Shown here: positions 1 through 64,000 of the stretch, one piece after another
Numbering within the stretch: the stretch's first letter is position 1
How the letters are laid out: each line of letters opens with the position of its first letter
NCBI RefSeq assembly: GCF_030718085.1
Contig: NZ_JAVAJF010000001.1
Location: 620,001-684,000, forward strand
Direction: 5' to 3'
Source: Marinobacter sp. MDS2
GTDB lineage: Bacteria; Pseudomonadota; Gammaproteobacteria; Pseudomonadales; Oleiphilaceae
DNA length: 64,000 nucleotides
Translations under genes and position numbers: made by a program
The notes under the pieces: generated by a model
What the model was told of the DNA's origin: nothing
Seen by the model: the letters and a program-made list of their open reading frames with translations, nothing else
The model's database searches: none

Positions 1-943
1 AGGTTTTACCCGGGAAACTACGGGCCAGTGAGCCAAAGGTCACATCGACACAAGGCCTGTAATTCAACCGTTCGTCACCGGGCAAAATCCTCACCCGGCC
101 CCTACCGCCACGATTTTCAATCATCATCTGCTTACCGCCAGGAGCAAGCAACGCCAGGCCCGGCTGCAGCAGATCCCCGTCTTCCGCCTGACGAACTTCA
201 ATTTCACACAGTTTGTTTAAACGTTCTGCGAAGGCAGGGGTAAAGCTCGCAGGCATGTGCTGCACCAGAACGATGGGCGCGGGAAAACTGGCCGGTAATA
301 CGCTGAGGACTTTCTGCAGAGCAACCGGCCCGCCGGTTGACGTGCCAATACCCACCACACTGTACTGGCGTGCTGGCGCTTTACTGACGCTGCGCCGGGC
401 CGAGCTTGCCCCTGCGGTTTCATGTCGTTTGGGCTGGGGTGTAGTCCGTACCGCCGCTCGTTCAGCCTGGGGCGCAATGGCCTTGCGTTGCACTGGGGCT
501 GCGATCGCGGGCTTCCGTGGTGTAATCGCCGCGCGAGCTCGCGGCTGGCTTTTGGCAATATCCAGCACACGGTTAATCAACACGTTTTGCAGCTGGCTGG
601 TGTCCCGGGCAATTTCTTCAAAATTCTTAGGCAGGAAGTCTACGGCACCGGCTTCCAGTGCATCGAGTGTGACCCGGGCACCTTCATAGGTAAGCGAGGA
701 AAACATCAAAACCGGTGTTGCCTGTTTGGCCATGATCTCACGCACCGCTGAAATGCCGTCCATCACCGGCATTTCATAGTCCATGGTGATCACGTCGGGC
801 TTTAATTTCTGAGCAAGCTCAACGCCCTCCCGACCATTGGTTGCGGCCCCAACTACGGTGATCTGGCCCGAAGCCGTCAGGATTTCCGTCAATCTTTTAC
901 GAAAGAAACCTGAATCATCCACGACCAGAACAGAAACTGTCAT
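1..943 (-). CDS. cheB: Chemotaxis response regulator / protein-glutamate methylesterase CheB (3' end beyond window)
   Basis: CheB removes methyl groups from (and deamidates) glutamyl residues of chemoreceptors, resetting sensitivity. The frame is open from an ATG at 943 to the window edge, about 314 codons, so the C-terminus is missing. The N-terminal receiver domain shows VLVVDDSGFFRKRL and the phospho-acceptor Asp in TMDYEMPVMDG. A long Ala/Pro/Arg-rich linker leads to the methylesterase domain with the nucleophile Ser in GIGTSTGGP, His in VQHMPASF and the Asp of YRPCVDVTF. It directly follows cheA, as in Pseudomonas, where parC, parP and cheW usually come next. Identity is firm; only the end is unseen. 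Confidence 0.95.
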   Translation of the reverse strand, partial: MTVSVLVVDDSGFFRKRLTEILTASGQITVVGAATNGREGVELAQKLKPDVITMDYEMPVMDGISAVREIMAKQATPVLMFSSLTYEGARVTLDALEAGAVDFLPKNFEEIARDTSQLQNVLINRVLDIAKSQPRARAAITPRKPAIAAPVQRKAIAPQAERAAVRTTPQPKRHETAGASSARRSVSKAPARQYSVVGIGTSTGGPVALQKVLSVLPASFPAPIVLVQHMPASFTPAFAERLNKLCEIEVRQAEDGDLLQPGLALLAPGGKQMMIENRGGRGRVRILPGDERLNYRPCVDVTFGSLARSFPGKT

Positions 944-966
944 GCCTTTCTCCTAAACGCCCGGAA

Positions 967-3063
967 TCACCCGTAGTGCTGAAGTAAACTGGGCACATCA
1001 ATAATCAAGGCAATGCGACCATCACCCGTAATGGTTGCTCCCGCCATACCCGGCGTACCCTGAAGCGCACGCCCCAAGGGTTTGATAACCACTTCTTCCT
1101 GGCCAACCAACTGGTCAACCACGAAACCAACTTGTTTGGTGCCCATCGCCACGATCACCACATGGGCATTGGCCACTTCTTTCTGGGCCTCAGCGCCGTG
1201 AACAAGCCATCGTTTGATGTGGAACAGCGGGAACACTTTGTCCCGAACCACAATGCATTCGCGCCCATCGACCATATTGGTTTTGGTCAGATCAAGATGG
1301 AAAATTTCCACCACGTTTACCAACGGCAGCGCGAAGGATTGCTCGCCCAGCATAATCATCAGCGTCGGCATGATGGCCAACGTGAGCGGCACCTTGATAA
1401 TGATCTTGGTGCCTTTGCCAAGCTCGGACTCGATCGAGATCTGGCCATTGAGCTGTGCTATCCGGTTTTTGACCACGTCCATGCCGACGCCACGGCCGGA
1501 CACATCCGAAATCTGCTCTTTGGTGGAGAAGCCGGCAGCAAAAATCAGGTTAAAACATTCGTTGTCGGTCAACCTGTCCGCAGCGTCCTGGTCATACAGT
1601 CCCTTTTCGACCGCTTTTCTGCGCAGCACATCAGGATCCATACCGCCGCCATCATCGGCAATTGAAAGAAGGATGTGGTCACCTTCTTGTTGCGCCGACA
1701 AGGTGACGGTTCCGGCTCGGGATTTGCCAGCATCTTCCCGCGCATCCGGCCCCTCGATGCCATGATCAACCGAGTTACGGACCAGATGCACCAATGGATC
1801 AGCAAGCGCTTCCACCAGATTTTTATCCAGGTCCGTCTCCTCGCCATGCATGACAAGATTGACCTCTTTCTTCAGGTTGCGGGCAAGATCCCGCACCACC
1901 CGAGGGAAACGGCCGAATACTTTTTTAATGGGCTGCATGCGGGTTTGCATGACGGCAGCCTGCAGATCGGTGGTCACCACATCCAGATTGGCAACCGCCT
2001 TATGCATGTGTTCGTCTTCACTTTCCGAGCCCAAACGCTGCAACCGGTTTCGGACCAGCACCAATTCGCCCACCATATTCATGATGTCATCCAGGCGTTT
2101 GGTGTCTACCCGAACGGTGGTTTCGCCCACCGGAGCGCTTTCTCTGGCGGGCGCAGCAGGTTTGCCTGCCGGTGCAGGTGCGGGAGCAGGCTCTGCTCTG
2201 GCTGCGGTTTCAGGAGCACGCTCTGGCTGAGCGCTGATTTCCGATTGCTGGCTCTCGCCGTGCTTCGGCTGCCCTCCGGGGCCGCCGCCTTTGCCATGAA
2301 GCTCGTCCAACAGCCGCTCAAATTCGTCATCAGTGATCAGGTCTGAACTCTCGCCGCCCGCAGGTTGAGCGCCGGTTTCTTTTTCAGGGGGTTCCGTTTG
2401 GGCCACATCCGGTGCGGCAAATTTGCCTTTGCCGTGAAGCTGGTCCAGTAATGCTTCAAACTCATCATCGGTGATTTCGTCACCGTTGCCACCCGTTTCC
2501 GCTGCTGTTTCAGCCTCCTGCTCTGACGTTTCAGGTTGCGCTGGCGCACCGGCCTTCTCGTCTGCAAGCGCATCCAGCAACCGCTCGAATTCTTCGTCGG
2601 TAATATCGCCTTGGTCTTCATGCTCGGATGTCGCATTCGGGGTAGAGGGATCAACAGCGGGAGGTGCGTCTGATTCGGGGATCGCCAAAGCATCCAGGGC
2701 CGCAATCAAACTGGCCGGCGCAGGCGTCAGCTCTTCGCGATTGCGCACTTCTTCAAACATGGCATTGACGTTGTCGAGGGCTTGAAGGACAACGTCCATT
2801 AACTCGGGAGTCACCCTGCGTTTATGGTTACGCAAGATGTCGAACACGTTTTCTGCGGAATGGCAGCAGTTCACCAACGCTTCAAGCTGGAGAAACCCGG
2901 CTCCGCCCTTCACCGTATGAAAGCCGCGAAATATGGCGTTCAGCAGATCGCTGTCGTCTGGATGCTGTTCCAGATCAACCAACTGCTCCGACAGCTTTTC
3001 GAGAATCTCGCCGGCTTCTATCAAGAAGTCCTGCAGAATCTCTTCATCGGCATCAAACGCCAT
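967..3063 (-). CDS. cheA: Chemotaxis histidine kinase CheA
   Basis: CheA is the cytoplasmic kinase of the chemoreceptor array; it phosphorylates CheY and CheB. At 698 aa it shows an N-terminal Hpt domain with the phospho-His at about residue 49 (RGFHTVKGG), a long acidic linker, a dimerisation domain (VDTKRLDDIMNMVGELV), the HATPase domain (LVRNSVDHG, DDGGGMD, SGRGVGMDVV) and a C-terminal CheW-like domain. The linker holds three near copies of ITDxEFExLLDxL at about residues 153, 197 and 243, the last two ending in HGKG. No typical P2 CheY-binding domain is obvious between them. It sits between cheZ and cheB in one minus-strand run. Confidence 0.96.
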   Translation of the reverse strand: MAFDADEEILQDFLIEAGEILEKLSEQLVDLEQHPDDSDLLNAIFRGFHTVKGGAGFLQLEALVNCCHSAENVFDILRNHKRRVTPELMDVVLQALDNVNAMFEEVRNREELTPAPASLIAALDALAIPESDAPPAVDPSTPNATSEHEDQGDITDEEFERLLDALADEKAGAPAQPETSEQEAETAAETGGNGDEITDDEFEALLDQLHGKGKFAAPDVAQTEPPEKETGAQPAGGESSDLITDDEFERLLDELHGKGGGPGGQPKHGESQQSEISAQPERAPETAARAEPAPAPAPAGKPAAPARESAPVGETTVRVDTKRLDDIMNMVGELVLVRNRLQRLGSESEDEHMHKAVANLDVVTTDLQAAVMQTRMQPIKKVFGRFPRVVRDLARNLKKEVNLVMHGEETDLDKNLVEALADPLVHLVRNSVDHGIEGPDAREDAGKSRAGTVTLSAQQEGDHILLSIADDGGGMDPDVLRRKAVEKGLYDQDAADRLTDNECFNLIFAAGFSTKEQISDVSGRGVGMDVVKNRIAQLNGQISIESELGKGTKIIIKVPLTLAIMPTLMIMLGEQSFALPLVNVVEIFHLDLTKTNMVDGRECIVVRDKVFPLFHIKRWLVHGAEAQKEVANAHVVIVAMGTKQVGFVVDQLVGQEEVVIKPLGRALQGTPGMAGATITGDGRIALIIDVPSLLQHYG

Positions 3064-3082
3064 GAGTCATCCTCTTTGTCTT

Positions 3083-3868
3083 TCAGAAACCGAGACTGGA
3101 CAATAAGTCGTCAACGCCGTCCTGCCCCGAAACAACATCGTCTCGCTCGGCGGCCTTGATTTGTGGACCTACTCCCTTTTCGGCCGATTCTTCTTTTTCT
3201 TCAATTTGATGGACTGTGCCGGTCAACTGATCGACATGACTGGCCATGACGACCAAGCCCAACAGATTCTCCTCTACCTCTTTAACAAGCGCGGTAACCT
3301 TCTGAATCACCTGGCCGGTGAGGTCCTGGAAATCCTGGGCCAGAAGAATCTCCGAGAGGTTTTTGTACAGGTTGTCCGAATCGTTGCTCAAGGTTCCGAA
3401 AAATGCATCGATTCTTGCGTACAGCTCCCGGAACTCCGCAGGCTCAATCTCCCGGCGACGCAAGCGCTGCCACTCATCGCGAAGACTCAAGGCTTCATCA
3501 CGGATGGCATGCGCCACAGGCATGCTTTCCTCAACCAGATCCATGGTGCGGTTAGCGGCCTGACCGGTCATTTGGACCACGTAGGCCAACCGATCCGAGG
3601 CATCAGACATTTTCGAAAGCGCTTCTTTCTGCTCCGCATTGCGGGGATCGATCTGAAAATTCCGGATGGCCTCATGGAGGCTTCGGGTCAAACGCCCCAC
3701 TTCCTGATACAGGCTCTGATCACGAACTTCGCTGAGTTCGTTAATGATCGTCATCGCGCGTGCGAAGTCGCCACTGTTGACACTTTCAACAAGTTGCGAG
3801 GTCTGCTCTTGCAGCTTTTCCGTGACCTCTGGGTCGAGACCCCGTTGGGTGTGTTTGCTGTCACTCAT
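3083..3868 (-). CDS. cheZ: CheY phosphatase CheZ
   Basis: CheZ accelerates dephosphorylation of CheY-P and so ends tumbling or reversal signals. The 261-aa protein is mostly helical, as expected for the four-helix bundle. The catalytic segment AQDFQDLTGQ gives the Asp/Gln pair at about 182 and 186, equivalent to E. coli D143/Q147. The last residues (DGVDDLLSSLGF) form the conserved C-terminal CheY-binding peptide. It is somewhat longer than the E. coli protein, as is usual for Pseudomonas relatives. It lies 19 bp upstream of cheA and 20 bp downstream of cheY on the same strand. Confidence 0.95.
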   Translation of the reverse strand: MSDSKHTQRGLDPEVTEKLQEQTSQLVESVNSGDFARAMTIINELSEVRDQSLYQEVGRLTRSLHEAIRNFQIDPRNAEQKEALSKMSDASDRLAYVVQMTGQAANRTMDLVEESMPVAHAIRDEALSLRDEWQRLRRREIEPAEFRELYARIDAFFGTLSNDSDNLYKNLSEILLAQDFQDLTGQVIQKVTALVKEVEENLLGLVVMASHVDQLTGTVHQIEEKEESAEKGVGPQIKAAERDDVVSGQDGVDDLLSSLGF

Positions 3869-3888
3869 GCGAGCTACCCGACCTTTGG

Positions 3889-4272
3889 TTACTGAATACG
3901 TTCAAAAATCTTTTCGATTTTTTCTTTAAGCACAGCAGCGGTAAACGGCTTAACAACGTAACCATTCACCCCGGCCTGGGCCGCGGCCACAATTTGGTCC
4001 CGTTTGGCTTCCGCCGTGACCATCAGTACCGGCAGGTTCTTTAGATTTTCATCCGCACGCACAGCTTTTAGAAGATCAAAGCCGGACATGCCGGGCATAT
4101 TCCAGTCTGTCACCAGAAAATCATAATGCCCATTCTTGAGCATCGGCAGCGCGGTGTTGCCATCATCGGCTTCCTCGGTGTTGGTAAAGCCAAGGTCACG
4201 CAACAGGTTCTTGATAATTCGGCGCATTGTGGAGAAATCATCCACAATGAGTATTTTCATGTTCTTGTCCAA
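3889..4272 (-). CDS. cheY: Chemotaxis response regulator CheY
   Basis: Single-domain receiver that binds the FliM/FliN switch when phosphorylated. The 127-aa sequence shows the acidic pocket (VDDFSTMRR), the phospho-acceptor Asp in VTDWNMPG, the Thr in MVTAEA and the Lys in VKPF. The start chosen is a TTG at 4272 because GGAGG sits at correct spacing before it; an ATG four codons later (4260) would begin at MKILIVDD as in many homologues, but its Shine-Dalgarno spacing is too long. The gene opens the cheY-cheZ-cheA-cheB run and is 88 bp from fliA. Confidence 0.95.
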
Positions 4273-4306
4273 AGGGACCTCCAGTAAATAACACCCGGAT
4301 GTAGGT

Positions 4307-4331
4307 CAGCCTGCTGATATCCGGCAGGCTG
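4307..4331 (-). other. Hairpin between fliA and cheY
   Basis: Perfect 8-bp inverted repeat (CAGCCTGC / GCAGGCTG) with a 9-nt loop in the 88-bp fliA-cheY spacer. No U-run follows on either strand, so it is unlikely to be an intrinsic terminator. It may act as an mRNA processing or stability element that sets different expression of fliA and the che genes. That role is inference. Confidence 0.4.
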
Positions 4332-4360
4332 TTCAAAATTCGTTTCAGGACACGGGCCAG

Positions 4361-5104
4361 TTAATCGCCACTGTGTTCTCGCCAATCCGACAACCGGCCT
4401 CGAAGACGCAATGCCGCCTGACTGTGAATCTGGCTGACTCGGCTTTCACTGACCCCAAGCACCGCCCCGATTTCCTTAAGATTCAGTTCTTCCTGGTAAT
4501 ACAAACTCAAAACTAACTTTTCTTTCTCTGGAAGGGCCTCAATCGCTTCGGCCAAACTGCGCTGAAAAGCACCTGCCGAGATGCCATCCAACGGATTATC
4601 GCTGACCTCTTGCTCTTCTATCGGCAGCTCACCGGATTCATTGAGCTCATCCAGGCTAAATAACCGGCCACTGTTGGCATCCGAAAGCGACGAATGGTAT
4701 TCCGACAACTCAATACCAAGCTCTTCCGCCACCTCGGCATCCTGCGCCTCTCGGCCGGTCCGGTCTTCAACGGTTTTGATTGCGGCGGAGATCCGGCGGG
4801 CATTGCGGTGCACGGAACGAGGCACCCAGTCACCCTTTCGGATTTCGTCAACCATCGCGCCCCGAATACGGATGCCTGCATAGGTTTCAAACGTTGCGCC
4901 CTTGCCCGTGGAATAACGCTGGGCAGCTTCAAGCAAACCGATCATTCCAGCCTGCATCAGGTCTTCAAGCTGAACAGATGCCGGCAAACGGGCCATCAAA
5001 TGAAGGGCTATTTTTTTAACCAGCGGCGCGTGAACTTCGATCAAATTCGAAGCGTTGGAGGCGCCTGCCTGATGGTACATTCCCAGATTCTTCGTCAATG
5101 TCAT
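4361..5104 (-). CDS. fliA: Flagellar sigma factor FliA (sigma-28)
   Basis: RNA polymerase sigma factor for late flagellar genes such as flagellin, chemoreceptors and some che genes. The 247-aa protein has region 2 (YAGIRIRGAMVDEIRKGDWVP), region 3 and the region 4 helix-turn-helix (LNLKEIGAVLGVSESRVSQIHSQAALRLR). The order fleN-fliA-cheY is that of Pseudomonas. Its activity is normally held by FlgM, which is not in this window. The hsbA-hsbR-hptB module found at 18.8-21.2 kb is known in Pseudomonas to act through FlgM, so it may control this factor. Confidence 0.96.
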   Translation of the reverse strand: MTLTKNLGMYHQAGASNASNLIEVHAPLVKKIALHLMARLPASVQLEDLMQAGMIGLLEAAQRYSTGKGATFETYAGIRIRGAMVDEIRKGDWVPRSVHRNARRISAAIKTVEDRTGREAQDAEVAEELGIELSEYHSSLSDANSGRLFSLDELNESGELPIEEQEVSDNPLDGISAGAFQRSLAEAIEALPEKEKLVLSLYYQEELNLKEIGAVLGVSESRVSQIHSQAALRLRGRLSDWREHSGD

Positions 5105-5134
5105 GTATCCGGCTTTTATTGGACTGGATTCAGA

Positions 5135-5947
5135 TCAGACTTCGACGAGCCGCTCCACGAAAAATTCAAGATGACCTCGCGGAGAAGATGGCAGCGGCCA
5201 ACTATCCACTTTGTCTGCCAATGCTCGTACTGCAATCGACGCTTTTGCTCGGGGATAAGCTTCCAGAACAGCGCGCTGGCGTTGAACGGCTTTCTTGACC
5301 GCTTCGTCGTAAGGCACGATGCCCACGTATTGTAACGCGACATCCAGAAAACGCTCGGTAACTCGCGTCAATTTTTCGAACAAGTGCTTACCTTCTTCTT
5401 CGCTCCGCACCTGGTTGGCGAGCACGCGAAAGCGATCCGTTCCGTAGTCACGGTTCATCAATTTAATAAGTGCATACACATCGGTTATCGAGGTCGGCTC
5501 GTCGCACACCACCAGCAACAACTCTTGCGCGGCACGAAGGAAGCTCACAACAGATTCAGAAATACCGGCAGCCGTGTCTACAATCAACACGTCAATCTGA
5601 TCGCCCAGTTCACTGAACGCATTGATCAGGCCAGCATGTTCCATCGGGCTGAGCTGTGTCATTCGTTGGGTACCGGAGGATGCGGGTACAATTTTGATAC
5701 CGCCGGGACCATCCACAAGCACGTCTTTCAGGTCACACTCACCGTTAAGAACATCGTGCAAATTCTTGTTGGCCGTCACGCCCAGCAGTACATCCAGATT
5801 ACCCAACCCCAAGTCGGCATCAAGCACCACAACACGACGGCCTTTTTCTGCCAACGCTATCGCAAGATTGACCGACACATTGCTCTTCCCGACACCGCCT
5901 TTACCGCCGGATACCGCAATAACCTGAACCGGATGTGGTTTGCTCAT
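5135..5947 (-). CDS. fleN: Flagellar number regulator FleN (FlhG), MinD-like ATPase
   Basis: FleN/FlhG limits the number of polar flagella, in Pseudomonas by binding and restraining FleQ. The 270-aa sequence has the deviant Walker A motif SGGKGGVGKSN near residue 14, the switch regions of MinD/ParA ATPases (LDADLGLGN, VDTAAGIS) and a C-terminal amphipathic stretch that could contact membrane. It follows flhF, with which it works as a pair setting flagellar place and number. The gap to fliA is 30 bp, so they are probably co-transcribed. Confidence 0.95.
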   Translation of the reverse strand: MSKPHPVQVIAVSGGKGGVGKSNVSVNLAIALAEKGRRVVVLDADLGLGNLDVLLGVTANKNLHDVLNGECDLKDVLVDGPGGIKIVPASSGTQRMTQLSPMEHAGLINAFSELGDQIDVLIVDTAAGISESVVSFLRAAQELLLVVCDEPTSITDVYALIKLMNRDYGTDRFRVLANQVRSEEEGKHLFEKLTRVTERFLDVALQYVGIVPYDEAVKKAVQRQRAVLEAYPRAKASIAVRALADKVDSWPLPSSPRGHLEFFVERLVEV

Positions 5948-6009
5948 ACTGTTTATTGTCTCTTACTGCGTCGTTAACGGGCTCTATGCCGGTGGCTGTT
6001 GTGTCATGA

Positions 6010-7347
6010 CTACGCCAAGGCGCCTTCAGCAGCGGCCTGCGAATGCTGCATCGCTTTCAGGCGCTCAACGCCCATACGAACCAACGGAGCGGCCTCTGCC
6101 CGATGCAGGTCTTCCGGTATTTTCTGACCATCGGTATACCATACCACCGGAAGGCCGGTTTCCATCACAAACCCCAGAGATTCGCCCAAGGTCAGCGCTT
6201 CGTCAATCTTGGTCACGATGCAGCCGGCAAGATTCGACATCTTATAGCAATGCCAAACGGATTTCATGATACGTGGCTGGCTGGTCGCAGACACCACCAA
6301 ATGAGTACGAATATTGTGATCGCTGCGCACCAGCTCTGCCAGCTGCTCCTGATAACCCCGATCAGCACTGGTCAGTCCGGCGGTATCGATCAGCACAAGG
6401 TGACGGTCGGAAAGCTCGTCGAGGATGTCATCCAGGGAGTGGCTTTCATCAACCACCCGAACCGGTACGTTCAGAATGCGTCCGAACACAAACAGCTGCT
6501 CGTGCGCAGCAACCCGATAACGGTCTGTGGTAACCAGCGCCAAACTGTCAGCCCCGTGCTCCAATACGTACCGGGCGGCCAATTTACCGATCGTTGTTGT
6601 TTTTCCGGATCCGGTCGGGCCAACCAGAGCGTAAACACCGCCTGCTTCCAACCAATCTTCCCTGCCGGTTCGAATGCCGGTGGCGACCATTTTCAAGGAC
6701 GTTTTCCAGCCCTCTTCCAACCGCCCGTTTCGATGTTGCCGGGAAACGGACGCCGCCAACTCAGCTCCCAAGCCGAATTCTTGCAAACGTTCGCTCAATA
6801 ATTGTTGCACCGGGTTCTTCGCGCCGGCCCCGGTTACCGTTCTCGTGTCGGCAGCAGGTGCGGCTTGTGCGCCCATCAGCTCTCGCAGAGAACTTATTTC
6901 AGCCTTCATTGCAGCCAGCTCGTCAGAATATCCCTGCGGATCATGCGAGCCTGCGGTGTCAGATCTTTGACTCTCCAACCAGCCTGCAGACACATCCGGC
7001 TCTACGTCCGAATCATCGTTCAGTGATACTTGCGCATAGCGGGCGCCCGCTGTTGCTCGCTTTTCGCGAACCTCTTGAATCCGATTGCGCGTCCGGCTCA
7101 ATTCATCTTCCAGACGACGATGCTGGTCGGCCTGCATTTCCGCCAAACGGGAACCGTTGGTCGCTTCCGCCGCTTTTTCGCCCAGGCTTTGACGAGCCAT
7201 GTTTTCGTCATAATCCAGGGCCGTCACAATTTCGACGCCCCCATCCACCCGGCGATTGGACAAAATAACGGCATCAGGCCCCATCTCGTGACTGACCTGC
7301 TTAAGGGCCTCGGCCATGGATTGCGCAAAAAACCGTTTAACTTTCAT
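6010..7347 (-). CDS. flhF: Flagellar placement GTPase FlhF
   Basis: SRP-type GTPase that directs the flagellar basal body to the cell pole. The 445-aa protein has an N-terminal B region (MKVKRFFAQSMAEALKQV), a low-complexity linker and a C-terminal NG domain: G1 GPTGSGKTTT, the VTTDRYRVAAHEQL segment, G3 LIDTAGL and G4 TKIDEA. It stands between flhA and fleN in the usual Pseudomonas order; the gap to flhA is 57 bp. Confidence 0.96.
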   Translation of the reverse strand: MKVKRFFAQSMAEALKQVSHEMGPDAVILSNRRVDGGVEIVTALDYDENMARQSLGEKAAEATNGSRLAEMQADQHRRLEDELSRTRNRIQEVREKRATAGARYAQVSLNDDSDVEPDVSAGWLESQRSDTAGSHDPQGYSDELAAMKAEISSLRELMGAQAAPAADTRTVTGAGAKNPVQQLLSERLQEFGLGAELAASVSRQHRNGRLEEGWKTSLKMVATGIRTGREDWLEAGGVYALVGPTGSGKTTTIGKLAARYVLEHGADSLALVTTDRYRVAAHEQLFVFGRILNVPVRVVDESHSLDDILDELSDRHLVLIDTAGLTSADRGYQEQLAELVRSDHNIRTHLVVSATSQPRIMKSVWHCYKMSNLAGCIVTKIDEALTLGESLGFVMETGLPVVWYTDGQKIPEDLHRAEAAPLVRMGVERLKAMQHSQAAAEGALA

Positions 7348-7404
7348 AACTTCTATCCTCTATCGCCAAGCTGAACTCAGCTGACCGCGTTACGCTAGCC
7401 ACCG

Positions 7405-9576
7405 TTACTGGCCGACCGACGCAACGATCGTGATCTGTTTGTTATCCGGTATCTCTTGGTACGAGAGCACGTGCAACCGCTCTACTCCATAACTGGCGAA
7501 CTTCGCCAAGCCCGGCCGCAATGGCCCGGATACCAGCAGGATGGCGGGCTTGCCCAACATTTCCTGGCGCTGCACGCTGTCTTGCAGTGAGCGTTGCAGT
7601 TTTTCCACCATGTTCGGCTCCAGCACCATGCCAATATCATCCTGTCCGCCGGATTGTTGACTCTGCTGAACAGACTTAAGCAACATCTGTTCCAAGTCAG
7701 GATCCAAAGTAATCACCGGAATTTCTGTATCGTTGCCACAAATGCTTTGCACAATCATTCGGCGCAACGACTGACGAGCCAGCGTGGTAAGCAGTTTCGG
7801 ATCCTGACTCTTAGGATGCACGTTAACGATGGCCTCGGCGATTGAACGCATGTCACGAACCGGCACTTCTTCTTTAAGCAGGTTCTGGAGCACCTTGAGC
7901 AGAATGCTGATGGAGATGGTGGCCGGCACCAGCTCTTCCGCCAGCTTGGGAGAGATCTTTTCCAGTTGATCCAGCCACTTTTGCGCTTCGTCGTGACCAA
8001 TCAATTCATGGGCGTGTTTCTGCAGTATCTGATTCAAATGGGTCGCAACCACAGTGCTGGCATCAACAACGGTATAACCCAGAGTCTGGGCTTGATCTTT
8101 CTGGTCCGGCTCAATCCAGATGGCATCCAAACCAAACGCGGGATCTTTCCCGGCAATACCCTCAACCTTCCCGAACACCTGCCCCGGGTCAATGGCCAGT
8201 TCCCGCTCCGGGTGAATCTCCGCTTCAGCAATGGTCACACCCATCAGGGTGATGCGATACACGTTCGGCATCAGATCCAGGTTATCCCGAATGTGGACTG
8301 ACGGCATCAGGAACCCCATATCCTGCGACAGCTTCTTCCGCACCCCCTTTATCCGACTCAACAACTGACCGCCCTGCGACTTGTCCACCAAAGGAATCAG
8401 TCGGTAGCCCACCTCCAGCCCGACAATGTCAACCGTGGCAACATCGTCCCAGCCTAATTCTCTGGTTTCCCCGGGTGGCGGCAGAGCCTGCCCGTCACCG
8501 CCGCGATCCGGAATGACTTCCCCGCCCGGACGCGGCACAGCACCGGGTACGCCACCTCGCCCGGCAAACACGCTTTCCTCCTCAACCGTCTGGCTTTGTT
8601 TTTTCCAAACAAACCACGCAGCCGTCGCAGCCAAAGAACCCAGACCAAGGAAAGCCACATGAGGCATTCCCGGAATCAGGCCCAGCAAAATCAAAATACC
8701 CGCCGCAATACCAAGGGCCTTGGGCGCACTGAACATCTGCTGGAGAATCTGCCCACCCATGTCCTGGCTGGACGTTACTCGAGTCACCATGATGGCGGCA
8801 GCAGTTGACAGCAGCAGCGAAGGAATCTGAGCGACCAGACCGTCACCTATGGTCAACAGCGCGTATCGCTCCATCGCGAGCGTAAAGTCCAGACCGTGCT
8901 GAACCATACCTATGGCCACACCACCAATGATGTTAATGGCCAGAATCAGCAAACCGGCTACCGCGTCGCCTTTTACGAACTTGGACGCACCGTCCATGGA
9001 ACCGTAGAAATCCGCCTCCTGGGCAATCTCTGAACGCCGGGCCTTGGCCTCTTCCTGGTTCACCAGACCGGCGTTAAGATCAGCATCGATGGCCATTTGT
9101 TTACCGGGCATGGCATCCAGGGTAAAACGGGCACTGACTTCGGATACCCGACCGGCCCCCTTGGTTACCACCAAAAAGTTGATAATCATCAGAATCGCAA
9201 ACACCACCAGACCAACGGCATAGTTGCCGCCAATCAACACCTCACCGAACGATTCGATCACCTTACCTGCAGCATCACCGCCTTCGTGGCCATTGAGCAG
9301 AACAATCCGGGTAGAGGCCACATTCAATCCAAGACGCAACAGCGTGGCCACCAACAACACGGTAGGGAAAGCCGCGAACTCCATTGGCCGAAGCGCATAC
9401 ACACACACCAACAGAATCACGATCGACAACGTAATGTTGAAGGTGAAAAAAACGTCGAGCAAAAAAGCAGGCATGGGCAGGATCATCATGCCCAGCAAAC
9501 CCATCAGCATCAGCGGGACACCGAGACTACCTCGCGTCAGAGTTTTGACGTTATTCAGAACAAACGCTCTGTCCAT
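7405..9576 (-). CDS. flhA: Flagellar export gate protein FlhA
   Basis: Inner-membrane core of the flagellar type III export gate, forming the nonameric ring that receives substrates and chaperones. The 723-aa protein has eight predicted N-terminal membrane segments in the first 330 residues, the FHIPEP-family signature between segments 4 and 5 (VSARFTLDAMPGKQMAIDAD) and a long cytoplasmic domain. A sigma-54 promoter match lies about 95-110 bp upstream. It is separated from flhB by the plus-strand upp-uraA pair, whereas in Pseudomonas flhB and flhA are adjacent. Confidence 0.97.
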   Translation of the reverse strand: MDRAFVLNNVKTLTRGSLGVPLMLMGLLGMMILPMPAFLLDVFFTFNITLSIVILLVCVYALRPMEFAAFPTVLLVATLLRLGLNVASTRIVLLNGHEGGDAAGKVIESFGEVLIGGNYAVGLVVFAILMIINFLVVTKGAGRVSEVSARFTLDAMPGKQMAIDADLNAGLVNQEEAKARRSEIAQEADFYGSMDGASKFVKGDAVAGLLILAINIIGGVAIGMVQHGLDFTLAMERYALLTIGDGLVAQIPSLLLSTAAAIMVTRVTSSQDMGGQILQQMFSAPKALGIAAGILILLGLIPGMPHVAFLGLGSLAATAAWFVWKKQSQTVEEESVFAGRGGVPGAVPRPGGEVIPDRGGDGQALPPPGETRELGWDDVATVDIVGLEVGYRLIPLVDKSQGGQLLSRIKGVRKKLSQDMGFLMPSVHIRDNLDLMPNVYRITLMGVTIAEAEIHPERELAIDPGQVFGKVEGIAGKDPAFGLDAIWIEPDQKDQAQTLGYTVVDASTVVATHLNQILQKHAHELIGHDEAQKWLDQLEKISPKLAEELVPATISISILLKVLQNLLKEEVPVRDMRSIAEAIVNVHPKSQDPKLLTTLARQSLRRMIVQSICGNDTEIPVITLDPDLEQMLLKSVQQSQQSGGQDDIGMVLEPNMVEKLQRSLQDSVQRQEMLGKPAILLVSGPLRPGLAKFASYGVERLHVLSYQEIPDNKQITIVASVGQ

Positions 9577-9670
9577 ACTGCCTGCATCTCCGGATCACTG
9601 TACTTTCGGGCTGTTCGGGGTAACGACTGGGTCAAAAACCGGACACAAACCCCGCGCATGAATACCGCTT

Positions 9671-9686
9671 CGCAAGATCTGTACCA
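9671..9686 (-). promoter_or_regulatory. Sigma-54 promoter for flhA
   Basis: On the minus strand the sequence TGGTACAGATCTTGCG has GG and GC elements separated by exactly 10 nt and matches TGGCAC-N5-TTGC at most positions. It lies about 95 bp upstream of the flhA start. In Pseudomonas, flhA is under FleQ and RpoN control, which supports the call. Confidence 0.65.
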
Positions 9687-9811
9687 TCCCCTATAAATTT
9701 TATGTTTTCTGGCCAACAGATCGCCTGACGTGAGCGCCTGGATACGGTATCCTTTCGCCGTTTGACTGATCAAAAACCAAGCCAGAAAATCCGAACCCAC
9801 AGGTGACCCCG

Positions 9812-10450
9812 ATGCCTATCCACGAAGTGAAGCACCCACTGATCCAACACAAGCTCGGCCTTATGCGCCGCTCAGACATCAGCACCAAAAATTTTCGTGA
9901 ACTGGCTCAAGAAGTTGGCGCGCTACTGACCTACGAAGCGACAAAAGATTTCACCCTTCAGGAAGAAACAATCGAAGGCTGGGCCGGCCCCGTCGCGGTG
10001 GAACAAATACACGGCAAGAAAATCACCATTGTCCCCATCTTACGAGCAGGCCTTGGCATGCTGGATGGCGTACTTAGCCTGATCCCGGTAGCCCGGGTCA
10101 GCGTGGTCGGCCAGATCCGCAACGAAGACACCCTCGAAGCGGAAACCTATCTGGAAAAACTGGTGGGTGAGCTGGACCAGCGCACCGCACTGATCATCGA
10201 CCCGATGCTGGCTACCGGTGGCTCGATGATTTCCACCATCGACCTGCTCAAGCAAGCCGGCAGCACCGAAATCCGGGCACTGGTTTTGGTTGCTGCACCG
10301 GAAGGCGTTGAGAAAGTCCTGGAGAAACACCCGGACGTTTCCATCTACACCGCCTCTGTTGACGACTGCCTGAACGAAAAAGGCTACATCCTGCCGGGCC
10401 TCGGCGATGCGGGAGACAAGATCTTCGGCACCAAGCAGAAGGATGTTTAA
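9812..10450 (+). CDS. upp: Uracil phosphoribosyltransferase
   Basis: Salvages uracil by joining it to PRPP to make UMP. The sequence reads [20 protein letters not shown], a typical Upp N-terminus, followed by the conserved ILRAGLGM segment and the PRPP-binding loop [12 protein letters not shown]. At 212 aa it has the usual length. I chose the ATG at 9812 because AGGTGA at 9801 is well placed; a GTG at 9803 overlaps that site. It lies on the opposite strand from the flagellar genes and pairs with the permease uraA two bases downstream. Confidence 0.96.
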
Positions 10451-10452
10451 GA

Positions 10453-11709
10453 ATGCAGGACATCACGACTGACTCAACCTGGAAACAGGCCATAGCCGGC
10501 TCGCAAATGCTACTGGTCGCCTTTGGCGCCCTGGTACTGATGCCACTGATCACCGGGCTTGACCCCAACGTCGCACTGTTTACCGCGGGCATCGGTACCC
10601 TGATCTTTCACATCGTCACCGGTGGCCAGATCCCCATCTTCCTGGCATCGTCCTTCGCGTTCATTGCTCCAATCATGGCCGCCAAAAGCCAGTTCGGCCT
10701 GCAAGAAACCCTGGGCGGCCTGATGGCAGCGGGCATCCTTTACATCATCCTCTCCGGCGTCATCCGCCTGCGTGGAACCGGGTTCGTCACCCGCCTGCTC
10801 CCGCCCGTCGTGATTGCACCAGTCATCATGACCATCGGTTTGGGCCTGGCACCGGTTGCTGTGCACATGGCCTCGGGCCGCACCGGTGATGGCGGCACCC
10901 AACTCGTGCCCGAAGACACCGCACTCGTGATCGCAATGATCTCATTGCTGGTGACCATCATCATGACCGTCTGGGCCAAAGGCATCTTCCGCCTGATCCC
11001 GATCATGATCGGCATTATCGTGGGCTACATCCTGTCAGCCTTCGCCGGCATCGTAGACACCACCGCCATCCAGCAAGCCGCCTGGTTCGCCGTCCCGAAC
11101 TTCGTCGCCCCGGCCTTCAGCTGGAGCGCTATCCTGTTCATGATCCCGGTTGCCATTGCCCCGGCCATCGAACACATCGGCGACGTACTGGCCATCGGTA
11201 ACGTTACCCGCAAAAACTACCTCGAAAAACCCGGCCTGCACCGCACCCTGCTCGGCGACGGCCTGGCCACCAGCGCCGCCTCCATGCTGGGCGGACCACC
11301 CAACACCACCTACTCTGAAGTCACCGGCGCAGTCATGCTGACCCGCAACTTCAACCCGAAAGTCATGTGGTGGGCCGCCGGCACTGCCATCGTACTGGCC
11401 TTCGTCGGCAAATTCGGCGCTGCCCTGCAAACCATCCCGGTTCCCGTCATGGGCGGCATCCTGTGCCTGCTGTTCGGCTCCATCGCTGTGGTCGGCCTGA
11501 ACACCCTGATCCGCCACCAAGTTGACCTGTCCCAGTCCCGTAACCTCGTTATCGTGGGCGTGACACTGGTCTTCGGTATCGGAAACATGGTGCTGGGAAC
11601 ACTGGAAGGCATTGCCCTGTGCGCAGTGGTCGCGATTGTCTTGAATCTGGTCCTGCCCGGCGAGAAAGAAGCCTGGGGTGCGCGGATACAGGAAGGCAGC
11701 GCAGAGTAA
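10453..11709 (+). CDS. uraA: Uracil:proton symporter UraA
   Basis: Nucleobase-cation symporter (NCS2/UraA family) that imports uracil for Upp. The 418-aa protein is highly hydrophobic, with about 12-14 membrane spans, and carries family motifs such as FLASSFAFIAP near the N-terminal half and the AIEHIGD segment and GDGLATSAASMLGGPPNTTYSE in the second half. The gene begins 2 bp after the upp stop codon, so both form an operon. Its 3' end converges on flhB across an inverted repeat. Confidence 0.95.
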   Translation: MQDITTDSTWKQAIAGSQMLLVAFGALVLMPLITGLDPNVALFTAGIGTLIFHIVTGGQIPIFLASSFAFIAPIMAAKSQFGLQETLGGLMAAGILYIILSGVIRLRGTGFVTRLLPPVVIAPVIMTIGLGLAPVAVHMASGRTGDGGTQLVPEDTALVIAMISLLVTIIMTVWAKGIFRLIPIMIGIIVGYILSAFAGIVDTTAIQQAAWFAVPNFVAPAFSWSAILFMIPVAIAPAIEHIGDVLAIGNVTRKNYLEKPGLHRTLLGDGLATSAASMLGGPPNTTYSEVTGAVMLTRNFNPKVMWWAAGTAIVLAFVGKFGAALQTIPVPVMGGILCLLFGSIAVVGLNTLIRHQVDLSQSRNLVIVGVTLVFGIGNMVLGTLEGIALCAVVAIVLNLVLPGEKEAWGARIQEGSAE

Positions 11710-11732
11710 GCGATCCCTCCCATATCTGATTC

Positions 11733-11840
11733 AATGGGTGTGAGAGGGCTTTCCAAAAATTTCGAAGGCCATGGATGGCCGGAGAGAAGCGCACAGGGAT
11801 GTGCTTGTAGCGGTTTTTGGAAAGCCCTCTTGCACCCATT
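11733..11840. repeat. 108-bp palindromic element between uraA and flhB
   Basis: Two 27-bp arms (11733-11759 and 11814-11840) match as an inverted repeat except for a 2-bp internal mismatch, with a 54-bp centre. The inner arm is AGAGGGCTTTCCAAAAA and its complement. The centre holds a further small hairpin (GCACA/TGTGC). It sits between convergent genes, so it could end transcription from both sides, but its size and layered symmetry look more like a dispersed palindromic repeat or MITE. Copy number in the genome cannot be seen here. Confidence 0.7.
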
Positions 11841-11888
11841 GTGCACCAGCACTTTCAGGCTACCTTTAGCAGCCTCTCCCAAACCAAA

Positions 11889-13025
11889 TCAAAGATCGCG
11901 CCGCATCTCCGGCGGAATAGGAAAGTCCGGCATCCCAGGCTTAGGCCCATGCCCCTTCCGGAACTGCCGCAACTGGAACACATACGCCAACACCTGAGCG
12001 ATCGCCATATACAACCCGTCAGGAATCTCCTCACCAATATCCGAATTATGATAAACCGCCCGAGTCAACGGCGGCGTACGCAACACCTCCACCTTATACT
12101 CCCGAGCCACCTCCATAATCTTGAACGCCACCTCATCGGCACCCTTCGCCACCACCACCGGCGCCCCCATCGCATTTTGATCGTACTTTAGCGCCACCGC
12201 ATAATGCGTCGGGTTCGTAATCACCACATCCGCCGTCGGAACATCCTGCATCATCCGGCGCTGCGCCATCTCCCGCTGCAGCTGACGAATCTTACCCTTA
12301 ACCTCCGGCTTGCCCTCGGAATCCTTGTACTCGTCCTTCACCTCTTGCTTCGTCATCCGAAGCTTCTTCTGATGGTCATAAATCTGAAACGGCACATCAA
12401 TCATCGCAATAATGATCGTGGCGCAAGACAACACCAGAAAACTCCAGCCCAAGGTCCACAGCACATGCTCCATCGCCGGCACCACCGGCTCCTCCGCAAT
12501 GCTCAACAAATCGTCCGTGCGAAGGTTCAGGATCAAGATCGCAATCGCCAGCACCAGGCCCACCTTGGCAATGGCCTTCACCAACTCAATCAGCGAACGC
12601 ATAGAAAACATCCGCCCCAAACCCTTAATCGGATCCATCCGATTAGCTTTCGGTGCAATGGCTTTGGCACTGAACAACAAACCGCCAATACCAATCGAGC
12701 CGGCAATTGCCGCAATCAGCAAAAGAATCAGAATGGGAGACAATGCATAAGCGGCCTCTTTGGCCGAAACAATCAGCTGCACACTCATATGACGGGTATC
12801 AAAAATCGATGCACGCTCAATCACAAACGCGTCGCGCATGATGCCTTCGAACGTAATCGCCAGAGAGGTGCCAAACATCAGCAAGCCACCCGCTCCGGCA
12901 AGCAACACCGCCATGGTCGCCAGCTCTTTCGAGCGGGCCGCCTGACCATCCTCCTTGGCCTTCTCGAGCCTTCGGGGGGTAGGTTCTTCGGTTTTCTCCT
13001 GACTGTTGTCGTTCTCTTCAGCCAT
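11889..13025 (-). CDS. flhB: Flagellar export switch protein FlhB
   Basis: Export-gate protein that switches substrate class from rod/hook to filament proteins when FliK signals hook completion. The 378-aa protein has a charged N-terminus, four membrane segments and a cytoplasmic domain with the autocleavage site NPTH (ITNPTHYAVALKYD). It ends the fliL-to-flhB run, with a 2-bp gap after fliR. Its 3' end faces uraA. Confidence 0.97.
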   Translation of the reverse strand: MAEENDNSQEKTEEPTPRRLEKAKEDGQAARSKELATMAVLLAGAGGLLMFGTSLAITFEGIMRDAFVIERASIFDTRHMSVQLIVSAKEAAYALSPILILLLIAAIAGSIGIGGLLFSAKAIAPKANRMDPIKGLGRMFSMRSLIELVKAIAKVGLVLAIAILILNLRTDDLLSIAEEPVVPAMEHVLWTLGWSFLVLSCATIIIAMIDVPFQIYDHQKKLRMTKQEVKDEYKDSEGKPEVKGKIRQLQREMAQRRMMQDVPTADVVITNPTHYAVALKYDQNAMGAPVVVAKGADEVAFKIMEVAREYKVEVLRTPPLTRAVYHNSDIGEEIPDGLYMAIAQVLAYVFQLRQFRKGHGPKPGMPDFPIPPEMRRDL

Positions 13026-13027
13026 GA

Positions 13028-13810
13028 CTAACGCCCCTGCAATTGACGCATGAAATCGAACGTCTCGCGGGTGTACTGATCAAAGTGTGGCAGAAAATTC
13101 CCGTGCAACACCCAGATGGCGAACAAGCCAAAAATCAGACCAATCGGGAAGCCCAGCGCAAAAATGTTCATCTGCGGGGCGGCCCGCGTCATCACACCAA
13201 ACGAAATATTCACAATCAGCACCGCCGTTACCGCGGGCAGCGCCAACAACATAGCCGACGCGAACATCCAGCTGATCCGATGCGCCAACGCCCACACCCC
13301 GCTTTGGCCTAAACCGTCCAAACCAATCGGCATGGTATGAAAGCTTTCGATGAAAATCTCGAAAGCCACCAGATGGCCGTTCATTAACAAAAACAAAAGG
13401 GTTATGGTAATCGTATAGATCTGTGCCAGTACCGGCACATTCACGCCGTTGGCCGGATCCACCATCGAGGCAAAGCCCAAGCCCATCTGCATGGCAATCA
13501 TCTGTCCGGCAATGACAAATAATTGCCACAAAGCGGTCAACGCAAAACCCAGACCTACGCCGATGAGGATTTGCTGAAGTGTGATCACCACCGCATCGGC
13601 ACTCAGAGCTTCAACCTTGGGCACTTCAGGAATCATCGGAACGATCAGAATGGTCATGAGCAAAGCCAGCCCCAAACGCACTCTCGCCGGCACCAACTGA
13701 GTTCCGAAAACAGGAATAACCATCAGGAAACTGGCAACGCGGAACAGCGGCCAAAGGTGCTGCCCTACCCACTGTCCGAGCAGGTCTGAACTGAACTCCG
13801 CCGGAAACAT
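13028..13810 (-). CDS. fliR: Flagellar export protein FliR
   Basis: Membrane component that, with FliP and FliQ, forms the helical core of the export gate. The 260-aa protein is hydrophobic through most of its length, with the FliR-family segment LGFASMVDPANGVNVPVL in the middle. Spacing is 3 bp from fliQ and 2 bp to flhB, consistent with translational coupling within the fliL operon. Confidence 0.96.
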   Translation of the reverse strand: MFPAEFSSDLLGQWVGQHLWPLFRVASFLMVIPVFGTQLVPARVRLGLALLMTILIVPMIPEVPKVEALSADAVVITLQQILIGVGLGFALTALWQLFVIAGQMIAMQMGLGFASMVDPANGVNVPVLAQIYTITITLLFLLMNGHLVAFEIFIESFHTMPIGLDGLGQSGVWALAHRISWMFASAMLLALPAVTAVLIVNISFGVMTRAAPQMNIFALGFPIGLIFGLFAIWVLHGNFLPHFDQYTRETFDFMRQLQGR

Positions 13811-13813
13811 CCG

Positions 13814-14083
13814 CTAGCCGATCAGGTAAGGAATACTGGAAATGAGCCCGCGGGCATGGTCCAGCAAAGTGGTCAGCATCCAGGGCCCCGCCGCAATAAT
13901 CACGATCAGGGTAACCAGCAACCGGGGCAGAAAGCTCAACGTTTGCTCGTTGATCTGGGTGGCGGCCTGAAAGGTACTGACGACCAAGCCAATCACCAAA
14001 CCGGGGCCAATGATGACGCCGGCGAACAGTACAATCATCCAGAGTGCTTCGCGGACAATATCAATCGCGGTTTCAGGCGTCAT
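13814..14083 (-). CDS. fliQ: Flagellar export protein FliQ
   Basis: Small export-gate protein that assembles with FliP and FliR. With the ATG at 14083 it is 89 aa (MTPETAIDIVREALW), the family's normal length, with two membrane hairpin segments. I chose this start over an upstream in-frame one because a strong AGGAGG lies before it and the extra residues are not typical of FliQ. Confidence 0.96.
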   Translation of the reverse strand: MTPETAIDIVREALWMIVLFAGVIIGPGLVIGLVVSTFQAATQINEQTLSFLPRLLVTLIVIIAAGPWMLTTLLDHARGLISSIPYLIG

Positions 14084-14093
14084 GTCGAGCCTC

Positions 14094-14855
14094 CTATATG
14101 CCGTAACTGGCGGCAAGGGTACCCATAATCAGCGCCCAGCCGTCCACCAGCACGAAGAGCATGATCTTGAAGGGCAACGATATAATGATAGGCGAAAGCA
14201 TCATCATACCCATAGCCATCAAAACACTGGCGACCACCATGTCGAGAATCAAAAACGGTATAAACAGAATAAACCCTATCTGAAAGGCCGTTTTCAGTTC
14301 ACTGGTGACGAACGCTGGCATCAAAACCCAGAACGACACATCTTCCGGGGTTTCGTATTCAACATCCGCCAGCCGCATAAACAGCGCCAAATCCGATTCC
14401 CGGGTTTGTTCCAGCATGAATTTCCGGAACGGCTCACTGGCCAGCTCCACCGCTTCCAAAGAGGTAACCTCTTCCTGAAGGTAGGGCTGCAATCCCGCTC
14501 TATTGGCCTCTTCCAGAACCGGTTTCATGATAAAAATACTGAGAAAGAGCGCCAGCCCCAATAAAATCTGGTTCGAGGGGGTGGCCTGCAGCCCCAACGC
14601 TTGCCTCAAGATCGCAAACACCACGATGATGCGCGTGAACGATGTCATCATCATCAGCATCGCCGGCAAAAAGGTCAGCGCTGTCATCAGCGCCAGTATC
14701 TGCAGAGTTACCGAATACTCTTGAGCACCATCTTCACCGGGCTGCATGGAAAACGCAGGAATACCCGGCAAATCTGCCGAGGCTACAGCCGGCAAAAACA
14801 GGCCAGCAACAAGGACAAACCAAGGCAGGCAAGATCGAATAGCAGCATTCACCAT
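14094..14855 (-). CDS. fliP: Flagellar export protein FliP
   Basis: Core membrane protein of the flagellar export gate. The 253-aa precursor starts with a signal peptide ([18 protein letters not shown]) followed by conserved segments such as [38 protein letters not shown] and the C-terminal [13 protein letters not shown]. It overlaps no neighbour; fliQ begins 10 bp later and fliO ends 4 bp before. Confidence 0.97.
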
Positions 14856-14859
14856 AGCG

Positions 14860-15306
14860 TTACTCTTTAGGCTCGGGAGCTGTCCAGGATTTCCCGATCA
14901 AGCTCTGAAGCTTACGGGCAAAATCACTGGTGCCGGTGTTACTGGCATCCACTACCGGCTCATCGAACACCTGTAGCGTGCGAATGCTGCCAGGAGTGAT
15001 ACCCAACAGAATCTGTTGGCCACCGACTTCTACCAGAGCAATTCGCTCGCGGGTGCCAATGGCGAGAACGGAGACCACGCGAATCGCATTGTTGTTCATG
15101 CCCGCCATACCGGTCATGCGACGGATCAACCAGGCGCAACCGTATATCACAGCGATAACCGCCACCAACCCGAGCCCCAGGCTAACGATCATGCCAACCG
15201 TGTCTGGCGTATTGCGGGCAGCGTCTTTAGCCGGCTCAGCTACCTGTTCGGCAAGGGCCGGCATACTGAGCAGGCTTGGCGTCAACCAACGTAACCAATA
15301 ACGCAC
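14860..15306 (-). CDS. fliO: Flagellar biosynthesis protein FliO
   Basis: Membrane protein that assists assembly of the FliP ring. The chosen GTG start at 15306, one base after the fliN stop, gives 148 aa with a signal-like N-terminus ([18 protein letters not shown]), one further membrane span ([28 protein letters not shown]) and a cytoplasmic tail with the [14 protein letters not shown] motif of the family. An upstream GTG at 15336 would overlap fliN and add ten residues; the start is uncertain. Confidence 0.88.
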
Positions 15307-15307
15307 G

Positions 15308-15814
15308 TTATTTCTGCAACCGTTTGATGCGCTCACCCGGACTGATCACATCGGTCAGCCGGATACCGAACTTTTCATTCACCATAACCACTTCGCCATG
15401 CGCTATCAGCGTGCCGTTCACCAGAACGTCCAACGGCTCACCGGCCAAACGATCCAGTTCAATGACAGAGCCCTGATTCAGCTGTAACAGGTTTCGGATA
15501 GGAATTTGGGTGTTGCCCACTTCCATTGAGATGGTGACAGGGATATCCAGAATAACGTCCATATCGGGCGAGCCTGCGCCGCCAGAGGAACCACTGTCTT
15601 CCGAAAACTCTTCCATCGGGGCGGCGCGCACCTGCTGTTCCGCAGCATCTTCCGCTTTTCCACGCTCGGATTCGGCCATCGCCTCGGCCCAGGCATCCTC
15701 GGTAGACGCCTCGGTGTTCGCATCGCCGGATTCACCCATTGCCGCTTCCCACTCGGCTGCCAGCTTTTCGTCTTCCGTGAGCTCTTTATCGTCTTTTTTG
15801 TCGTCGTCAGCCAT
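15308..15814 (-). CDS. fliN: Flagellar motor switch protein FliN
   Basis: C-ring protein that binds CheY-P and helps dock export substrates. The 168-aa protein has an extended acidic N-terminal half rich in Asp, Glu and Ala, then the SpoA domain (DIPVTISMEVGNTQIPIRNLLQLNQGSVIELDRLAGEPLDVLVNG). The start overlaps the fliM end by 8 bp. The long N-terminal extension is common in gammaproteobacterial FliN and may carry a CheY-binding role. Confidence 0.96.
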   Translation of the reverse strand: MADDDKKDDKELTEDEKLAAEWEAAMGESGDANTEASTEDAWAEAMAESERGKAEDAAEQQVRAAPMEEFSEDSGSSGGAGSPDMDVILDIPVTISMEVGNTQIPIRNLLQLNQGSVIELDRLAGEPLDVLVNGTLIAHGEVVMVNEKFGIRLTDVISPGERIKRLQK

Positions 15815-16805
15815 TGCGTCCCACCTTCAGTTGTTTCTTCACCTTGGGCAATGCCGCCCTTTCATGAATCCTTAGCGCCAGTTTGCCGTCACGGGTGCCC
15901 ATTGTTGCTTTGTACACCGGAACGCCGTTGGCCGTTACCGTGAGATGATCAGCAATCTCGACAGGAATAACATCGCCCGCTTTCAGCTTGGCAATATCCC
16001 GCAGAGAGATCCTGCGCTGACAAACCGTGGTATTGATCGGCACGCTGATGTCTTTGATATCTTCCTGTAAGGCGTTGACCCAGCGTTCATCCACATCATC
16101 AATATCGCTCTGAACCCCGGCATCCAGCACCTCGCGGATCGGCTCAATCATGGCGTAAGGCATCGCGAGATGAAGTTCGCCTCCGCCGCCGTCCAATTCA
16201 ATATGAAAGGTGCTGACAACCACCACTTCACTCGGGCTGACAATATTGGCCATCGCGGGGTTAACTTCTGAACTCAGGTAGTCGAAGTCGATATTCAGAA
16301 CGGCTTGCCAGGCTTCTTTCATATCCTTGAAAACCTGATCCAGTACCATTTGCACGATCCGGTTTTCAGTCGGCGTGAATTCGCGCCCTTCAATTTTTGC
16401 GTGACGCCCCTCACCTCCAAAAAAGTTATCCACCAGCTTGAACACCAGCTTGGCGTCTAACACAAACAAGGAGGTACCACGAAGTGGGCGTACTTTGCAG
16501 AGGTTCAGACTGGTCGGCACGTAGAGCGTATGAACGTACTCACCGAACTTCATGATCTGGACACCGCCCGTCGATACATCCGCATTGCGGCGCAACAAGT
16601 TAAACAGACTGATCCGGGTGTAGCGGGCAAAACGCTCGTTGATCATTTCGAGCGTTGGCATGCGGCCACGGACGATACGATCCTGACTGGCAAGGTCGTA
16701 GTTTTTTACGCCAGTGTCATCGCTTTCATCATAGGTATCAATGTCGCCGTCATCCACACCGTGGAGGAGCGCATCGATTTCTTCCTGTGATAGTAAATCC
16801 TGCAT
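15807..16805 (-). CDS. fliM: Flagellar motor switch protein FliM
   Basis: C-ring protein that binds phospho-CheY and passes the switch signal to FliG. The 332-aa sequence starts with the CheY-binding helix (MQDLLSQEEIDALL), has the middle domain contacting FliG (including the GGEGRH loop) and a C-terminal SpoA domain (LRDIAKLKAGDVIPVEI). It is 24 bp downstream of fliL in the same operon. Confidence 0.97.
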   Translation of the reverse strand: MQDLLSQEEIDALLHGVDDGDIDTYDESDDTGVKNYDLASQDRIVRGRMPTLEMINERFARYTRISLFNLLRRNADVSTGGVQIMKFGEYVHTLYVPTSLNLCKVRPLRGTSLFVLDAKLVFKLVDNFFGGEGRHAKIEGREFTPTENRIVQMVLDQVFKDMKEAWQAVLNIDFDYLSSEVNPAMANIVSPSEVVVVSTFHIELDGGGGELHLAMPYAMIEPIREVLDAGVQSDIDDVDERWVNALQEDIKDISVPINTTVCQRRISLRDIAKLKAGDVIPVEIADHLTVTANGVPVYKATMGTRDGKLALRIHERAALPKVKKQLKVGRNG

Positions 16806-16829
16806 ATCTGGTCCTGCCCTGACAGTGGC

Positions 16830-17330
16830 CTACTGCACTACAAAGTTCCGGAACAATACCCCAGCAATCGCTGGTTCACCCTCTTGTTCCAGCATTTTGT
16901 TGACTGCTTCCAGCATTTTCCGAGACAGCGCACGCCGGCCTTCAGGCGTCTGCAACTCAGCAAATTCAGTGCTACCCAACAGCATGTTCAACTGATTCAG
17001 AATCAACGGCATGTGCTTTTCAGCGCCTTCCAGAGCTGCAGAATCCTTTGCCTCGAACGACAAGTAAATCTGGGCGTAACGCTGACGCCCTTGAGCCTGC
17101 ACGGTGGTTCTTAAAGGCTTTTGAATATCGCTGTAGATGCTGGCCTGAAACTCGGGCGCAGCCGGTTCAGACGCGCTTTCGTCCGTCACGCTGGCCGCAT
17201 CGTCTTTCAGGAACCAGAGCGTGCCGGCAACCGACAGACCAATAGCCAGCAGCGTAATCACCACCACCGTGAGAATAAGCTTCAATTTGCCCTTTTTTTC
17301 GGGCACTGGTGCAGTATTGTTTTCTGCCAT
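16830..17330 (-). CDS. fliL: Flagellar basal body-associated protein FliL
   Basis: Single-span inner-membrane protein that supports stator function and torque under load. The 166-aa protein has a short cytoplasmic end, one membrane segment (LILTVVVITLLAIGLSVAGTLWFL) and a periplasmic FliL domain with RYAQIYLSFEAKD. It is first in the fliL-M-N-O-P-Q-R-flhB operon and has its own sigma-54 promoter upstream. Confidence 0.95.
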   Translation of the reverse strand: MAENNTAPVPEKKGKLKLILTVVVITLLAIGLSVAGTLWFLKDDAASVTDESASEPAAPEFQASIYSDIQKPLRTTVQAQGRQRYAQIYLSFEAKDSAALEGAEKHMPLILNQLNMLLGSTEFAELQTPEGRRALSRKMLEAVNKMLEQEGEPAIAGVLFRNFVVQ

Positions 17331-17355
17331 GATGTCCGCTTTGTCAGATTATCGT

Positions 17356-17376
17356 CACTCTGAGGAGTTCAGAGTG
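17356..17376 (-). other. Hairpin in the fliL leader
   Basis: Perfect 8-bp inverted repeat (CACTCTGA/TCAGAGTG) with a 5-nt loop, between the predicted sigma-54 start site and the fliL start codon. It would form a stem near the 5' end of the fliL mRNA. A protective or regulatory role is possible but unproved. Confidence 0.4.
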
Positions 17377-17392
17377 CGTTTACCAAGATCAA

Positions 17393-17409
17393 TGCAAGGG
17401 GCGGGCCAA
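17393..17409 (-). promoter_or_regulatory. Sigma-54 promoter for the fliL operon
   Basis: Minus-strand sequence TTGGCCCGCCCCTTGCA has GG and GC separated by exactly 10 nt and a consensus TTGCA minus-12 element. It lies about 63 bp before the fliL start codon. The fliL operon is FleQ and RpoN dependent in Pseudomonas, so location and motif agree. Confidence 0.8.
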
Positions 17410-17510
17410 ACATACCACTCCCCCTATTTAAACCAGCAGTTTAGCGCCGCAGAGGGGGATGGGCAAAAACGTTTTGAAGAGATGGGCACTCAGTCTCGGA
17501 CCTCAGGTCT

Positions 17511-18677
17511 TCAGGCAAAGATATCGACCTCACCTTTCCAGGCCAGGTCGAGATGGCCAGATACCACGTCCGGATCCTCTAGCTCAGCCGCCATCAGCCC
17601 ATCCGCCCCGTGACGGGAACCGCTACCCTGCCCGGAGCTTTCGCCCTGCGCATCGGTTTGTCCCCCCGGTTGATCCGAGACATCGAATTCACTCAAAGCA
17701 ACGCCCTGCTCCGCCAGCATGTCACGCAATCGGTTCGAATGAAGCTCCAACTGTTCACGAACCACCGGGTTCGCCGCGTGCACTGTCACCGCCGCCTGAT
17801 CATTCTGAACTCTCACCTTCACCTCCATGGGCCCCATATCGGGCGGAGTGAGATGTATTTCAGCCACTTGCAGGTTTTTAGCGGTAAGCCAGCTTAACTT
17901 GCCCATCACCTTATCACCCCATTCGGCCTGCCCAACCGACACATCGACTGTGGTGGAATATCCCCGCAACGGTAGGTTCGCGTCTCCCGCCAGTTTTCCC
18001 TGCATAGCCTGTTGTGCTGCGCTATCCAGCCCGCCCTGAAACCGGGGCGAAGAGAGCAAACTGGCCGGATCAACCGGTCTTGCGGTTTCGGTAGTCACAT
18101 TAGCCGCCAGCAAATCCGAAAACTGATTGTTTGCAGTCAATCCAACCGTGTTTGCACCTTGGCCATTAAGTCCGCTGGCCAGAAGCGGCTTTCCAGGCAT
18201 ACTGCCGTTCAACAGTGCAATGTTGACGGTGCCCTCCGGGGACGGCCCGGAGCTACTGGCGGGCATCAACGATTGAAGATTGGCGAAGGTAAGCGGTGCG
18301 GGGGAGTCGGTCAGATCCTGAAGCTCACCCGGTAGGAGGGCATTTTGGGTTTCGTCTGTGGTTAGTGCACCAACCTGTTCTTTTTCGGCAACCGGTTTGC
18401 CGGCCGCATCAGACCCCGGCTTGTTGTTGGGGGCTCGCTCTTTAGCAGAAGTTTCTTGAGCGCGTGGATCATCCTGAACGTTATTCGAGGATTCTTTTCG
18501 GTCGGCGCGTTTTTGCTCCAAACGACGTTTCTCAAGGCGCTCTTGCTCGGCCCTCGAAATCTTGTCGAAAGGGCTGGCTTCATTTTCTGAACGGCGGCTG
18601 TTTGAGGCAGCCTTCGGCCCGGCAGTATCTTGCTGTGTTCCGGAGGATGGCAACTGGGATAGTATTGTCTGCTGCAT
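17511..18677 (-). CDS. fliK: Flagellar hook-length control protein FliK
   Basis: Secreted ruler that measures the hook and triggers the FlhB switch. The 388-aa protein is hydrophilic and low in complexity through its first two thirds. Its C-terminal domain is the conserved part (LTAKNLQVAEIHLTPPDMGPMEVKVRV, then FDVSDQPGGQ). Such divergence outside the C-terminus is usual for FliK. It has its own sigma-54 promoter and lies between hptB and fliL. Confidence 0.9.
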   Translation of the reverse strand: MQQTILSQLPSSGTQQDTAGPKAASNSRRSENEASPFDKISRAEQERLEKRRLEQKRADRKESSNNVQDDPRAQETSAKERAPNNKPGSDAAGKPVAEKEQVGALTTDETQNALLPGELQDLTDSPAPLTFANLQSLMPASSSGPSPEGTVNIALLNGSMPGKPLLASGLNGQGANTVGLTANNQFSDLLAANVTTETARPVDPASLLSSPRFQGGLDSAAQQAMQGKLAGDANLPLRGYSTTVDVSVGQAEWGDKVMGKLSWLTAKNLQVAEIHLTPPDMGPMEVKVRVQNDQAAVTVHAANPVVREQLELHSNRLRDMLAEQGVALSEFDVSDQPGGQTDAQGESSGQGSGSRHGADGLMAAELEDPDVVSGHLDLAWKGEVDIFA

Positions 18678-18737
18678 GGCAACCTCTTGCCGCTTTATGT
18701 CTCAGGGACGCCCCTAATGGGCAACACCCTGTGACGA

Positions 18738-18754
18738 AGCAAAAGCGATGCCAA
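18738..18754 (-). promoter_or_regulatory. Sigma-54 promoter for fliK
   Basis: Minus-strand TTGGCATCGCTTTTGCT is close to the RpoN consensus, with exact GG-N10-GC spacing and a TTGCT minus-12 element. It is about 60 bp upstream of the fliK start and lies just outside the hptB coding end. Confidence 0.8.
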
Positions 18755-18771
18755 ACTGATAAGAGCTGGCT

Positions 18772-19116
18772 TTAATGGCTGAAATGCGCCAACTCCCGTG
18801 CGACTTCTTCAAATTCCTGCTCGATCGCGACCAGGATGGGTTCAGCGCCTTCCAGACGCCCTTCTTGGCCCAGCACCTCCAACTCGAAACACAGGTTGCC
18901 AAGTTTCGGAACACCGATGTTGGTACAGCTACCTTTGAGACTGTGGGCCGCTTTTCTGAGATGCTCTGGATCGCCGGCGGCAATCGCTTCTTTCAGACCG
19001 GAAATCCGTGTACGCGAATCAGCCAGGTACGTTTCGATGAGCACGTCAAACTCGCCTTCCATCACATCCTGCAGCTCCGCCAAGGCCTCTTCATCCAAAC
19101 GGGGTATGTCACTCAT
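18772..19116 (-). CDS. hptB: Histidine phosphotransfer protein (HptB-like)
   Basis: Single-domain phosphorelay carrier. The chosen start at 19116 gives 114 aa (MSDIPRLDEEALAEL), with the phospho-His at about residue 58 in LRKAAHSLKGSCTNIG. The arrangement hptB beside a receiver-PP2C-kinase protein and a STAS protein matches HptB-HsbR-HsbA of Pseudomonas aeruginosa, where orphan hybrid kinases feed HptB. An upstream in-frame start adds ten residues but is less likely. The exact symbol rests on this gene context. Confidence 0.85.
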   Translation of the reverse strand: MSDIPRLDEEALAELQDVMEGEFDVLIETYLADSRTRISGLKEAIAAGDPEHLRKAAHSLKGSCTNIGVPKLGNLCFELEVLGQEGRLEGAEPILVAIEQEFEEVARELAHFSH

Positions 19117-19149
19117 TGTGTATCCTCGCGGTTGCGTTCCGATCATTCC

Positions 19150-20862
19150 TCACTGGCTCACAGAGCCTTGCATCGGGAACTCCCAATCATAAACGATTTC
19201 AACGCAATTACCCGAACCGCAGACGCTGACCTCTTTGGCCAAACGTTTCAAAATCCCCATCCCTCGACCATGATACTCCTTGCCAGCCTTCATACGGGCA
19301 TTCGCATTGCCCTCACTCGTTTCAAACCCCTGACCACTGTCTTCGCACCGAACCCTCAACCGGCCCGCTCCGGCCCTGGGCTCGTGATCCAGGGTAAACC
19401 GTATATAGTGCCCCTGCGTATCAGAGAGACGGCGCGTTCGCTCCTCATAGTAAAGGCTAAAACCTTCCGCGGATTTTTTCCATTCCGAGGAGAGTTTTAG
19501 AACACCGTGTTCCAAAGCGTTGCTGTAAAGCTCTGACAACAGCGTGAACACCTCGCCACTTCGTCGCCGCAACCCCGGCACTTCCGTACAAATATGTAAA
19601 AGTAGCGGCAGTGGATTGAAATCCGCCAGCGCTTGATCGCGAAGTTCGTAGACGCAGTGCCAACTGCCCGGACCAGTCAATGCCGACTCCGGGGCCGATT
19701 CCGCCACATCCGCAACGGCGCCCCGGGCAACCACCTCCAAACAACAGAGGGTAATATCGTCGGCTGGATCAGGATGCCCGGTGAACGCCTGCAATCGGGC
19801 CATCAACGCCTCAAACGGGTGGTCATCACACCCGAGTTCCGCTAGCACTTGGCGGACAGCGTCCTCGCCAAGATTCTCCCCCTGGGCATCACAAGATTCG
19901 GGGAAGCCGTCCGTCATCAGAACCACTTGATCTTCGGGCGCAGCCTTGAGCTGCTCCATCGTGGCATCGAATCGCTCCGGAGGCTGAACACCCAATGGCA
20001 AATGCCGTGAGTGAACGGCGATAAGCTCGCCATTTTTCCGTACCAGCCAGCCATCCGGCAACCCACCGTTCCAAACACGTATCGTCCCGCGGTTCCCGTC
20101 TGTCTCGACCAGAGCGCCACAGCAGAACATGCCCACGGGCAATATATTGCACAGTTTCTTGTTTATTTCGGTGAGCAGATCTACCGCCCCAAACCCCTTT
20201 GCCGCCATGCCATAAAACACTTCGGCTATGGGCATCGCACCAATTGCAGCGGGCAAACCATGACCGGTGAAATCCCCCAAAAAAATCAGCGTACCGCCAC
20301 CGGGGCGCTCGGCGGCAAACAAGACGTCGCCGTTAAAAACAGATAAAGGAGAGGCGTGATAACGAATATTGGAAGCGTCCAGACAGCCGGTGTGCGCAAC
20401 GTTGTCGAATACCCGCCGCGCCATGCGCTGTTCTGCCAGCATCTGTTCGTTCTGCCGTCGAATCTGATCGCGCTGTTGCACTACCGAATGCTGCAGCGCC
20501 AACACCCGGCTGTACGCCTTGAGTTTGGCTTCCAGGATGACGCGGCTGTACGGTTTCAGTAAAAAGTCATCGCCCCCGGCTTCCAGGCAGCGCGCTTGTT
20601 CGCGCTCGCTGGACAATGAGGTAATGAAAATCACGGGCACAAAGCGTCTGCCCGACAGCTCTTTGATTCGCCGGGCAGCGTCCATACCGCTCATGGTGGG
20701 CATCAACGCATCCATGAACACAAGGTCAGGCTCGGTCTTGACGAAAACCGCAACCGCCTCAAGCCCGTCAGAGGCTTCGTGCACCTGATGCCCCAAGCGG
20801 CGCAGCAGCGTGGCAAGTATCATCCGGTCGCCGTCGCTGTCTTCCGCGATCAAAAGGTTCAC
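19150..20862 (-). CDS. hsbR: Response regulator with PP2C phosphatase and anti-sigma-type kinase domains (HsbR-like)
   Basis: The 570-aa protein has three parts: a receiver domain (phospho-Asp about residue 51 in VFMDALMP), a SpoIIE/PP2C-type phosphatase domain (about 170-385; GDFTGHGLPAAIGAMP, VVLMTDGFPES) and a C-terminal HATPase of the anti-sigma kinase type (about 430-560; LLSELYSNALEHG, GRGMGILKRL). In Pseudomonas this protein phosphorylates or dephosphorylates the STAS partner according to its own phosphorylation by HptB. The neighbours here are exactly that STAS protein (9 bp upstream) and the Hpt protein (33 bp downstream). Confidence 0.88.
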   Translation of the reverse strand: MNLLIAEDSDGDRMILATLLRRLGHQVHEASDGLEAVAVFVKTEPDLVFMDALMPTMSGMDAARRIKELSGRRFVPVIFITSLSSEREQARCLEAGGDDFLLKPYSRVILEAKLKAYSRVLALQHSVVQQRDQIRRQNEQMLAEQRMARRVFDNVAHTGCLDASNIRYHASPLSVFNGDVLFAAERPGGGTLIFLGDFTGHGLPAAIGAMPIAEVFYGMAAKGFGAVDLLTEINKKLCNILPVGMFCCGALVETDGNRGTIRVWNGGLPDGWLVRKNGELIAVHSRHLPLGVQPPERFDATMEQLKAAPEDQVVLMTDGFPESCDAQGENLGEDAVRQVLAELGCDDHPFEALMARLQAFTGHPDPADDITLCCLEVVARGAVADVAESAPESALTGPGSWHCVYELRDQALADFNPLPLLLHICTEVPGLRRRSGEVFTLLSELYSNALEHGVLKLSSEWKKSAEGFSLYYEERTRRLSDTQGHYIRFTLDHEPRAGAGRLRVRCEDSGQGFETSEGNANARMKAGKEYHGRGMGILKRLAKEVSVCGSGNCVEIVYDWEFPMQGSVSQ

Positions 20863-20871
20863 GATGAAGCC

Positions 20872-21177
20872 TCAGCGTATACTGAAAAGCTGTTCGAAGT
20901 TGGAGATGGTAAGGATACGCCGCACATCGGCATTGCAGTTTTCGATCACCACACTGGCAACATCACCGCCGGCATGATCTCTTAATAACAGCAACATCCC
21001 GAGCGCGGAGCTATCAAGATAGGTCGTGTGAGTCAGATCAACCACGTATTCTTTCGCCGGCGCATCACTGTGCTCATACGCATCACGAAACGCTTGATGA
21101 GTGCTGAAATCAAACCGGCCCCGCACCTGAATCACCAGCACCTGACCGTCATCACTTCGCCGCGTACTTACCGACAT
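20872..21177 (-). CDS. hsbA: STAS-domain anti-sigma factor antagonist (HsbA-like)
   Basis: Single STAS domain of 101 aa with the conserved phospho-Ser region YLDSSALGMLLLL; Ser56 or Ser57 is the expected site. In Pseudomonas aeruginosa, HsbA binds FlgM when unphosphorylated, freeing FliA, and favours a diguanylate cyclase when phosphorylated, so it shifts cells between motility and biofilm growth. That role is inferred here from domain and context. The GAGGA ribosome site supports the ATG at 21177. Confidence 0.86.
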   Translation of the reverse strand: MSVSTRRSDDGQVLVIQVRGRFDFSTHQAFRDAYEHSDAPAKEYVVDLTHTTYLDSSALGMLLLLRDHAGGDVASVVIENCNADVRRILTISNFEQLFSIR

Positions 21178-21313
21178 ACGCTGTCCTCTATGAGCTTTGG
21201 CATAACGATCATCGCTGCTCCTTATTCTGCCTCGGTTATATCAGACTAAGGATAGACAAGATTAGTGGAAATGCACTGACTGGTGCGGGCACAAAACGCA
21301 GACTCTGATGGAT

Positions 21314-21757
21314 TCAGCGCTGACGCCGGGCAAAAGCGCTGCCCGCGGCTTCATCCGCCAGCTTTTGCTCTTTTGCATCCTGAGCCTGATGCTCTTGCAG
21401 GCGGCAAGTCTCAATATAGCGTTCCATACCGCGCTTTCGTTCCCACGCTTGCAGCCATTCCAGCCGCCGCGCCTCAAATACCTGCTCTGCTTGCTGGAGT
21501 TGTCGCTGCTGCTGGGCAATAACCTGATCGAGCTGGCCAATAAAGGCCTGCCACGCTTGCAAACGCGCGACTTCGACAACACCTTGCTGGCTCGCCCGAA
21601 TCTGGTCCCGGTACTCTTGTTGGTAGCGTTCGAGACTCTCGACTTGTTCTTTGTGTGCTTCTACCTGCTTACGCGCTTCCCCCAGGCGACCGAGAGCTTC
21701 ACTCTCTTTGCGCTCTTCCAGAGCCAGCACAACCGCCAACCGCTTGGACCTCAGCAT
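21314..21757 (-). CDS. fliJ: Flagellar export chaperone/stalk protein FliJ
   Basis: FliJ is the coiled-coil stalk inside the FliI hexamer and links the ATPase to FlhA. The 147-aa protein is almost entirely helical and charged, rich in Glu, Gln, Arg and Ala, as expected for an antiparallel coiled coil. Its ATG overlaps the fliI stop codon by one base (TGATG). It ends the fliE-F-G-H-I-J run; the 136-bp gap before hsbA suggests a new transcription unit there. Confidence 0.92.
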   Translation of the reverse strand: MLRSKRLAVVLALEERKESEALGRLGEARKQVEAHKEQVESLERYQQEYRDQIRASQQGVVEVARLQAWQAFIGQLDQVIAQQQRQLQQAEQVFEARRLEWLQAWERKRGMERYIETCRLQEHQAQDAKEQKLADEAAGSAFARRQR

Positions 21758-23145
21758 CAGCTATTGCTCCGGTCAGCCGCCCCGGGTGCCGGGCTCCTGA
21801 CCCGGTCCGGCGAGCGCCGTTCGGGCACAACAGCCAATAGCTGCTCAATACTTTCAGCCAGAGGCGCGCTTTCGTTCAGCTCCTGCTGAAGGAACTGGCG
21901 CATGTTGGCAATGTGCTGGATGGCAAAGTCGGTTTCCGGATCAGAGCCTTTTACGTAGGCGCCCACACTGATGAGATCGCGGGCTTGCTGGTATCGGGAA
22001 TAAACCTGCTTGAACCGCTGGGCGCGGGAAAAATGGTCGGGCTGAGTGACTTGCGGCATCACCCGACTGATTGAAGCTTCAACATCGATCGCCGGATAAT
22101 GCCCTTCTTCCGCCAACCGGCGGGACAACACAATGTGGCCATCGAGTATCGCTCTGGCCGCATCGGCAATCGGGTCTTGCTGGTCATCGCCCTCGGTAAG
22201 CACGGTATAGAACGCCGTGATTGATCCACCGCCCGGGCGGCCATTGCCGGTGCGCTCAACCAATTGGGGCAATTTGGCAAACACCGAGGGCGGGTACCCT
22301 TTGGTCGCCGGCGGCTCACCCACGGCCAATGCGATTTCTCGCTGGGCCTGAGCATATCGGGTTAATGAGTCCATCAGGAGCAACACCCGCTTGCCCTGAT
22401 CGCGATAATACTCGGCGATCCGGGTGGTCAACATGGCGGCGCGCAAGCGCATCAACGGCGAGTCGTCAGCGGGTGAGGCCACCACAACCGAGCGCGCCAA
22501 ACCTTCCTCACCCAGGATGTCTTCAATGAATTCTTTGACCTCCCGGCCCCGTTCACCGATCAGGCCAACAATGGTGATATCGGCGTTCGTAAACCGGGTC
22601 ATCATGCCCAGCAACATACTTTTACCAACACCACTACCGGCAAACAGCCCCAGTCGCTGGCCCTGGCCGACGGTCAAAAGTGAATTAATGGCACGAATAC
22701 CTACGTCCATTGATTCGCGCACAGGCGCCCGGTGGAGCGGGTTAATGATGTCACCACTCAGAGGAACACGGGCTTCAGCCTGAAGCGGGCCTTTTCCGTC
22801 TAACGGTTCGCCGGCACCGTTCAATACCCGGCCGAGCATCTGGGGGCCAACCGGTACCCGGCTCGCGGAAGAAAGGGGAATGACTCTGGCTCCGGGCTTC
22901 AAACCTTCAATGGCAGCCAGGGGCATAAGATAGACTTTGTCTTCCTCGAACCCCACCACCTCGGCCTCAACACGTCCAGCGCCGTCACCCTCAATAACGC
23001 AGCGATCACCAACCACCATCGGGCAACCTACACACTCGAGCGTCAGCCCCACCATACGGGTCAGGCGCCCTGACAGTTCAGGCTCGGGCTCCTGCGCAAT
23101 AGCCGCCTGAAGCTGCTCCAGACGCTCAGCCAGTCGGGAGGTCAT
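21757..23145 (-). CDS. fliI: Flagellum-specific ATPase FliI
   Basis: Hexameric ATPase at the cytoplasmic face of the export gate. With the ATG at 23145 it has 462 aa, close to the family norm; upstream in-frame starts up to 23199 exist but fall within the fliH end. The Walker A motif is [15 protein letters not shown], Walker B is [15 protein letters not shown], and the F1-beta-like catalytic region ([13 protein letters not shown]) is present. It overlaps the end of fliH by about 20 bp. Confidence 0.96.
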
Positions 23146-24007
23146 CACCGTCATCCTGCTGGTCGTGGCCCGGTTCTGCCTCGGAGGACTCCTTCGCATC
23201 GCTTAGCAGATCCCGGTGAAAATCGGTTACTTCGCCCAACGAAGCTCCGGTTTGATTCGATTCGGACTCGTCTTCGCCGGCCAGTTGCTCTTCCAGCATA
23301 TTCTGCACGGCTCGCTGAAAGCGCTTTTCGACGGTGTAATCGACCAGACTATTACGCGTTTCCACCCGGCAACCGCCCGGCATCAGGCTGTCATCCTGAA
23401 TAATGGAAGGCTTGGCTTCCATGCGTTCAGCCACTTCACTGACCGGCTCAAAATCGTCCGGGTGGATGAACACACGCACGTTGTCTGCCGCTGGCGGTAG
23501 CGACTTGAGCGCCTTGCGAACAACGTCGCGAATCTGGGAGGTGTCGATACTGAGTTCTCGAAAAACCACCGCTCTGGCCAATACCGTGGTCAGGTTCACC
23601 AGTGCCGATTCCAATTCTTCCTCATGGCGCGCGATGGGAGCCAGTAACTCACCCAGCACCTGATCCAGGCGCGCCATCTGGGACGCGTTTTCTTGTTGAA
23701 CGGCTTCTGCCGCTTGCTGTCGGCCCTGCTCCCGGCCTTCGGCTTCGCCGGCCGTCATACCCTCTTGATGGCCTTCAGTACGCCCTTGCGCGAAGCCTTC
23801 CTGGTAGCCCGCTTCGCGGCCTTCCTGATAACCGTCCTCACGGGCCGCTTCCCGAATGTCTTGCAGGTTAGCCGCCGTTAGCGGTTTAACCTCTTCCTCA
23901 CGGGCAACCTGATTGCCTTGCTCGTCCAGCAATGGCAGTTCCCACCGCTCCCAGGCGGTCAGGTTTTCTTTCGGGATAAGTTTGTCGTCCTGATCGGAAT
24001 TTTTCAT
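23126..24007 (-). CDS. fliH: Flagellar assembly protein FliH
   Basis: FliH is the peripheral stalk that holds FliI and links it to the C-ring. The 293-aa protein has a central helical stretch of glycine-zipper type repeats ([21 protein letters not shown]), which is the hallmark of FliH, and a C-terminal domain that binds FliI. Its ATG overlaps the fliG stop by one base (TGATG). The C-terminus is acidic and longer than the core family. Confidence 0.94.
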
Positions 24008-25038
24008 CACATCATTTCTTCACCGGCACCGCCCAGCGATATCTCGCCGGCTTCTGCCATTCTGCGCGCCACAGTGATGATGTCTTTTTGCGCCGCCTCG
24101 ACCTCGCTGACCTTAACCGGGCCTTTCGCTTCCAGGTCATCCTGCAGCAATTCGGCTGCCCGCTTGGACATATTGGCAAAGATCTTGTCTTTCACACCGT
24201 CATCGGCGCCCTTGAGTGCAACCACCAACACCTCGGATGAGACTTCTCTCAGCAGGGCTTGAATGCCCCGGTCATCCACGTCTTTGAGATTATCGAACAC
24301 GAACATCAGGTCTTCGATGGTGGTGGCCAGATCCGGATCCATATCTTTAATGGAATCCAGCAAGCTTCCCTCGATCGAACGATCCATAAAGTTCATGATA
24401 TCAGCGGCGCGTTTCACACCGCCGATGCGACTGGCCTGGCCGGCAGAACCACCGGAGAACTGTTTCTCAAGGATGCTATTGAGCTCTTGCAGCGCCTGCG
24501 GCTGAATGGTTTCCAGCGACGCAACCCGCATTACGACATCAAGGCGGACTTTTGGATCAAGAGTTGCCAGTATTTCGGCGGACTGGTCCGGATCAAGGTA
24601 GGAAATGACAATGGCCTGAATTTGCGGGTGCTCGTAACGGATAATATCGCCGACTGCCCGAGGCTCCATCCACTTCAGGGTATCTAAACCGGTGGTATTA
24701 CCACCCACCAGAATACGGTCAATCAAACTGGCGGCTTTGTCATCGCCGAGCGCCTGAGTCAGCATGGCACGGATGTACTCGTCATTGCCGACCCCCAGCC
24801 CCGTTTGCACGCCGACGGCATCAACAAACTGATTCAGGACGAAAGACACTTCGTCCTTGGTGACGTCCTGCATCTGGGCCATCGCCACGCCCACGCGCTG
24901 AACTTCTTTCGGGCCCATGTGTTTCAGCACCTCCGCCGCATCGCTTTCACCCAGCGACATCAGCAGAATCGCCGCCTGCTCGACGCGCGAGATTTTACGT
25001 TGCGGGGCTTGCCCCTGTCCGGCATTTTGATCAGTCAT
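24007..25038 (-). CDS. fliG: Flagellar motor switch protein FliG
   Basis: C-ring protein that contacts FliF, FliM and the stator. The 343-aa protein shows the N-terminal FliF-binding domain (EQAAILLMSLGESDAAEVLKHM), the middle EHPQ motif (YEHPQIQAIVISYL) and the C-terminal torque helix with alternating charges (DLMFVFDNLKDVDDRGIQALL). The ATG at 25038 overlaps the fliF end by 8 bp. Confidence 0.97.
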   Translation of the reverse strand: MTDQNAGQGQAPQRKISRVEQAAILLMSLGESDAAEVLKHMGPKEVQRVGVAMAQMQDVTKDEVSFVLNQFVDAVGVQTGLGVGNDEYIRAMLTQALGDDKAASLIDRILVGGNTTGLDTLKWMEPRAVGDIIRYEHPQIQAIVISYLDPDQSAEILATLDPKVRLDVVMRVASLETIQPQALQELNSILEKQFSGGSAGQASRIGGVKRAADIMNFMDRSIEGSLLDSIKDMDPDLATTIEDLMFVFDNLKDVDDRGIQALLREVSSEVLVVALKGADDGVKDKIFANMSKRAAELLQDDLEAKGPVKVSEVEAAQKDIITVARRMAEAGEISLGGAGEEMM

Positions 25039-26746
25039 CAACGTTCACCCACTGGCGCATGACCTGTGCAACCCGACTCGGATCTTCTGCAATCAGGCCT
25101 TTGAGTGCATTCAACTGCCTATCATAACTGTCTGTCGCGCCCGGCAACAGCAGATCGTCCTGCGAAGACATGGCATTCTGCAGCGCCTTATCGCCTTCCA
25201 GGCCGTCTAACGAACCGTAACCATCACCGTCTGAGCCGAGCCCGCGATCACGCTGGCCGCCGCCGGACAATGCCTTCAATGTCGGGCGCAACAAGCCGAG
25301 CACCAGAATCAGAATAACCAGACCAGCCAGAACCTGCTTCATCAAATCCCAGAACCAGGGTTGTTCCCAGAAGCCCGGCTGTTCGAAGGTAACCGTTTCC
25401 TCTGGCGCAAACGGGGTATTCATGACGGTCACACTATCGCCCCGCTCTGCGGAGTAACCGACCGCATCACGCACCAGCATAGCCAATCGCTGCAGCTCGG
25501 CTTCCGGCCAAGGCTCATAGGTCACGTCACCGGTTTGCGGGTCTACAACCTTCATATCATCAACCGCCAACGCGACGGTGACCCGCTTCACGGCACCCAG
25601 TTCCTGACGGGTGTAGCTTACGGTCCGGTCGATTTCGTAGTTTCGTGTCGCTTCTTTACGCACATTCACAGGCGGCGCAATCGGGTTGCCGTCTTCATCG
25701 ACCGCAGCAGCGGCCACTTCCGGCACGGTCGCTTCGCCAGGCGGCTGGTTCGAAAGTGCACCCGGCACACCGGACATCAGATTGCCTGCGCCACGCTGTT
25801 CCGTCAGTTCACGCTCACTTCGAATAGCCTGTTGCTCGGGGTTATAAAGTTCTTCCGCCCGTTCGACTGCAGAGAAATCCAGATCAGCAGAAACCTCTGC
25901 GCGATACCGGCCATCTCCGACAATGGGCGAGATCAACGACGCCACACGGCGAGACAGTCGCTCTTCAACACGGCTGGTGTATTCGTACTGATCTTTCATT
26001 CGATCCGTGTCGGCCTTGAGATTGGATTCCTCCCCGGTCAGCAAATTACCGTTCTGATCCACCACAGTCACCTGGTCACGATTCATCATCGGGATGCTGC
26101 CAGCCACCAGATTGACGATGGCGCGGATCTGCTCCTGCTCGGGGCGGCGACCGGCAAACACTTCCAGAAAGATGGAAGCACTGGGCTCTCGGGCATCGCG
26201 AATAAACACAGAACGCTCAGGAATGGCCAAGTGAACCCGGGCATTGCGAACCCCGCGCATGCTGGCGATGGTTCGGGCCAGTTCGCCCTCGAGGCCACGG
26301 CGGTAGCTGATGGTTTCCATAAATTGGGACGTGCCCAGGCCACGCTCTTGGTCGAGCAGTTCGTAGCCGATGGTTTTCCGATCGGTGACCCCTTCCGCCG
26401 CCAGCTTCAGCCGCGCGTCATAAACCTGTTCGGACGGCACCAGCAGCGCGCCAGTGCGCGTATCCATTTTGTAGTCAATCCCGCTGCTATCCAGAATACT
26501 GGTGACATCCTGCGGGTTATAGGCCGACAGATCCCCCACCACCGGCTGGTAGTTGGGCTCCTGGGCCCAGAGCACCACGGCAACCCCCAGCGCCACGCTG
26601 GCGGCCAATCCAACCATCAATCCAACCTGCCGCAGCAGGTTCAGGCGATTGAACCCAAGCAGCATGTCGCTGCGGGTTTCAGATGCACCGGAATCCTGGG
26701 ATGCCGGCAGATCGGAGGCGTTGGTTTCTGCGGGTAGGCTTGCCAT
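25031..26746 (-). CDS. fliF: Flagellar MS-ring protein FliF
   Basis: FliF forms the MS ring, the base on which the rod, export gate and C-ring are built. The 571-aa protein has two membrane spans (VGLMVGLAASVALGVAVVLWA near residue 42, and VLAGLVILILVLGLL near 480), with ring-building motifs between and a C-terminal FliG-binding tail rich in Asp and Gly. It is 15 bp from fliE and overlaps fliG. Confidence 0.97.
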   Translation of the reverse strand: MASLPAETNASDLPASQDSGASETRSDMLLGFNRLNLLRQVGLMVGLAASVALGVAVVLWAQEPNYQPVVGDLSAYNPQDVTSILDSSGIDYKMDTRTGALLVPSEQVYDARLKLAAEGVTDRKTIGYELLDQERGLGTSQFMETISYRRGLEGELARTIASMRGVRNARVHLAIPERSVFIRDAREPSASIFLEVFAGRRPEQEQIRAIVNLVAGSIPMMNRDQVTVVDQNGNLLTGEESNLKADTDRMKDQYEYTSRVEERLSRRVASLISPIVGDGRYRAEVSADLDFSAVERAEELYNPEQQAIRSERELTEQRGAGNLMSGVPGALSNQPPGEATVPEVAAAAVDEDGNPIAPPVNVRKEATRNYEIDRTVSYTRQELGAVKRVTVALAVDDMKVVDPQTGDVTYEPWPEAELQRLAMLVRDAVGYSAERGDSVTVMNTPFAPEETVTFEQPGFWEQPWFWDLMKQVLAGLVILILVLGLLRPTLKALSGGGQRDRGLGSDGDGYGSLDGLEGDKALQNAMSSQDDLLLPGATDSYDRQLNALKGLIAEDPSRVAQVMRQWVNVDD

Positions 26747-26761
26747 GCTATTGCTCCGTTA

Positions 26762-27130
26762 TCAGATCGGCATATTCATGATGTCTTCATAAGCCCTGAC
26801 GACCCTGTTTCGCACTTGGGTCAGAGCTTCGAAAGACACCGTCGATTTCTGGGCGGCAATCATCACCCGGGTAATATCGACGTTGGGATCGCCCATCTCG
26901 TAGGCGGTACGAAGTTCGCTGGCCTGCTTCTGTACGTCGTTCACACCATTCACTGCTTTACCCAGCATATCGTTAAAGCTGGGTACTTCTTTGGTTTCCT
27001 GAACCGGCCGCGGGCCATCCACCCGACCACGCACAGACTGATCCTGATCGATACGCTGATTCTGCATCATTTGGGATCGCAGATTCCGAATTTCGGACAG
27101 AACGTTGTTTATGTCGGCTCGCTGGACCAT
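26762..27130 (-). CDS. fliE: Flagellar hook-basal body protein FliE
   Basis: Rod-base protein joining the MS ring to the rod. With the ATG at 27130 it is 122 aa (MVQRADINNVLSEIRNL), ending in the family's conserved helical region (ITRVMIAAQKSTVSFEALTQVRNRVVRAYEDIMNMPI). A clear GGGAGAG ribosome site fits this start. It heads the fliE-to-fliJ operon, preceded by a sigma-54 promoter. Confidence 0.95.
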   Translation of the reverse strand: MVQRADINNVLSEIRNLRSQMMQNQRIDQDQSVRGRVDGPRPVQETKEVPSFNDMLGKAVNGVNDVQKQASELRTAYEMGDPNVDITRVMIAAQKSTVSFEALTQVRNRVVRAYEDIMNMPI

Positions 27131-27188
27131 TTTACTCTCCCGGCTACCCCTGCGGGGCATCAGTTATTCGCTCGATACCGAACTGAAA

Positions 27189-27204
27189 GCAAACCGCAGG
27201 CCAA
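27189..27204 (-). promoter_or_regulatory. Sigma-54 promoter for the fliE operon
   Basis: Minus-strand TTGGCCTGCGGTTTGC, followed by T, has GG and GC separated by exactly 10 nt. It lies about 60 bp before the fliE ATG. The fliEFGHIJ operon is RpoN dependent in Pseudomonas. Confidence 0.78.
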
Positions 27205-27311
27205 AACAGCTTTTCTTATAACTTTCAGAAGATTACGACTGGAAAGTAAAGAGTACGAAAAGCGCTTGACGGTTTTTTGACTGCTGCGGACACGCGCACC
27301 GCAGGACAAAC

Positions 27312-27338
27312 AAAAAAACGGCACCCAGCACGGGTGCC
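27312..27338 (-). terminator. Rho-independent terminator after fleR
   Basis: On the minus strand a 7-bp GC-rich stem (GGCACCC/GGGTGCC) with a 5-nt loop is followed by G and a run of seven Ts. It lies about 35 bp after the fleR stop and would end the fleSR transcript before the fliE promoter. Confidence 0.85.
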
Positions 27339-27372
27339 CGAAGGAGTTAACACGAAGGAAGGGAAAGCGCGG

Positions 27373-28809
27373 TTACGCCAAGGCAAGCTCAGCATCAACA
27401 TCAATACCGGCATCGCGCATCTGTGCCAGTTTGTAACGCAGCGTCCGCGGGCTGATACCCAACTGGTCTGCAGCCCGGTTTCGGCGACCACCCTCGCTTT
27501 TAAGGGCCTGAATAATCATACGGAACTCCTGCTGCCGCAGATCACTGCCAAGAGAACCGCCCGGCTCTGACGCCTGACCAACATCTGCAGCCGCTTCATC
27601 GGAAAGAGCGCACAGCTCAGCGACAGGCTCAGGCACATCTTGATGAATGGCAGCCTGCGGCATATCAACAGCCCCGGTTATTGCCATTTCAAGACAAAGG
27701 TCACCCGCATGGATCACATTACCCTGATGCAGTACCAGCGCGCGCTGGACTGCATTGTCCAGCTCCCGCACATTCCCCGGCCAGCTGTATGTGGTCATGG
27801 CCTTACGGGCATCTTCGGCAAAACTGATACCCGTCAGTTTCATCTTTCGGCTATGTTTTTTCAAAATCGACTTCGCCAGCGGCATAATGTCGAGCGGTCG
27901 CTCACGCAACGGCTGCCAGCGCATCGGGAAGACCGTCAAACGGTAGTACAAATCTTCACGGAACTTGCCTTCGCGGACATAATCCCCCAGATCGCGGTTG
28001 GTGGTCGCCAGCACCCGCACATCCAATGGAATGGTCTTGCGGCCACCCACGCGCTCCACTTCCCGCTCCTGTAAAACACGCAGTAATTTAGACTGGAGCC
28101 CAAGTTCCATTTCCGAAATTTCGTCGAGCAAAATGGTGCCACCGTTCGCCTGCTCGAATTTGCCCGGAGACGTTGCCACCGCACCGGTAAAGGCGCCTTT
28201 TTCATGCCCGAACAGGATCGCTTCGAGCATATTCTCCGGAATCGCAGCGCAGTTAATGGCCACAAATGGCTTGTCTGCCCGGGGCGACTGCTCATGAATA
28301 AAACGCGCCAGCACCTCTTTACCGGTGCCGCTTTCACCCGAAATCATGACTGTTGAATCACTGGCAGCCACTTTCGTGGCAAGCTGGAACATACGTTTAC
28401 TGACCGGATCCTCAGCGATCGGCAGGTCGCCGGAGGCTTGACGCACCCCACCCACAACCTTGCTGACCGCCTCAACCAGCACCTGTGGTTCAAACGGCTT
28501 CACGAGGTAATCGATCGCACCCGACTGCATGGCGGAAACCGCATGGCTTATCTGCCCGTATGCGGTAATCAGCATCATCGGCAACCCCGGGTACAGGCGC
28601 TGCACCTCTGCCAGCAGCTGATGACCGGACATCCCCGGCATATTCACATCGCTGATCACCATATCCACCGGAGTACGTGCCAGGCTCGCAAGAGCCTCTT
28701 CGGCATTGGCAGCCTCACACACCCGATACCGGGCCAGCTCCAGTGTTGTCACCAACGCTTCCCTGAGATCACGGTCATCTTCAACGATGAGAATGTGAGC
28801 CTTTGCCAT
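27373..28809 (-). CDS. fleR: Sigma-54-dependent response regulator FleR
   Basis: Two-component activator of basal body and hook genes in polar flagellates. With the ATG at 28809 (MAKAHILIVEDD) it has 478 aa: receiver domain with phospho-Asp in VISDVNMPG, AAA+ domain with Walker [12 protein letters not shown], the sigma-54 contact GAFTGA and Walker B GGTILLDEISEM, then a Fis-type helix-turn-helix (GRRNRAADQLGISPRTLRYKL). An upstream in-frame extension of 34 residues lacks homology to the receiver fold and is rejected. It follows fleS by 22 bp. Confidence 0.95.
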   Translation of the reverse strand: MAKAHILIVEDDRDLREALVTTLELARYRVCEAANAEEALASLARTPVDMVISDVNMPGMSGHQLLAEVQRLYPGLPMMLITAYGQISHAVSAMQSGAIDYLVKPFEPQVLVEAVSKVVGGVRQASGDLPIAEDPVSKRMFQLATKVAASDSTVMISGESGTGKEVLARFIHEQSPRADKPFVAINCAAIPENMLEAILFGHEKGAFTGAVATSPGKFEQANGGTILLDEISEMELGLQSKLLRVLQEREVERVGGRKTIPLDVRVLATTNRDLGDYVREGKFREDLYYRLTVFPMRWQPLRERPLDIMPLAKSILKKHSRKMKLTGISFAEDARKAMTTYSWPGNVRELDNAVQRALVLHQGNVIHAGDLCLEMAITGAVDMPQAAIHQDVPEPVAELCALSDEAAADVGQASEPGGSLGSDLRQQEFRMIIQALKSEGGRRNRAADQLGISPRTLRYKLAQMRDAGIDVDAELALA

Positions 28810-28831
28810 GATTGATGCCTCCAACTTGTCT

Positions 28832-30070
28832 TTAAACCCGACCCGCCAAGGTTGGCAGCTGTATGATTGCAACCGCCCCACTCTGACCAGCAGACTGAAT
28901 CGAAAACTCACCCCGGTGAGCCTTAACCACCGCCTGAACCACCGCCAGGCCCAAGCCCGTACCGTGGGACTTGGTGGTGTAGAACGCTTCCATCATTTTG
29001 TGCGCCTGGCCCGGCTCAAAGCCCGGCCCATTATCCTGCACGCTGATATCCAAGCCGTGCAGGGAGTTTGCAAGACACAACGTGACTTCGGTAGCGCCGG
29101 CTTCAAGACTGTTATTCATCAAATTGGTGCAGGCACCTACCAAAGCATCTCGATTGCACATCAAGCTGCATGCGCCGCTCACCTCATTGACCACCGACAC
29201 GGAAATTCCCGCGTCCGGCTTCAAACCGTCTACAGCGGCCTCCAAAGCGCCCGCCAAGGTTTCCACCGGCAACTCTTCCGCCAGCCGGGTTTCACCTCTC
29301 GCAAAAATCAGCATATCCCGGACCTGGTGCTCGAGGTGACTGAGCCGCGACATCAGTCTGGAAGCACAACGCTGGCGCATATCTTCATCAAGATCCGGTT
29401 GCCCGAGGTGGCCACCGTAAAGAATCGCTGCCGACAGCGGCGTCCGAATCTGGTGCGCCAACGAAGCCACCATCTTCCCCATCGCAGACAAACGCTGGGC
29501 GTGAGCCAATTGGGACTGCAACTGGCGTGTTTCGGTCAGATCGGTGAGCAGAATGAGCTGGCCGGGCTGATTTTCCATGGTCCGAATCTCGATACTGACC
29601 CGACGACCATCTTTCAAAGACACCTCGTGACCATCATCACTGCGAGGAGAAAAACACCGGCTGATCACATCAACCCAGCGCTCACCGTCAAGAGGCTCGC
29701 CCAATAGCGCCAGTGCGGCCGGATTGCACTGACTGACTACGCCCCGCTCATCCAAAACCACAACACCGGCTGGCAACGCTTTCAACAGGGTAGAAAGGCG
29801 ATCAGCCAGCTGCTCTTTTTCTTCCAGCTCTTGCTGGCGCTGTTGCGACTCCTGAGTGAGCTCCCCGGACAATTGATTCACGCGGGACTCGAGTGTTCGA
29901 TAGGAATCCGTGATCTGCCGCGACATCTGGTTAAACAATTCCAACGCCGACCCCACCGCCTCTTTGTCCTGCTGAGGAAACAACGATGTGACTTTATCGT
30001 TCGCATCAGCCGCCGCATTCGGCGCTGTTTCAGCCCGAGCTGATTCGACGAGAAACTGTACCTGGCTCAT
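28832..30070 (-). CDS. fleS: Flagellar sensor histidine kinase FleS
   Basis: Cytoplasmic partner kinase of FleR. The 412-aa protein lacks membrane spans and has a coiled-coil N-terminus, a PAS domain (LSTLLKALPAGVVVLDERGVVSQCN), the H-box (VASLAHQIRTPLSAAILYGG) and an HATPase domain (LMNNSLEAGA, DNGPGFEPG, GTGLGLAVVQ). The chosen ATG at 30070 has GGGGGAAG before it. The kinase and fleR share one sigma-54 promoter. Confidence 0.94.
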   Translation of the reverse strand: MSQVQFLVESARAETAPNAAADANDKVTSLFPQQDKEAVGSALELFNQMSRQITDSYRTLESRVNQLSGELTQESQQRQQELEEKEQLADRLSTLLKALPAGVVVLDERGVVSQCNPAALALLGEPLDGERWVDVISRCFSPRSDDGHEVSLKDGRRVSIEIRTMENQPGQLILLTDLTETRQLQSQLAHAQRLSAMGKMVASLAHQIRTPLSAAILYGGHLGQPDLDEDMRQRCASRLMSRLSHLEHQVRDMLIFARGETRLAEELPVETLAGALEAAVDGLKPDAGISVSVVNEVSGACSLMCNRDALVGACTNLMNNSLEAGATEVTLCLANSLHGLDISVQDNGPGFEPGQAHKMMEAFYTTKSHGTGLGLAVVQAVVKAHRGEFSIQSAGQSGAVAIIQLPTLAGRV

Positions 30071-30132
30071 AACTTCCCCCTGAGACCGACCTCGCGGCCA
30101 GAACACCCGGATGTATCAATTAGAGTCAGTTA

Positions 30133-30148
30133 AGCTAATAGCGTGCCA
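30133..30148 (-). promoter_or_regulatory. Sigma-54 promoter for fleSR
   Basis: Minus-strand TGGCACGCTATTAGCT contains a perfect TGGCAC minus-24 element and GC at the exact 10-nt spacing. It is about 65 bp upstream of fleS. In Pseudomonas, fleSR is switched on by FleQ with RpoN, and fleQ lies directly upstream here. Confidence 0.82.
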
Positions 30149-30158
30149 GATCCAATTT

Positions 30159-30180
30159 TTTCTTATATTTCAATAAGAAA
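30159..30180. promoter_or_regulatory. Palindrome just upstream of the fleSR promoter
   Basis: Perfect 8-bp arms (TTTCTTAT/ATAAGAAA) around a 6-nt spacer, located 11-32 bp upstream of the minus-24 element. It could be an activator or repressor site for a dimeric regulator. It does not match the FleQ site motif I recall, so its role is open. Confidence 0.4.
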
Positions 30181-30282
30181 GGAAATTCAAGAAAGGAGAA
30201 GTGACGGATTTACGTCGTTGTGCGGAGCGGGCAGCGCCAAAGGTTTCAATCCTTTGACACTGCACCGGGGGGGGGGCAGGTG

Positions 30283-31731
30283 TCAGGATTCTGCGGCGTC
30301 ATCCCGCAAGCCATACTTGCGGACCTTTTCAACCAGTGTTGTGCGGCGAATACGCAACTTCTCTGCAGCCCTGGCCACAACACCCGAAGCTTCATCCAAT
30401 GCCTGTTGTATAAGCTGACGCTCCAGACTGGACAAATAATCCTTGAGGTCGATGCCGTTTACGGGAAGCAGCGCCGGGGAGTCAAGCCCCACAAGCCCCG
30501 GAATGGCGGAGGGCATTCCGGTGTCCTCTACGGGGCGATTCTCGTCGTAGTCATCCACGTAGCGGAACTTCTTCGGCAATTCCTGCACGCCGATCACGCC
30601 ATAGGGGTGCATAATCGCAAGCCGCTCTACCAGGTTCGCCAACTCTCTGACATTACCCGGCCAATCATGCCGGCAAAGGCTCATGATTGCCGCCGAATTC
30701 ATCCGAAGCGAGCCGCGTTTTTCTTTTTCCATTCGGGAAATCAGTTCGTTGATCAACAGCGGGAGATCTTCAACCCGATCCCTCAATGCGGGCATTTCAA
30801 TCGGAAACACATTGAGGCGATAGTACAAGTCTTCCCGGAAGTCGCCCGACTCAATCATCTCTTCCAGATTTTTATGGGTTGCGGCGATGATTCGAACATC
30901 TGCGGTTTGCGTTCGGTTACTGCCAACCCGCTCAAACGTACGCTCCTGCAGAACCCGTAAAATCTTGACCTGCATATTGAGCGGCATGTCACCGATCTCA
31001 TCCAGAAACAGCGTGCCGCCTTCGGCAAGTTCGAAACGGCCCACGCGAGAGGTGATCGCCCCGGTAAAGGCCCCCTTTTCATGACCGAAAAGCTCGCTTT
31101 CCAACAGTTCTGCGGGGATCGCGCCACAGTTGACCGGCACAAACGGCTTATCCCGGCGCGAAGAGTGATAATGCAAGTTACGGGCAACCACCTCTTTGCC
31201 GGTACCGGATTCCCCTGTGATCAGTACGCTGACCTCTTTGTCTGCCACTTGCTCCATCAACTGGCGAACTTGCTGCACACGCCGGCTGGTACCCACCAGA
31301 CTCCGGAACAACTGCACGCCGCGTTGCATTCCCCGATCGGGAGCCCGGCTAAACTGATCACGGTAGATCTGAGCCCGATAGAGCGAATCAACGAACTTGG
31401 TATAGTTGAGCGGCCACTCCATATGCGCGATCAGTCGAGACGCGTGGTCTTCCGGCACTTGTGTTGCATCGAGATCGCCCACCAAAAGGATGGGCAGCCC
31501 CGGTGAAGCCTCACAAACCGATGCAATAACCGTCTTGGTGCTGTGATCTTCACCGTGAACAACCACCACCGATACCTGATCTATCTGGTCGGTCTCGCTG
31601 CTTTGCAAAAGCGCCAACGCCTCGTCACCGGCGACCACCTGCTCTTCACCCACAAATTCCAGAATAGTGATCAGATCACGCTGTCTGGCTTCGTCGTTGC
31701 TGAGCACCAGCACTTTATTATTTTGAGGCAT
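30283..31731 (-). CDS. fleQ: Master flagellar regulator FleQ
   Basis: FleQ is the top activator of polar flagellar genes and a c-di-GMP-responsive regulator of matrix genes. The 482-aa protein has an N-terminal FleQ-type receiver-like domain that lacks a clear phospho-Asp, an AAA+ domain (Walker [18 protein letters not shown], Walker [13 protein letters not shown]) and a Fis-type DNA-binding end ([22 protein letters not shown]). It is monocistronic by appearance. Its activity is likely damped by FleN in this same locus. Confidence 0.95.
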
Positions 31732-31764
31732 TCACGAAGATCTCTATCGAAGGATTTGAGCCGT

Positions 31765-31793
31765 ATTTAAGACTGTCTTCGGCCCGGAGTCAA
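31765..31793 (-). promoter_or_regulatory. Sigma-70 type promoter for fleQ
   Basis: Minus-strand TTGACT, a 17-bp spacer, then TTAAAT, placed about 35 bp upstream of the fleQ start. This fits fleQ being the one flagellar regulator that does not need RpoN. Only sequence match supports it. Confidence 0.5.
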
Positions 31794-31837
31794 TTTTATG
31801 ACACTTCAGCCGATTGATGGAGGAAGGCGCCCAGAAA

Positions 31838-32170
31838 TCACTTTGAGCGGTTACTGGAAACGTTGGCGTAAGTCGCTGCTGCATTGCGATTTTGATTCAC
31901 CCCCTGCAGCGACTGGCGAGCCTCGTCCCGAGCCTTGGCAGCCCCCTGCCCCGCGACTTCAACAAACCGGTTGAGCGCCTCTAAACGCTCTTTAACTTCC
32001 GAGGGCGACACGGCTCCTTGCTCCATTGCCTCCATTAAAGGAGCGACAACGGGTTTCACCTGTTGATTGAGAGCGATCAACGCCTCCCAATCTTCAGCCA
32101 CTAACGCCGCTTCGAGTTGTTCGTGCAATGAATCGAGATCCGCAAGGAGCACATCAGGATTAGTCACCAC
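31838..32170 (-). CDS. fliT: Small helical protein, FliT-like flagellar chaperone
   Basis: 110 aa, GTG start with AGGTGG before it. The sequence is helical and acidic (LLADLDSLHEQLEAALVAEDWEALIALNQQVKPVV), with the pattern of FliT-type proteins and the position directly before fleQ, where Pseudomonas has fliT (fleP). FliT chaperones the filament cap protein FliD. The fliD and fliS genes that usually precede it are absent here, so the call rests on size, pattern and place. Confidence 0.7.
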   Translation of the reverse strand: MVTNPDVLLADLDSLHEQLEAALVAEDWEALIALNQQVKPVVAPLMEAMEQGAVSPSEVKERLEALNRFVEVAGQGAAKARDEARQSLQGVNQNRNAAATYANVSSNRSK

Positions 32171-32262
32171 AGGGCCACCTATTTAAGATTGATGCAAAAA
32201 AAGATCTGGCGAAACCAGCAAGGCAGCCGCTCCCCGGCCGGGTCGCGGCTTGAGGTAGCAAC

Positions 32263-33621
32263 TTAACGGCGAGCGGCCCGACGGGCAGCGGAAGCCGTAA
32301 ATTCGTTTCGACGATACCCGGGCGAGAAATCGTAAGCCGGGTAGCCGTCATCCAGACCGTCAATGTAATAACGCTGAGCTTTCAGATCGTACGTCATTTC
32401 CATAGTAGTCCAGAACACAGGCTGACTGTAATAGCTGATGTTATGTGCTTCGGAAACCCGCCACAATTCGCCTTTGTCGTCGTACTCTTCCGACGCCAGA
32501 ATCTGCCAACTGTCCTCATCGATGTAGAATACGCGGCGAGCGTAGATATGCTGGATACCGGTCCGGCGCTTCGCTTCTACCACCCAAACCCGGTGCAGCT
32601 CATAGCGGGCCAGCTGCTGGTTAATATGATTTGCGCGGATAACGTCTTTCGGACGAACATCGCTATCGTGCAACTTATAGGCGTTATACGGCACCAAAAG
32701 TTCACGTTTTCCCTTGAGTTCCCAGTCGTATTGATTCGGGGCCCCGTTATACATGTCCTTCTGATCCACTGATCGCAACGACGAGGAATTCGGCAGATCC
32801 GTTTCGTAGGCCAGGTTGGGCGAACGACGCAGACGGCGGGAGCCGGAGTCATACCGCCACGCCAAGCGAGGTGAGCGCACCTGATCGAGGGTCTCGTGCA
32901 CAAGGGTAATCGTGCCGGCCAAGGTACTGGGCGCCAAAGTGTCTGTTTTCAGGAAGAATATCTTGTTGTCGATGTCGGCCAGATCCGCCCCGGGGCGGCT
33001 GTACGCGAAATAATAATCGTACTGGTTAACCACCGGGTTGAATGACCCGTCGCGCTGAGGTGTGGCTGCGCCACTTCGGAACGATACTTCTTCTCCCCGG
33101 TACCGGAGAATGTGATTCCAGATCACCTCCAAACCGTTTTTCGGGATCGGGAAAGGGCTGGTCATGATGGTCTTTCGAACACCGTTGCCGTTATCCAACA
33201 GCTCGGCACTCAAGGCGTTCTCGTAGGATTTTTGATAGACCTCTTCGGGAAAGGCAGCCGTCCGGCGTGTTTTATAGACCGGCATAAAGAAGTTGGGACC
33301 ATACTGTTCGAGCATCTGGATGTGGCCATCCGTCAACTTGTCCCGATACAGTTCCAGATTGTCCCGGGTAACAACGAACAGAGGTTCGTCTTCGGGAAAC
33401 GGATTAACTTCAACCTCTCCCTCTTCCCAATTCGCTGGAGGCGTTGCCAAACCTCCCTGCCAAGCAGGGATAGTGCCGGCATCGTTGGCTGCCCTAACCG
33501 CGCCGACCGGTGTTAATTCGCTCTTTAACCGCTTAGCTTCCTCAGGAGCCACCTTGGCCCACGCGGCACCGGACATACTCAACGCAGCAATGGTGAACGC
33601 TGCCAACAATCGGTTTCGCAT
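32263..33621 (-). CDS. Exported DUF1329 family protein
   Basis: 452 aa with a signal peptide (RNRLLAAFTIAALSMSGAAWA) and the typical DUF1329 body: an early P-V-G-A segment, many Trp and Tyr residues, RYDSGSRRLRRSP and the C-terminal GYRRNEFTASAARRAARR. These proteins are predicted periplasmic or outer-membrane associated and resemble LolA/LolB-like lipoprotein carriers in fold predictions, but the function is not established. It stands alone between fliT and a plus-strand gene. I do not assign a symbol. Confidence 0.88.
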   Translation of the reverse strand: MRNRLLAAFTIAALSMSGAAWAKVAPEEAKRLKSELTPVGAVRAANDAGTIPAWQGGLATPPANWEEGEVEVNPFPEDEPLFVVTRDNLELYRDKLTDGHIQMLEQYGPNFFMPVYKTRRTAAFPEEVYQKSYENALSAELLDNGNGVRKTIMTSPFPIPKNGLEVIWNHILRYRGEEVSFRSGAATPQRDGSFNPVVNQYDYYFAYSRPGADLADIDNKIFFLKTDTLAPSTLAGTITLVHETLDQVRSPRLAWRYDSGSRRLRRSPNLAYETDLPNSSSLRSVDQKDMYNGAPNQYDWELKGKRELLVPYNAYKLHDSDVRPKDVIRANHINQQLARYELHRVWVVEAKRRTGIQHIYARRVFYIDEDSWQILASEEYDDKGELWRVSEAHNISYYSQPVFWTTMEMTYDLKAQRYYIDGLDDGYPAYDFSPGYRRNEFTASAARRAARR

Positions 33622-33826
33622 TCCTTATTCTCCAACAATGATCTTTTGAGCATCCACACGCTGCTCCAAGTGGCCCTTTTTGCCAAATTCAAACGATCGT
33701 TTCAAGGAAATCTTTGTAGTTTCTTGTGTCTACGCACAAACCACAGAGGGAAAGAATTGTCTGCTTAAAAATGATACACTGGGCGGCTAATTTATCTGGA
33801 TCGGCTTAATCCTGAACGGGTCAACT

Positions 33827-34327
33827 ATGGCGTCTCAATGGTATTCACTGACTTCCCAGAAACTGAATCTGGCCAAGACTTTACTCTCACAGCTAAACCA
33901 AACCATTGACCAGGCTCAAGTTAACCCCCAAAGCACCATGCTGAACGAAGCAATAATTCAGGGCACGGTCGAACTGCTGCTTCGAGCAAGACGTACCTTG
34001 CTGGTGATGATTGCACAGCATCATCAGCAAAAAGACTCAGAGCCGCTGCCTCTCGAAGAGCTTAGGACCAGAATCCCCTACGAAACCCAGGATCTCGCGG
34101 ATCTGGAAATACTTCAAAGCACGCCGTCCAGCTGGTGGAACCATCTTTCGCACCTTGAAAAAGCGTTAAAGCAGCCGCCCACGCCGAAAAAGACCGTATC
34201 TGCCGACAACATCATTGCGGTTTCAGCAGAGGATGTAGCGGATCGCTCGGCCAAGAGCCTGAATGACACCCTGACAGCCATGACCGAATTTGCCCGAGCC
34301 GTAGAGAACAGACATAACGAGTGGTAA
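33827..34327 (+). CDS. Conserved hypothetical protein near sulA-lexA
   Basis: 166-aa soluble helical protein (MASQWYSLTSQKLNLAKTLLSQL). No catalytic motif or membrane span is visible. Pseudomonas genomes carry a similarly sized unknown gene beside sulA-lexA, and I think this is its counterpart (a DUF6586-like protein), but that match is from memory of gene order and composition only. The ATG at 33827 is followed by an open frame with normal codon use; a small second gene starts 63 bp after its stop. Confidence 0.7.
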   Translation: MASQWYSLTSQKLNLAKTLLSQLNQTIDQAQVNPQSTMLNEAIIQGTVELLLRARRTLLVMIAQHHQQKDSEPLPLEELRTRIPYETQDLADLEILQSTPSSWWNHLSHLEKALKQPPTPKKTVSADNIIAVSAEDVADRSAKSLNDTLTAMTEFARAVENRHNEW

Positions 34328-34390
34328 TTACCTTTTCCAAGCCACTAAGCACGAATCACGAATAAATCGCACCAAGCAAAGGCCTAAAGA

Positions 34391-34651
34391 ATGTCACCAT
34401 CGTTTTTTGAAATTGTTGAACTGCCGAACGGCGACTACGCTTTACGGCGCGTTGATGACGATGCCGCGCCGCTGGTCCGCATTTCCTTCTCTCCCGAAGC
34501 GAAAGAAATGATGGCTGACCGCGACATGAGCATCGCAAAAGCCATGATAGCCGCAGGCATTGAAGCAACCGGAACCATTTCTGAAGAAGTTGACTGGGGC
34601 GACGAGGAAGGCGACTTTGGCGACGCTCAACCTCACTATACGATCCACTAA
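34391..34651 (+). CDS. Small acidic hypothetical protein
   Basis: 86 aa (MSPSFFEIVELPNGDYALRRVDDD), strongly acidic at its end. It reads like a short two-part fold: a beta-rich start and a helix (SPEAKEMMADRDMSIAKAMIAAGIEA). No known function. It converges on sulA with 8 bp between the stop codons, in the position where Pseudomonas also has a short conserved gene next to sulA, so it is likely real. Confidence 0.7.
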   Translation: MSPSFFEIVELPNGDYALRRVDDDAAPLVRISFSPEAKEMMADRDMSIAKAMIAAGIEATGTISEEVDWGDEEGDFGDAQPHYTIH

Positions 34652-34659
34652 CAGACTCA

Positions 34660-35148
34660 CTATCTCTGGCGCAGCACCACTCCGTGGCTATTCCCTTTCG
34701 CGGATGCCTTTTGAAGCGATTCAAAGGCAGAGCGCGCCAGTTTGTTGGTCCACAACACCACGGCATGGCAGGTGCCCGCGCCCAGCGCTAACTCCGCCAG
34801 TTGTTGAGCCGGAATTTCGGGCGTAGACCGCAGCACCAGAATCTCTCCGGTTACAATGCCATGCATATTCTGCCACTTGCCTACCAATGACTGAGGTGGG
34901 TCTATCCAGGCCAGCCAACGCTTTTCCTGGTTCAACTGAGTCAACATGGGCAGCAGTAGCTGGAAATTCTCAACCTGACCTTCCGGCAGAATGATCTCGG
35001 TAACATTACCACCAAAACCCGCCTGCCCGGATCCCGATTTGGAACGACGAGACTCAGGTCTGTGGTAATGGGATGAAGCGGCCTGTGCAGAGACCACAGC
35101 CGCGGGTTGAAACGCCATAGTATTATTGAAGCTCAACTGTTCCATCAC
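34660..35148 (-). CDS. sulA: SOS cell-division inhibitor SulA
   Basis: SulA blocks FtsZ during the SOS response. The 162-aa protein has the family core EIILPEGQVENFQLLLPMLTQLNQEKRWLAWIDPP and the RecA-like segment CHAVVLWTNKLARSAFESLQKA. A second ATG one codon later is an equal start. It follows lexA by 39 bp on the same strand, so it is probably made from the LexA-controlled promoter, as in Pseudomonas. Confidence 0.9.
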   Translation of the reverse strand: MMEQLSFNNTMAFQPAAVVSAQAASSHYHRPESRRSKSGSGQAGFGGNVTEIILPEGQVENFQLLLPMLTQLNQEKRWLAWIDPPQSLVGKWQNMHGIVTGEILVLRSTPEIPAQQLAELALGAGTCHAVVLWTNKLARSAFESLQKASAKGNSHGVVLRQR

Positions 35149-35187
35149 TCACCTACCTGCGTTGTTCACATGTCGATTTTTCAGCTA

Positions 35188-35796
35188 TCAGTGCAGCTCT
35201 GAGCGCCGGATGACACCAACACCCAGACCTTCTATAAAGAGCTCTTGCTCTGCCAGATCTACTTCGATGGGGCTAAACTCTTCGTTTTCGGCAATCAACC
35301 AAACCTTATTGCCTTCCTTACGGAACCGCTTAACGGTGACTTCATCACCCACACGAGCGATAACGATCTGGCCATTCTGGACATCTTGAGTCCGGTGGAC
35401 GGCCAGCAAGTCGCCATCCAGAATGCCGATGTCCTTCATGCTCATGCCCCGCACACGTAGCAGATAATCCGCCTTAGGTGAGAAGAAACTAGGCTGAAGC
35501 GCACAATGATCTTCGACATGTTCTTGGGCAAGAATCGGGCTACCCGCAGCAACCTGACCAATCACCGGCAACCCCAAATCCGGCTCGGCTTCTGGCAGCC
35601 GTATACCGCGACTGGCCCCGGGCACCATTTCAATCGCGCCCTTACGCGCCAGAGCCCGCAAGTGCTCTTCAGCCGCATTTGCCGAACGAAAGCCCAGTTC
35701 CGCAGCAATCTCTGCACGAGTTGGCGGATAGCCAGTCTCATCAAGATAGCGCCGGATAATATCCAGTACTTGGGACTGCCTGGCGGTTAGTTTCAT
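35188..35796 (-). CDS. lexA: SOS repressor LexA
   Basis: Represses DNA-damage genes until RecA stimulates its self-cleavage. The 202-aa sequence has the winged helix-turn-helix ([26 protein letters not shown]), the Ala84-Gly85 cleavage site (QVAAGSP) and the catalytic Ser119 (RGMSM) and Lys156 (VTVKRF), all at E. coli numbering. An SOS box lies in its promoter, showing autoregulation. Confidence 0.98.
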
Positions 35797-35821
35797 GTTG
35801 GGACACTCCAGATAATGATGA

Positions 35822-35837
35822 CTGGTTTTTTATACAG
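35822..35837. promoter_or_regulatory. SOS box (LexA operator) before lexA
   Basis: CTGGTTTTTTATACAG fits CTG-N10-CAG exactly and is AT-rich in the centre. It lies about 25 bp upstream of the lexA start. A weaker half-matching site (CTATATACAG) follows at 35846-35855. The region also serves the divergent amidoligase gene. Confidence 0.88.
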
Positions 35838-35966
35838 TGATTTGACTATATACAGTGTTTTATCCAGTGTAAAGTCTGAAACCGATCATTTATGGCCAGT
35901 AACGTGAAACGACATACCCCTGTGTTATGGTTACGCTCAAAGTCTTTAAAGGAACCACGACATACT

Positions 35967-36968
35967 ATGAGCTCTTCTAAACTCAGCAATATGCCCGTCA
36001 GCACCCAAACAACGGATGGAAACGAACGCAAGGTTGGTGTGGAAATCGAACTGTCCGGGCTTAGTTACGATGCACTTATAGATCATGCCAGTCGGCTGTT
36101 AGGGGGTAAGCCGGAACTCCAGTCCCGTTACGTCACAAGCATCAAAACTGAAGATGGTGACTATACGATCGAGCTGGATTCGGATCCGATCAAAGACCTC
36201 AACCTTGCCGATGAGGGCCTGCCCACCTCCATAAGGGAGTTGGCTTCTCACGCGATGGATGCGATCGATTTCGCCGCTGAAAAAATTGTGCCTCTGGAAA
36301 TCGTTGGCCCACCTTTGCCGCTGTCCAAACTCCATATCATGGAAACGCTTGTGGACGAGCTCCGTGACCTAGGCGCACTGGGTAGCCGGGAAGCGATCTA
36401 TTTCGCCTTCGGCCTGCAACTAAACCCGGAGCTGCCAGACTTGGAGCCCGGCACAATTGTGCGTTATCTACAGGCATTTGCAGCACTGTACGATTGGCTG
36501 AAATCACGGCATCAGATCGATATCAGCCGTAAGTTCACCACCTACATCGAACCCTGGAGCGCCAAATACGCTGAAATACTGATGCAGGATAGCTATGCAC
36601 CAGACCTCAAAGGTTTGATGAAGGACTATCTCGACAGCAATCCGACCCGTAACCGTGCTCTGGATTTACTGCCTTTGTTCGCTCACCTCGATGCGGACTA
36701 TCTGGCCGAATATGTGCAAGACCCCCGCATAAAGAGCCGCCCGACGCTGCATTACCGGCTTCCTGACTGCGACATAGACAACCCAGACTGGCATTTTTCC
36801 AGTGTATGGAACGATTGGGTGGTGCTCGAGAAATTAGCCAACAACGCACAGGATCTGGCGGCACTCAGAAGAAAATACCGGGAAGCTCAAGAATTGAGTT
36901 TTCATAATCTGACCCATTCCTGGGCTGACACCACTCAGCAATGGCTCCAAGAACACGGTTATGTCTAA
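35967..36968 (+). CDS. Amidoligase family protein (glutamine-synthetase-like fold)
   Basis: About 333 aa from the ATG at 35967; an in-frame ATG at 35892 would add 25 poorly conserved-looking residues. The sequence has the amidoligase pattern GVEIELSGLSYD, with an acid pair expected to bind Mg-ATP, then YTIELDSD, and late Arg/Asn-rich segments (DSNPTRNRALDLLPLFAHLD). Such enzymes are proposed to make amide bonds between a carboxylate and an amine with ATP. It overlaps the downstream amidotransferase-type gene by 8 bp, so the two proteins act together. The product is unknown. Confidence 0.8.
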   Translation: MSSSKLSNMPVSTQTTDGNERKVGVEIELSGLSYDALIDHASRLLGGKPELQSRYVTSIKTEDGDYTIELDSDPIKDLNLADEGLPTSIRELASHAMDAIDFAAEKIVPLEIVGPPLPLSKLHIMETLVDELRDLGALGSREAIYFAFGLQLNPELPDLEPGTIVRYLQAFAALYDWLKSRHQIDISRKFTTYIEPWSAKYAEILMQDSYAPDLKGLMKDYLDSNPTRNRALDLLPLFAHLDADYLAEYVQDPRIKSRPTLHYRLPDCDIDNPDWHFSSVWNDWVVLEKLANNAQDLAALRRKYREAQELSFHNLTHSWADTTQQWLQEHGYV

Positions 36969-37746
36969 CAAGGAAACCGAAACCGATATTCCGGGGCTAA
37001 CGATTGGTATCAGCGGCCCCGCCCGGAGAAGCCTGGCACAGCGGCTAATCAGCCTCGGTTTGCGCCTGTCGGGCGCACGCACCCACTACATCCGCCCCGG
37101 ATCTCGCATTAACGTTGCGTTGCTGGACGGGCTGGTGCTCTCGGGCGGTACTCATGTGCACCCTGACCGATACGGTCAACAGCCCCAGGTAACGGCTAAA
37201 TACGATCCCCAACGGGATGACACCGACTATCGGTTACTCGAACAGGCAGAGGCGATTGGTATCCCTGTACTCGGTATTTGTCGCGGCGCACAGTTCATCA
37301 ACATTTTCCACGGGGGGTCGCTGTGCCAGAACGTCACCCCCCTTCGGGTGAATACCCGGCACCGCCCGTTGTTGCTGCCACTGCAAACCGTCAGCCTGGT
37401 AGCAGGCAGTCGGTTAGCGGACTTGATGCCCAGCTGGAGAATCGGCGCCAATCGAATTCACAGCCAAGCGATCAAGCGCCTCGGTCGGGGGCTCAGAGTC
37501 ACTGCAGTGGATAATGATTTGTTTGTTCAGGCAATCGAGAGCACCGGCAAGCAATGGCTGATGGGCGTGCAGTGGCACCCTGAATATCTGCTCTACCACG
37601 CCGGTCACCGACGTATTTTTGGTCGTTTTGTTCAGGCCGCGTGCGCACGCAAACTCCAACGCCTTGAAAACGAGAGCGCACAATGGAATAACGAGGCACC
37701 CCGCGTTATTGAGCGGGCCGATCGCCGTCAAAAATCCCGGGTATAG
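36961..37746 (+). CDS. Class I glutamine amidotransferase-like hydrolase (gamma-Glu-GABA hydrolase family)
   Basis: 261 aa with the class I amidotransferase triad: nucleophile Cys107 in LGICRGAQ, His206 and Glu208 in VQWHPEY. The SGGTHVHPDRYG segment is typical of the PuuD-type gamma-glutamyl hydrolases. It is translationally coupled to the amidoligase. In known pairs of this type the hydrolase could supply ammonia, or cut a gamma-glutamyl group from the ligase's product. The basic, Arg-rich C-terminus (from about 235) extends past the core. Its 3' end overlaps the end of convergent tamB by 19 bp. Confidence 0.88.
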   Translation: MSNKETETDIPGLTIGISGPARRSLAQRLISLGLRLSGARTHYIRPGSRINVALLDGLVLSGGTHVHPDRYGQQPQVTAKYDPQRDDTDYRLLEQAEAIGIPVLGICRGAQFINIFHGGSLCQNVTPLRVNTRHRPLLLPLQTVSLVAGSRLADLMPSWRIGANRIHSQAIKRLGRGLRVTAVDNDLFVQAIESTGKQWLMGVQWHPEYLLYHAGHRRIFGRFVQAACARKLQRLENESAQWNNEAPRVIERADRRQKSRV

Positions 37747-40700
37747 AAGATATCCAATGAGGCGGCCAGCCCACTGGCCGCCTCCAGATAGAAATACCGC
37801 CCCAGATCGTAACGCAACGCTACCGTGGTGATCGGCTCAAAAATTCCCACACCGTAACGAATACTCAGATCATCGGTTATATAACCACTTGCGACAACAG
37901 ACGCCGTCTCCCCTGACCCTTCAGCTTCCAGCATCAGGTTTTTGATACCCAGCTCGTCGCCGATGCTTTGCGTCAGCTCATTGGTCTGCGTCAGGCCCAG
38001 CGAAATAGCTGCCGCGCTCATCTGCCCTTCATCGCCACGTCCCTGGGGCGGCCGCCCCAGGATGACGTAAGACAAGGCTTCGCTTTGTGGCATAGACGGT
38101 TCGGAAAACACTTCGGTTTCCGGCTCGCTGATAGGCCCACTGAGCCTGATGCCGGCCACGACGGCATCCACCTCTCGCACCGCTTCAATATCCAGATACG
38201 GCTCGGTCAGCGCGCCTACAAATACAACTCGCGCCCTGCGCAGATTGAGATCCTGACCGTATGCTTCGTACCGGCCATTCACCAATCTCAGAGCGCCGCG
38301 GGTGTCCATATCGTTGCCAATTCGCAGTGTCCCTTTCAGCTCCCCGGTCAAGCCAAAAGCGTCCAGCGTCACTTCGTCTTCGCCTACCACCACAACCACA
38401 TCCATGAGCATGTTACGGATTACGGGCTCTTCGGCTTCCACACCAACAATCACTTCATCGCTTGATACGGAGACCGCCGATTCCGGCAGAGCCTGGACTT
38501 CAATTCGCCCACGAGGCACTTCAACGCGCCCGGAGACAGACAACTCGCCAGTCTGCAAACGGATATCAATGTCCGGGGCCACTTCCACCGAGGCATAAGG
38601 CTCAAAATGCACCGGCAGCCGTTCTCCTTTGACATTCAAATTCAGCTCAGGCTCGCCGCGCCAGTCCAAGCGGCCAGAGAGCTGCCCTTCACTGCGGTCA
38701 TTGCTCTGCCAGCGCCCGCTGATGTCCGCGTTATACCCGGCAAATTCAAGGGCCAGCACCACCTTTTCCATCGGCAGCGGCAAATCCGGATCCTGAAAGC
38801 GGCCGTCGGTGAGCGCCAGCTCACCGGTAACAGCCGGCTTCAGCAACGGTCCTTCCAATGAGCCTTCGCCATTGACCTGACCGGCCACTTCATCGATTCC
38901 GGAAAACGCCGAGACAAAAGCAAGATCGAGATCTTTCAGGGAAAAAGTTCCCTCAACTGGCCGGTCATCGGCGACCGGATCAACCTTCAGCTGTGTCGCG
39001 AACTGGCCGAGTTCCGGGCCTTTCAAAGCCACTGACAACTCCGCCAACTCAGGTTTGAGCATCGCGTTTAATGTCAGCTCTTGATGACTCAGCTTTTCCC
39101 AATCATCCAGAACCAAAAACTCGAAAGTACCTTCTCCGGCGTCAACCGAAACCCGGCCGTCAGGGCCGGCTTCCGTCATGGCAACCTCGATATCGGCATT
39201 GAGCAGCGCAGTCCAACGGAAGGTGTCCGGCAGTAAGGGCTCTAGGGCCAACGTTGGAAACTGGCTAATCCGGTACGCAATGACAGGGTTCGGCCACAGC
39301 TGTTGGTCCTCTGCGCAGACGGAGCTGTCCTGCCAGCGCCAGCAGTGCTGACCAAGCTTTAGCTCGCCTTGCTTGGTGTAAGCAAGCTCGGTGCGTTGGT
39401 CCAATGCCCACAAATGCCCGGGCTCCGGCACATTGATTTCGCCTCGGGTTATCGCGCCAGTCCAACTTTCAAAATTTTCGCCCAACCCACCGGTCAGCTT
39501 CATCAGCAACGACATGTCCGGGTGTTTCGCTTCCAGCGACAGCGCATGATCACCTCGCGTGCCTCGGGCGGCAACGTTCACTTCATCCAGGGACTGACCC
39601 GCCGCTTTAATCTCCCGCGCGGTCGCGCTTGCGTTTAAAACCTCACCGGCCCCCAGACTGGCCTGAACCTCTAGTTGGCCAACTTGCACATCGTCGCGCC
39701 ATGCCAGTGTTTCAGCTTTAAGCCGGATCTGACCCTGAGGATCTTGCAAAGAGCCCTGTGCGCTGAGTTCGCCAGACAGGTCGCCCTGCAGGCCGGGAAC
39801 AATCAGTTCAGGTTTTGGCAACTCTACGGATAACTCCGCCCCGATCTCACTACCATATTGGCCGCTACCACTGACTTTATTGTCACCAACGGATACCAAT
39901 AAATCCTTCAGCATCCAGTCGGAACCGTCACTGCTCAATTGGCCTTTGGCGGTTGCTGGCTGCTGCTGCCATTCACCGGTAAGATCCCAGTCCGCCGACA
40001 TCATCGGCAACCCGCTTTCCTGCAACTGCCCCCGGCTGTGTACCTGGCCATTCAAGTCTGCCTCCAGAATGGGTAGCCAGTACCCCGGATTGAAGGCGTT
40101 TAACTCAAGCGCTGCCTGCCAAGACAGTGGCCCGGAGAATCCCAAACCAACCTGTCCTGTCATTGATCCAGCCCCCGTTGTCATTTCCAACCGGTTGACG
40201 TTTAACGCTTTGGAATCCCCCTCCAAACTAGCGATCAAATCCGCCGCGCCTTGAGGGCCTTTAACGCTTGCCTCAAGATCTGCCTGATAATTTTCTCCGC
40301 GATAGCTGGCCTGTCCTTGCAAGGTTTCCAAAACCACGGGAGGTGCGGCAACATCGGGCAACAATCCAAACCAGGGAAAGGCATCCAGGCTAATATCAGC
40401 GTTGGCCTGCAAGTCCTCTTTCCAGGAAACGTTTCCCGAGGCATTGAAGGTGCCAGGCTCTTGACGGTCTGTAACAGCAGGACCGGAAAGCGAAAGGTGC
40501 AGATCCGAAGCAGCCTCGGTGGTCACTAATCCGTCGAGGCCTATCTGAATGTCACCGGTCGTGCCGGGAAGCACCGCCCGCGCGTTGGTCTGGAAGCCAT
40601 TCGCTAGAGAGCCTCCCAAACTTAACGCGAGATCTTTCAGCATTAAGGTGGGCGGCAGTGCGTTATGGGCGATAAAGGCCTTCGAGGTCAATTCGAGCTG

Positions 40701-41498
40701 TGCTGGCAAACGCTCGTCGAGTGGTTTGGCAGAGCCTTGCAACCGGGCATCGAGATACCCCGCGCTTTGGCCATCGACTCTAAGCTCGCGAACGCTACCG
40801 GTGAGATTCAGATCAACCAACCACTTATCACCCGATGGCGGCGGCAAATCCACCTTCACGTTCAGATCCAGCGGCCAATCTCTTCGCATCTCAGCCCAAC
40901 CGCTGGCGTTCACACGCAGATCACCGAGCACATAGGAGGCCTGATCAATGTTCAGGCTGGCCCCTGAACCACTCGTTTTGAACGCAACCCTGTCCCAGAT
41001 GCGGCCTCCGTTGACCGTTAGCTCACCCAAAGCCACGTCTTTGACTTCCACCGCCAACGGCAGGTTGATGTCAGGCAAGGTTATTCCGCCACCGGATTGT
41101 TCTTCTGTGTCTGACGGTTGCACCGTAATCTCGATACGGCTGGCTTTTAAGGTATCCAGACACACGGTCAGCTGGAACAGACAGGTTGGGGACCAGTCCA
41201 CTTCCGGTGACTTAACCGTTACCCCGACGCCATAGCCTTGCCACTCCAGGCGCTCTGCCTGCCACTGCCCCAGCAACGAACCGTAAGCGGCTTCCGTTTG
41301 CAAACCCGGAATCTTCTCCAGTGTCCATGCGGTGCCTTTGTCGGTGTTGAGGGCAAGCAGAACCAGGCCAAAGGCAATCAACGGCAACAGTATGATGACC
41401 GCAATGCCAGCCAATAACCAAAACCACCAGCGACGCCGGGTGGGTTCTTTGGCCTGTTGGTTCTTCTGATGATCAGTCGTCTCAGATTGCTCACTCAC
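37728..41498 (-). CDS. tamB: Translocation and assembly module subunit TamB
   Basis: TamB is a long periplasm-spanning protein of the AsmA/VPS13-like group, linked to lipid transfer and outer-membrane biogenesis, working with TamA. The 1256-aa protein has a single N-terminal membrane anchor (WWFWLLAGIAVIILLPLIAFGLVLLAL), a long beta-rich body and the C-terminal DUF490 domain (EAEGSGETASVVASGYITDDLSIRYGVG ... RYFYLEAASGLAASLDIFYTRDF). Its start overlaps the tamA stop by 4 bp. Confidence 0.95.
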   Translation of the reverse strand: MSEQSETTDHQKNQQAKEPTRRRWWFWLLAGIAVIILLPLIAFGLVLLALNTDKGTAWTLEKIPGLQTEAAYGSLLGQWQAERLEWQGYGVGVTVKSPEVDWSPTCLFQLTVCLDTLKASRIEITVQPSDTEEQSGGGITLPDINLPLAVEVKDVALGELTVNGGRIWDRVAFKTSGSGASLNIDQASYVLGDLRVNASGWAEMRRDWPLDLNVKVDLPPPSGDKWLVDLNLTGSVRELRVDGQSAGYLDARLQGSAKPLDERLPAQLELTSKAFIAHNALPPTLMLKDLALSLGGSLANGFQTNARAVLPGTTGDIQIGLDGLVTTEAASDLHLSLSGPAVTDRQEPGTFNASGNVSWKEDLQANADISLDAFPWFGLLPDVAAPPVVLETLQGQASYRGENYQADLEASVKGPQGAADLIASLEGDSKALNVNRLEMTTGAGSMTGQVGLGFSGPLSWQAALELNAFNPGYWLPILEADLNGQVHSRGQLQESGLPMMSADWDLTGEWQQQPATAKGQLSSDGSDWMLKDLLVSVGDNKVSGSGQYGSEIGAELSVELPKPELIVPGLQGDLSGELSAQGSLQDPQGQIRLKAETLAWRDDVQVGQLEVQASLGAGEVLNASATAREIKAAGQSLDEVNVAARGTRGDHALSLEAKHPDMSLLMKLTGGLGENFESWTGAITRGEINVPEPGHLWALDQRTELAYTKQGELKLGQHCWRWQDSSVCAEDQQLWPNPVIAYRISQFPTLALEPLLPDTFRWTALLNADIEVAMTEAGPDGRVSVDAGEGTFEFLVLDDWEKLSHQELTLNAMLKPELAELSVALKGPELGQFATQLKVDPVADDRPVEGTFSLKDLDLAFVSAFSGIDEVAGQVNGEGSLEGPLLKPAVTGELALTDGRFQDPDLPLPMEKVVLALEFAGYNADISGRWQSNDRSEGQLSGRLDWRGEPELNLNVKGERLPVHFEPYASVEVAPDIDIRLQTGELSVSGRVEVPRGRIEVQALPESAVSVSSDEVIVGVEAEEPVIRNMLMDVVVVVGEDEVTLDAFGLTGELKGTLRIGNDMDTRGALRLVNGRYEAYGQDLNLRRARVVFVGALTEPYLDIEAVREVDAVVAGIRLSGPISEPETEVFSEPSMPQSEALSYVILGRPPQGRGDEGQMSAAAISLGLTQTNELTQSIGDELGIKNLMLEAEGSGETASVVASGYITDDLSIRYGVGIFEPITTVALRYDLGRYFYLEAASGLAASLDIFYTRDF

Positions 41499-43258
41499 AA
41501 TTCCGGCCCCATCGAAAAGTGGACCCGCCAGCCGCCACCGAAAGACTCATTCAACCCTTCCGCAACATCAAGGCGCAAAGGCCCGACCGGACTGACCCAG
41601 CGGATCCCTACACCCACCCCTGTCGCTAACGGATCAAACACATCATCCACCGCGTTGCCTTCATCGATGAAGGCGGCAAGGCGCCAGTTCTTTATGAATT
41701 CATACTGGTACTCTGCACTTCCGACAATAAGATAGCGGCCACCCACCACATCACCGTCACTGTTTTTCGGTGACAACGATTCATAAGCGTAGCCACGAAC
41801 CGTTTGGTCGCCGCCGGCGAAGAAACGAAGAGACGGCGGCACGTCATCAAAATTATTCGTCGCCACCCCGCCAAAATTAAACCGAGCCAAAAAACGGTGC
41901 TTGTCCGCCAGGGTATAAAGGCCCCGGGCCAGAAAGTTCACATGCAGAATATCCGCATCCGACAGCGCCGCCCGGTGCGCACCCGTCACATCGACCTGCA
42001 GGCGGTAACCTTGAGACGGATCCAAAGGGGAATTGGAGTGCAACTTCGAATAACCGACGCTGGGCAGCAACAAACTGGAGGTGTCCTGTGTTTCTTCGCC
42101 GATGGTGTAGCGCTCACCTTCCCATCGTAACCCCAGAATCTGCATCCATCCGGTATCGAGCTGGTGGCGCCACTGTTGCCCCAGGGTCAAACGCTCGGAG
42201 GCCACGTTTTCGATTTCCTCACGCTGATAACCGGTACTCAATCGAATGGAGTCTGTCATCGGTGGATCCAGCGGCAGTTCATACCAACCCGAAATGCTCT
42301 GACGCAATTCCGACACCTCGGTGTCGAGCCCCCGACGATGCCCCATGGGATTTATATAGTGCTCTCGCCAGGTGCCACGAAACCTGGGCCCCACGTCGGT
42401 TGAGAAGCCTACACCCGCTGCAAGTGAACGTGGGTCTCGAGGCGTGAGATCGATGTTGATAGGAATAACCCGGTCTTCTGCATCGCTTGGCGAGGCATCC
42501 AGGTCCACTCCTGAAAAATAACCACTGTTGGAGAGGTCGCCGCTCAACTTGGCAACCTTGGCAGCATGAAACGGCTCACCGGGCTCAAAGGTCACAAACT
42601 GCTCCAGAAGCCGTTGTTCGAAGCCGTGCCCTTCCAGAAATGTGACCTCCCCAAGCCGGTAACGCTCGCCAGACTCGAAACTCAGATTGATGTCGGCAAT
42701 TTTTTCCGCCGGATCAACCCTCAACTCGCGCTTCTCATACTCGCCATCAAAGTAGCCCAGGCGCCGGGCCCTGTTGCTTATGCTGCTTCGAAGGTTGTCG
42801 TATTCTCCGTGGTTCAACACATCACCGACCCGCGGCTTTTCAGGCAGTCCATCAACAAACTCGGAATCCTTCGACCCCGGCCCGTGAATGTCCACGTTCC
42901 GCTGACGGACGCGCACCGGGGTACCGGGATCGACAGTGAGAATCAGCTCCGCCAGCCCCACATCGCCGTCATTCACCTCCCAGGTGATTTTCGGGTTGTA
43001 GTACCCCAATGCACGGAGGGCTTCTTTGGCCTGACCTACTGCCGTAGGAGCATATCGGCGCAGGCCATCTGCGGTGCGCCCTTCAACCTCGCCCAAAAAA
43101 ATGCGTGCGTTGTCTTCAAGAGCATCGTGATCGCCCTTCACCTGCACTTCAACCTGATTAGCCAGCACCAGCGATGGAAGACAGAGCAGGAGCAACGCTA
43201 TAGCCTTGAAAGCCGTCTCTTTTACTAAGAAAGGTGGCAGCATACGGTGTACCGGCAT
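41495..43258 (-). CDS. tamA: Translocation and assembly module outer-membrane protein TamA
   Basis: Omp85-family outer-membrane barrel. The 587-aa precursor has a signal peptide (AIALLLLCLPSLVLA), three POTRA-like domains in the first half and a C-terminal 16-strand barrel ending in a typical aromatic/hydrophobic strand (WRVHFSMGPEL), with the family motif RFFAGGDQTVRGYAYE. A second ATG five codons in (43243) is an alternative start. It is co-transcribed with tamB. Confidence 0.95.
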   Translation of the reverse strand: MPVHRMLPPFLVKETAFKAIALLLLCLPSLVLANQVEVQVKGDHDALEDNARIFLGEVEGRTADGLRRYAPTAVGQAKEALRALGYYNPKITWEVNDGDVGLAELILTVDPGTPVRVRQRNVDIHGPGSKDSEFVDGLPEKPRVGDVLNHGEYDNLRSSISNRARRLGYFDGEYEKRELRVDPAEKIADINLSFESGERYRLGEVTFLEGHGFEQRLLEQFVTFEPGEPFHAAKVAKLSGDLSNSGYFSGVDLDASPSDAEDRVIPINIDLTPRDPRSLAAGVGFSTDVGPRFRGTWREHYINPMGHRRGLDTEVSELRQSISGWYELPLDPPMTDSIRLSTGYQREEIENVASERLTLGQQWRHQLDTGWMQILGLRWEGERYTIGEETQDTSSLLLPSVGYSKLHSNSPLDPSQGYRLQVDVTGAHRAALSDADILHVNFLARGLYTLADKHRFLARFNFGGVATNNFDDVPPSLRFFAGGDQTVRGYAYESLSPKNSDGDVVGGRYLIVGSAEYQYEFIKNWRLAAFIDEGNAVDDVFDPLATGVGVGIRWVSPVGPLRLDVAEGLNESFGGGWRVHFSMGPEL

Positions 43259-43469
43259 CCAAACCAGATTGTTTTATGAAACGTGGAGTTAGACCTCGGA
43301 GTTTACCGGTCCCCCAACTCACGTGCCATGCCTGCAACACCAAATAAAGCGAGAATTCATAAGAAGTTGGACTTGAGCTGAACCCGCAAGAAAGTCGTCC
43401 CTGTTAAGCAAATAGGCTACCCTGTCATAGACTTATGACTGGTTCCCGCTTCACCCACAGGTACCGAGA

Positions 43470-44477
43470 ATGCTCAGGATCAACCGTGAAAACCTGAAAT
43501 CCAGCCATCAGATGATCTGGTTCCTTATAGACTTTGCAATGCTGGGGCTGCTGATCGTCAACCTGGCGTTCATTATCTGGGATTCCATCTATAACTTTGT
43601 TGCTGTGCAGAACCTGCTAAAAGACTATCTGCCCGCCGCGCAGTCTGCCTATCACCCCATTCACGAACGCTTTATCTTTTACGACATGATCTTCGTGTGG
43701 ATCTTCCTGAGCGAGTTCGTTGTCCGGTGGGGGTATTCTGTGAAGGCGAAGGTCTATGACCGCTGGTATTTCTACCCGTTCATCCATTGGTACGATCTGG
43801 TTGGCTGTATCCCCATCGGAAGTTTCCGTTTTCTGCGGGTATTGCGGGTTATTTCTATCGTATACCGCCTTCACCAGTACAAAATCATCGACTTCACCAA
43901 CACCCGCATCTACACCTTCCTTGCGTTTTATTTCGACGCGTTTATGGAAGAGCTTTCAGACCGGATCGTGATCAAGGTGTTGACTGGCGTTCAGCACGAG
44001 ATTCAACAAGGTTCTCCGCTGTTCGACCGAATCCAGAACGATATTCTATACCCCAGAAAAGCCATGCTCGCAGACTGGTTGTCTGACCGAGTTGCCCATG
44101 CCGCGGAGCAAGGTTATATGCCCAATCGAGGCGCGTTGCGAGCCTATCTGGAAGATCGGGTTGACCACGCTTTAAAGCAAAACCTGGAACTGTCCCGGCT
44201 CAAATACCTGCCGGTCGTCGGGCCGACCATTCAGGACACACTGGAAAATGCGGTGGGAGACATCGTCGCCAATGTCATACACCAGATACTTGAAGATCTT
44301 GCATCGTCGTCAAATCACGCGTTTATCGAGGACATCGTCAACGCCCTACTCCCCGACCCGGATGCAACGGCCGAAGAAGACAGCGATCAAGAGGCTTTGA
44401 TTTCGTTGATTAATGAAATAATCGACGCGATAAAGGGGCAGGTTCGAGTGAAGCATTGGCGGAAGAACCTGCCGTAA
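43470..44477 (+). CDS. Voltage-sensor-type membrane protein with large soluble C-terminal domain
   Basis: 335 aa. Four membrane segments are visible: S1 about 14-40, S2 about 66-88 (FIFYDMIFVWIFLSEFVVRW), S3 about 100-115 with Asp (WYDLVGCIPIG), and S4 about 118-138 with Arg at every third place (FRFLRVLRVISIVYRLHQYK). These match the voltage-sensor half of ion channels. No S5-pore-S6 follows; residues 150-335 are soluble and helical, with no selectivity filter. Often such genes are annotated ion transporter. Function is unknown; it could be a voltage-gated proton path or a membrane-potential sensor. Confidence 0.75.
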   Translation: MLRINRENLKSSHQMIWFLIDFAMLGLLIVNLAFIIWDSIYNFVAVQNLLKDYLPAAQSAYHPIHERFIFYDMIFVWIFLSEFVVRWGYSVKAKVYDRWYFYPFIHWYDLVGCIPIGSFRFLRVLRVISIVYRLHQYKIIDFTNTRIYTFLAFYFDAFMEELSDRIVIKVLTGVQHEIQQGSPLFDRIQNDILYPRKAMLADWLSDRVAHAAEQGYMPNRGALRAYLEDRVDHALKQNLELSRLKYLPVVGPTIQDTLENAVGDIVANVIHQILEDLASSSNHAFIEDIVNALLPDPDATAEEDSDQEALISLINEIIDAIKGQVRVKHWRKNLP

Positions 44478-44510
44478 CAGCAGGTTCAAACCGATTCAGT
44501 AAAAGCGGGA

Positions 44511-45167
44511 TTATACCGCCATCTCCGGCACATGATCCGGAACAATCAGAGGCCCACCGGTCTTTTCGGCAATCTCTTCAACAGAAACCCCCGGTGCCCG
44601 CTCTTTCAAAATGAAGGTACCGTTCTCGATTTCCAGATACGCCAAATCGGTCAGCACTCGTTTAATGCAGCCGGCCCCAGTCAAAGGCAGAGTGCACTTG
44701 CTTAGCAGCTTGGATTCACCCGTTTTCGAGGCGTGAGTCATGGTAACGATGATGTTGTCTGCACCGGCCACCAAATCCATCGCACCGCCCATTCCTTTGA
44801 CCAGCTTCCCCGGAACCATCCAAGACGCGATGTTGCCCTGCACATCCACCTCAAACGCACCCAGTACCGTCAAATCAATGTGCCCACCGCGAATCATTGC
44901 AAACGATTCTGCCGAATCAACAATTGATGCTCCCACACGCGCCGTGACGGTTTGCTTGCCGGCATTGATCATGTCGGCGTCGATTTCTTCTTCCGTTGGA
45001 AACGCGCCCATCCCAAGCAGCCCGTTCTCCGACTGCAGCATTACCGATATATCGTCGGGCACATAATTGGCCACCAAGGTAGGGATACCAATTCCTAAAT
45101 TGACATAAAAACCATCTTTCAGTTCGCTGGCGACGCGCTTTGCCATCTGCTCTCGTGATAAAGCCAT
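44511..45167 (-). CDS. scoB: 3-oxoacid CoA-transferase subunit B
   Basis: Beta subunit of a class I CoA-transferase that moves CoA from succinyl-CoA to acetoacetate or a similar oxoacid. The ATG at 45167 gives 218 aa (MALSREQMAKRVASELKDG). The GIGIPTLV segment and the catalytic Glu in LQSENGLLGMG are present. The partner subunit ends 37 bp upstream. It could equally be a short-chain (AtoA-type) transferase, so the substrate is not settled. Confidence 0.9.
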   Translation of the reverse strand: MALSREQMAKRVASELKDGFYVNLGIGIPTLVANYVPDDISVMLQSENGLLGMGAFPTEEEIDADMINAGKQTVTARVGASIVDSAESFAMIRGGHIDLTVLGAFEVDVQGNIASWMVPGKLVKGMGGAMDLVAGADNIIVTMTHASKTGESKLLSKCTLPLTGAGCIKRVLTDLAYLEIENGTFILKERAPGVSVEEIAEKTGGPLIVPDHVPEMAV

Positions 45168-45204
45168 GTGATTCTCCCCGGTTTTAATGAGTTGTTGTCC
45201 GTTA

Positions 45205-45903
45205 TCAGGCCCTGATGGTGCGCTGCTCGATACGCTTCTCAAAAGTGCCGCAAATCAGGCGATCGACATAGATACCTGGCGTATGGATCTCTGCCGGATC
45301 CAGCGTTCCTGCTTCTACAATTTCTTCCACCTCAACCACGGTGATCTTTCCTGCTGTGGCCATCAGTGGGTTGAAGTTTTTGGCGGTATGTCGATAAATC
45401 ACGTTGCCATAGGTATCGGCTTTCCAGCCTTTCACAATGGCAATATCACCGGTGATTGCCTGCTCCAAAACGTAGTTACGGCCATCGAACTCACGCACTT
45501 CTTTACCTTCCGCCACTTGCGTGCCATACCCCGTTGCGGTGAAAAAAGCAGGGATGCCTGCACCACCCGCACGCACACGCTCTGCGAGATTTCCTTGGGG
45601 GGTCAACTCAACCTCTAATTCGCCGTTCAACAGCTGCTGTTCGAACAACTTGTTCTCACCTACATAGGACGCAATCATGCGGCTGATCTGGCGGTCTTCC
45701 AGCAACAAGCCCAAACCGAAACCGTCCACACCACAGTTATTGGATACCACGGTCAGGTCCCGATTGCCTCGGCGCTTGATCTCAGCGATCAGGTTTTCCG
45801 GGATACCGCACAAACCAAAGCCACCGGCCAGAATAGTCATACCATCGGCCAAGCCTTCCAAAGCCTCCTCGTAAGAAGACACGCGCTTATCGAATCCAGC
45901 CAT
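45205..45903 (-). CDS. scoA: 3-oxoacid CoA-transferase subunit A
   Basis: Alpha subunit of the same transferase. With the ATG at 45903 it has 232 aa ([18 protein letters not shown]), with the CoA-transferase glycine-rich stretch [18 protein letters not shown] and the later [21 protein letters not shown] typical of succinyl-CoA:3-ketoacid transferases. It is the first gene of a two-gene operon and is divergent from a LysR gene that probably controls it. In-frame residues upstream of 45903 carry no homology. Confidence 0.92.
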
Positions 45904-45970
45904 TTGTACCTCGTCGTTTCTTGTTAATGAGCACTCATTATTACGAACGACTTTTATTTGTTTAATCGAA

Positions 45971-45996
45971 TTTTTCGGAGCAATTATTTCGAAAAA
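45971..45996. promoter_or_regulatory. Inverted repeat between scoA and lysR
   Basis: TTTTTCG and CGAAAAA separated by 12 bp in the 146-bp divergent spacer. LysR regulators bind loose inverted repeats of this sort in such spacers, so it is a likely operator for the neighbouring LysR protein. Only position and symmetry support it. Confidence 0.5.
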
Positions 45997-46049
45997 CAAA
46001 ACAATCGTGCGCTAGAATGTTACTCATACTCATCACAACGCCGAGTCCC

Positions 46050-46940
46050 ATGAACGTAAAACAACTCAGATCATTTCTTGCCGTTGCCGAAACCCTCAGT
46101 TTCGTTATCGCCAGCGAAAGACTGCACACATCCCAATCGGCGTTGAGCATGGCCATTAAGGGTCTTGAGGATAGTTTGGGCGGGAAGGTGTTCGTAAGAA
46201 CCACTCGGTCGGTGCAGTTAACACCGGAGGGAGAGTCACTACTACCGCTGGCAAGGAAGTTACTTGCAGACTGGGATTCCGTTCATCACGAACTGCAACA
46301 ACGCTTTTCTCTTGGCATTGGCAAGGTCAGTGTTGCGGCTATGCCTTCGTTTGCCATCAACGTACTGCCAAGAGCCCTGAAGCAATTTCGGGCTTTGCAT
46401 CCGAACATTTCAGTGCAAGTGCACGATGTTATTAATGAGGATGTCATCGATATGGTTCAGATCGGTGAAGTAGAACTGGGAATCGGCTTCAAGCCCTACC
46501 CGGCATCGCTGGCCTTCGAACCTTTGTTTAACGACCAGTTCGTGGCGATTGTTCCGCCCGAAACCGTAGCTGACAGCGAAGACTGCGTGGAGTGGGATGC
46601 TCTTTTAGAGCACCCATTTATATCGCTGCAAAAACCCTCAGCCGTGCATGCCTACCTTGAAGATAGCTTGCGAGATAGCAATCGGGTTCTGAAAACCGAA
46701 CTGGAAGCCCATCAACTTTCGACCGTGGGCAAGATGGTCGCCACCGGCCTGGGGGTTAGCGTTGTACCCGCACTCTGCACCCCGCAGATGGAAGCTTTGG
46801 GGGCGAAGGTTTTGAAATTGAAAGACGCTCGTATTGAGCAACCGGTAGGGCTTATCTGGCATCGGGAGCGTGAGCGGTCGGCAGCCACTCGTGCGCTCTA
46901 CGAAGTACTCAAGACAGCCCGGGCCGATCGGTCAGGATAA
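46050..46940 (+). CDS. LysR family transcriptional regulator
   Basis: 296 aa from the ATG at 46050 (MNVKQLRSFLAVAETLSF), with the N-terminal winged helix-turn-helix (SERLHTSQSALSMAIKGLEDSLG) and a periplasmic-binding-like effector domain. The earlier in-frame start at 46017 adds eleven hydrophobic residues before the usual N-terminus and is rejected. It is divergent from scoAB, the likely target; the effector could be a ketoacid. Confidence 0.9.
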   Translation: MNVKQLRSFLAVAETLSFVIASERLHTSQSALSMAIKGLEDSLGGKVFVRTTRSVQLTPEGESLLPLARKLLADWDSVHHELQQRFSLGIGKVSVAAMPSFAINVLPRALKQFRALHPNISVQVHDVINEDVIDMVQIGEVELGIGFKPYPASLAFEPLFNDQFVAIVPPETVADSEDCVEWDALLEHPFISLQKPSAVHAYLEDSLRDSNRVLKTELEAHQLSTVGKMVATGLGVSVVPALCTPQMEALGAKVLKLKDARIEQPVGLIWHRERERSAATRALYEVLKTARADRSG

Positions 46941-47095
46941 ACGATGCTTAGCAAATCATCGTGCATCGAGGCCGAACGTCCGTGCCACCTGGCGTGATAG
47001 CATCAAGGGCTTGTTACTTATGGATTACAGCCCAGAACAGAGAGCCCTTAGCAATGCGATATACTCATTGCTAACATCGTAATCGGAGAAGCACC

Positions 47096-47728
47096 TTGAG
47101 GCTCGTTTGTATTTCGGACACCCACAGCCTGCACGGAAAAATACCGGACATACCGGCCGGCGACGTCCTGATTCATGCCGGCGACTGCCTTGGTGCCGGC
47201 ACGTTGCAAAATGTGGAAGATCTTAATAGCTGGCTCGGCACCCTGCCCCACTTGCACAAAATCGTGATTGCCGGCAATCATGATTGGTCCTTCCAGGAAA
47301 CACCAGAAATAGCCAAAGAAGCGCTCACTAACGCAACATACCTAGAGGATAGCGGCGTTGTAATCGACGGGGTTAGATTTTGGGGATCGCCTTGGACTCC
47401 CACATTCCTAGACTGGGCATTCATGCTGGATCGCGGGCAGGCCTTACACGATCGGTGGATACAGATTCCCGACGACACCGACATACTCATTACGCACGGC
47501 CCACCAAAAGGTATCGGGGATGAGGCCTCCTTGGGATTTCAGTGCCAAAATGTAGGGTGCGTAGACTTACTGCACCGCATTCAACAGTTGCAGTTGAAAG
47601 CGCATATTTTTGGCCACATTCATGAAGGCTATGGAGAGTACATTCTGGGTAAAACCCAGCTGATTAATGCCAGCACATGCACCGTTCGGTACGAACCAAC
47701 GAACCCACCGATTGTTCTGGATATCTGA
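47096..47728 (+). CDS. Calcineurin-like metallophosphoesterase (MPPED-like)
   Basis: 210 aa from a TTG with GGAG in front. All family metal motifs are seen: DxH (SDTHSLHG), GD (HAGDCLG), GNHD (IAGNHDW), the H in THGPP, and GHIH (FGHIHEGYG). The overall pattern resembles the MPPED1/MPPED2 group, single-domain phosphodiesterases found in many bacteria. It is solitary and the substrate is unknown. Confidence 0.85.
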   Translation: MRLVCISDTHSLHGKIPDIPAGDVLIHAGDCLGAGTLQNVEDLNSWLGTLPHLHKIVIAGNHDWSFQETPEIAKEALTNATYLEDSGVVIDGVRFWGSPWTPTFLDWAFMLDRGQALHDRWIQIPDDTDILITHGPPKGIGDEASLGFQCQNVGCVDLLHRIQQLQLKAHIFGHIHEGYGEYILGKTQLINASTCTVRYEPTNPPIVLDI

Positions 47729-47860
47729 AAGTGAGGATGCGCCTGAATTGTCTGCCTGCTGATACGCCGGTGCTTGCTGCGGGCTTTGCCGATATTCCTG
47801 GGCGGCCGAACCTGGAAGCATTTCGGTACAATGAGGCCGCGGACATTTGAGGTAAAAATA

Positions 47861-48043
47861 ATGACCAATAGAACAAAGTACGTCCTAAAAGATCTCCTAA
47901 AGCAATGCGACCCAAATGCTCCCATGCCACAGGCAGTGCGAGACTGGGATAACATAAAGCCTGTTGGGCGTGAGAAATATGAGGACGTATCGTTACGAAA
48001 CGAATCTAGCGAATGGTCAATCACTCGGCCAAAGAGTGATTAG
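47861..48043 (+). CDS. Small protein resembling an antitoxin C-terminal tail
   Basis: 60 aa from the ATG at 47861, with TGAGGT at a good distance. The middle reads LLKQCDPNAPMPQAVRDWDNIKPVGRE, a pattern I recognise from the C-terminal, toxin-neutralising part of MazE/ChpS-type antitoxins, but the usual N-terminal DNA-binding domain is absent. No toxin gene is adjacent. It may be a remnant or a stand-alone protein; I cannot say which. Confidence 0.45.
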   Translation: MTNRTKYVLKDLLKQCDPNAPMPQAVRDWDNIKPVGREKYEDVSLRNESSEWSITRPKSD

Positions 48044-48051
48044 GTGAAACC

Positions 48052-48195
48052 ATGAGTATGGCAGCAGGGACACTCACAGCACTGGCTATAGGCATTACCG
48101 GCGGAGCACTCTTGACCACATGGTGCCTATGGTCCCGGCACCAAGAAATAAAAGAAATGCGAAACGATAACCATCAAAGGAATGACGATAAGTGA
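48052..48195 (+). CDS. Small single-span membrane protein
   Basis: 47 aa, start ATG at 48052 with AGGTGA four bases before. The first 27 residues are hydrophobic (TLTALAIGITGGALLTTWCLW), followed by a charged tail (SRHQEIKEMRNDN), so one membrane helix with a cytoplasmic tail is likely. It lies 8 bp after the small antitoxin-like gene and could be co-transcribed. Function unknown. Confidence 0.45.
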   Translation: MSMAAGTLTALAIGITGGALLTTWCLWSRHQEIKEMRNDNHQRNDDK

Positions 48196-48246
48196 CGAAC
48201 AGATGTACCTTGGTCGTTGTCGCTACAATCAGCCGACGTGAACCAG

Positions 48247-48732
48247 CTATCTAGCCAGTCCTTTCACACTGCGATTAACGGCCTCAAGAGCTTCCTCGGA
48301 AGGGTTTTGAAGCAGGTAATCCCTGATAGAGAGCGGCCGAAATTCAGTGAACAGATCCGTGGCGCGCTGAAACCATTCAAATGCCATCTGTTTGTTTTGC
48401 GCAGGAGTAATCTCTACCAATCCCTTATAAATGCCGAGGAATAGGTCTAGCTTCTTCACAGCGGCCTCTGGCATTTCCCTCTCTTCAGAAAGCCATGCTC
48501 GACTTTCTTGCTCATCTTTTGCCCCAGCAAGAACCGCTACGTCCAGAGGTGTCAGCCCTAGCTCTCCTTGGTGCTCGAGCATCCAGCGCAGTGCCGCGAC
48601 GCCATGACTATTTCCGATCGTTTTCGGAAAGCTAAACTCCTCATCGCGAGGCACCGCCAACTCATCAGCATGAGCGGCATATGCGTCGAGGCCGTCCAAC
48701 AACATCTTTTCAGAGAAGCGTTTTAAAGTCAT
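48247..48732 (-). CDS. Hypothetical protein, helical
   Basis: 161 aa from the ATG at 48732 with GGGAGGGA in front. Mostly helical and acidic (MTLKRFSEKMLLDGLDAYAAHADELAVPRDEEFSFPK), with a possible helix-turn-helix-like part (LTPLDVAVLAGAKDEQESRAWLSE). The last 60 residues faintly recall the toxin-binding domain of Xre/MbcA/ParS antitoxins (DUF2384), but too weakly to call. It converges with the small membrane protein gene at 48195. Confidence 0.6.
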   Translation of the reverse strand: MTLKRFSEKMLLDGLDAYAAHADELAVPRDEEFSFPKTIGNSHGVAALRWMLEHQGELGLTPLDVAVLAGAKDEQESRAWLSEEREMPEAAVKKLDLFLGIYKGLVEITPAQNKQMAFEWFQRATDLFTEFRPLSIRDYLLQNPSEEALEAVNRSVKGLAR

Positions 48733-49076
48733 TCCCTCCCCCAAAGAATCAACCGATACCTATATAAACTTTAGCAGGCGATTAATACATACAGCCATCA
48801 AAAACAGCTCAGATGACCGGCAATCTTCCTATTCCCCTGCAGACAGCACCGTTCACGGTCCTACTAGGCAGATTCGGGGCCCGTATTTCGGTAGGCTCCA
48901 ATTCACATATTCAACGCCGGTAATTCCCCGTCACCGCTGCGGAAAAACCTAATCCTTTACACTGCCCTCTTCCGCAGTGACCAAGCCGCACCTGCCAACC
49001 TAGACTAAAGTCCAATATAAACACATGGGGCACCAATGATCTTATTTGGTATACCAAATAATTAAAAGGAAATACC
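48733..49076. other. 344-bp intergenic region before the malonate cluster
   Basis: No gene is visible on either strand. It holds an 8-bp inverted repeat, CTGCGGAA/TTCCGCAG, at 48937-48944 and 48970-48977, a TATAAA box at 49016-49021 that could be the minus-10 of the downstream operon, and the 20-bp palindrome listed separately. Confidence 0.6.
49042..49061. promoter_or_regulatory. Perfect 20-bp palindrome, likely GntR operator of the malonate operon
   Basis: TTATTTGGTATACCAAATAA is its own reverse complement. Its core TGGTATACCA matches the TGGT-N-ACCA type sites of FadR-family GntR regulators. It sits between a TATAAA box (49016) and the ribosome site (49064) of the first gene, where a bound repressor would block transcription. 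The GntR gene of the cluster is the obvious binder. Confidence 0.8.
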
Positions 49077-50180
49077 ATGGATCTCATGCAACAGTTTGTT
49101 GGTGAGCATTTCGTCCGTCAGGATTCGCTGGTACCTCACCTTGAGGGCACCGAGCTTTCCATCACCACTTGGTCCGCACGCTTCCTTGAGCAGCCTGTCG
49201 TCCTTGTGCAGTCTGAAGAGACTCCCAACAAAGGCGCCCTCGGCACTGTGGAGATTGACCTGATCTGTTCCGCTTTCGCCTACGCCGCTGAAAAGGGCTT
49301 GCCGGTGGTTCTCTACCTGAACTCTTCCGGGGCACGGCTCAACGAGGGAGATGGGATCCAGGCCTCGTTCCGTAAGCTTTTGAATGCTGCCCTTGCCTTC
49401 CGCTCCGAAGGACACCGCATTGTAGTGTTAATGGGTAAGAACGTTTTTGGTGGCGCCAGCTTGCTGGCGATGAGCGGACACACGCGCATTTATAGCGAAG
49501 CCACCCGCGTTTCCATGACGGGCCCCCGTGTAATGGAGGGGCAGCCAGAAAACCAGTCTCACGACATCCGCTCGATCATTGCTGCAGAAAACCGTGCTCG
49601 AAACGATGCTTTCGGCGTGTGGGCTGAGAGCTCGGATGACGTTAAGACACAGCTACATCAGGCGCTTTCACACGAGGACTCCGCCCATGGCGGCGCAGAA
49701 CTGGTGAAAGCGTCGGAGCTGCCCTTTGAATCCTCTCGAGTAAAGGAGGATCCATCCGGCATTAACTGCACTGGTACTCAGCCGCCCCAAATCAACGACT
49801 TGCTGGCACTCATCTTGGCGATAGCCAAATGGGACCACTCGGATGAGTTAGCGCTTACCTGTGAGTGGTCATGCCACAGCCTCAATGCCGCTGACGAAAA
49901 CGCATACCAAAGCTACTGGCTCTTTGCGGTGTCTGAAACCATTTACCGCAAACAAAAGTATGGCTGCCAGGTCACCTGTCACTTTGCCAAAGATGTCTCG
50001 GGGGGGCTCTACATAGCGCTCGCTGCCTCGGCAACAGAGGTCACGGCGGCCCCGGGTGTAGGTGTACAGGCTTTACCGTATGGAATCGTGGACCAAATCG
50101 TCACATCGGCAACGGCCGAGGAAAAAGAAATTGAGCTCATTGAGCTGGAAATAATTGATCGAATCGAAGGACCTCAATAA
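49077..50180 (+). CDS. Fused MdcD/MdcE-like carboxyltransferase, putative malonyl-CoA decarboxylase
   Basis: 367 aa with two crotonase-fold halves. The first (about 1-215) resembles malonate decarboxylase beta subunit MdcD: NSSGARLNEG at 82-91, FGGASLLAMSG at 124-134 and TGPRVMEG at 148-155. The second (about 235-367) resembles the gamma subunit MdcE: DVSGGLYIALAA at 306-317 and GVQALPYGIV at 329-338. MdcD plus MdcE normally total about 520-560 aa, so this is shortened. No MdcA, MdcC (acyl carrier) or biotin protein is nearby. The next gene makes malonyl-CoA, so I infer direct decarboxylation of malonyl-CoA to acetyl-CoA. Alternative: an acyl-CoA carboxylase relative acting on another thioester. 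Confidence 0.75.
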   Translation: MDLMQQFVGEHFVRQDSLVPHLEGTELSITTWSARFLEQPVVLVQSEETPNKGALGTVEIDLICSAFAYAAEKGLPVVLYLNSSGARLNEGDGIQASFRKLLNAALAFRSEGHRIVVLMGKNVFGGASLLAMSGHTRIYSEATRVSMTGPRVMEGQPENQSHDIRSIIAAENRARNDAFGVWAESSDDVKTQLHQALSHEDSAHGGAELVKASELPFESSRVKEDPSGINCTGTQPPQINDLLALILAIAKWDHSDELALTCEWSCHSLNAADENAYQSYWLFAVSETIYRKQKYGCQVTCHFAKDVSGGLYIALAASATEVTAAPGVGVQALPYGIVDQIVTSATAEEKEIELIELEIIDRIEGPQ

Positions 50181-51694
50181 TGAACAAGAACTTCTTTAAC
50201 AGAATTCTGGAATCCGCCATTCAAGCCGGTGCAAAGCCTTTCCTAGTGGGCCCGTCCGGGGAGGAGTATTCCTACAACGACCTACTGGAAATCACCGCAA
50301 AGTTTGCCGAAATCCTTCGACAGCTTGGAGTACAGCCGGGTGACCGGGTTGCCGCCCAGATCCATAAAAGCCCACAAGGATTCTTCCTGTACCTAGCCAC
50401 GTTAAGGGCCGGGGCCATCTTTGTACCTTTGAATACCGCCTACAAAGCCCGGGAAATCGAGTATTTCCTGAGTGACAGCAAGCCTGCGGTATTTTTCTGC
50501 TCCGAGGTCAGCGACAAGGAGAACCAGGAAGCGATTGAGGCCCATGTTAAGTTTGGCTCAGCACTCTTTGACGAGGCTGGCCATTGCGCTCTGTTGTCCG
50601 CCGAGGTGGCTTGTGAGCCTAATGCAGCGGCAGCGGAGCGAGCCGGTTCTGATGTCGCCATCATTATTTACACCTCGGGAACAACCGGCCAGCCCAAGGG
50701 CGCGATGCTCACCCACGACAACCTCGCATCGAACGGTCAGTCATTGACAGAAGGCTGGAAGTTTACGTCCTCCGACGTACTGCTTCATGCTCTGCCCATA
50801 TTCCACGCCCATGGTTTGTTTATCTCGACCCATTGCGTACTTCTCTCGCAGAGCAAAGTGATCTTTCTAGAGAAGTTCGATGCCAGAGTGGTGCTGGAAA
50901 AGCTGCCTGAAAGTACCGTGATGATGGGTGTTCCCACCTTCTATACGCGCCTGTTAGCGGACCCCGACTTTAATAAAGATGTAACCCACTCTGTTCGCCT
51001 GTTCATCTCCGGCTCTGCACCACTGCTTGAGGAATCCAGCCAGCAATTCCTGGAGCGGACCGGCCACGTGATCCTCGAGCGCTATGGCATGACCGAATCC
51101 GCCATCATCACCAGCAACCCTTACGACAAAGAGCGCAAAATTGGCTCAGTTGGCTTGCCGATCGAAGGCGTTGAAGTCCGAGTGACGGCTGAGGATGGAT
51201 CCGCCGCCAAGATTGGCGAAGTGGGCGGCATTGAGATCAAAGGCCCGGCGGTGATGAAGGGTTACTGGAACAAGCCCGAAAAAACCGCCGAAGAGTTCAC
51301 CGGTGATGGCTGGTTTAAAACCGGTGACCTGGGACGGCTGGACGACGAGGGTTACCTCTTCATTGTCGGCCGCGGTAAGGATCTAGTCATCTCAGGTGGG
51401 TACAACGTGTACCCCAAGGAAGTGGAATTGGTTATCGACACCGCGCCGGGTGTGAAAGAATCGGCCGTTATCGGCGTCTCCCATCCAGACTTTGGCGAAG
51501 CCGTTGTCGCCGTGGTTGTGTTGGATGCCCCTTCGGAGCAAATCTCTGAAAACGTCATTAGCCTCTGCAAAGAAAATCTTGCCAGTTACAAGGTGCCAAA
51601 AGCTGTGAAGGTAGTTGAAGAGTTGCCTCGCAACGCCATGGGCAAAGTTGTTAAGGCCCAGCTGAGGACGGACAACGCCAAACTCTTTAAGTGA
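50180..51694 (+). CDS. matB: Malonyl-CoA synthetase (MatB-like AMP-forming ligase)
   Basis: Activates malonate (perhaps methylmalonate) with ATP and CoA through an acyl-adenylate. The 504-aa protein has the P-loop YTSGTTGQPKG at 164-174, ISGSAPLLEE at about 274, ERYGMTE at 298-304, the GWFKTGD and GRGKDLVISGG motifs and the catalytic Lys region NAMGKVVK near the end. The ISGSAPL and ERYGMTE segments are those of MatB rather than of other acyl-CoA ligases. It overlaps the upstream gene by one base (TAATG), so both proteins are made together. Confidence 0.87.
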   Translation: MNKNFFNRILESAIQAGAKPFLVGPSGEEYSYNDLLEITAKFAEILRQLGVQPGDRVAAQIHKSPQGFFLYLATLRAGAIFVPLNTAYKAREIEYFLSDSKPAVFFCSEVSDKENQEAIEAHVKFGSALFDEAGHCALLSAEVACEPNAAAAERAGSDVAIIIYTSGTTGQPKGAMLTHDNLASNGQSLTEGWKFTSSDVLLHALPIFHAHGLFISTHCVLLSQSKVIFLEKFDARVVLEKLPESTVMMGVPTFYTRLLADPDFNKDVTHSVRLFISGSAPLLEESSQQFLERTGHVILERYGMTESAIITSNPYDKERKIGSVGLPIEGVEVRVTAEDGSAAKIGEVGGIEIKGPAVMKGYWNKPEKTAEEFTGDGWFKTGDLGRLDDEGYLFIVGRGKDLVISGGYNVYPKEVELVIDTAPGVKESAVIGVSHPDFGEAVVAVVVLDAPSEQISENVISLCKENLASYKVPKAVKVVEELPRNAMGKVVKAQLRTDNAKLFK

Positions 51695-51730
51695 TGCCTC
51701 CGTCAACACGCGAACAATAATGAGGTTTTT

Positions 51731-52246
51731 ATGATTATAAGAACAATAGATAAAGTAGTAGGCAGGGTTGGTGACTTAAGTTTCCATCTCTCCCTGCTGG
51801 TGACGGTCTTCCTTGTCGTGGCGATCATCTGGGAAGTGGTCAACCGTTTTTTGTTCGGTACCTCTTCTGTCTGGGTGTCAGAGGTTTCCGGCTACCTCGT
51901 AGCATCTATCCTGTTCCTTGCCGCTGGAAGGGTCTACCGAGAGGGTGGCCATGTGAGCATGTCGATTTTTATCGACATGCTCACCGGCGCACCTAAATTT
52001 GCCTTGCTGGCACTGATTGATGTTTTGGTCCTAGGCTTAGCACTGGTGGTCGGCTACGCCACGTACGACATGGCACTGCTGTCGTACCAGCTCAATTGGC
52101 GGTCATCTACCACGCTGGCAATGCCTCTGTTTATTCCCCAAATGTTCATGCCAATTGGCGCTGCCGTCCTGGCCCTCGAAGCTATCAGGCTACTCGTTCG
52201 TAACATCTGCGGCGTTTGCCGAACAATGCAAGGAGCACAGGCATGA
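51731..52246 (+). CDS. dctQ: TRAP transporter small membrane subunit (DctQ)
   Basis: 171 aa with four membrane spans, typical of DctQ, the small integral subunit of tripartite periplasmic transporters. The conserved Trp/Glu pattern WEVVNRFLFGTSSVWVSEVSGYL is visible. The stop codon overlaps the start of the large subunit (ATGA). In this cluster the likely cargo is malonate or a related dicarboxylate; rhizobial matPQM is the precedent. Confidence 0.93.
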   Translation: MIIRTIDKVVGRVGDLSFHLSLLVTVFLVVAIIWEVVNRFLFGTSSVWVSEVSGYLVASILFLAAGRVYREGGHVSMSIFIDMLTGAPKFALLALIDVLVLGLALVVGYATYDMALLSYQLNWRSSTTLAMPLFIPQMFMPIGAAVLALEAIRLLVRNICGVCRTMQGAQA

Positions 52247-53532
52247 TGGTCTTGATTGTTATCGCATCCCTGCTGATCATGCTCGCACTGGGCACGCCAG
52301 TCGCATTCTCATTAGGAATCTCGGCCCTGCTGGGCATCGTTTATATCGGCGGCTTTAGTGCTTCGTTTGCAGTGTCTGACATCATCTGGGGGACCGTCTC
52401 CGAGTTCGTTCTGGTTGCGATTCCCTTGTTTGTGTTAATGAGTGAGATCATCAACAGCTCGGGCGTCGGCAAGGATCTTTTCCGGAGTGTGGATAAGTGG
52501 TTTGGCTGGTTGCCAGGTGGGCTGGCCATCAGCACCATCGTTGCCGGGGCAATCTTTGGCGCCGTCAGCGGAACCGCCGTCGGTGTTGCGGCAGTGATCG
52601 GTAGCGTAGCTATTCCCGAAATGATGAAGCGCAACTACAGCAACGAGATGTCTTCGGGCACCGTAGCTGCGTCAAGTGGCTTGGGCATGATCATCCCTCC
52701 GAGCTTGCCGTTGATCATGTACGGTGTTGTGACCGAAACATCGATTGCCGACCTGTTCTCGGGTGCCCTGATACCCGGAATCGTCATCGTAGTAATGATG
52801 AGCGCGTACGTTGCATTTATCTCACTGAAAGAACGTAAAAAACCAGGTTTCGTGCGTATCGATTCGACCGCAGGCGAGCGTAAGGACCTGGGCTTTGGCA
52901 AATCGTTGGCCCTTGCTGGTCCGGTTATCTTCCTCATCGTCGTGGTAATTGGCAGCATCTATAACGGCATAGCCACCCCCACAGAGGCGGCCGCTATCGG
53001 TGTGTTCGGGGCCCTCGTGATTTCAGCGATGAAGGGCTCTCTGTCCTTTAAAAATCTCTCAGAAGCGCTGATCAAATCTACCAAGACCAACTGCATGCTG
53101 CTGGCTATCCTCGCCTTCGCCATGGTCTTCAGCTATGCCCTCAGCAATGCGCAGGTACCCCAGCAAGTTGCGGAAATGGTGATCTCGGCGGAGCTCAACA
53201 AGTGGACTTTCTTCATCATCGTGATGGTGATGCTGTTCTTCTTGGGCATGCTGCTCGATGCCATCTCTCTAGTGATCATTGCCGTGCCGATTATCTTTCC
53301 GGCGATGCTTGCCTACGGCTTTGACCCCATTTGGCTGGGTGTCGTGATCATGGTGAACATGTGCTTTGCCGTGATAACGCCGCCAGTCGGTCTATGTCTT
53401 TACGTTGTACGTGATAGTGTTGCCGGGCTCACCTTATCGCAGGTTGTTCGAGGCACCATCCCGTTCATCGTTCTGTACGCTGCAGCGATCGTCGTTCTAT
53501 CGATGTTCCCGTCGCTGACAGCCCTTTATTAA
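52243..53532 (+). CDS. dctM: TRAP transporter large membrane subunit (DctM)
   Basis: 429 aa from the ATG at 52243, with AGGAG at correct spacing. About 12 membrane segments carry the sodium-driven translocation path; the family region VTETSIADLFSGALIPG and the C-terminal VITPPVGLCLYVV motif are present. The in-frame start at 52216 would overlap dctQ needlessly. It works with DctQ and the binding protein DctP encoded next. Confidence 0.95.
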   Translation: MMVLIVIASLLIMLALGTPVAFSLGISALLGIVYIGGFSASFAVSDIIWGTVSEFVLVAIPLFVLMSEIINSSGVGKDLFRSVDKWFGWLPGGLAISTIVAGAIFGAVSGTAVGVAAVIGSVAIPEMMKRNYSNEMSSGTVAASSGLGMIIPPSLPLIMYGVVTETSIADLFSGALIPGIVIVVMMSAYVAFISLKERKKPGFVRIDSTAGERKDLGFGKSLALAGPVIFLIVVVIGSIYNGIATPTEAAAIGVFGALVISAMKGSLSFKNLSEALIKSTKTNCMLLAILAFAMVFSYALSNAQVPQQVAEMVISAELNKWTFFIIVMVMLFFLGMLLDAISLVIIAVPIIFPAMLAYGFDPIWLGVVIMVNMCFAVITPPVGLCLYVVRDSVAGLTLSQVVRGTIPFIVLYAAAIVVLSMFPSLTALY

Positions 53533-53566
53533 GTGAACAATCTACAAAAACAATGAGGATTAACTA

Positions 53567-54553
53567 ATGTCTCTAGGTAAATTTTTCTCACTCGTGCTGC
53601 TGGCGTCAGCCATATCTGTCTCGGCTAACGCGAAAGAAGTTATTCGACTAGGCCACTATTTCCCGACAGAAGACTTCCGCGGAAAAACGGCCCAGTACTT
53701 TGCGGATTCCCTGGATTCCAAGACTTTTGATGTGAAGGTCTTTCCTTCGGAGTCCCTTGTTAAAGGCCGAGACGGATTTATGGCCACCGCCAGAGGCACG
53801 GTGGATGTCTACAGCCTATTTGGCGGCTACGCAGTAGGCAGTGTGGATCTCATGCGGATCTTCACCATCCCGTTCCCGCCGAAGTCGATGAGCGATGCCA
53901 AGCTTCTGGAGTTTGCCAACGACCCGCGTGTGCTCGAAACCCTGGGAACGCAGTTTGAAAGATCACAGGTCAAACTGCTGGGCTTCATCAATTCCTCTGG
54001 CGATACTACTGTGTTCATGTCCGACCATGTTAAGGGCCTTGAAGGCTTTTCTGGCAAACGGATTCGGGGTGTGGGCGGATACACAGATCCTGCCCTACAG
54101 GACCTGGATGCCTCTGTCGTCTTTATGAGTGCGGCTGAGCAGTTCCTGCAACTACAAACCGGCGGCGTTGATGGCGTAATCACCACCAACTCTTCCTATG
54201 CTAACCTGGGTTTGTCTGAAGTTGCCCCGGCACGGCTGGACCGCTCCATTGTCCGTACGCCCTACGCTCTGGTGATGAACCTGCGCAAATGGAATCGTTT
54301 GGATGAGTCTGAACGCCAGGCAATTCGGGAAGCTGTTCAAAAGACCATCAAGTGGTCTGCAGACAACTTTGCGGAAGAATCTAAGCGCCTCGCTGACCTA
54401 GTTGAAGAGCAGTCCACGTCTGTGATCGAGCTTGAGGGTGAAGACGAACAACGTGTTAACGCACTGTCGACAAAATACCTGAGCGAGTTTTCCAAATCCT
54501 ACGGTAAAGATGCGGACCTGTTGGTAAAGGTCTTTAAAGAATACAATAAGTAA
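53567..54553 (+). CDS. dctP: TRAP transporter substrate-binding protein (DctP)
   Basis: 328-aa periplasmic protein with signal peptide (KFFSLVLLASAISVSANA) and the DctP fold. The SGKRIRGVGGYTDPALQDLD region and the helix with the conserved Arg are typical; the Arg usually binds the substrate carboxylate. The gene is last in the operon and is followed by a strong terminator. The cargo is inferred from the neighbours. Confidence 0.93.
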   Translation: MSLGKFFSLVLLASAISVSANAKEVIRLGHYFPTEDFRGKTAQYFADSLDSKTFDVKVFPSESLVKGRDGFMATARGTVDVYSLFGGYAVGSVDLMRIFTIPFPPKSMSDAKLLEFANDPRVLETLGTQFERSQVKLLGFINSSGDTTVFMSDHVKGLEGFSGKRIRGVGGYTDPALQDLDASVVFMSAAEQFLQLQTGGVDGVITTNSSYANLGLSEVAPARLDRSIVRTPYALVMNLRKWNRLDESERQAIREAVQKTIKWSADNFAEESKRLADLVEEQSTSVIELEGEDEQRVNALSTKYLSEFSKSYGKDADLLVKVFKEYNK

Positions 54554-54565
54554 CCACCACTCTCG

Positions 54566-54600
54566 ATGCCCCTTGGTCTTTTGCCCAAGGGGCATTTTTT
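54566..54600 (+). terminator. Rho-independent terminator after dctP
   Basis: 11-bp stem (ATGCCCCTTGG/CCAAGGGGCAT) with an 8-nt loop and a run of six Ts. It lies 12 bp after the dctP stop and before the ribosome site of the GntR gene, so the regulator is made at a lower level or from its own promoter. Confidence 0.93.
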
Positions 54601-54624
54601 CGCTAATGGAGAAGGGAGCTTTCT

Positions 54625-55269
54625 TTGGACAGGGATCAAATACAAAAAATCTTGGAAGAGCGGCTTCTGGATCGTTTCTATGTTTCCGGTGACCGGCTGA
54701 ACGAACGAAGCCTGGCAGCGGAGTTTGGAGTGTCGCGAACCCCGATTAGGGAGGTTTTGGCACGCCTGCAGAGCGATGGGTTGGTCGAATACCGAGAACG
54801 AAGAGGGGTGTTCGTGAAAAAGGTTAACCTCAGCTATGTGCTGTCCCTTTTGGAGCTTCTTGCTGTATTAGAGTCATCCTGCGCAAGGCTGGCTGCACGC
54901 TCTGGCAGTGTTGAAGACAAACACAAACTCCTAGCTTTAGCAAAACTCACTATCGAGGGTGCCGAAACAGGTGTGGAGAAATACTCAGAATCAAACAAGC
55001 AGTTTCACGAATTGATGTACCACATGACGGGTAACGATGAATTAGTGAACACGGTATTCAATGCACGAAGAAAAGTAGCCCCATATCGTCGACAGATTCA
55101 CCGAGTTGCCGGGATGACCTCCGAATCTGCGCATGAACACGTCTCGATTGCGGAGGCGATCATGCAAAGGAATGAAAAACTAGCGGCAGATTTGATGTTC
55201 CATCATCTGGACATGAGCCGCAGTGAATTCACGCCTTTTATTGCCTCGTTAGGCAAGGTTTTTTCTTGA
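54625..55269 (+). CDS. GntR family regulator of the malonate cluster (MatR-like)
   Basis: 214 aa from a TTG (GAAGGGA before it) with an N-terminal winged helix-turn-helix (DRFYVSGDRLNERSLAAEFGVSRTPIREVLARLQSDGLVEYRERRGVFVKK) and a C-terminal helical FCD ligand domain (conserved Asp and His residues bind metal). This is the FadR subfamily to which MatR of rhizobia belongs. It probably binds the palindrome at 49042 and is released by malonate or malonyl-CoA. It follows a terminator, so it may also have its own promoter or some read-through. Confidence 0.87.
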   Translation: MDRDQIQKILEERLLDRFYVSGDRLNERSLAAEFGVSRTPIREVLARLQSDGLVEYRERRGVFVKKVNLSYVLSLLELLAVLESSCARLAARSGSVEDKHKLLALAKLTIEGAETGVEKYSESNKQFHELMYHMTGNDELVNTVFNARRKVAPYRRQIHRVAGMTSESAHEHVSIAEAIMQRNEKLAADLMFHHLDMSRSEFTPFIASLGKVFS

Positions 55270-55551
55270 ATTTGGATCCCAGTGTTTTCGTTTTCTTGCC
55301 TGATCGGCCTTTCGATCCAGTCTAACCATTCTGCGTATTTGACGGAGGTTGTTTGTAATCCCCCCAATTCCTAATCGGCTATTTGAGTAGATAACGGAAA
55401 ATCCTGTTCTAACGCCCTTCATTTCTCGCGAGAATTACTCAGCGGCAAACGATTAAAGCTGAGCCTCTAGATAAATCATCGTAACGAAAGTGCCATTTAG
55501 AGTCGTTAGCATCCCATGAAAGATACCCTATACGCTGATTTGAGAGTTCCT

Positions 55552-57009
55552 ATGGACAACAAACGACGAAAATTTTTGCAAATGCTTTTGGTAAGTGGCT
55601 CGGCGGTAGCATTGAGCGCGTGCGGAGGAAGCGCGGAAGGCACGGGTTCCGCGCTCAAAACACCACCCCCATCAGGACAGGACACACCTCCCTCCCCCGG
55701 CTCGGGCGCAACGCCTCCGGAGGCTCTAGCTATGGAACTCCCTCTTACAGCCGGACCTCTCATGGGCATTGGTCCGCTTGAGAACAGCGGAGTAGATGAC
55801 ATAATGATTCCCGCTGACTTTGAGATTCGGCGCGTTGCCATATCCGGCCTCTTAGCCTCCACAGTCCTTCCCCTATCTTCTCCCGGTCAGGTCAACTACC
55901 TGTGGCATACCTTCCCAGATGGCGGTGCCGTATTTGATTTGGATGACGGCGGCTGGATCTATGTAAGCAACAGCGAAACCACATTAACCGGTGGTGTTGG
56001 CGCACTGAAGTTTGACCGAAATGGCCAGCTCACCGATAGCTACCCCATTCTCAAGAACACTCGACGGAACTGTGCCGGTGGACCAAGTCCTTGGCAAACT
56101 TGGCTGTCCTGTGAGGAGGTTAGTGATGGCCGGGTTTATGAATGCGACCCTCTGGGCACCCCCGGTACCGCTAGAGAACTTCCGGCTCTCGGAATCTTCA
56201 ACCACGAAGCTGTCGCGGTAGATCTAAAAACAAAGACGCTCTATCTCACCGAAGACGCAGGAGACGGACGACTTTATCGCTTCCGGTCCAGCGGCATGGC
56301 GGTCTCAATTAACGGCAAGCCGGGATTGGACATGCAAAACGGCACTTTGGAAGCCTTGGAAATCGAAGGTTTTGAAGCGGGTGGCTATCAGGAAGACCTC
56401 ACCGAAGCCCGCAAGGTCCACAGGGTTCGATGGGTCCCCATTCATTCTCCTGACCGCCCCCAAAGTGAGGTTCGCTCTGAAATCCAAAAGACGACTGGTG
56501 TAGGGGCTCCAGGAACTGTATTCAAAGGCGGCGAAGGCATCTGGATTCAGGAGCTCACGAAAGATAAGCAGCCTCGTGTGACTGGAGCTTCTCACCCTCT
56601 TCGTGCGGTCGTATATTTTGCGTGCAAAGGCGATAACCGAGTTTACGCACTCGACATCGATAACGAGCTAATTGAAGTTGTATTCGACAACGAACAACTT
56701 ATGGCTCCGGACGTCCCATTTGATGATGTCGACAACATCACCATCTCGCCCATGGGAGATGTCATCGTTTCAGAAGATGGTGATGCGATGCGCCTGATGG
56801 TGATGAACCCAAACGGGCCATCCAAAATCTTGTTACAAGTACCCGGCGGCGGCAGTGAACTAACCGGTCCAGCATTTACTCGTAATGGCCAGTTCCTCTA
56901 CTTCAGCTCTCAAAGAGGCAGCGCCATCGGTCCTGGACTTCTAGGGCTCGGCATAACCTATGAGGTGAAAGTTCCTAGTCGCTTCTTGAAGCGGCTAGTG
57001 AAGGCCTGA
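55552..57009 (+). CDS. Tat-exported DUF839/PhoX-like lipoprotein
   Basis: 485 aa. The N-terminus shows a twin-arginine motif (RRKFLQ) followed by a hydrophobic stretch and a lipobox (ALSAC, Cys about residue 24), so it is probably a Tat-exported lipoprotein. The rest follows the PhoX/DUF839 family: HTFPDGGAVFDLDDGGWIYVSNSETT, SPWQTWLSCEEV, NHEAVAVDLKTKTLYLTEDAGDGRLYRF, and a beta-propeller pattern to the end. PhoX proteins are calcium/iron alkaline phosphatases; this protein may be one or a relative. A start at 55516 would add 12 residues. It is solitary. Confidence 0.82.
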   Translation: MDNKRRKFLQMLLVSGSAVALSACGGSAEGTGSALKTPPPSGQDTPPSPGSGATPPEALAMELPLTAGPLMGIGPLENSGVDDIMIPADFEIRRVAISGLLASTVLPLSSPGQVNYLWHTFPDGGAVFDLDDGGWIYVSNSETTLTGGVGALKFDRNGQLTDSYPILKNTRRNCAGGPSPWQTWLSCEEVSDGRVYECDPLGTPGTARELPALGIFNHEAVAVDLKTKTLYLTEDAGDGRLYRFRSSGMAVSINGKPGLDMQNGTLEALEIEGFEAGGYQEDLTEARKVHRVRWVPIHSPDRPQSEVRSEIQKTTGVGAPGTVFKGGEGIWIQELTKDKQPRVTGASHPLRAVVYFACKGDNRVYALDIDNELIEVVFDNEQLMAPDVPFDDVDNITISPMGDVIVSEDGDAMRLMVMNPNGPSKILLQVPGGGSELTGPAFTRNGQFLYFSSQRGSAIGPGLLGLGITYEVKVPSRFLKRLVKA

Positions 57010-57031
57010 TTAACGCCCTATTTATCGTCGA

Positions 57032-57106
57032 TGACCCGTCCTGAATAAGATTTACACCTTCCTACTTGAGTTTACGGAGGGTGTAAATCTTATTCAGGAC
57101 GGGTCA
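57032..57106. repeat. 75-bp inverted-repeat element (possible IS or MITE scar)
   Basis: Left arm 57032-57062 and right arm 57076-57106, 31 bp each with a single mismatch and a 13-bp centre. The outer ends begin TGACCCGTCCTGAATAAG, like the ends of an insertion sequence. The right arm overlaps the last codons of the truncated FUSC gene and supplies its stop. No transposase gene lies between the arms. It could also stop transcription of both convergent genes. No target-site duplication is visible. Confidence 0.8.
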
Positions 57107-57888
57107 ATCACGAAAAGGCCGGCAAAGATTCCAAAGGTTGCGCCAGCCAGAACTTCGATGAACCTGAGCCCAAGCAACATTCCGATGTCACCTCCCCCGA
57201 GAGAAAGTGCCTGTCCAATGAGAGCCGTTACTGCCGCCATTCCGGCAGCGTAGTTAACAGGTATAAAGTAGAAGGACAGAAAAGTCAGGGCCATAATTGT
57301 GGCCCACTCCAACCAGGGAATGGGTGGCAAAATACTGCTTAAAACAATTGCCAGAGCGAATCCCACAACGACGCCAATAACGTTTTGCACGCCCTTGCTT
57401 AACAATCGTCCCGAGTTTTCTGTTCCAAAAAACATGAACATGGCTACCAACACCGCCCATGGCCATCTTTCCGGTGAAATAAGAAATCCAGCCAGGGCTG
57501 CCGGCATTACCGCTGCCGTCACCTGTATCGCCCGCCGATGAGAAGAATGCATCCTTTTTTCCGAGAAACTGGCCGCATTTTCCGCCACGTCAACTCTCCG
57601 AAACTCAGCAACATCCTTCTGCTCAGCTTCCCGGGTAACCCAATCGGCTCTCGTGACTTCTGTTTTTTCAGTGAGGATCCGGGAGATTTCTGCTTCGCTT
57701 GCCGGCGCGCCGAGAAGTTCTATTTCAAAAGCGGTTCGCTGATCGAGTAACGCGGTCCGGCTGGAATCATCCAGTTTTGGATGCGTTGCTAATGACTGAA
57801 TAACCGGCACCAGCTGCAACCCGAAAGCGTTAATGCCATGGCCGCCACCCAGCATGACCGTCATTCCGCTGAGCGGCATCAGCAGCAT
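57094..57888 (-). pseudogene. FUSC-type membrane transporter, truncated
   Basis: 264 codons. The last two thirds resemble the FUSC (fusaric-acid/aromatic-acid efflux) family: SHRRAIQVTAAVMPAALAGFLISPERWPWAVLVAMFMFFGTENSGRL, then several membrane spans and a second hydrophobic set. Intact members are longer and have more membrane spans before and after this block. The final residues and stop codon (VIDPS) are encoded by the right arm of the inverted-repeat element, showing that the 3' end was replaced. It could have exported aromatic acids for the neighbouring ben genes. It may still be translated but is probably broken. Confidence 0.6.
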
Positions 57889-57964
57889 GCCCGCGACCAG
57901 GTTAGCTGGTGGCCTTTACTTGCCCGAGCCACCCATTCTCTGTTCTCCGTCTGATAATGCTAAA

Positions 57965-58113
57965 TCAGGCGATGCTCTCGACAATGCCGCCCTCTACCCT
58001 CAGCGCCGAGCCGGTCGTGGCGCTGGCCTGGGGCGATGCGGCATAGACACACAGACTTGCCACCTCTTCAGGATCCGCGAATCGTTTGATAAGAGAGGAG
58101 GGGCGGTTTTCAT
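57965..58113 (-). pseudogene. C-terminal fragment of a short-chain dehydrogenase (SDR) gene
   Basis: In one minus-strand frame the codons read ENRPSSLIKRFADPEEVASL, then VYAASPQASATTGSALRVEG and a stop. This is the C-terminal end of SDR-family enzymes (the PEEVA...S.L.SATTG..LRV.GG pattern). There is no start, NAD-binding Gly motif or catalytic Tyr upstream, and the sequence before it does not continue the fold, so it is a remnant. It lies between the truncated FUSC gene and the LigB-type dioxygenase gene. Confidence 0.75.
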
Positions 58114-58172
58114 CGCTTTTTCCGTCTCTATGTGAATTCTTTAAGGTATCCGAGGATCGAATGCGGCGCTAA

Positions 58173-58994
58173 TCAACCGAAACGATAGGCTGAAAGCTGG
58201 CTCTTGAGCACCTGCTCCGAATAAACTTTTTGCCCCACACTCTCGCCGGCGGCACCCGCGGCCACCATAAGAGGGATCAGATGTTCTTCATGGCCTTGGG
58301 GGTGACAGTCATAGGCATAGGGTGCAGCTGACCAATTGGCCAAATTGGCCCACCGCTCACCGGGCTCAGCTTCCACAGCCGTGCTCAGCCAGTTGTCGAA
58401 AACCTCTGATCGTGGTGTGAACGCTGCGTTGCCATAACCGCGCATGTTATGAAAGCTCATACCACTGCCCACGATTAAAACGCCCTCCCGCCTCAGAGAG
58501 GCCAAAGCCCTTCCCGCCGCAAGGTGCGCCTCCGGGTCCAGATCCGCGCGCAGGGAAAGTTGGACAACCGGGATGTCTGCCTTGGGAAATATCAATTTCA
58601 ACGGTATGAACATGCCGTGATCAAAGCCCCTTTCATGGTCTGCCCCGGCATCGAAACCAGCCTCTGTAAGAAGCCTCAACACGTGATCAGCCAAGTTGGG
58701 TGATCCGGGCGCCGGATACGTCAGTTCATAGGTATGCGCTGGAAATCCATAATAATCAAAGATCAGCTCCGGCTTCGTACTCCCGGTTACCCGAAAGTCT
58801 GACTCCAGCCAGTGCGCGGATATTAATAAAACCGCTCGCGGCTGGCGTGGTAGCGATACAGAAAGGTTTGCAAGGAAGTCTGCCATTCCATCCCATGCTT
58901 CGGGCGGGTTCCAGTCCATAAAGAAACAGGGGCCTGCTCCGTGAGGTATGAACCAGACCGGCTGTTCGATCTGGAGTGTGTCGAAGTCGGCCAT
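58173..58994 (-). CDS. LigB-type extradiol dioxygenase (DODA/YgiD-like)
   Basis: 273 aa from the ATG at 58994 with GGGAGTGA before it. Class III extradiol ring-cleaving family: metal and active-site His in FIPHGAG (His18), ISAHWLES (His61) and GFDHGMFIPL, plus late CHPQGHEEHLIPLMV. These enzymes cleave catechol-type rings such as 4,5-DOPA or related compounds. An in-frame upstream stretch of 94 codons lacks homology and is rejected as part of the protein. It lies next to the ben genes, so a role in an aromatic pathway is plausible, but its substrate is unknown. Confidence 0.85.
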   Translation of the reverse strand: MADFDTLQIEQPVWFIPHGAGPCFFMDWNPPEAWDGMADFLANLSVSLPRQPRAVLLISAHWLESDFRVTGSTKPELIFDYYGFPAHTYELTYPAPGSPNLADHVLRLLTEAGFDAGADHERGFDHGMFIPLKLIFPKADIPVVQLSLRADLDPEAHLAAGRALASLRREGVLIVGSGMSFHNMRGYGNAAFTPRSEVFDNWLSTAVEAEPGERWANLANWSAAPYAYDCHPQGHEEHLIPLMVAAGAAGESVGQKVYSEQVLKSQLSAYRFG

Positions 58995-59223
58995 AATCTT
59001 GTCACTCCCGTTAGTTCTTCTCGTGGGTATCGTGGATACTAAATTTATACTCACACTCTGAGCAGTAGAACCCTTAGAAAAGAACAACAGTTCCAACCAA
59101 GAGTTATTAAGGAACAAACCTTCTTGTCCCTGCAACCGCGCATTAACGATGGCATTCAAACTTTGACCTGTAACATCTCCTTGCATGTATTCATGCTTTT
59201 CATATTTTTCATTCGGATCCCGG

Positions 59224-60402
59224 TTACCTGGGGTTGGCTGGGACGGCCCGTGTGATTGCATGGCATCCGAAACCAATCACCACTCCCCAGAAGGCGGAGG
59301 ACAATCCGAACAGCGATAGTCCGGAAGCGGTCACGATAAATGTGATCAGTGACGCCTCCCGCTGGCCCGCGTCTTCCAACGCCGCAAACAGGTTATTGGC
59401 GATGGCCCCCAGCAGGGCCAGGCCGGCCAATACCGCTACAAAGGCTGCAGGCAATGAGGTGAAGAGCGCCACGATCGTGCCGGCAAACAGACCACCCACC
59501 AGATAGAACACGCCATTGAATACTCCTGCTATGTAACGTTTCGAGGGATCCTCCTGAGCATCCTTGCCGGTGCAGATCGCAGCGGTAATGGCGGCAACTA
59601 CCGTCGTGATTCCGCCGAACAATGCCATCGGCAGCGAGATGAGACTGGACACAGCGATAACCGGTTTGGCCTTCACCCTGTACCCGGCCCCCTGCAGAAT
59701 TGCCATGCCTGGCAGAAACTGCCCCGTCAGGCTGACCAGTACCAAAGGTATAGCCAGGCTCAGGGTGGAACCGAGGTTCCATTCCGGGGTGATGAGCTGG
59801 GGGACAGCCATGCTCAACCGAACACCGGCCAGAGATGCATCCTCAAGCACCACCGCCAGTACTACCCCGACAATCAGAAGCAGGACCAGCGTGTATTTCG
59901 GCACCAGCCGGCGAAACACCACGTAGGCCAACAGCATGCCGATCGCCAGTGCCGGTGTGGATTCGATAGCCGTAAAGGCACCGACCCCGAACTGGAACAG
60001 GATTCCGGCCATCATCCCGGCGGCCACACCTTTTGGAATGGCCCTTACAAACGCATCGAACGTGCCCGAAACACCGATGACAAAGATAATCACGGCGGCG
60101 GTGATATAGGCACCTACTGCCTCGTTTAATGACAACTCCGGGAACAGGGTTACCAGAAGCGCCGTTCCGGGAGCGGACCAGGCAGTCACAATCGGTGCCT
60201 TGAGCCACAGCGACAGCAGGATTCCGGAAACGGCCGCGCCCATTGAAATAGCCCAGACCCAGGAGGTCATCATCTGGGTTGAAATATCCGCCGCCGCGCC
60301 GGCCTGGAAAAAGATGGCCAACGGCCCGGCGTACGAAACCAGCACCGCCAGGAAACCGGCCGCAACGGCGGATAACGACATGTCTCGGAAAAGCTGCGGC
60401 AT
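59224..60402 (-). CDS. benE: Benzoate transporter BenE
   Basis: 392 aa from the ATG at 60402 with AGAAGGA in front. Very hydrophobic, about 10-12 membrane spans, with the BenE pattern FFQAGAAADISTQMMTSWVWAISMGAAVSG at the start and FGGITTVVAAITAAICTGKDA later. BenE is a benzoate:proton symporter-type permease. It follows benK in the same direction with about 118 bp between the genes, and in Pseudomonas it is part of the benzoate regulon. Confidence 0.92.
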   Translation of the reverse strand: MPQLFRDMSLSAVAAGFLAVLVSYAGPLAIFFQAGAAADISTQMMTSWVWAISMGAAVSGILLSLWLKAPIVTAWSAPGTALLVTLFPELSLNEAVGAYITAAVIIFVIGVSGTFDAFVRAIPKGVAAGMMAGILFQFGVGAFTAIESTPALAIGMLLAYVVFRRLVPKYTLVLLLIVGVVLAVVLEDASLAGVRLSMAVPQLITPEWNLGSTLSLAIPLVLVSLTGQFLPGMAILQGAGYRVKAKPVIAVSSLISLPMALFGGITTVVAAITAAICTGKDAQEDPSKRYIAGVFNGVFYLVGGLFAGTIVALFTSLPAAFVAVLAGLALLGAIANNLFAALEDAGQREASLITFIVTASGLSLFGLSSAFWGVVIGFGCHAITRAVPANPR

Positions 60403-60520
60403 GCTCAATTCCTTCTCATCTGATCTTCGGGAACGGAAAAAAGCCCCGGTCACTCACGCGCCGGGGCAAACGAGGGGTTCGACTGACAGTCTCCCTCAGG
60501 GGTGCATCAACGCTCCACAA

Positions 60521-61867
60521 TTAATTAGTCGGGGCCAGTGCCGTTTCCGCCTCCGACTGAACAGGCTTCTCACCGAACCGCCGGCCCACCAGCGCAATGG
60601 CGACGGTGGCAATCGCGCCCGGAATTGCCAGCGCCAGGAAATTCACATGGTGCGGCAGGGCAAGAGCCAGCAGGGTGCCACCGAGCATGGGGCCGACGAT
60701 GGCGCCGTTGCGACCGATTCCCGAAGCCCAGCCCAACCCGGTAGACCGTATGCTGGTTGGGTAGTACTGGGCCACGTAGGCGTACAACAGGATCTGCGAT
60801 CCAATGGTCGTGGCGCCGGCGATTCCCATCAGGGTGTAGAGAACCCACATCGGGTTTTCATAGCCCAGGGTGATCAGAGAGCCCGACCCCAGGATGAAAA
60901 AGCTCACCATGACAGATCGCAGTGAAAAACGGTCGGCCAACCATCCACCGCCAACCGCGCCGACAATGGCCCCGATGTTCAGCACCATCAAGAACATCAG
61001 GCTGGAATCGAGCGGATAACCGGCCGCCGACATCAGTTTCGGCAACCAGGAGCCAAGTGCGTACACCATCAACAAGCAGTTAAAGAAGGCCACCCAGAAC
61101 ATCAGCGTGCTCATGGCACGGCCACCCCGGAACAGTTCCAGCACCGGCGCCTTGCTTTCTGTGGTCGGCGGAACAACGAGGACGTCCTGCTCGTTAATAG
61201 CTTTGAAAGGCGCCACCTGGCAAAGAATGTTCCGCGCCTCGCCCTCGCGCTTCTGGGCCATGAGGAATGCCACCGACTCAGGCAGGTATTTGATCATCAG
61301 GGGCAGAAGCAACATCGGCACAATGGCAAGATAGAACATGATCTCCCAGCCGAAATTGGGCACGATCCAGATACCCAGGCCTGCCGAAATCATGCCGCCC
61401 ACGGCGTAGCCGCTGAACATGAGAGCCACGAGCGTGCTGCGTTTACGAGCGGGCGAATACTCGCTCATCAGCGACACCACGTTGGGCATTACACCCCCTA
61501 TTCCAAGGCCGGCAATAAACCGAAGGATGCCGAACTGCCAGGCGTTGGTGGCAAAGCCGTTGATAACTGTGGTCAGACTGAACAGGACCACACACATCAG
61601 GATGACTTTCTTCCGGCCCCACTTGTCGGAGAGCATGCCAAAGCCCATGGCACCAAACATCATGCCGAACAAGGCACTGCTACCCAGCAAACCTGCCACA
61701 TACGGATTGAGGTTCCACTGGTCCATTAGCAGCGGCAGAACCACGCCATAAATCACTAGGTCGTAGCCGTCAAAGATAATGATCAGGGTGCACCAGAAGA
61801 GCACCTTCCAGTGAAATTTGTTGAATGTCGCGTTATCAATAACGCCGTTGACGTCGATGTTTCTCAT
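60521..61867 (-). CDS. benK: MFS benzoate/aromatic acid transporter BenK
   Basis: 448 aa from the ATG at 61867 with GGAGAAA in front; the upstream 52 in-frame codons lack membrane spans and homology. Aromatic acid:proton symporter family of the major facilitator superfamily: the first loop has DGYDLVIYGVVLP, and the segment LSDKWGRKKVILM is the usual MFS motif A. Twelve spans are visible. It follows benD and imports benzoate or other aromatic acids. Confidence 0.92.
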   Translation of the reverse strand: MRNIDVNGVIDNATFNKFHWKVLFWCTLIIIFDGYDLVIYGVVLPLLMDQWNLNPYVAGLLGSSALFGMMFGAMGFGMLSDKWGRKKVILMCVVLFSLTTVINGFATNAWQFGILRFIAGLGIGGVMPNVVSLMSEYSPARKRSTLVALMFSGYAVGGMISAGLGIWIVPNFGWEIMFYLAIVPMLLLPLMIKYLPESVAFLMAQKREGEARNILCQVAPFKAINEQDVLVVPPTTESKAPVLELFRGGRAMSTLMFWVAFFNCLLMVYALGSWLPKLMSAAGYPLDSSLMFLMVLNIGAIVGAVGGGWLADRFSLRSVMVSFFILGSGSLITLGYENPMWVLYTLMGIAGATTIGSQILLYAYVAQYYPTSIRSTGLGWASGIGRNGAIVGPMLGGTLLALALPHHVNFLALAIPGAIATVAIALVGRRFGEKPVQSEAETALAPTN

Positions 61868-61925
61868 TGGTCTGTTTCTCCGAATACTATTGTTTTTGTC
61901 GGGAGTTCCTATCAATCTTTTTGCG

Positions 61926-62705
61926 TTAACCGCAGTCGCCGCCGGCCACGGGCAGGATGGTTCCGGTGATGTAATTGGCCGCATCGGAAGCCAGGAACAA
62001 AATCGGTTCCGCCTGCTCATCAAGGGTGCCGTAGCGGCGCATGAAGCTGGTGGCGTTGGTCTGGTCGATCAGGGTCTGGTACCAGGCCTGTTCCCGCTCG
62101 CCCTGTGCCTCGGTGTTGCGCGGCGTCAGCCGGGGAGGTGCCTCGGTGCCGCCTGGGGCCGTGGCGTTCACCCGGATGCCATGCTCGGCGTACTCGAAAG
62201 CCAGGTTTACAGTCATGGCGTTAACGCCGCCCTTGGCGGCGCCGTAGGGCACCCGCATCAGGCCACGGGTCGCCACCGATGAGACGTTCACAATGGCACC
62301 ACCCTTCTGTTCCACCATGTAAGGCAGCACAGCGCGGCAGCACCACAGGGTCGGGAACAACGAGCGCTGGATTTCCTTCTGGATCTGTTCCGGCTGGTAC
62401 TGCTCGAACGGCTGGGCCCAGATGGTGCCGCCCACATTGTTAACCAGGATGTCGATGCGGCCATACTGCCCATGGGCCTTGGCCATCACCATTTCCGCAC
62501 CTTCCCAGGTTTCCAGGTTGGCCTGCACGGCCAGGGCTTCAGAGCCCTGATCGCGCAGCTCGGCGGCAACGCCCTGCACGTAGTCCGCGATGTCCACCAG
62601 GACCAGGCGGGCACCTTCGGCGGCGGCCAGTTCGGCCACTCGCCGGCCAATGCCCTGTGCCGCACCGGTGACCACCATCACCTTGCCTGTGAAACGCGGG
62701 GTCAT
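61926..62705 (-). CDS. benD: 1,6-dihydroxycyclohexa-2,4-diene-1-carboxylate dehydrogenase BenD
   Basis: 259-aa SDR enzyme that oxidises benzoate cis-diol to catechol with NAD and loss of CO2. The NAD-binding motif is TGAAQGIG near the N-terminus, then NNVGGTIW and the catalytic YxxxK in VPYGAAKGGVNAM. Its start overlaps the benC stop (ATGA). The SDR fragment at 57965 is a different gene of the same family. Confidence 0.95.
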   Translation of the reverse strand: MTPRFTGKVMVVTGAAQGIGRRVAELAAAEGARLVLVDIADYVQGVAAELRDQGSEALAVQANLETWEGAEMVMAKAHGQYGRIDILVNNVGGTIWAQPFEQYQPEQIQKEIQRSLFPTLWCCRAVLPYMVEQKGGAIVNVSSVATRGLMRVPYGAAKGGVNAMTVNLAFEYAEHGIRVNATAPGGTEAPPRLTPRNTEAQGEREQAWYQTLIDQTNATSFMRRYGTLDEQAEPILFLASDAANYITGTILPVAGGDCG

Positions 62706-63733
62706 GCCACTTTCTCCTCAGCCGCGGATACGCTCGGGGTGAACTTCTCGTAGTGGAAGGAGTTGGGCTCAATGCCCTGCTCCCGGAAGTAACCCAGTAC
62801 CGCGTCAACCATCGGAGGCGGCCCGCACAGATACACGTCTACATCACCCTCGTTGATCGGTGCATCTTCCATGTGGTTGGTGACATAGCCCTTGCGGGGA
62901 TGCGAACTTTCGTCGCTGGCCACTACCGTCTTGAAACTGAAGTTTTCAATTTCTTCGGCAAATTTTTCGAGGGCTTTCAGCCCCACCAGGTCATCGTCGT
63001 TGGTCACGCCGTAGATCATGTGAGTGGGCTGCTCGCAGCCTTTTTCCTTAAGGCTTTCGAGCATGGCCAGGAACGGAGCCAGGCCGGTACCACCGGCCAG
63101 CATCAGAACAGGGCGCTGGACCGGGCGCAGGTAGAACACACCCATGGGGCCGGTCAGGGTCACCTTGTCGCCAGTCTTGGCCTTGCCCACCAGCCAAGAG
63201 CTCATCAGGCCACCGGGCACGTTGCGGATCAGGAAGCTCAACTCGCGGCTGCCCGGGCGGGAGCTGAACGAGTAAGCACGGGTTTCCTCGGTGCCGGGCA
63301 CCTGGATGTTTACGTACTGGCCCGGCAGGAAGCCGATATCGGCGTCTGCGGTAACCTTGAGTTCGATGGCGGTGGGGGAAATCAGGTTGACTTCACCCAC
63401 GGTGCCGGTAACGGCCTCGTTACCGGCCTTGCTGCACAGGGATGCGGCCGCCGGAACCTCAACCACACAATCGCTGGAGGGCACCATCTGGCAGGTCAGC
63501 ACCATGCCCTGTTCGGCTTCCTCGTCAGACAGCGCTTCGTCGATGTACTCGTCACCCATGTCAAACTCACCCTGGTGGCAGGATCCCTTACAGGTTCCGC
63601 AGACACCGTCGGAGCAATCCATGGGCAGGTTGATCTGGGCCCGGTAGGCGGCGTCGAGAACGGTTTCACCTTCATTGCAAGTGATGACCCGGGTAACGCC
63701 GTCTTCAAAATTAAGCGCGATGTTGTAACTCAT
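62702..63733 (-). CDS. benC: Benzoate 1,2-dioxygenase electron transfer component BenC
   Basis: 343-aa reductase that passes electrons from NADH to the oxygenase BenAB. The N-terminal plant-type 2Fe-2S domain has the cluster Cys in CSDGVCGTCKGSC, with a fourth Cys near LTCQM; then the FAD domain (RAYSFSSRPG) and the NAD domain (LMLAGGTGLAPFLAML, YLCGPPPMVDAV). It is between benB and benD, the usual order. Confidence 0.97.
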   Translation of the reverse strand: MSYNIALNFEDGVTRVITCNEGETVLDAAYRAQINLPMDCSDGVCGTCKGSCHQGEFDMGDEYIDEALSDEEAEQGMVLTCQMVPSSDCVVEVPAAASLCSKAGNEAVTGTVGEVNLISPTAIELKVTADADIGFLPGQYVNIQVPGTEETRAYSFSSRPGSRELSFLIRNVPGGLMSSWLVGKAKTGDKVTLTGPMGVFYLRPVQRPVLMLAGGTGLAPFLAMLESLKEKGCEQPTHMIYGVTNDDDLVGLKALEKFAEEIENFSFKTVVASDESSHPRKGYVTNHMEDAPINEGDVDVYLCGPPPMVDAVLGYFREQGIEPNSFHYEKFTPSVSAAEEKVA

Positions 63734-63753
63734 GATGATGCTCTCCCCATCAA

Positions 63754-64000
63754 TTACAGGTGATAGATATCAATCACCTGATTGATGTAATCGTTGCTAA
63801 GAACCACCTTCTTCTCGGTGATCAGCGGCTGCTCGCCACTGCAGTCCAGGGTGTAGAAAGACACGCCGAAGAAGGACTGGGTCTTGTGGTAACGGTGGCT
63901 GTTGGTCTGCCAGTTGAAACGCAGTTTTACGGTGTCGCCGTCCCGCTCCAGGATTTCCAGGTTGCTGGTCAGGTGAACGGTGCGCGGCTCCGGGATGGAA
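63754..64000 (-). CDS. benB: Benzoate 1,2-dioxygenase beta subunit BenB (C-terminal part only)
   Basis: Last 81 codons, running off the window edge: the frame reads TSNLEILERDGDTVKLRF, then NWQTNSHRYHKTQSFFGVSF and it ends VLSNDYINQVIDIYHL. This is the C-terminal part of a Rieske dioxygenase small subunit. It lies 20 bp upstream of benC. The start and the benA subunit are outside the window. Confidence 0.9.
   Translation of the reverse strand, partial: SIPEPRTVHLTSNLEILERDGDTVKLRFNWQTNSHRYHKTQSFFGVSFYTLDCSGEQPLITEKKVVLSNDYINQVIDIYHL

What the first reader, a model, noticed from the sequence alone, without database searches (positions are those of the whole stretch)
49042..55269. Malonate cluster with a fused carboxyltransferase in place of MatA
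Seen: a fused MdcD/MdcE-like protein, a MatB-like malonyl-CoA synthetase, a DctQ/M/P TRAP transporter and a FadR-type GntR regulator lie in one direction, with one-base or ATGA overlaps inside the operon. Known: rhizobial mat operons use MatA (malonyl-CoA decarboxylase) with MatB and a transporter; mdc operons use MdcA, acyl-carrier MdcC and MdcD/E, without MatB. Inferred: here a biotin-free, ACP-free carboxyltransferase decarboxylates malonyl-CoA made by MatB, a third route that I do not know from the literature.
Basis: partly seen in the sequence, partly recalled or inferred. Interest (0 to 1): 0.85.

Follow-up and report, generated by a model that had tools for sequence, protein, structure and literature searches.

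The report
CoA-ester decarboxylase replacing MatA
A rare marine-bacterial gene set for using malonate-like acids appears to have swapped its usual decarboxylase for an unrelated, compact enzyme of the carboxyltransferase fold, which suggests another way to remove CO2 from malonyl-type CoA esters.

Summary
In detail: a 367-aa carboxyltransferase-fold protein (CT), a malonyl-CoA-synthetase homologue (MatB), DctQMP and a GntR/FCD regulator form one cassette (49044-55269) in a Marinobacter genome. The CT is rare (21 entries found among 5.8 billion proteins). The six genes recur in 4 of 4 loci read, in three chromosomal settings, with a conserved palindrome upstream. In 124 genomes of the genus, 22 MatB genes were found: 19 directly follow MatA, 3 follow CT, none both, none neither. 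The window's genome shows no MCD/MatA and no MdcA. CT and MatB divergence correlate (r=0.99, 8 pairs). The CT's N half resembles MdcD and AccD and keeps the oxyanion-hole positions; its C half fits by fold, with His where MdcE has catalytic Gln100. Best reading: a single-chain, biotin- and ACP-free decarboxylase of the CoA ester that MatB makes, replacing MatA non-orthologously. No activity is shown. The substrate need not be malonate: the cassette-type MatBs have an altered acyl pocket (A/SAI, against T/TNM in the genus's MatA operons), and two of four carrier genomes own an MCD elsewhere. New variant of a known kind.

The parts
49044..49059 (.). palindrome ATTTGGTATACCAAAT, likely operator of the GntR/FCD regulator
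   Evidence: 14-bp core exact at 49045-49058, the only match in the window at up to 2 mismatches (shuffles: mean 0.16; 15 of 100 had at least one); kept in 4 of 4 cassette loci with at most one change; the exact 12-bp core occurs in 7 of 115 loci, all of them copies of this site from three genomes. Binding is inferred.
49077..50180 (+). CT: 367-aa single-chain carboxyltransferase-fold protein, proposed acyl-CoA decarboxylase in the place of MatA
   Evidence: dN/dS 0.19-0.25
50180..51694 (+). MatB-type malonyl-CoA synthetase with altered acyl pocket (A210, S307-A308-I309)
   Evidence: NCBIfam PRK07514 707 bits, cut-off 558; solved malonyl-CoA synthetase 4fuq_A E 4e-151; pocket
51731..52246 (+). 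DctQ, TRAP small permease
   Evidence: PF04290 81.9 bits, cut-off 28.3
52243..53532 (+). DctM, TRAP large permease (ATGA overlap with DctQ)
   Evidence: PF06808 and TIGR00786 over cut-off; overlap
53567..54553 (+). DctP, TRAP solute-binding protein; 25% identical to DctP of the MatA-type operon L064
   Evidence: PF03480 111.7 bits
54565..54596 (+). terminator-like hairpin between DctP and GntR
   Evidence: 12-pair stem with T tail; the count of such sites in the region, 9, is near the shuffle mean of 7.0
54625..55269 (+). GntR-family regulator with FCD domain (TTG start assumed)
   Evidence: PF00392 and PF07729 over cut-off

Best explanation
The cassette is a horizontally moving catabolic unit for malonate or a close malonate relative. 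DctPQM imports the acid and MatB makes the CoA ester with ATP. The single-chain CT then decarboxylates the free CoA ester, with no biotin and no acyl carrier protein, and so does the job that MatA (MCD) does in the usual mat operon. The GntR regulator controls the unit from a palindrome just upstream of CT. Shown: gene content, recurrence, positional replacement of MatA, absence of MCD and MdcA matches in this genome, predicted fold, kept oxyanion-hole positions, purifying selection. Inferred: the decarboxylation itself, the order of steps, the substrate (malonyl-CoA giving acetyl-CoA is most likely, a C2-substituted malonyl-CoA next), horizontal movement, and the regulator-operator pair.
Against: No activity measured. 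The window CT passes no NCBIfam cut-off. Whether the N half is nearer to the biotin-independent MdcD or to AccD is not settled: MdcD leads, AccD and PccB lead in the profile search of solved structures (2f9i_B E 2e-6 against MdcD 5vip_B 0.0025), and over the 20 members the best AccD E-value (2.1e-13) is as good as the best MdcD one (4.7e-13). The C half is only weakly MdcE-like (hhalign probability 0.8%; the best local match of an MdcE profile shown lies in the N half), and MdcE's catalytic Gln100 is His267 here (20 of 20 CTs; Gln in 5 of 5 MdcEs). G031 and G114 carry an MCD elsewhere. The cassette DctP is only 25% identical to DctP of the MatA-type operon.
Confidence: 0.67

Rival explanations
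1. The cassette takes a C2-substituted malonate (for example methyl- or ethylmalonate); CT decarboxylates the alkylmalonyl-CoA, which MatA would not take.
For: The 19 MatBs directly behind MatA in the genus and one Halomonas MatB in the same 13-kb stretch as MatA have T and TNM in 20 of 20. All 31 MatBs read with MatA in the same stretch have Met at 309 (20, 5, 6). Sites 210 and 309 align with T208 and M307 of the solved MatB 4fuq (R. palustris by recall), equal by an offset of one to T207/M306 of the mutant MatB T207G/M306I used to prepare malonyl-CoA analogues (passages; the offset is my inference, and that the mutant takes bulkier malonates is recalled). The cassette persists beside an MCD in two genomes.
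Against: A/SAI also occurs in 18 of the 106 other MatB homologues listed (one of them, P0078, falls into the CT-linked clade; the context of the rest is unknown), and MatA-linked MatBs vary at 210 and 307-308 (I or V; TGM, AGM, TAM), so the pocket is no proof. No gene in the cassette points to another acyl-CoA product.
Confidence: 0.3
2. CT is a transcarboxylase: it moves the carboxyl group of malonyl-CoA to an acceptor (another acyl-CoA or a biotin protein) rather than releasing CO2.
For: Fold of carboxyltransferases, with transcarboxylase 12S among the fold matches; the N half scores about as well against AccD as against MdcD over the family.
Against: No biotin carrier or biotin carboxylase among the six genes; the position taken is that of MatA.
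Confidence: 0.12
3. CT is no longer a decarboxylase (regulatory or structural role), and malonyl-CoA made by MatB feeds fatty-acid synthesis or, in some hosts, the MCD elsewhere.
For: Two of four carriers have an MCD elsewhere; Gln100 replaced. [quoted passage not shown]
Against: 50 invariant columns over 20 sequences, including the oxyanion-hole positions; dN/dS 0.19-0.25; two carriers have no MCD match.
Confidence: 0.1

Closest known systems
mat operon (MatA malonyl-CoA decarboxylase, MatB, TRAP or other carrier, GntR) of rhizobia and Marinobacter
   Same: MatB homologue (51% to L064), TRAP transporter, GntR regulator, decarboxylase gene directly before matB with a 4-base overlap (L064; S. 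meliloti L124)
   Different: decarboxylase is an unrelated protein (no BLASTP match of CT to MatA at E<=10); gene order differs, GntR of L064 is on the other strand; DctP (25%) and DctQ (26%) far diverged; different MatB pocket
Biotin-independent malonate decarboxylase MdcD-MdcE (PDB 5VIP, 5VIT, 5VJ1)
   Same: crotonase/carboxyltransferase fold pair, oxyanion-hole and CoA-contact positions, no biotin; MdcD-MdcE alone acts on malonyl-CoA (PMC5534430)
   Different: one compact chain of 367 aa instead of two subunits (281-311 and 233-272 aa in the five operons); no Mdc partner genes in the cassette; Gln100 is His; partner is MatB
AccD-AccA / PccB carboxyltransferases
   Same: fold; the domain pairing of the model resembles AccA-AccD in one chain (9kkm_A); N half as close to AccD as to MdcD in some searches
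   Different: no biotin partner genes in the cassette, no zinc-finger N-terminus (recalled for AccD), much shorter

Membership tests
MatA / malonyl-CoA decarboxylase (PF05292) | MCD domain in the gene before matB | tested here: not met
   no PF05292 match in CT at E<=1; no match in genome G000 while 41 of 124 genomes of the genus ring
Mdc malonate decarboxylase holoenzyme | MdcA acyl-carrier transferase in the genome | tested here: not met
   PF16957 0 matches in G000; the control rings in E. coli
Mdc malonate decarboxylase holoenzyme | acyl carrier MdcC with MdcB/MdcG | not tested
   none among the six genes; the genome was not searched for them
MdcD (TIGR03133 / NF005530) | equivalog score over cut-off | tested here: not met
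   window CT 44.8 of 278 and 46.8 of 228 bits; 20 of 20 members match these models weakly, best E 4.7e-13, and 19 of 20 match AccD, best E 2.1e-13
MdcD-MdcE type carboxyltransferase (works like) | oxyanion-hole and CoA positions of MdcD | tested here: met
   A86, L88, G126 aligned and invariant in 20 of 20; R144 is Lys in P0016, P0018 and P0020
MdcD-MdcE type carboxyltransferase (works like) | MdcE Gln100 and Ser142 | tested here: not met
   His267 in 20 of 20 at Gln100; the Ser142 column is Gly309 (next to invariant Ser308), but Ser142 is Ala in 2 of 5 MdcEs too; the C-half alignment itself is weak
Carboxyl transferase superfamily | fold | tested here: met
Biotin-dependent decarboxylase/transcarboxylase | biotin carrier and partner subunits in the operon | tested here: not met
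   no such gene among the six
MatB malonyl-CoA synthetase (PRK07514) | subfamily score over cut-off | tested here: met
   707 against 558
MatB malonyl-CoA synthetase (PRK07514) | malonate as best substrate | not testable with these tools
   needs assay; pocket differs

The most novel reading that the evidence does not exclude
The cassette is a dedicated pathway for C2-substituted malonates: a MatB with a naturally altered acyl pocket (Ala, Ser-Ala-Ile) activates an alkylmalonate, and a single-chain, biotin- and ACP-free carboxyltransferase-fold enzyme with an active-site His decarboxylates the alkylmalonyl-CoA, a substrate class and an enzyme type not known together.
Probability: 0.27. Interest if true: 0.8.

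Novelty: new variant of a known kind. Interest (0 to 1): 0.64.

Why it matters
Malonyl-type CoA esters are known to be decarboxylated by the MCD fold (MatA) and, through an acyl carrier, by Mdc. A minimal one-chain enzyme of the carboxyltransferase fold acting on the free CoA ester would be a further solution and a clean case of non-orthologous replacement inside an operon. It would show how little of a carboxyltransferase is needed for decarboxylation, and could be a useful catalyst for malonyl-CoA or alkylmalonyl-CoA. The claim is directly testable with two purified proteins.

Tried and rejected
MCD tested first in G000 alone gave no control ring; repeated over the genus it rang in 41 of 124, so the absence in G000 counts. 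MdcE family PF06833 rang over its cut-off in 0 of 145 order genomes and 0 of 14 controls, so it is no test of absence. Plasmid records show no CT at E<=1e-5; at E up to 10 the best matches are annotated or unannotated MdcD, AccD and PccB-like places. Viral contigs: none. The neighbourhood of the Halomonas sp. GT copy could not be read: CT and MatB there are linked by the same named genome and contig length (4,158,464 bases), and three metagenome pairs by equal longest-contig length only. The genome-contig scan used the single protein and found 2 loci; the cap left none for the alignment. I first took MdcE Ser142 to match Ser308; the four-way MAFFT check moved it to Gly309. I first read A210/I309 as unique to the cassette; searches show such pockets in other MatBs, which lowered the substituted-malonate reading. 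I first wrote that the N half is nearest to MdcD; searches do not bear that out, so I lowered the main confidence from 0.70 to 0.67 and raised the transcarboxylase rival from 0.10 to 0.12. A Fisher test on genome counts (p=1) is uninformative and not used. Most rows of the VIA list cover residues 1-202 only; a family missing from that list is no evidence. Foldseek alignments over both domains have rmsd 14-21 A in the rows shown, that is, the two domains do not superpose together on those chains. Rows dropped or spoiled: second fragment of the G066 MCD left out; S. fredii L114 MatB (332-aa open frame) is but left out; the L002 GntR comparison failed because I cut the wrong frame (the ORF is at 15536-16192); one of eight AccD picks (L024) looks like a wrong frame; L144 MatB was read from an inner Met. 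Not run: Rfam, phrogs and padloc searches.
Full report
Observation. The window is C1:620001-684000 of a 3.45-Mb genome (G000, 10 contigs, completeness 100). I take it as Marinobacter because genomes that the tool puts in the same genus match named Marinobacter contigs by length. Six genes run in one direction from 49077 to 55269: CT, MatB, DctQ, DctM, DctP, GntR/FCD. MatB passes the NCBIfam malonyl-CoA synthase cut-off (707 against 558 bits) and the transporter and regulator pass Pfam cut-offs. The CT barely reaches Pfam Carboxyl_trans (22.7 against 22.3); its best NCBIfam match is MdcD, far below cut-off (46.8 against 228), ahead of AccD (34.8).

Rarity. A word-based search of 5.8 billion proteins (clustered at 90%) gave 17 relatives of the CT among 5737 candidates; the alignment search gave 21, some of them fragments, among the 8000 candidates that were scored. 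Full-length copies occur in 3 of 124 genomes of the genus (the other 78 matching genomes show only N-domain matches, by frame length mostly AccD), 2 of 390 order genomes, 1 of 116 in the family of G353 and 1 of 369 class genomes, the window's own.

The cassette looks mobile. Window, L001 (M. litoralis), L002 (G114) and L034 (G353) all hold the six genes in the same order. DNA similarity covers 48942-55366 against L001 and 48957-55273 against L002. In L001 the cassette is 96% identical, while the backbone is 85.5% at 41912-46917 and 72% at 47105-47728. Against the stretches fetched for L002 and L034, window 39001-64000 matches in and just upstream of the cassette only. CT dN/dS is 0.25 and 0.19 against L001 and L002. 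Upstream of CT, the palindrome ATTTGGTATACCAAAT and the block TAGACTAAAGTC are kept in all four with at most one change each. The exact 12-bp core is found in 7 of 115 loci, all of them copies of this site from three genomes. In the window the 14-bp core is unique at up to two mismatches, but 15 of 100 shuffles also held at least one such match, so it is the conservation that speaks. I take it as the operator of the GntR protein (inference).

Replacement of MatA. In the usual Marinobacter mat operon (L064) the order is GntR (other strand), DctP, DctQ, DctM, MatA, MatB, with MatA and MatB overlapping by four bases. MCD (PF05292) rings in 41 of 124 genomes of the genus and MatB (E<=1e-110) in 22 of 124. 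Each of the 22 MatB genes has directly upstream, on the same strand and within 300 bases between matches, MatA (19) or CT (3), never both and never neither. The remaining 23 MCD genes, one in each of 23 genomes, stand without MatB. In the five that I read (L058, L059, L060, L061, L065) they stand beside a short-chain reductase, an acyl-CoA dehydrogenase and a semialdehyde-dehydrogenase-like gene (named by search only for L058). G000 and G353 have no MCD match; G031 and G114 have one of this second kind. MdcA has no match in G000; MdcC was not searched for. CT and MatB identities correlate over eight pairs (r 0.99; 1 of 10000 permutations reaches it). Four of the eight pairs were read, one is linked by named genome and contig length, and three metagenome pairs by equal contig length only.

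Mechanism. Isolated MdcD-MdcE decarboxylates free malonyl-CoA (K0.5 100 uM, kcat 2.3 per s, PMC5534430 section read). A CT of this type beside MatB could therefore do without acyl carrier and prosthetic group. Shown are gene content, position, conservation and predicted fold; decarboxylation, substrate and regulation are inferred.

Substrate. MatBs linked to CT carry Ala210 and Ser-Ala-Ile at 307-309 in 8 of 8 (four read; four linked by contig), as do all 15 of the closest MatBs. The 19 MatBs behind MatA in the genus and one Halomonas MatB carry Thr and Thr-Asn-Met in 20 of 20, as do five alphaproteobacterial ones directly behind MatA. Of 13 further class loci, six have a MatA match in the fetched stretch; their MatBs have Ile or Val with Thr-Gly-Met, Ala-Gly-Met or Thr-Ala-Met, so only Met309 is common to all 31. 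The seven without MatA have V/TGM (2), T/TNM (2), V/TSI (1) and V/TGI (2). Positions 210 and 309 align with T208/M307 of the solved MatB 4fuq, which by an offset of one would be T207/M306 of the T207G/M306I mutant used to prepare malonyl-CoA analogues (passages; offset inferred, purpose of the mutant recalled). Against this, A/SAI also occurs in 18 of 106 other listed MatB homologues whose neighbours I could not read, among them Collimonas and Janthinobacterium; one of the 18, P0078, groups with the CT-linked clade. [quoted passage not shown] I keep malonyl-CoA as most likely and a substituted malonyl-CoA as the main rival.

Print. Searches (listings seen) showed no title or abstract start that describes a carboxyltransferase-type protein beside matB; most subscription journals are not held. 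Papers: PMC5534430 abstract and four sections; PMC8044089, PMC13351777, PMC6572756, PMC6164871 and PMC6542682 passages only; all others listing only.

Verdict. It is a new variant of a known kind: malonate-type catabolism through MatB with a non-orthologous, carboxyltransferase-fold decarboxylase.

Noticed in passing
L058 8642-14016, L059, L060, L061, L065: A second kind of MCD gene in Marinobacter stands without MatB, next to an acetoacetyl-CoA-reductase-like SDR, an acyl-CoA dehydrogenase and a succinate-semialdehyde-dehydrogenase-like gene (named by search for L058 only): perhaps a C3 route that ends in malonyl-CoA.
   Followed up: partly
L150 2257-8004: In an unnamed class member (G652) a TRAP transporter, a TSUP-like permease (name recalled) and MatB stand together with no MatA or CT match in the fetched stretch: another MatA-less MatB operon.
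   Followed up: partly
L120 572-5470, L123 587-5488: Stand-alone MatB genes in Azospirillum plasmids lie beside a LodA/GoxA-type CTQ oxidase; in L125 and L126 they lie beside valine-catabolism genes; all four have a T/TGM pocket.
   Followed up: no
L064 11698-12453: The MatA-type operon of G091 is followed by an EutA / arylmalonate-decarboxylase-like gene (below both cut-offs), with no counterpart in the CT cassette.
   Followed up: no
window 44511-45999: A two-subunit CoA-transferase (name recalled from the translations) with a divergent LysR-type gene lies about 3 kb upstream; no DNA match to it in the stretches fetched for L002 and L034, so it is probably not part of the cassette.
   Followed up: no
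L001 6882-9667: In M. litoralis small genes that look like nucleotidyltransferase and Xre/RES toxin-antitoxin genes (recalled) lie directly upstream of the cassette, where the window has sequence without a DNA match.
   Followed up: no
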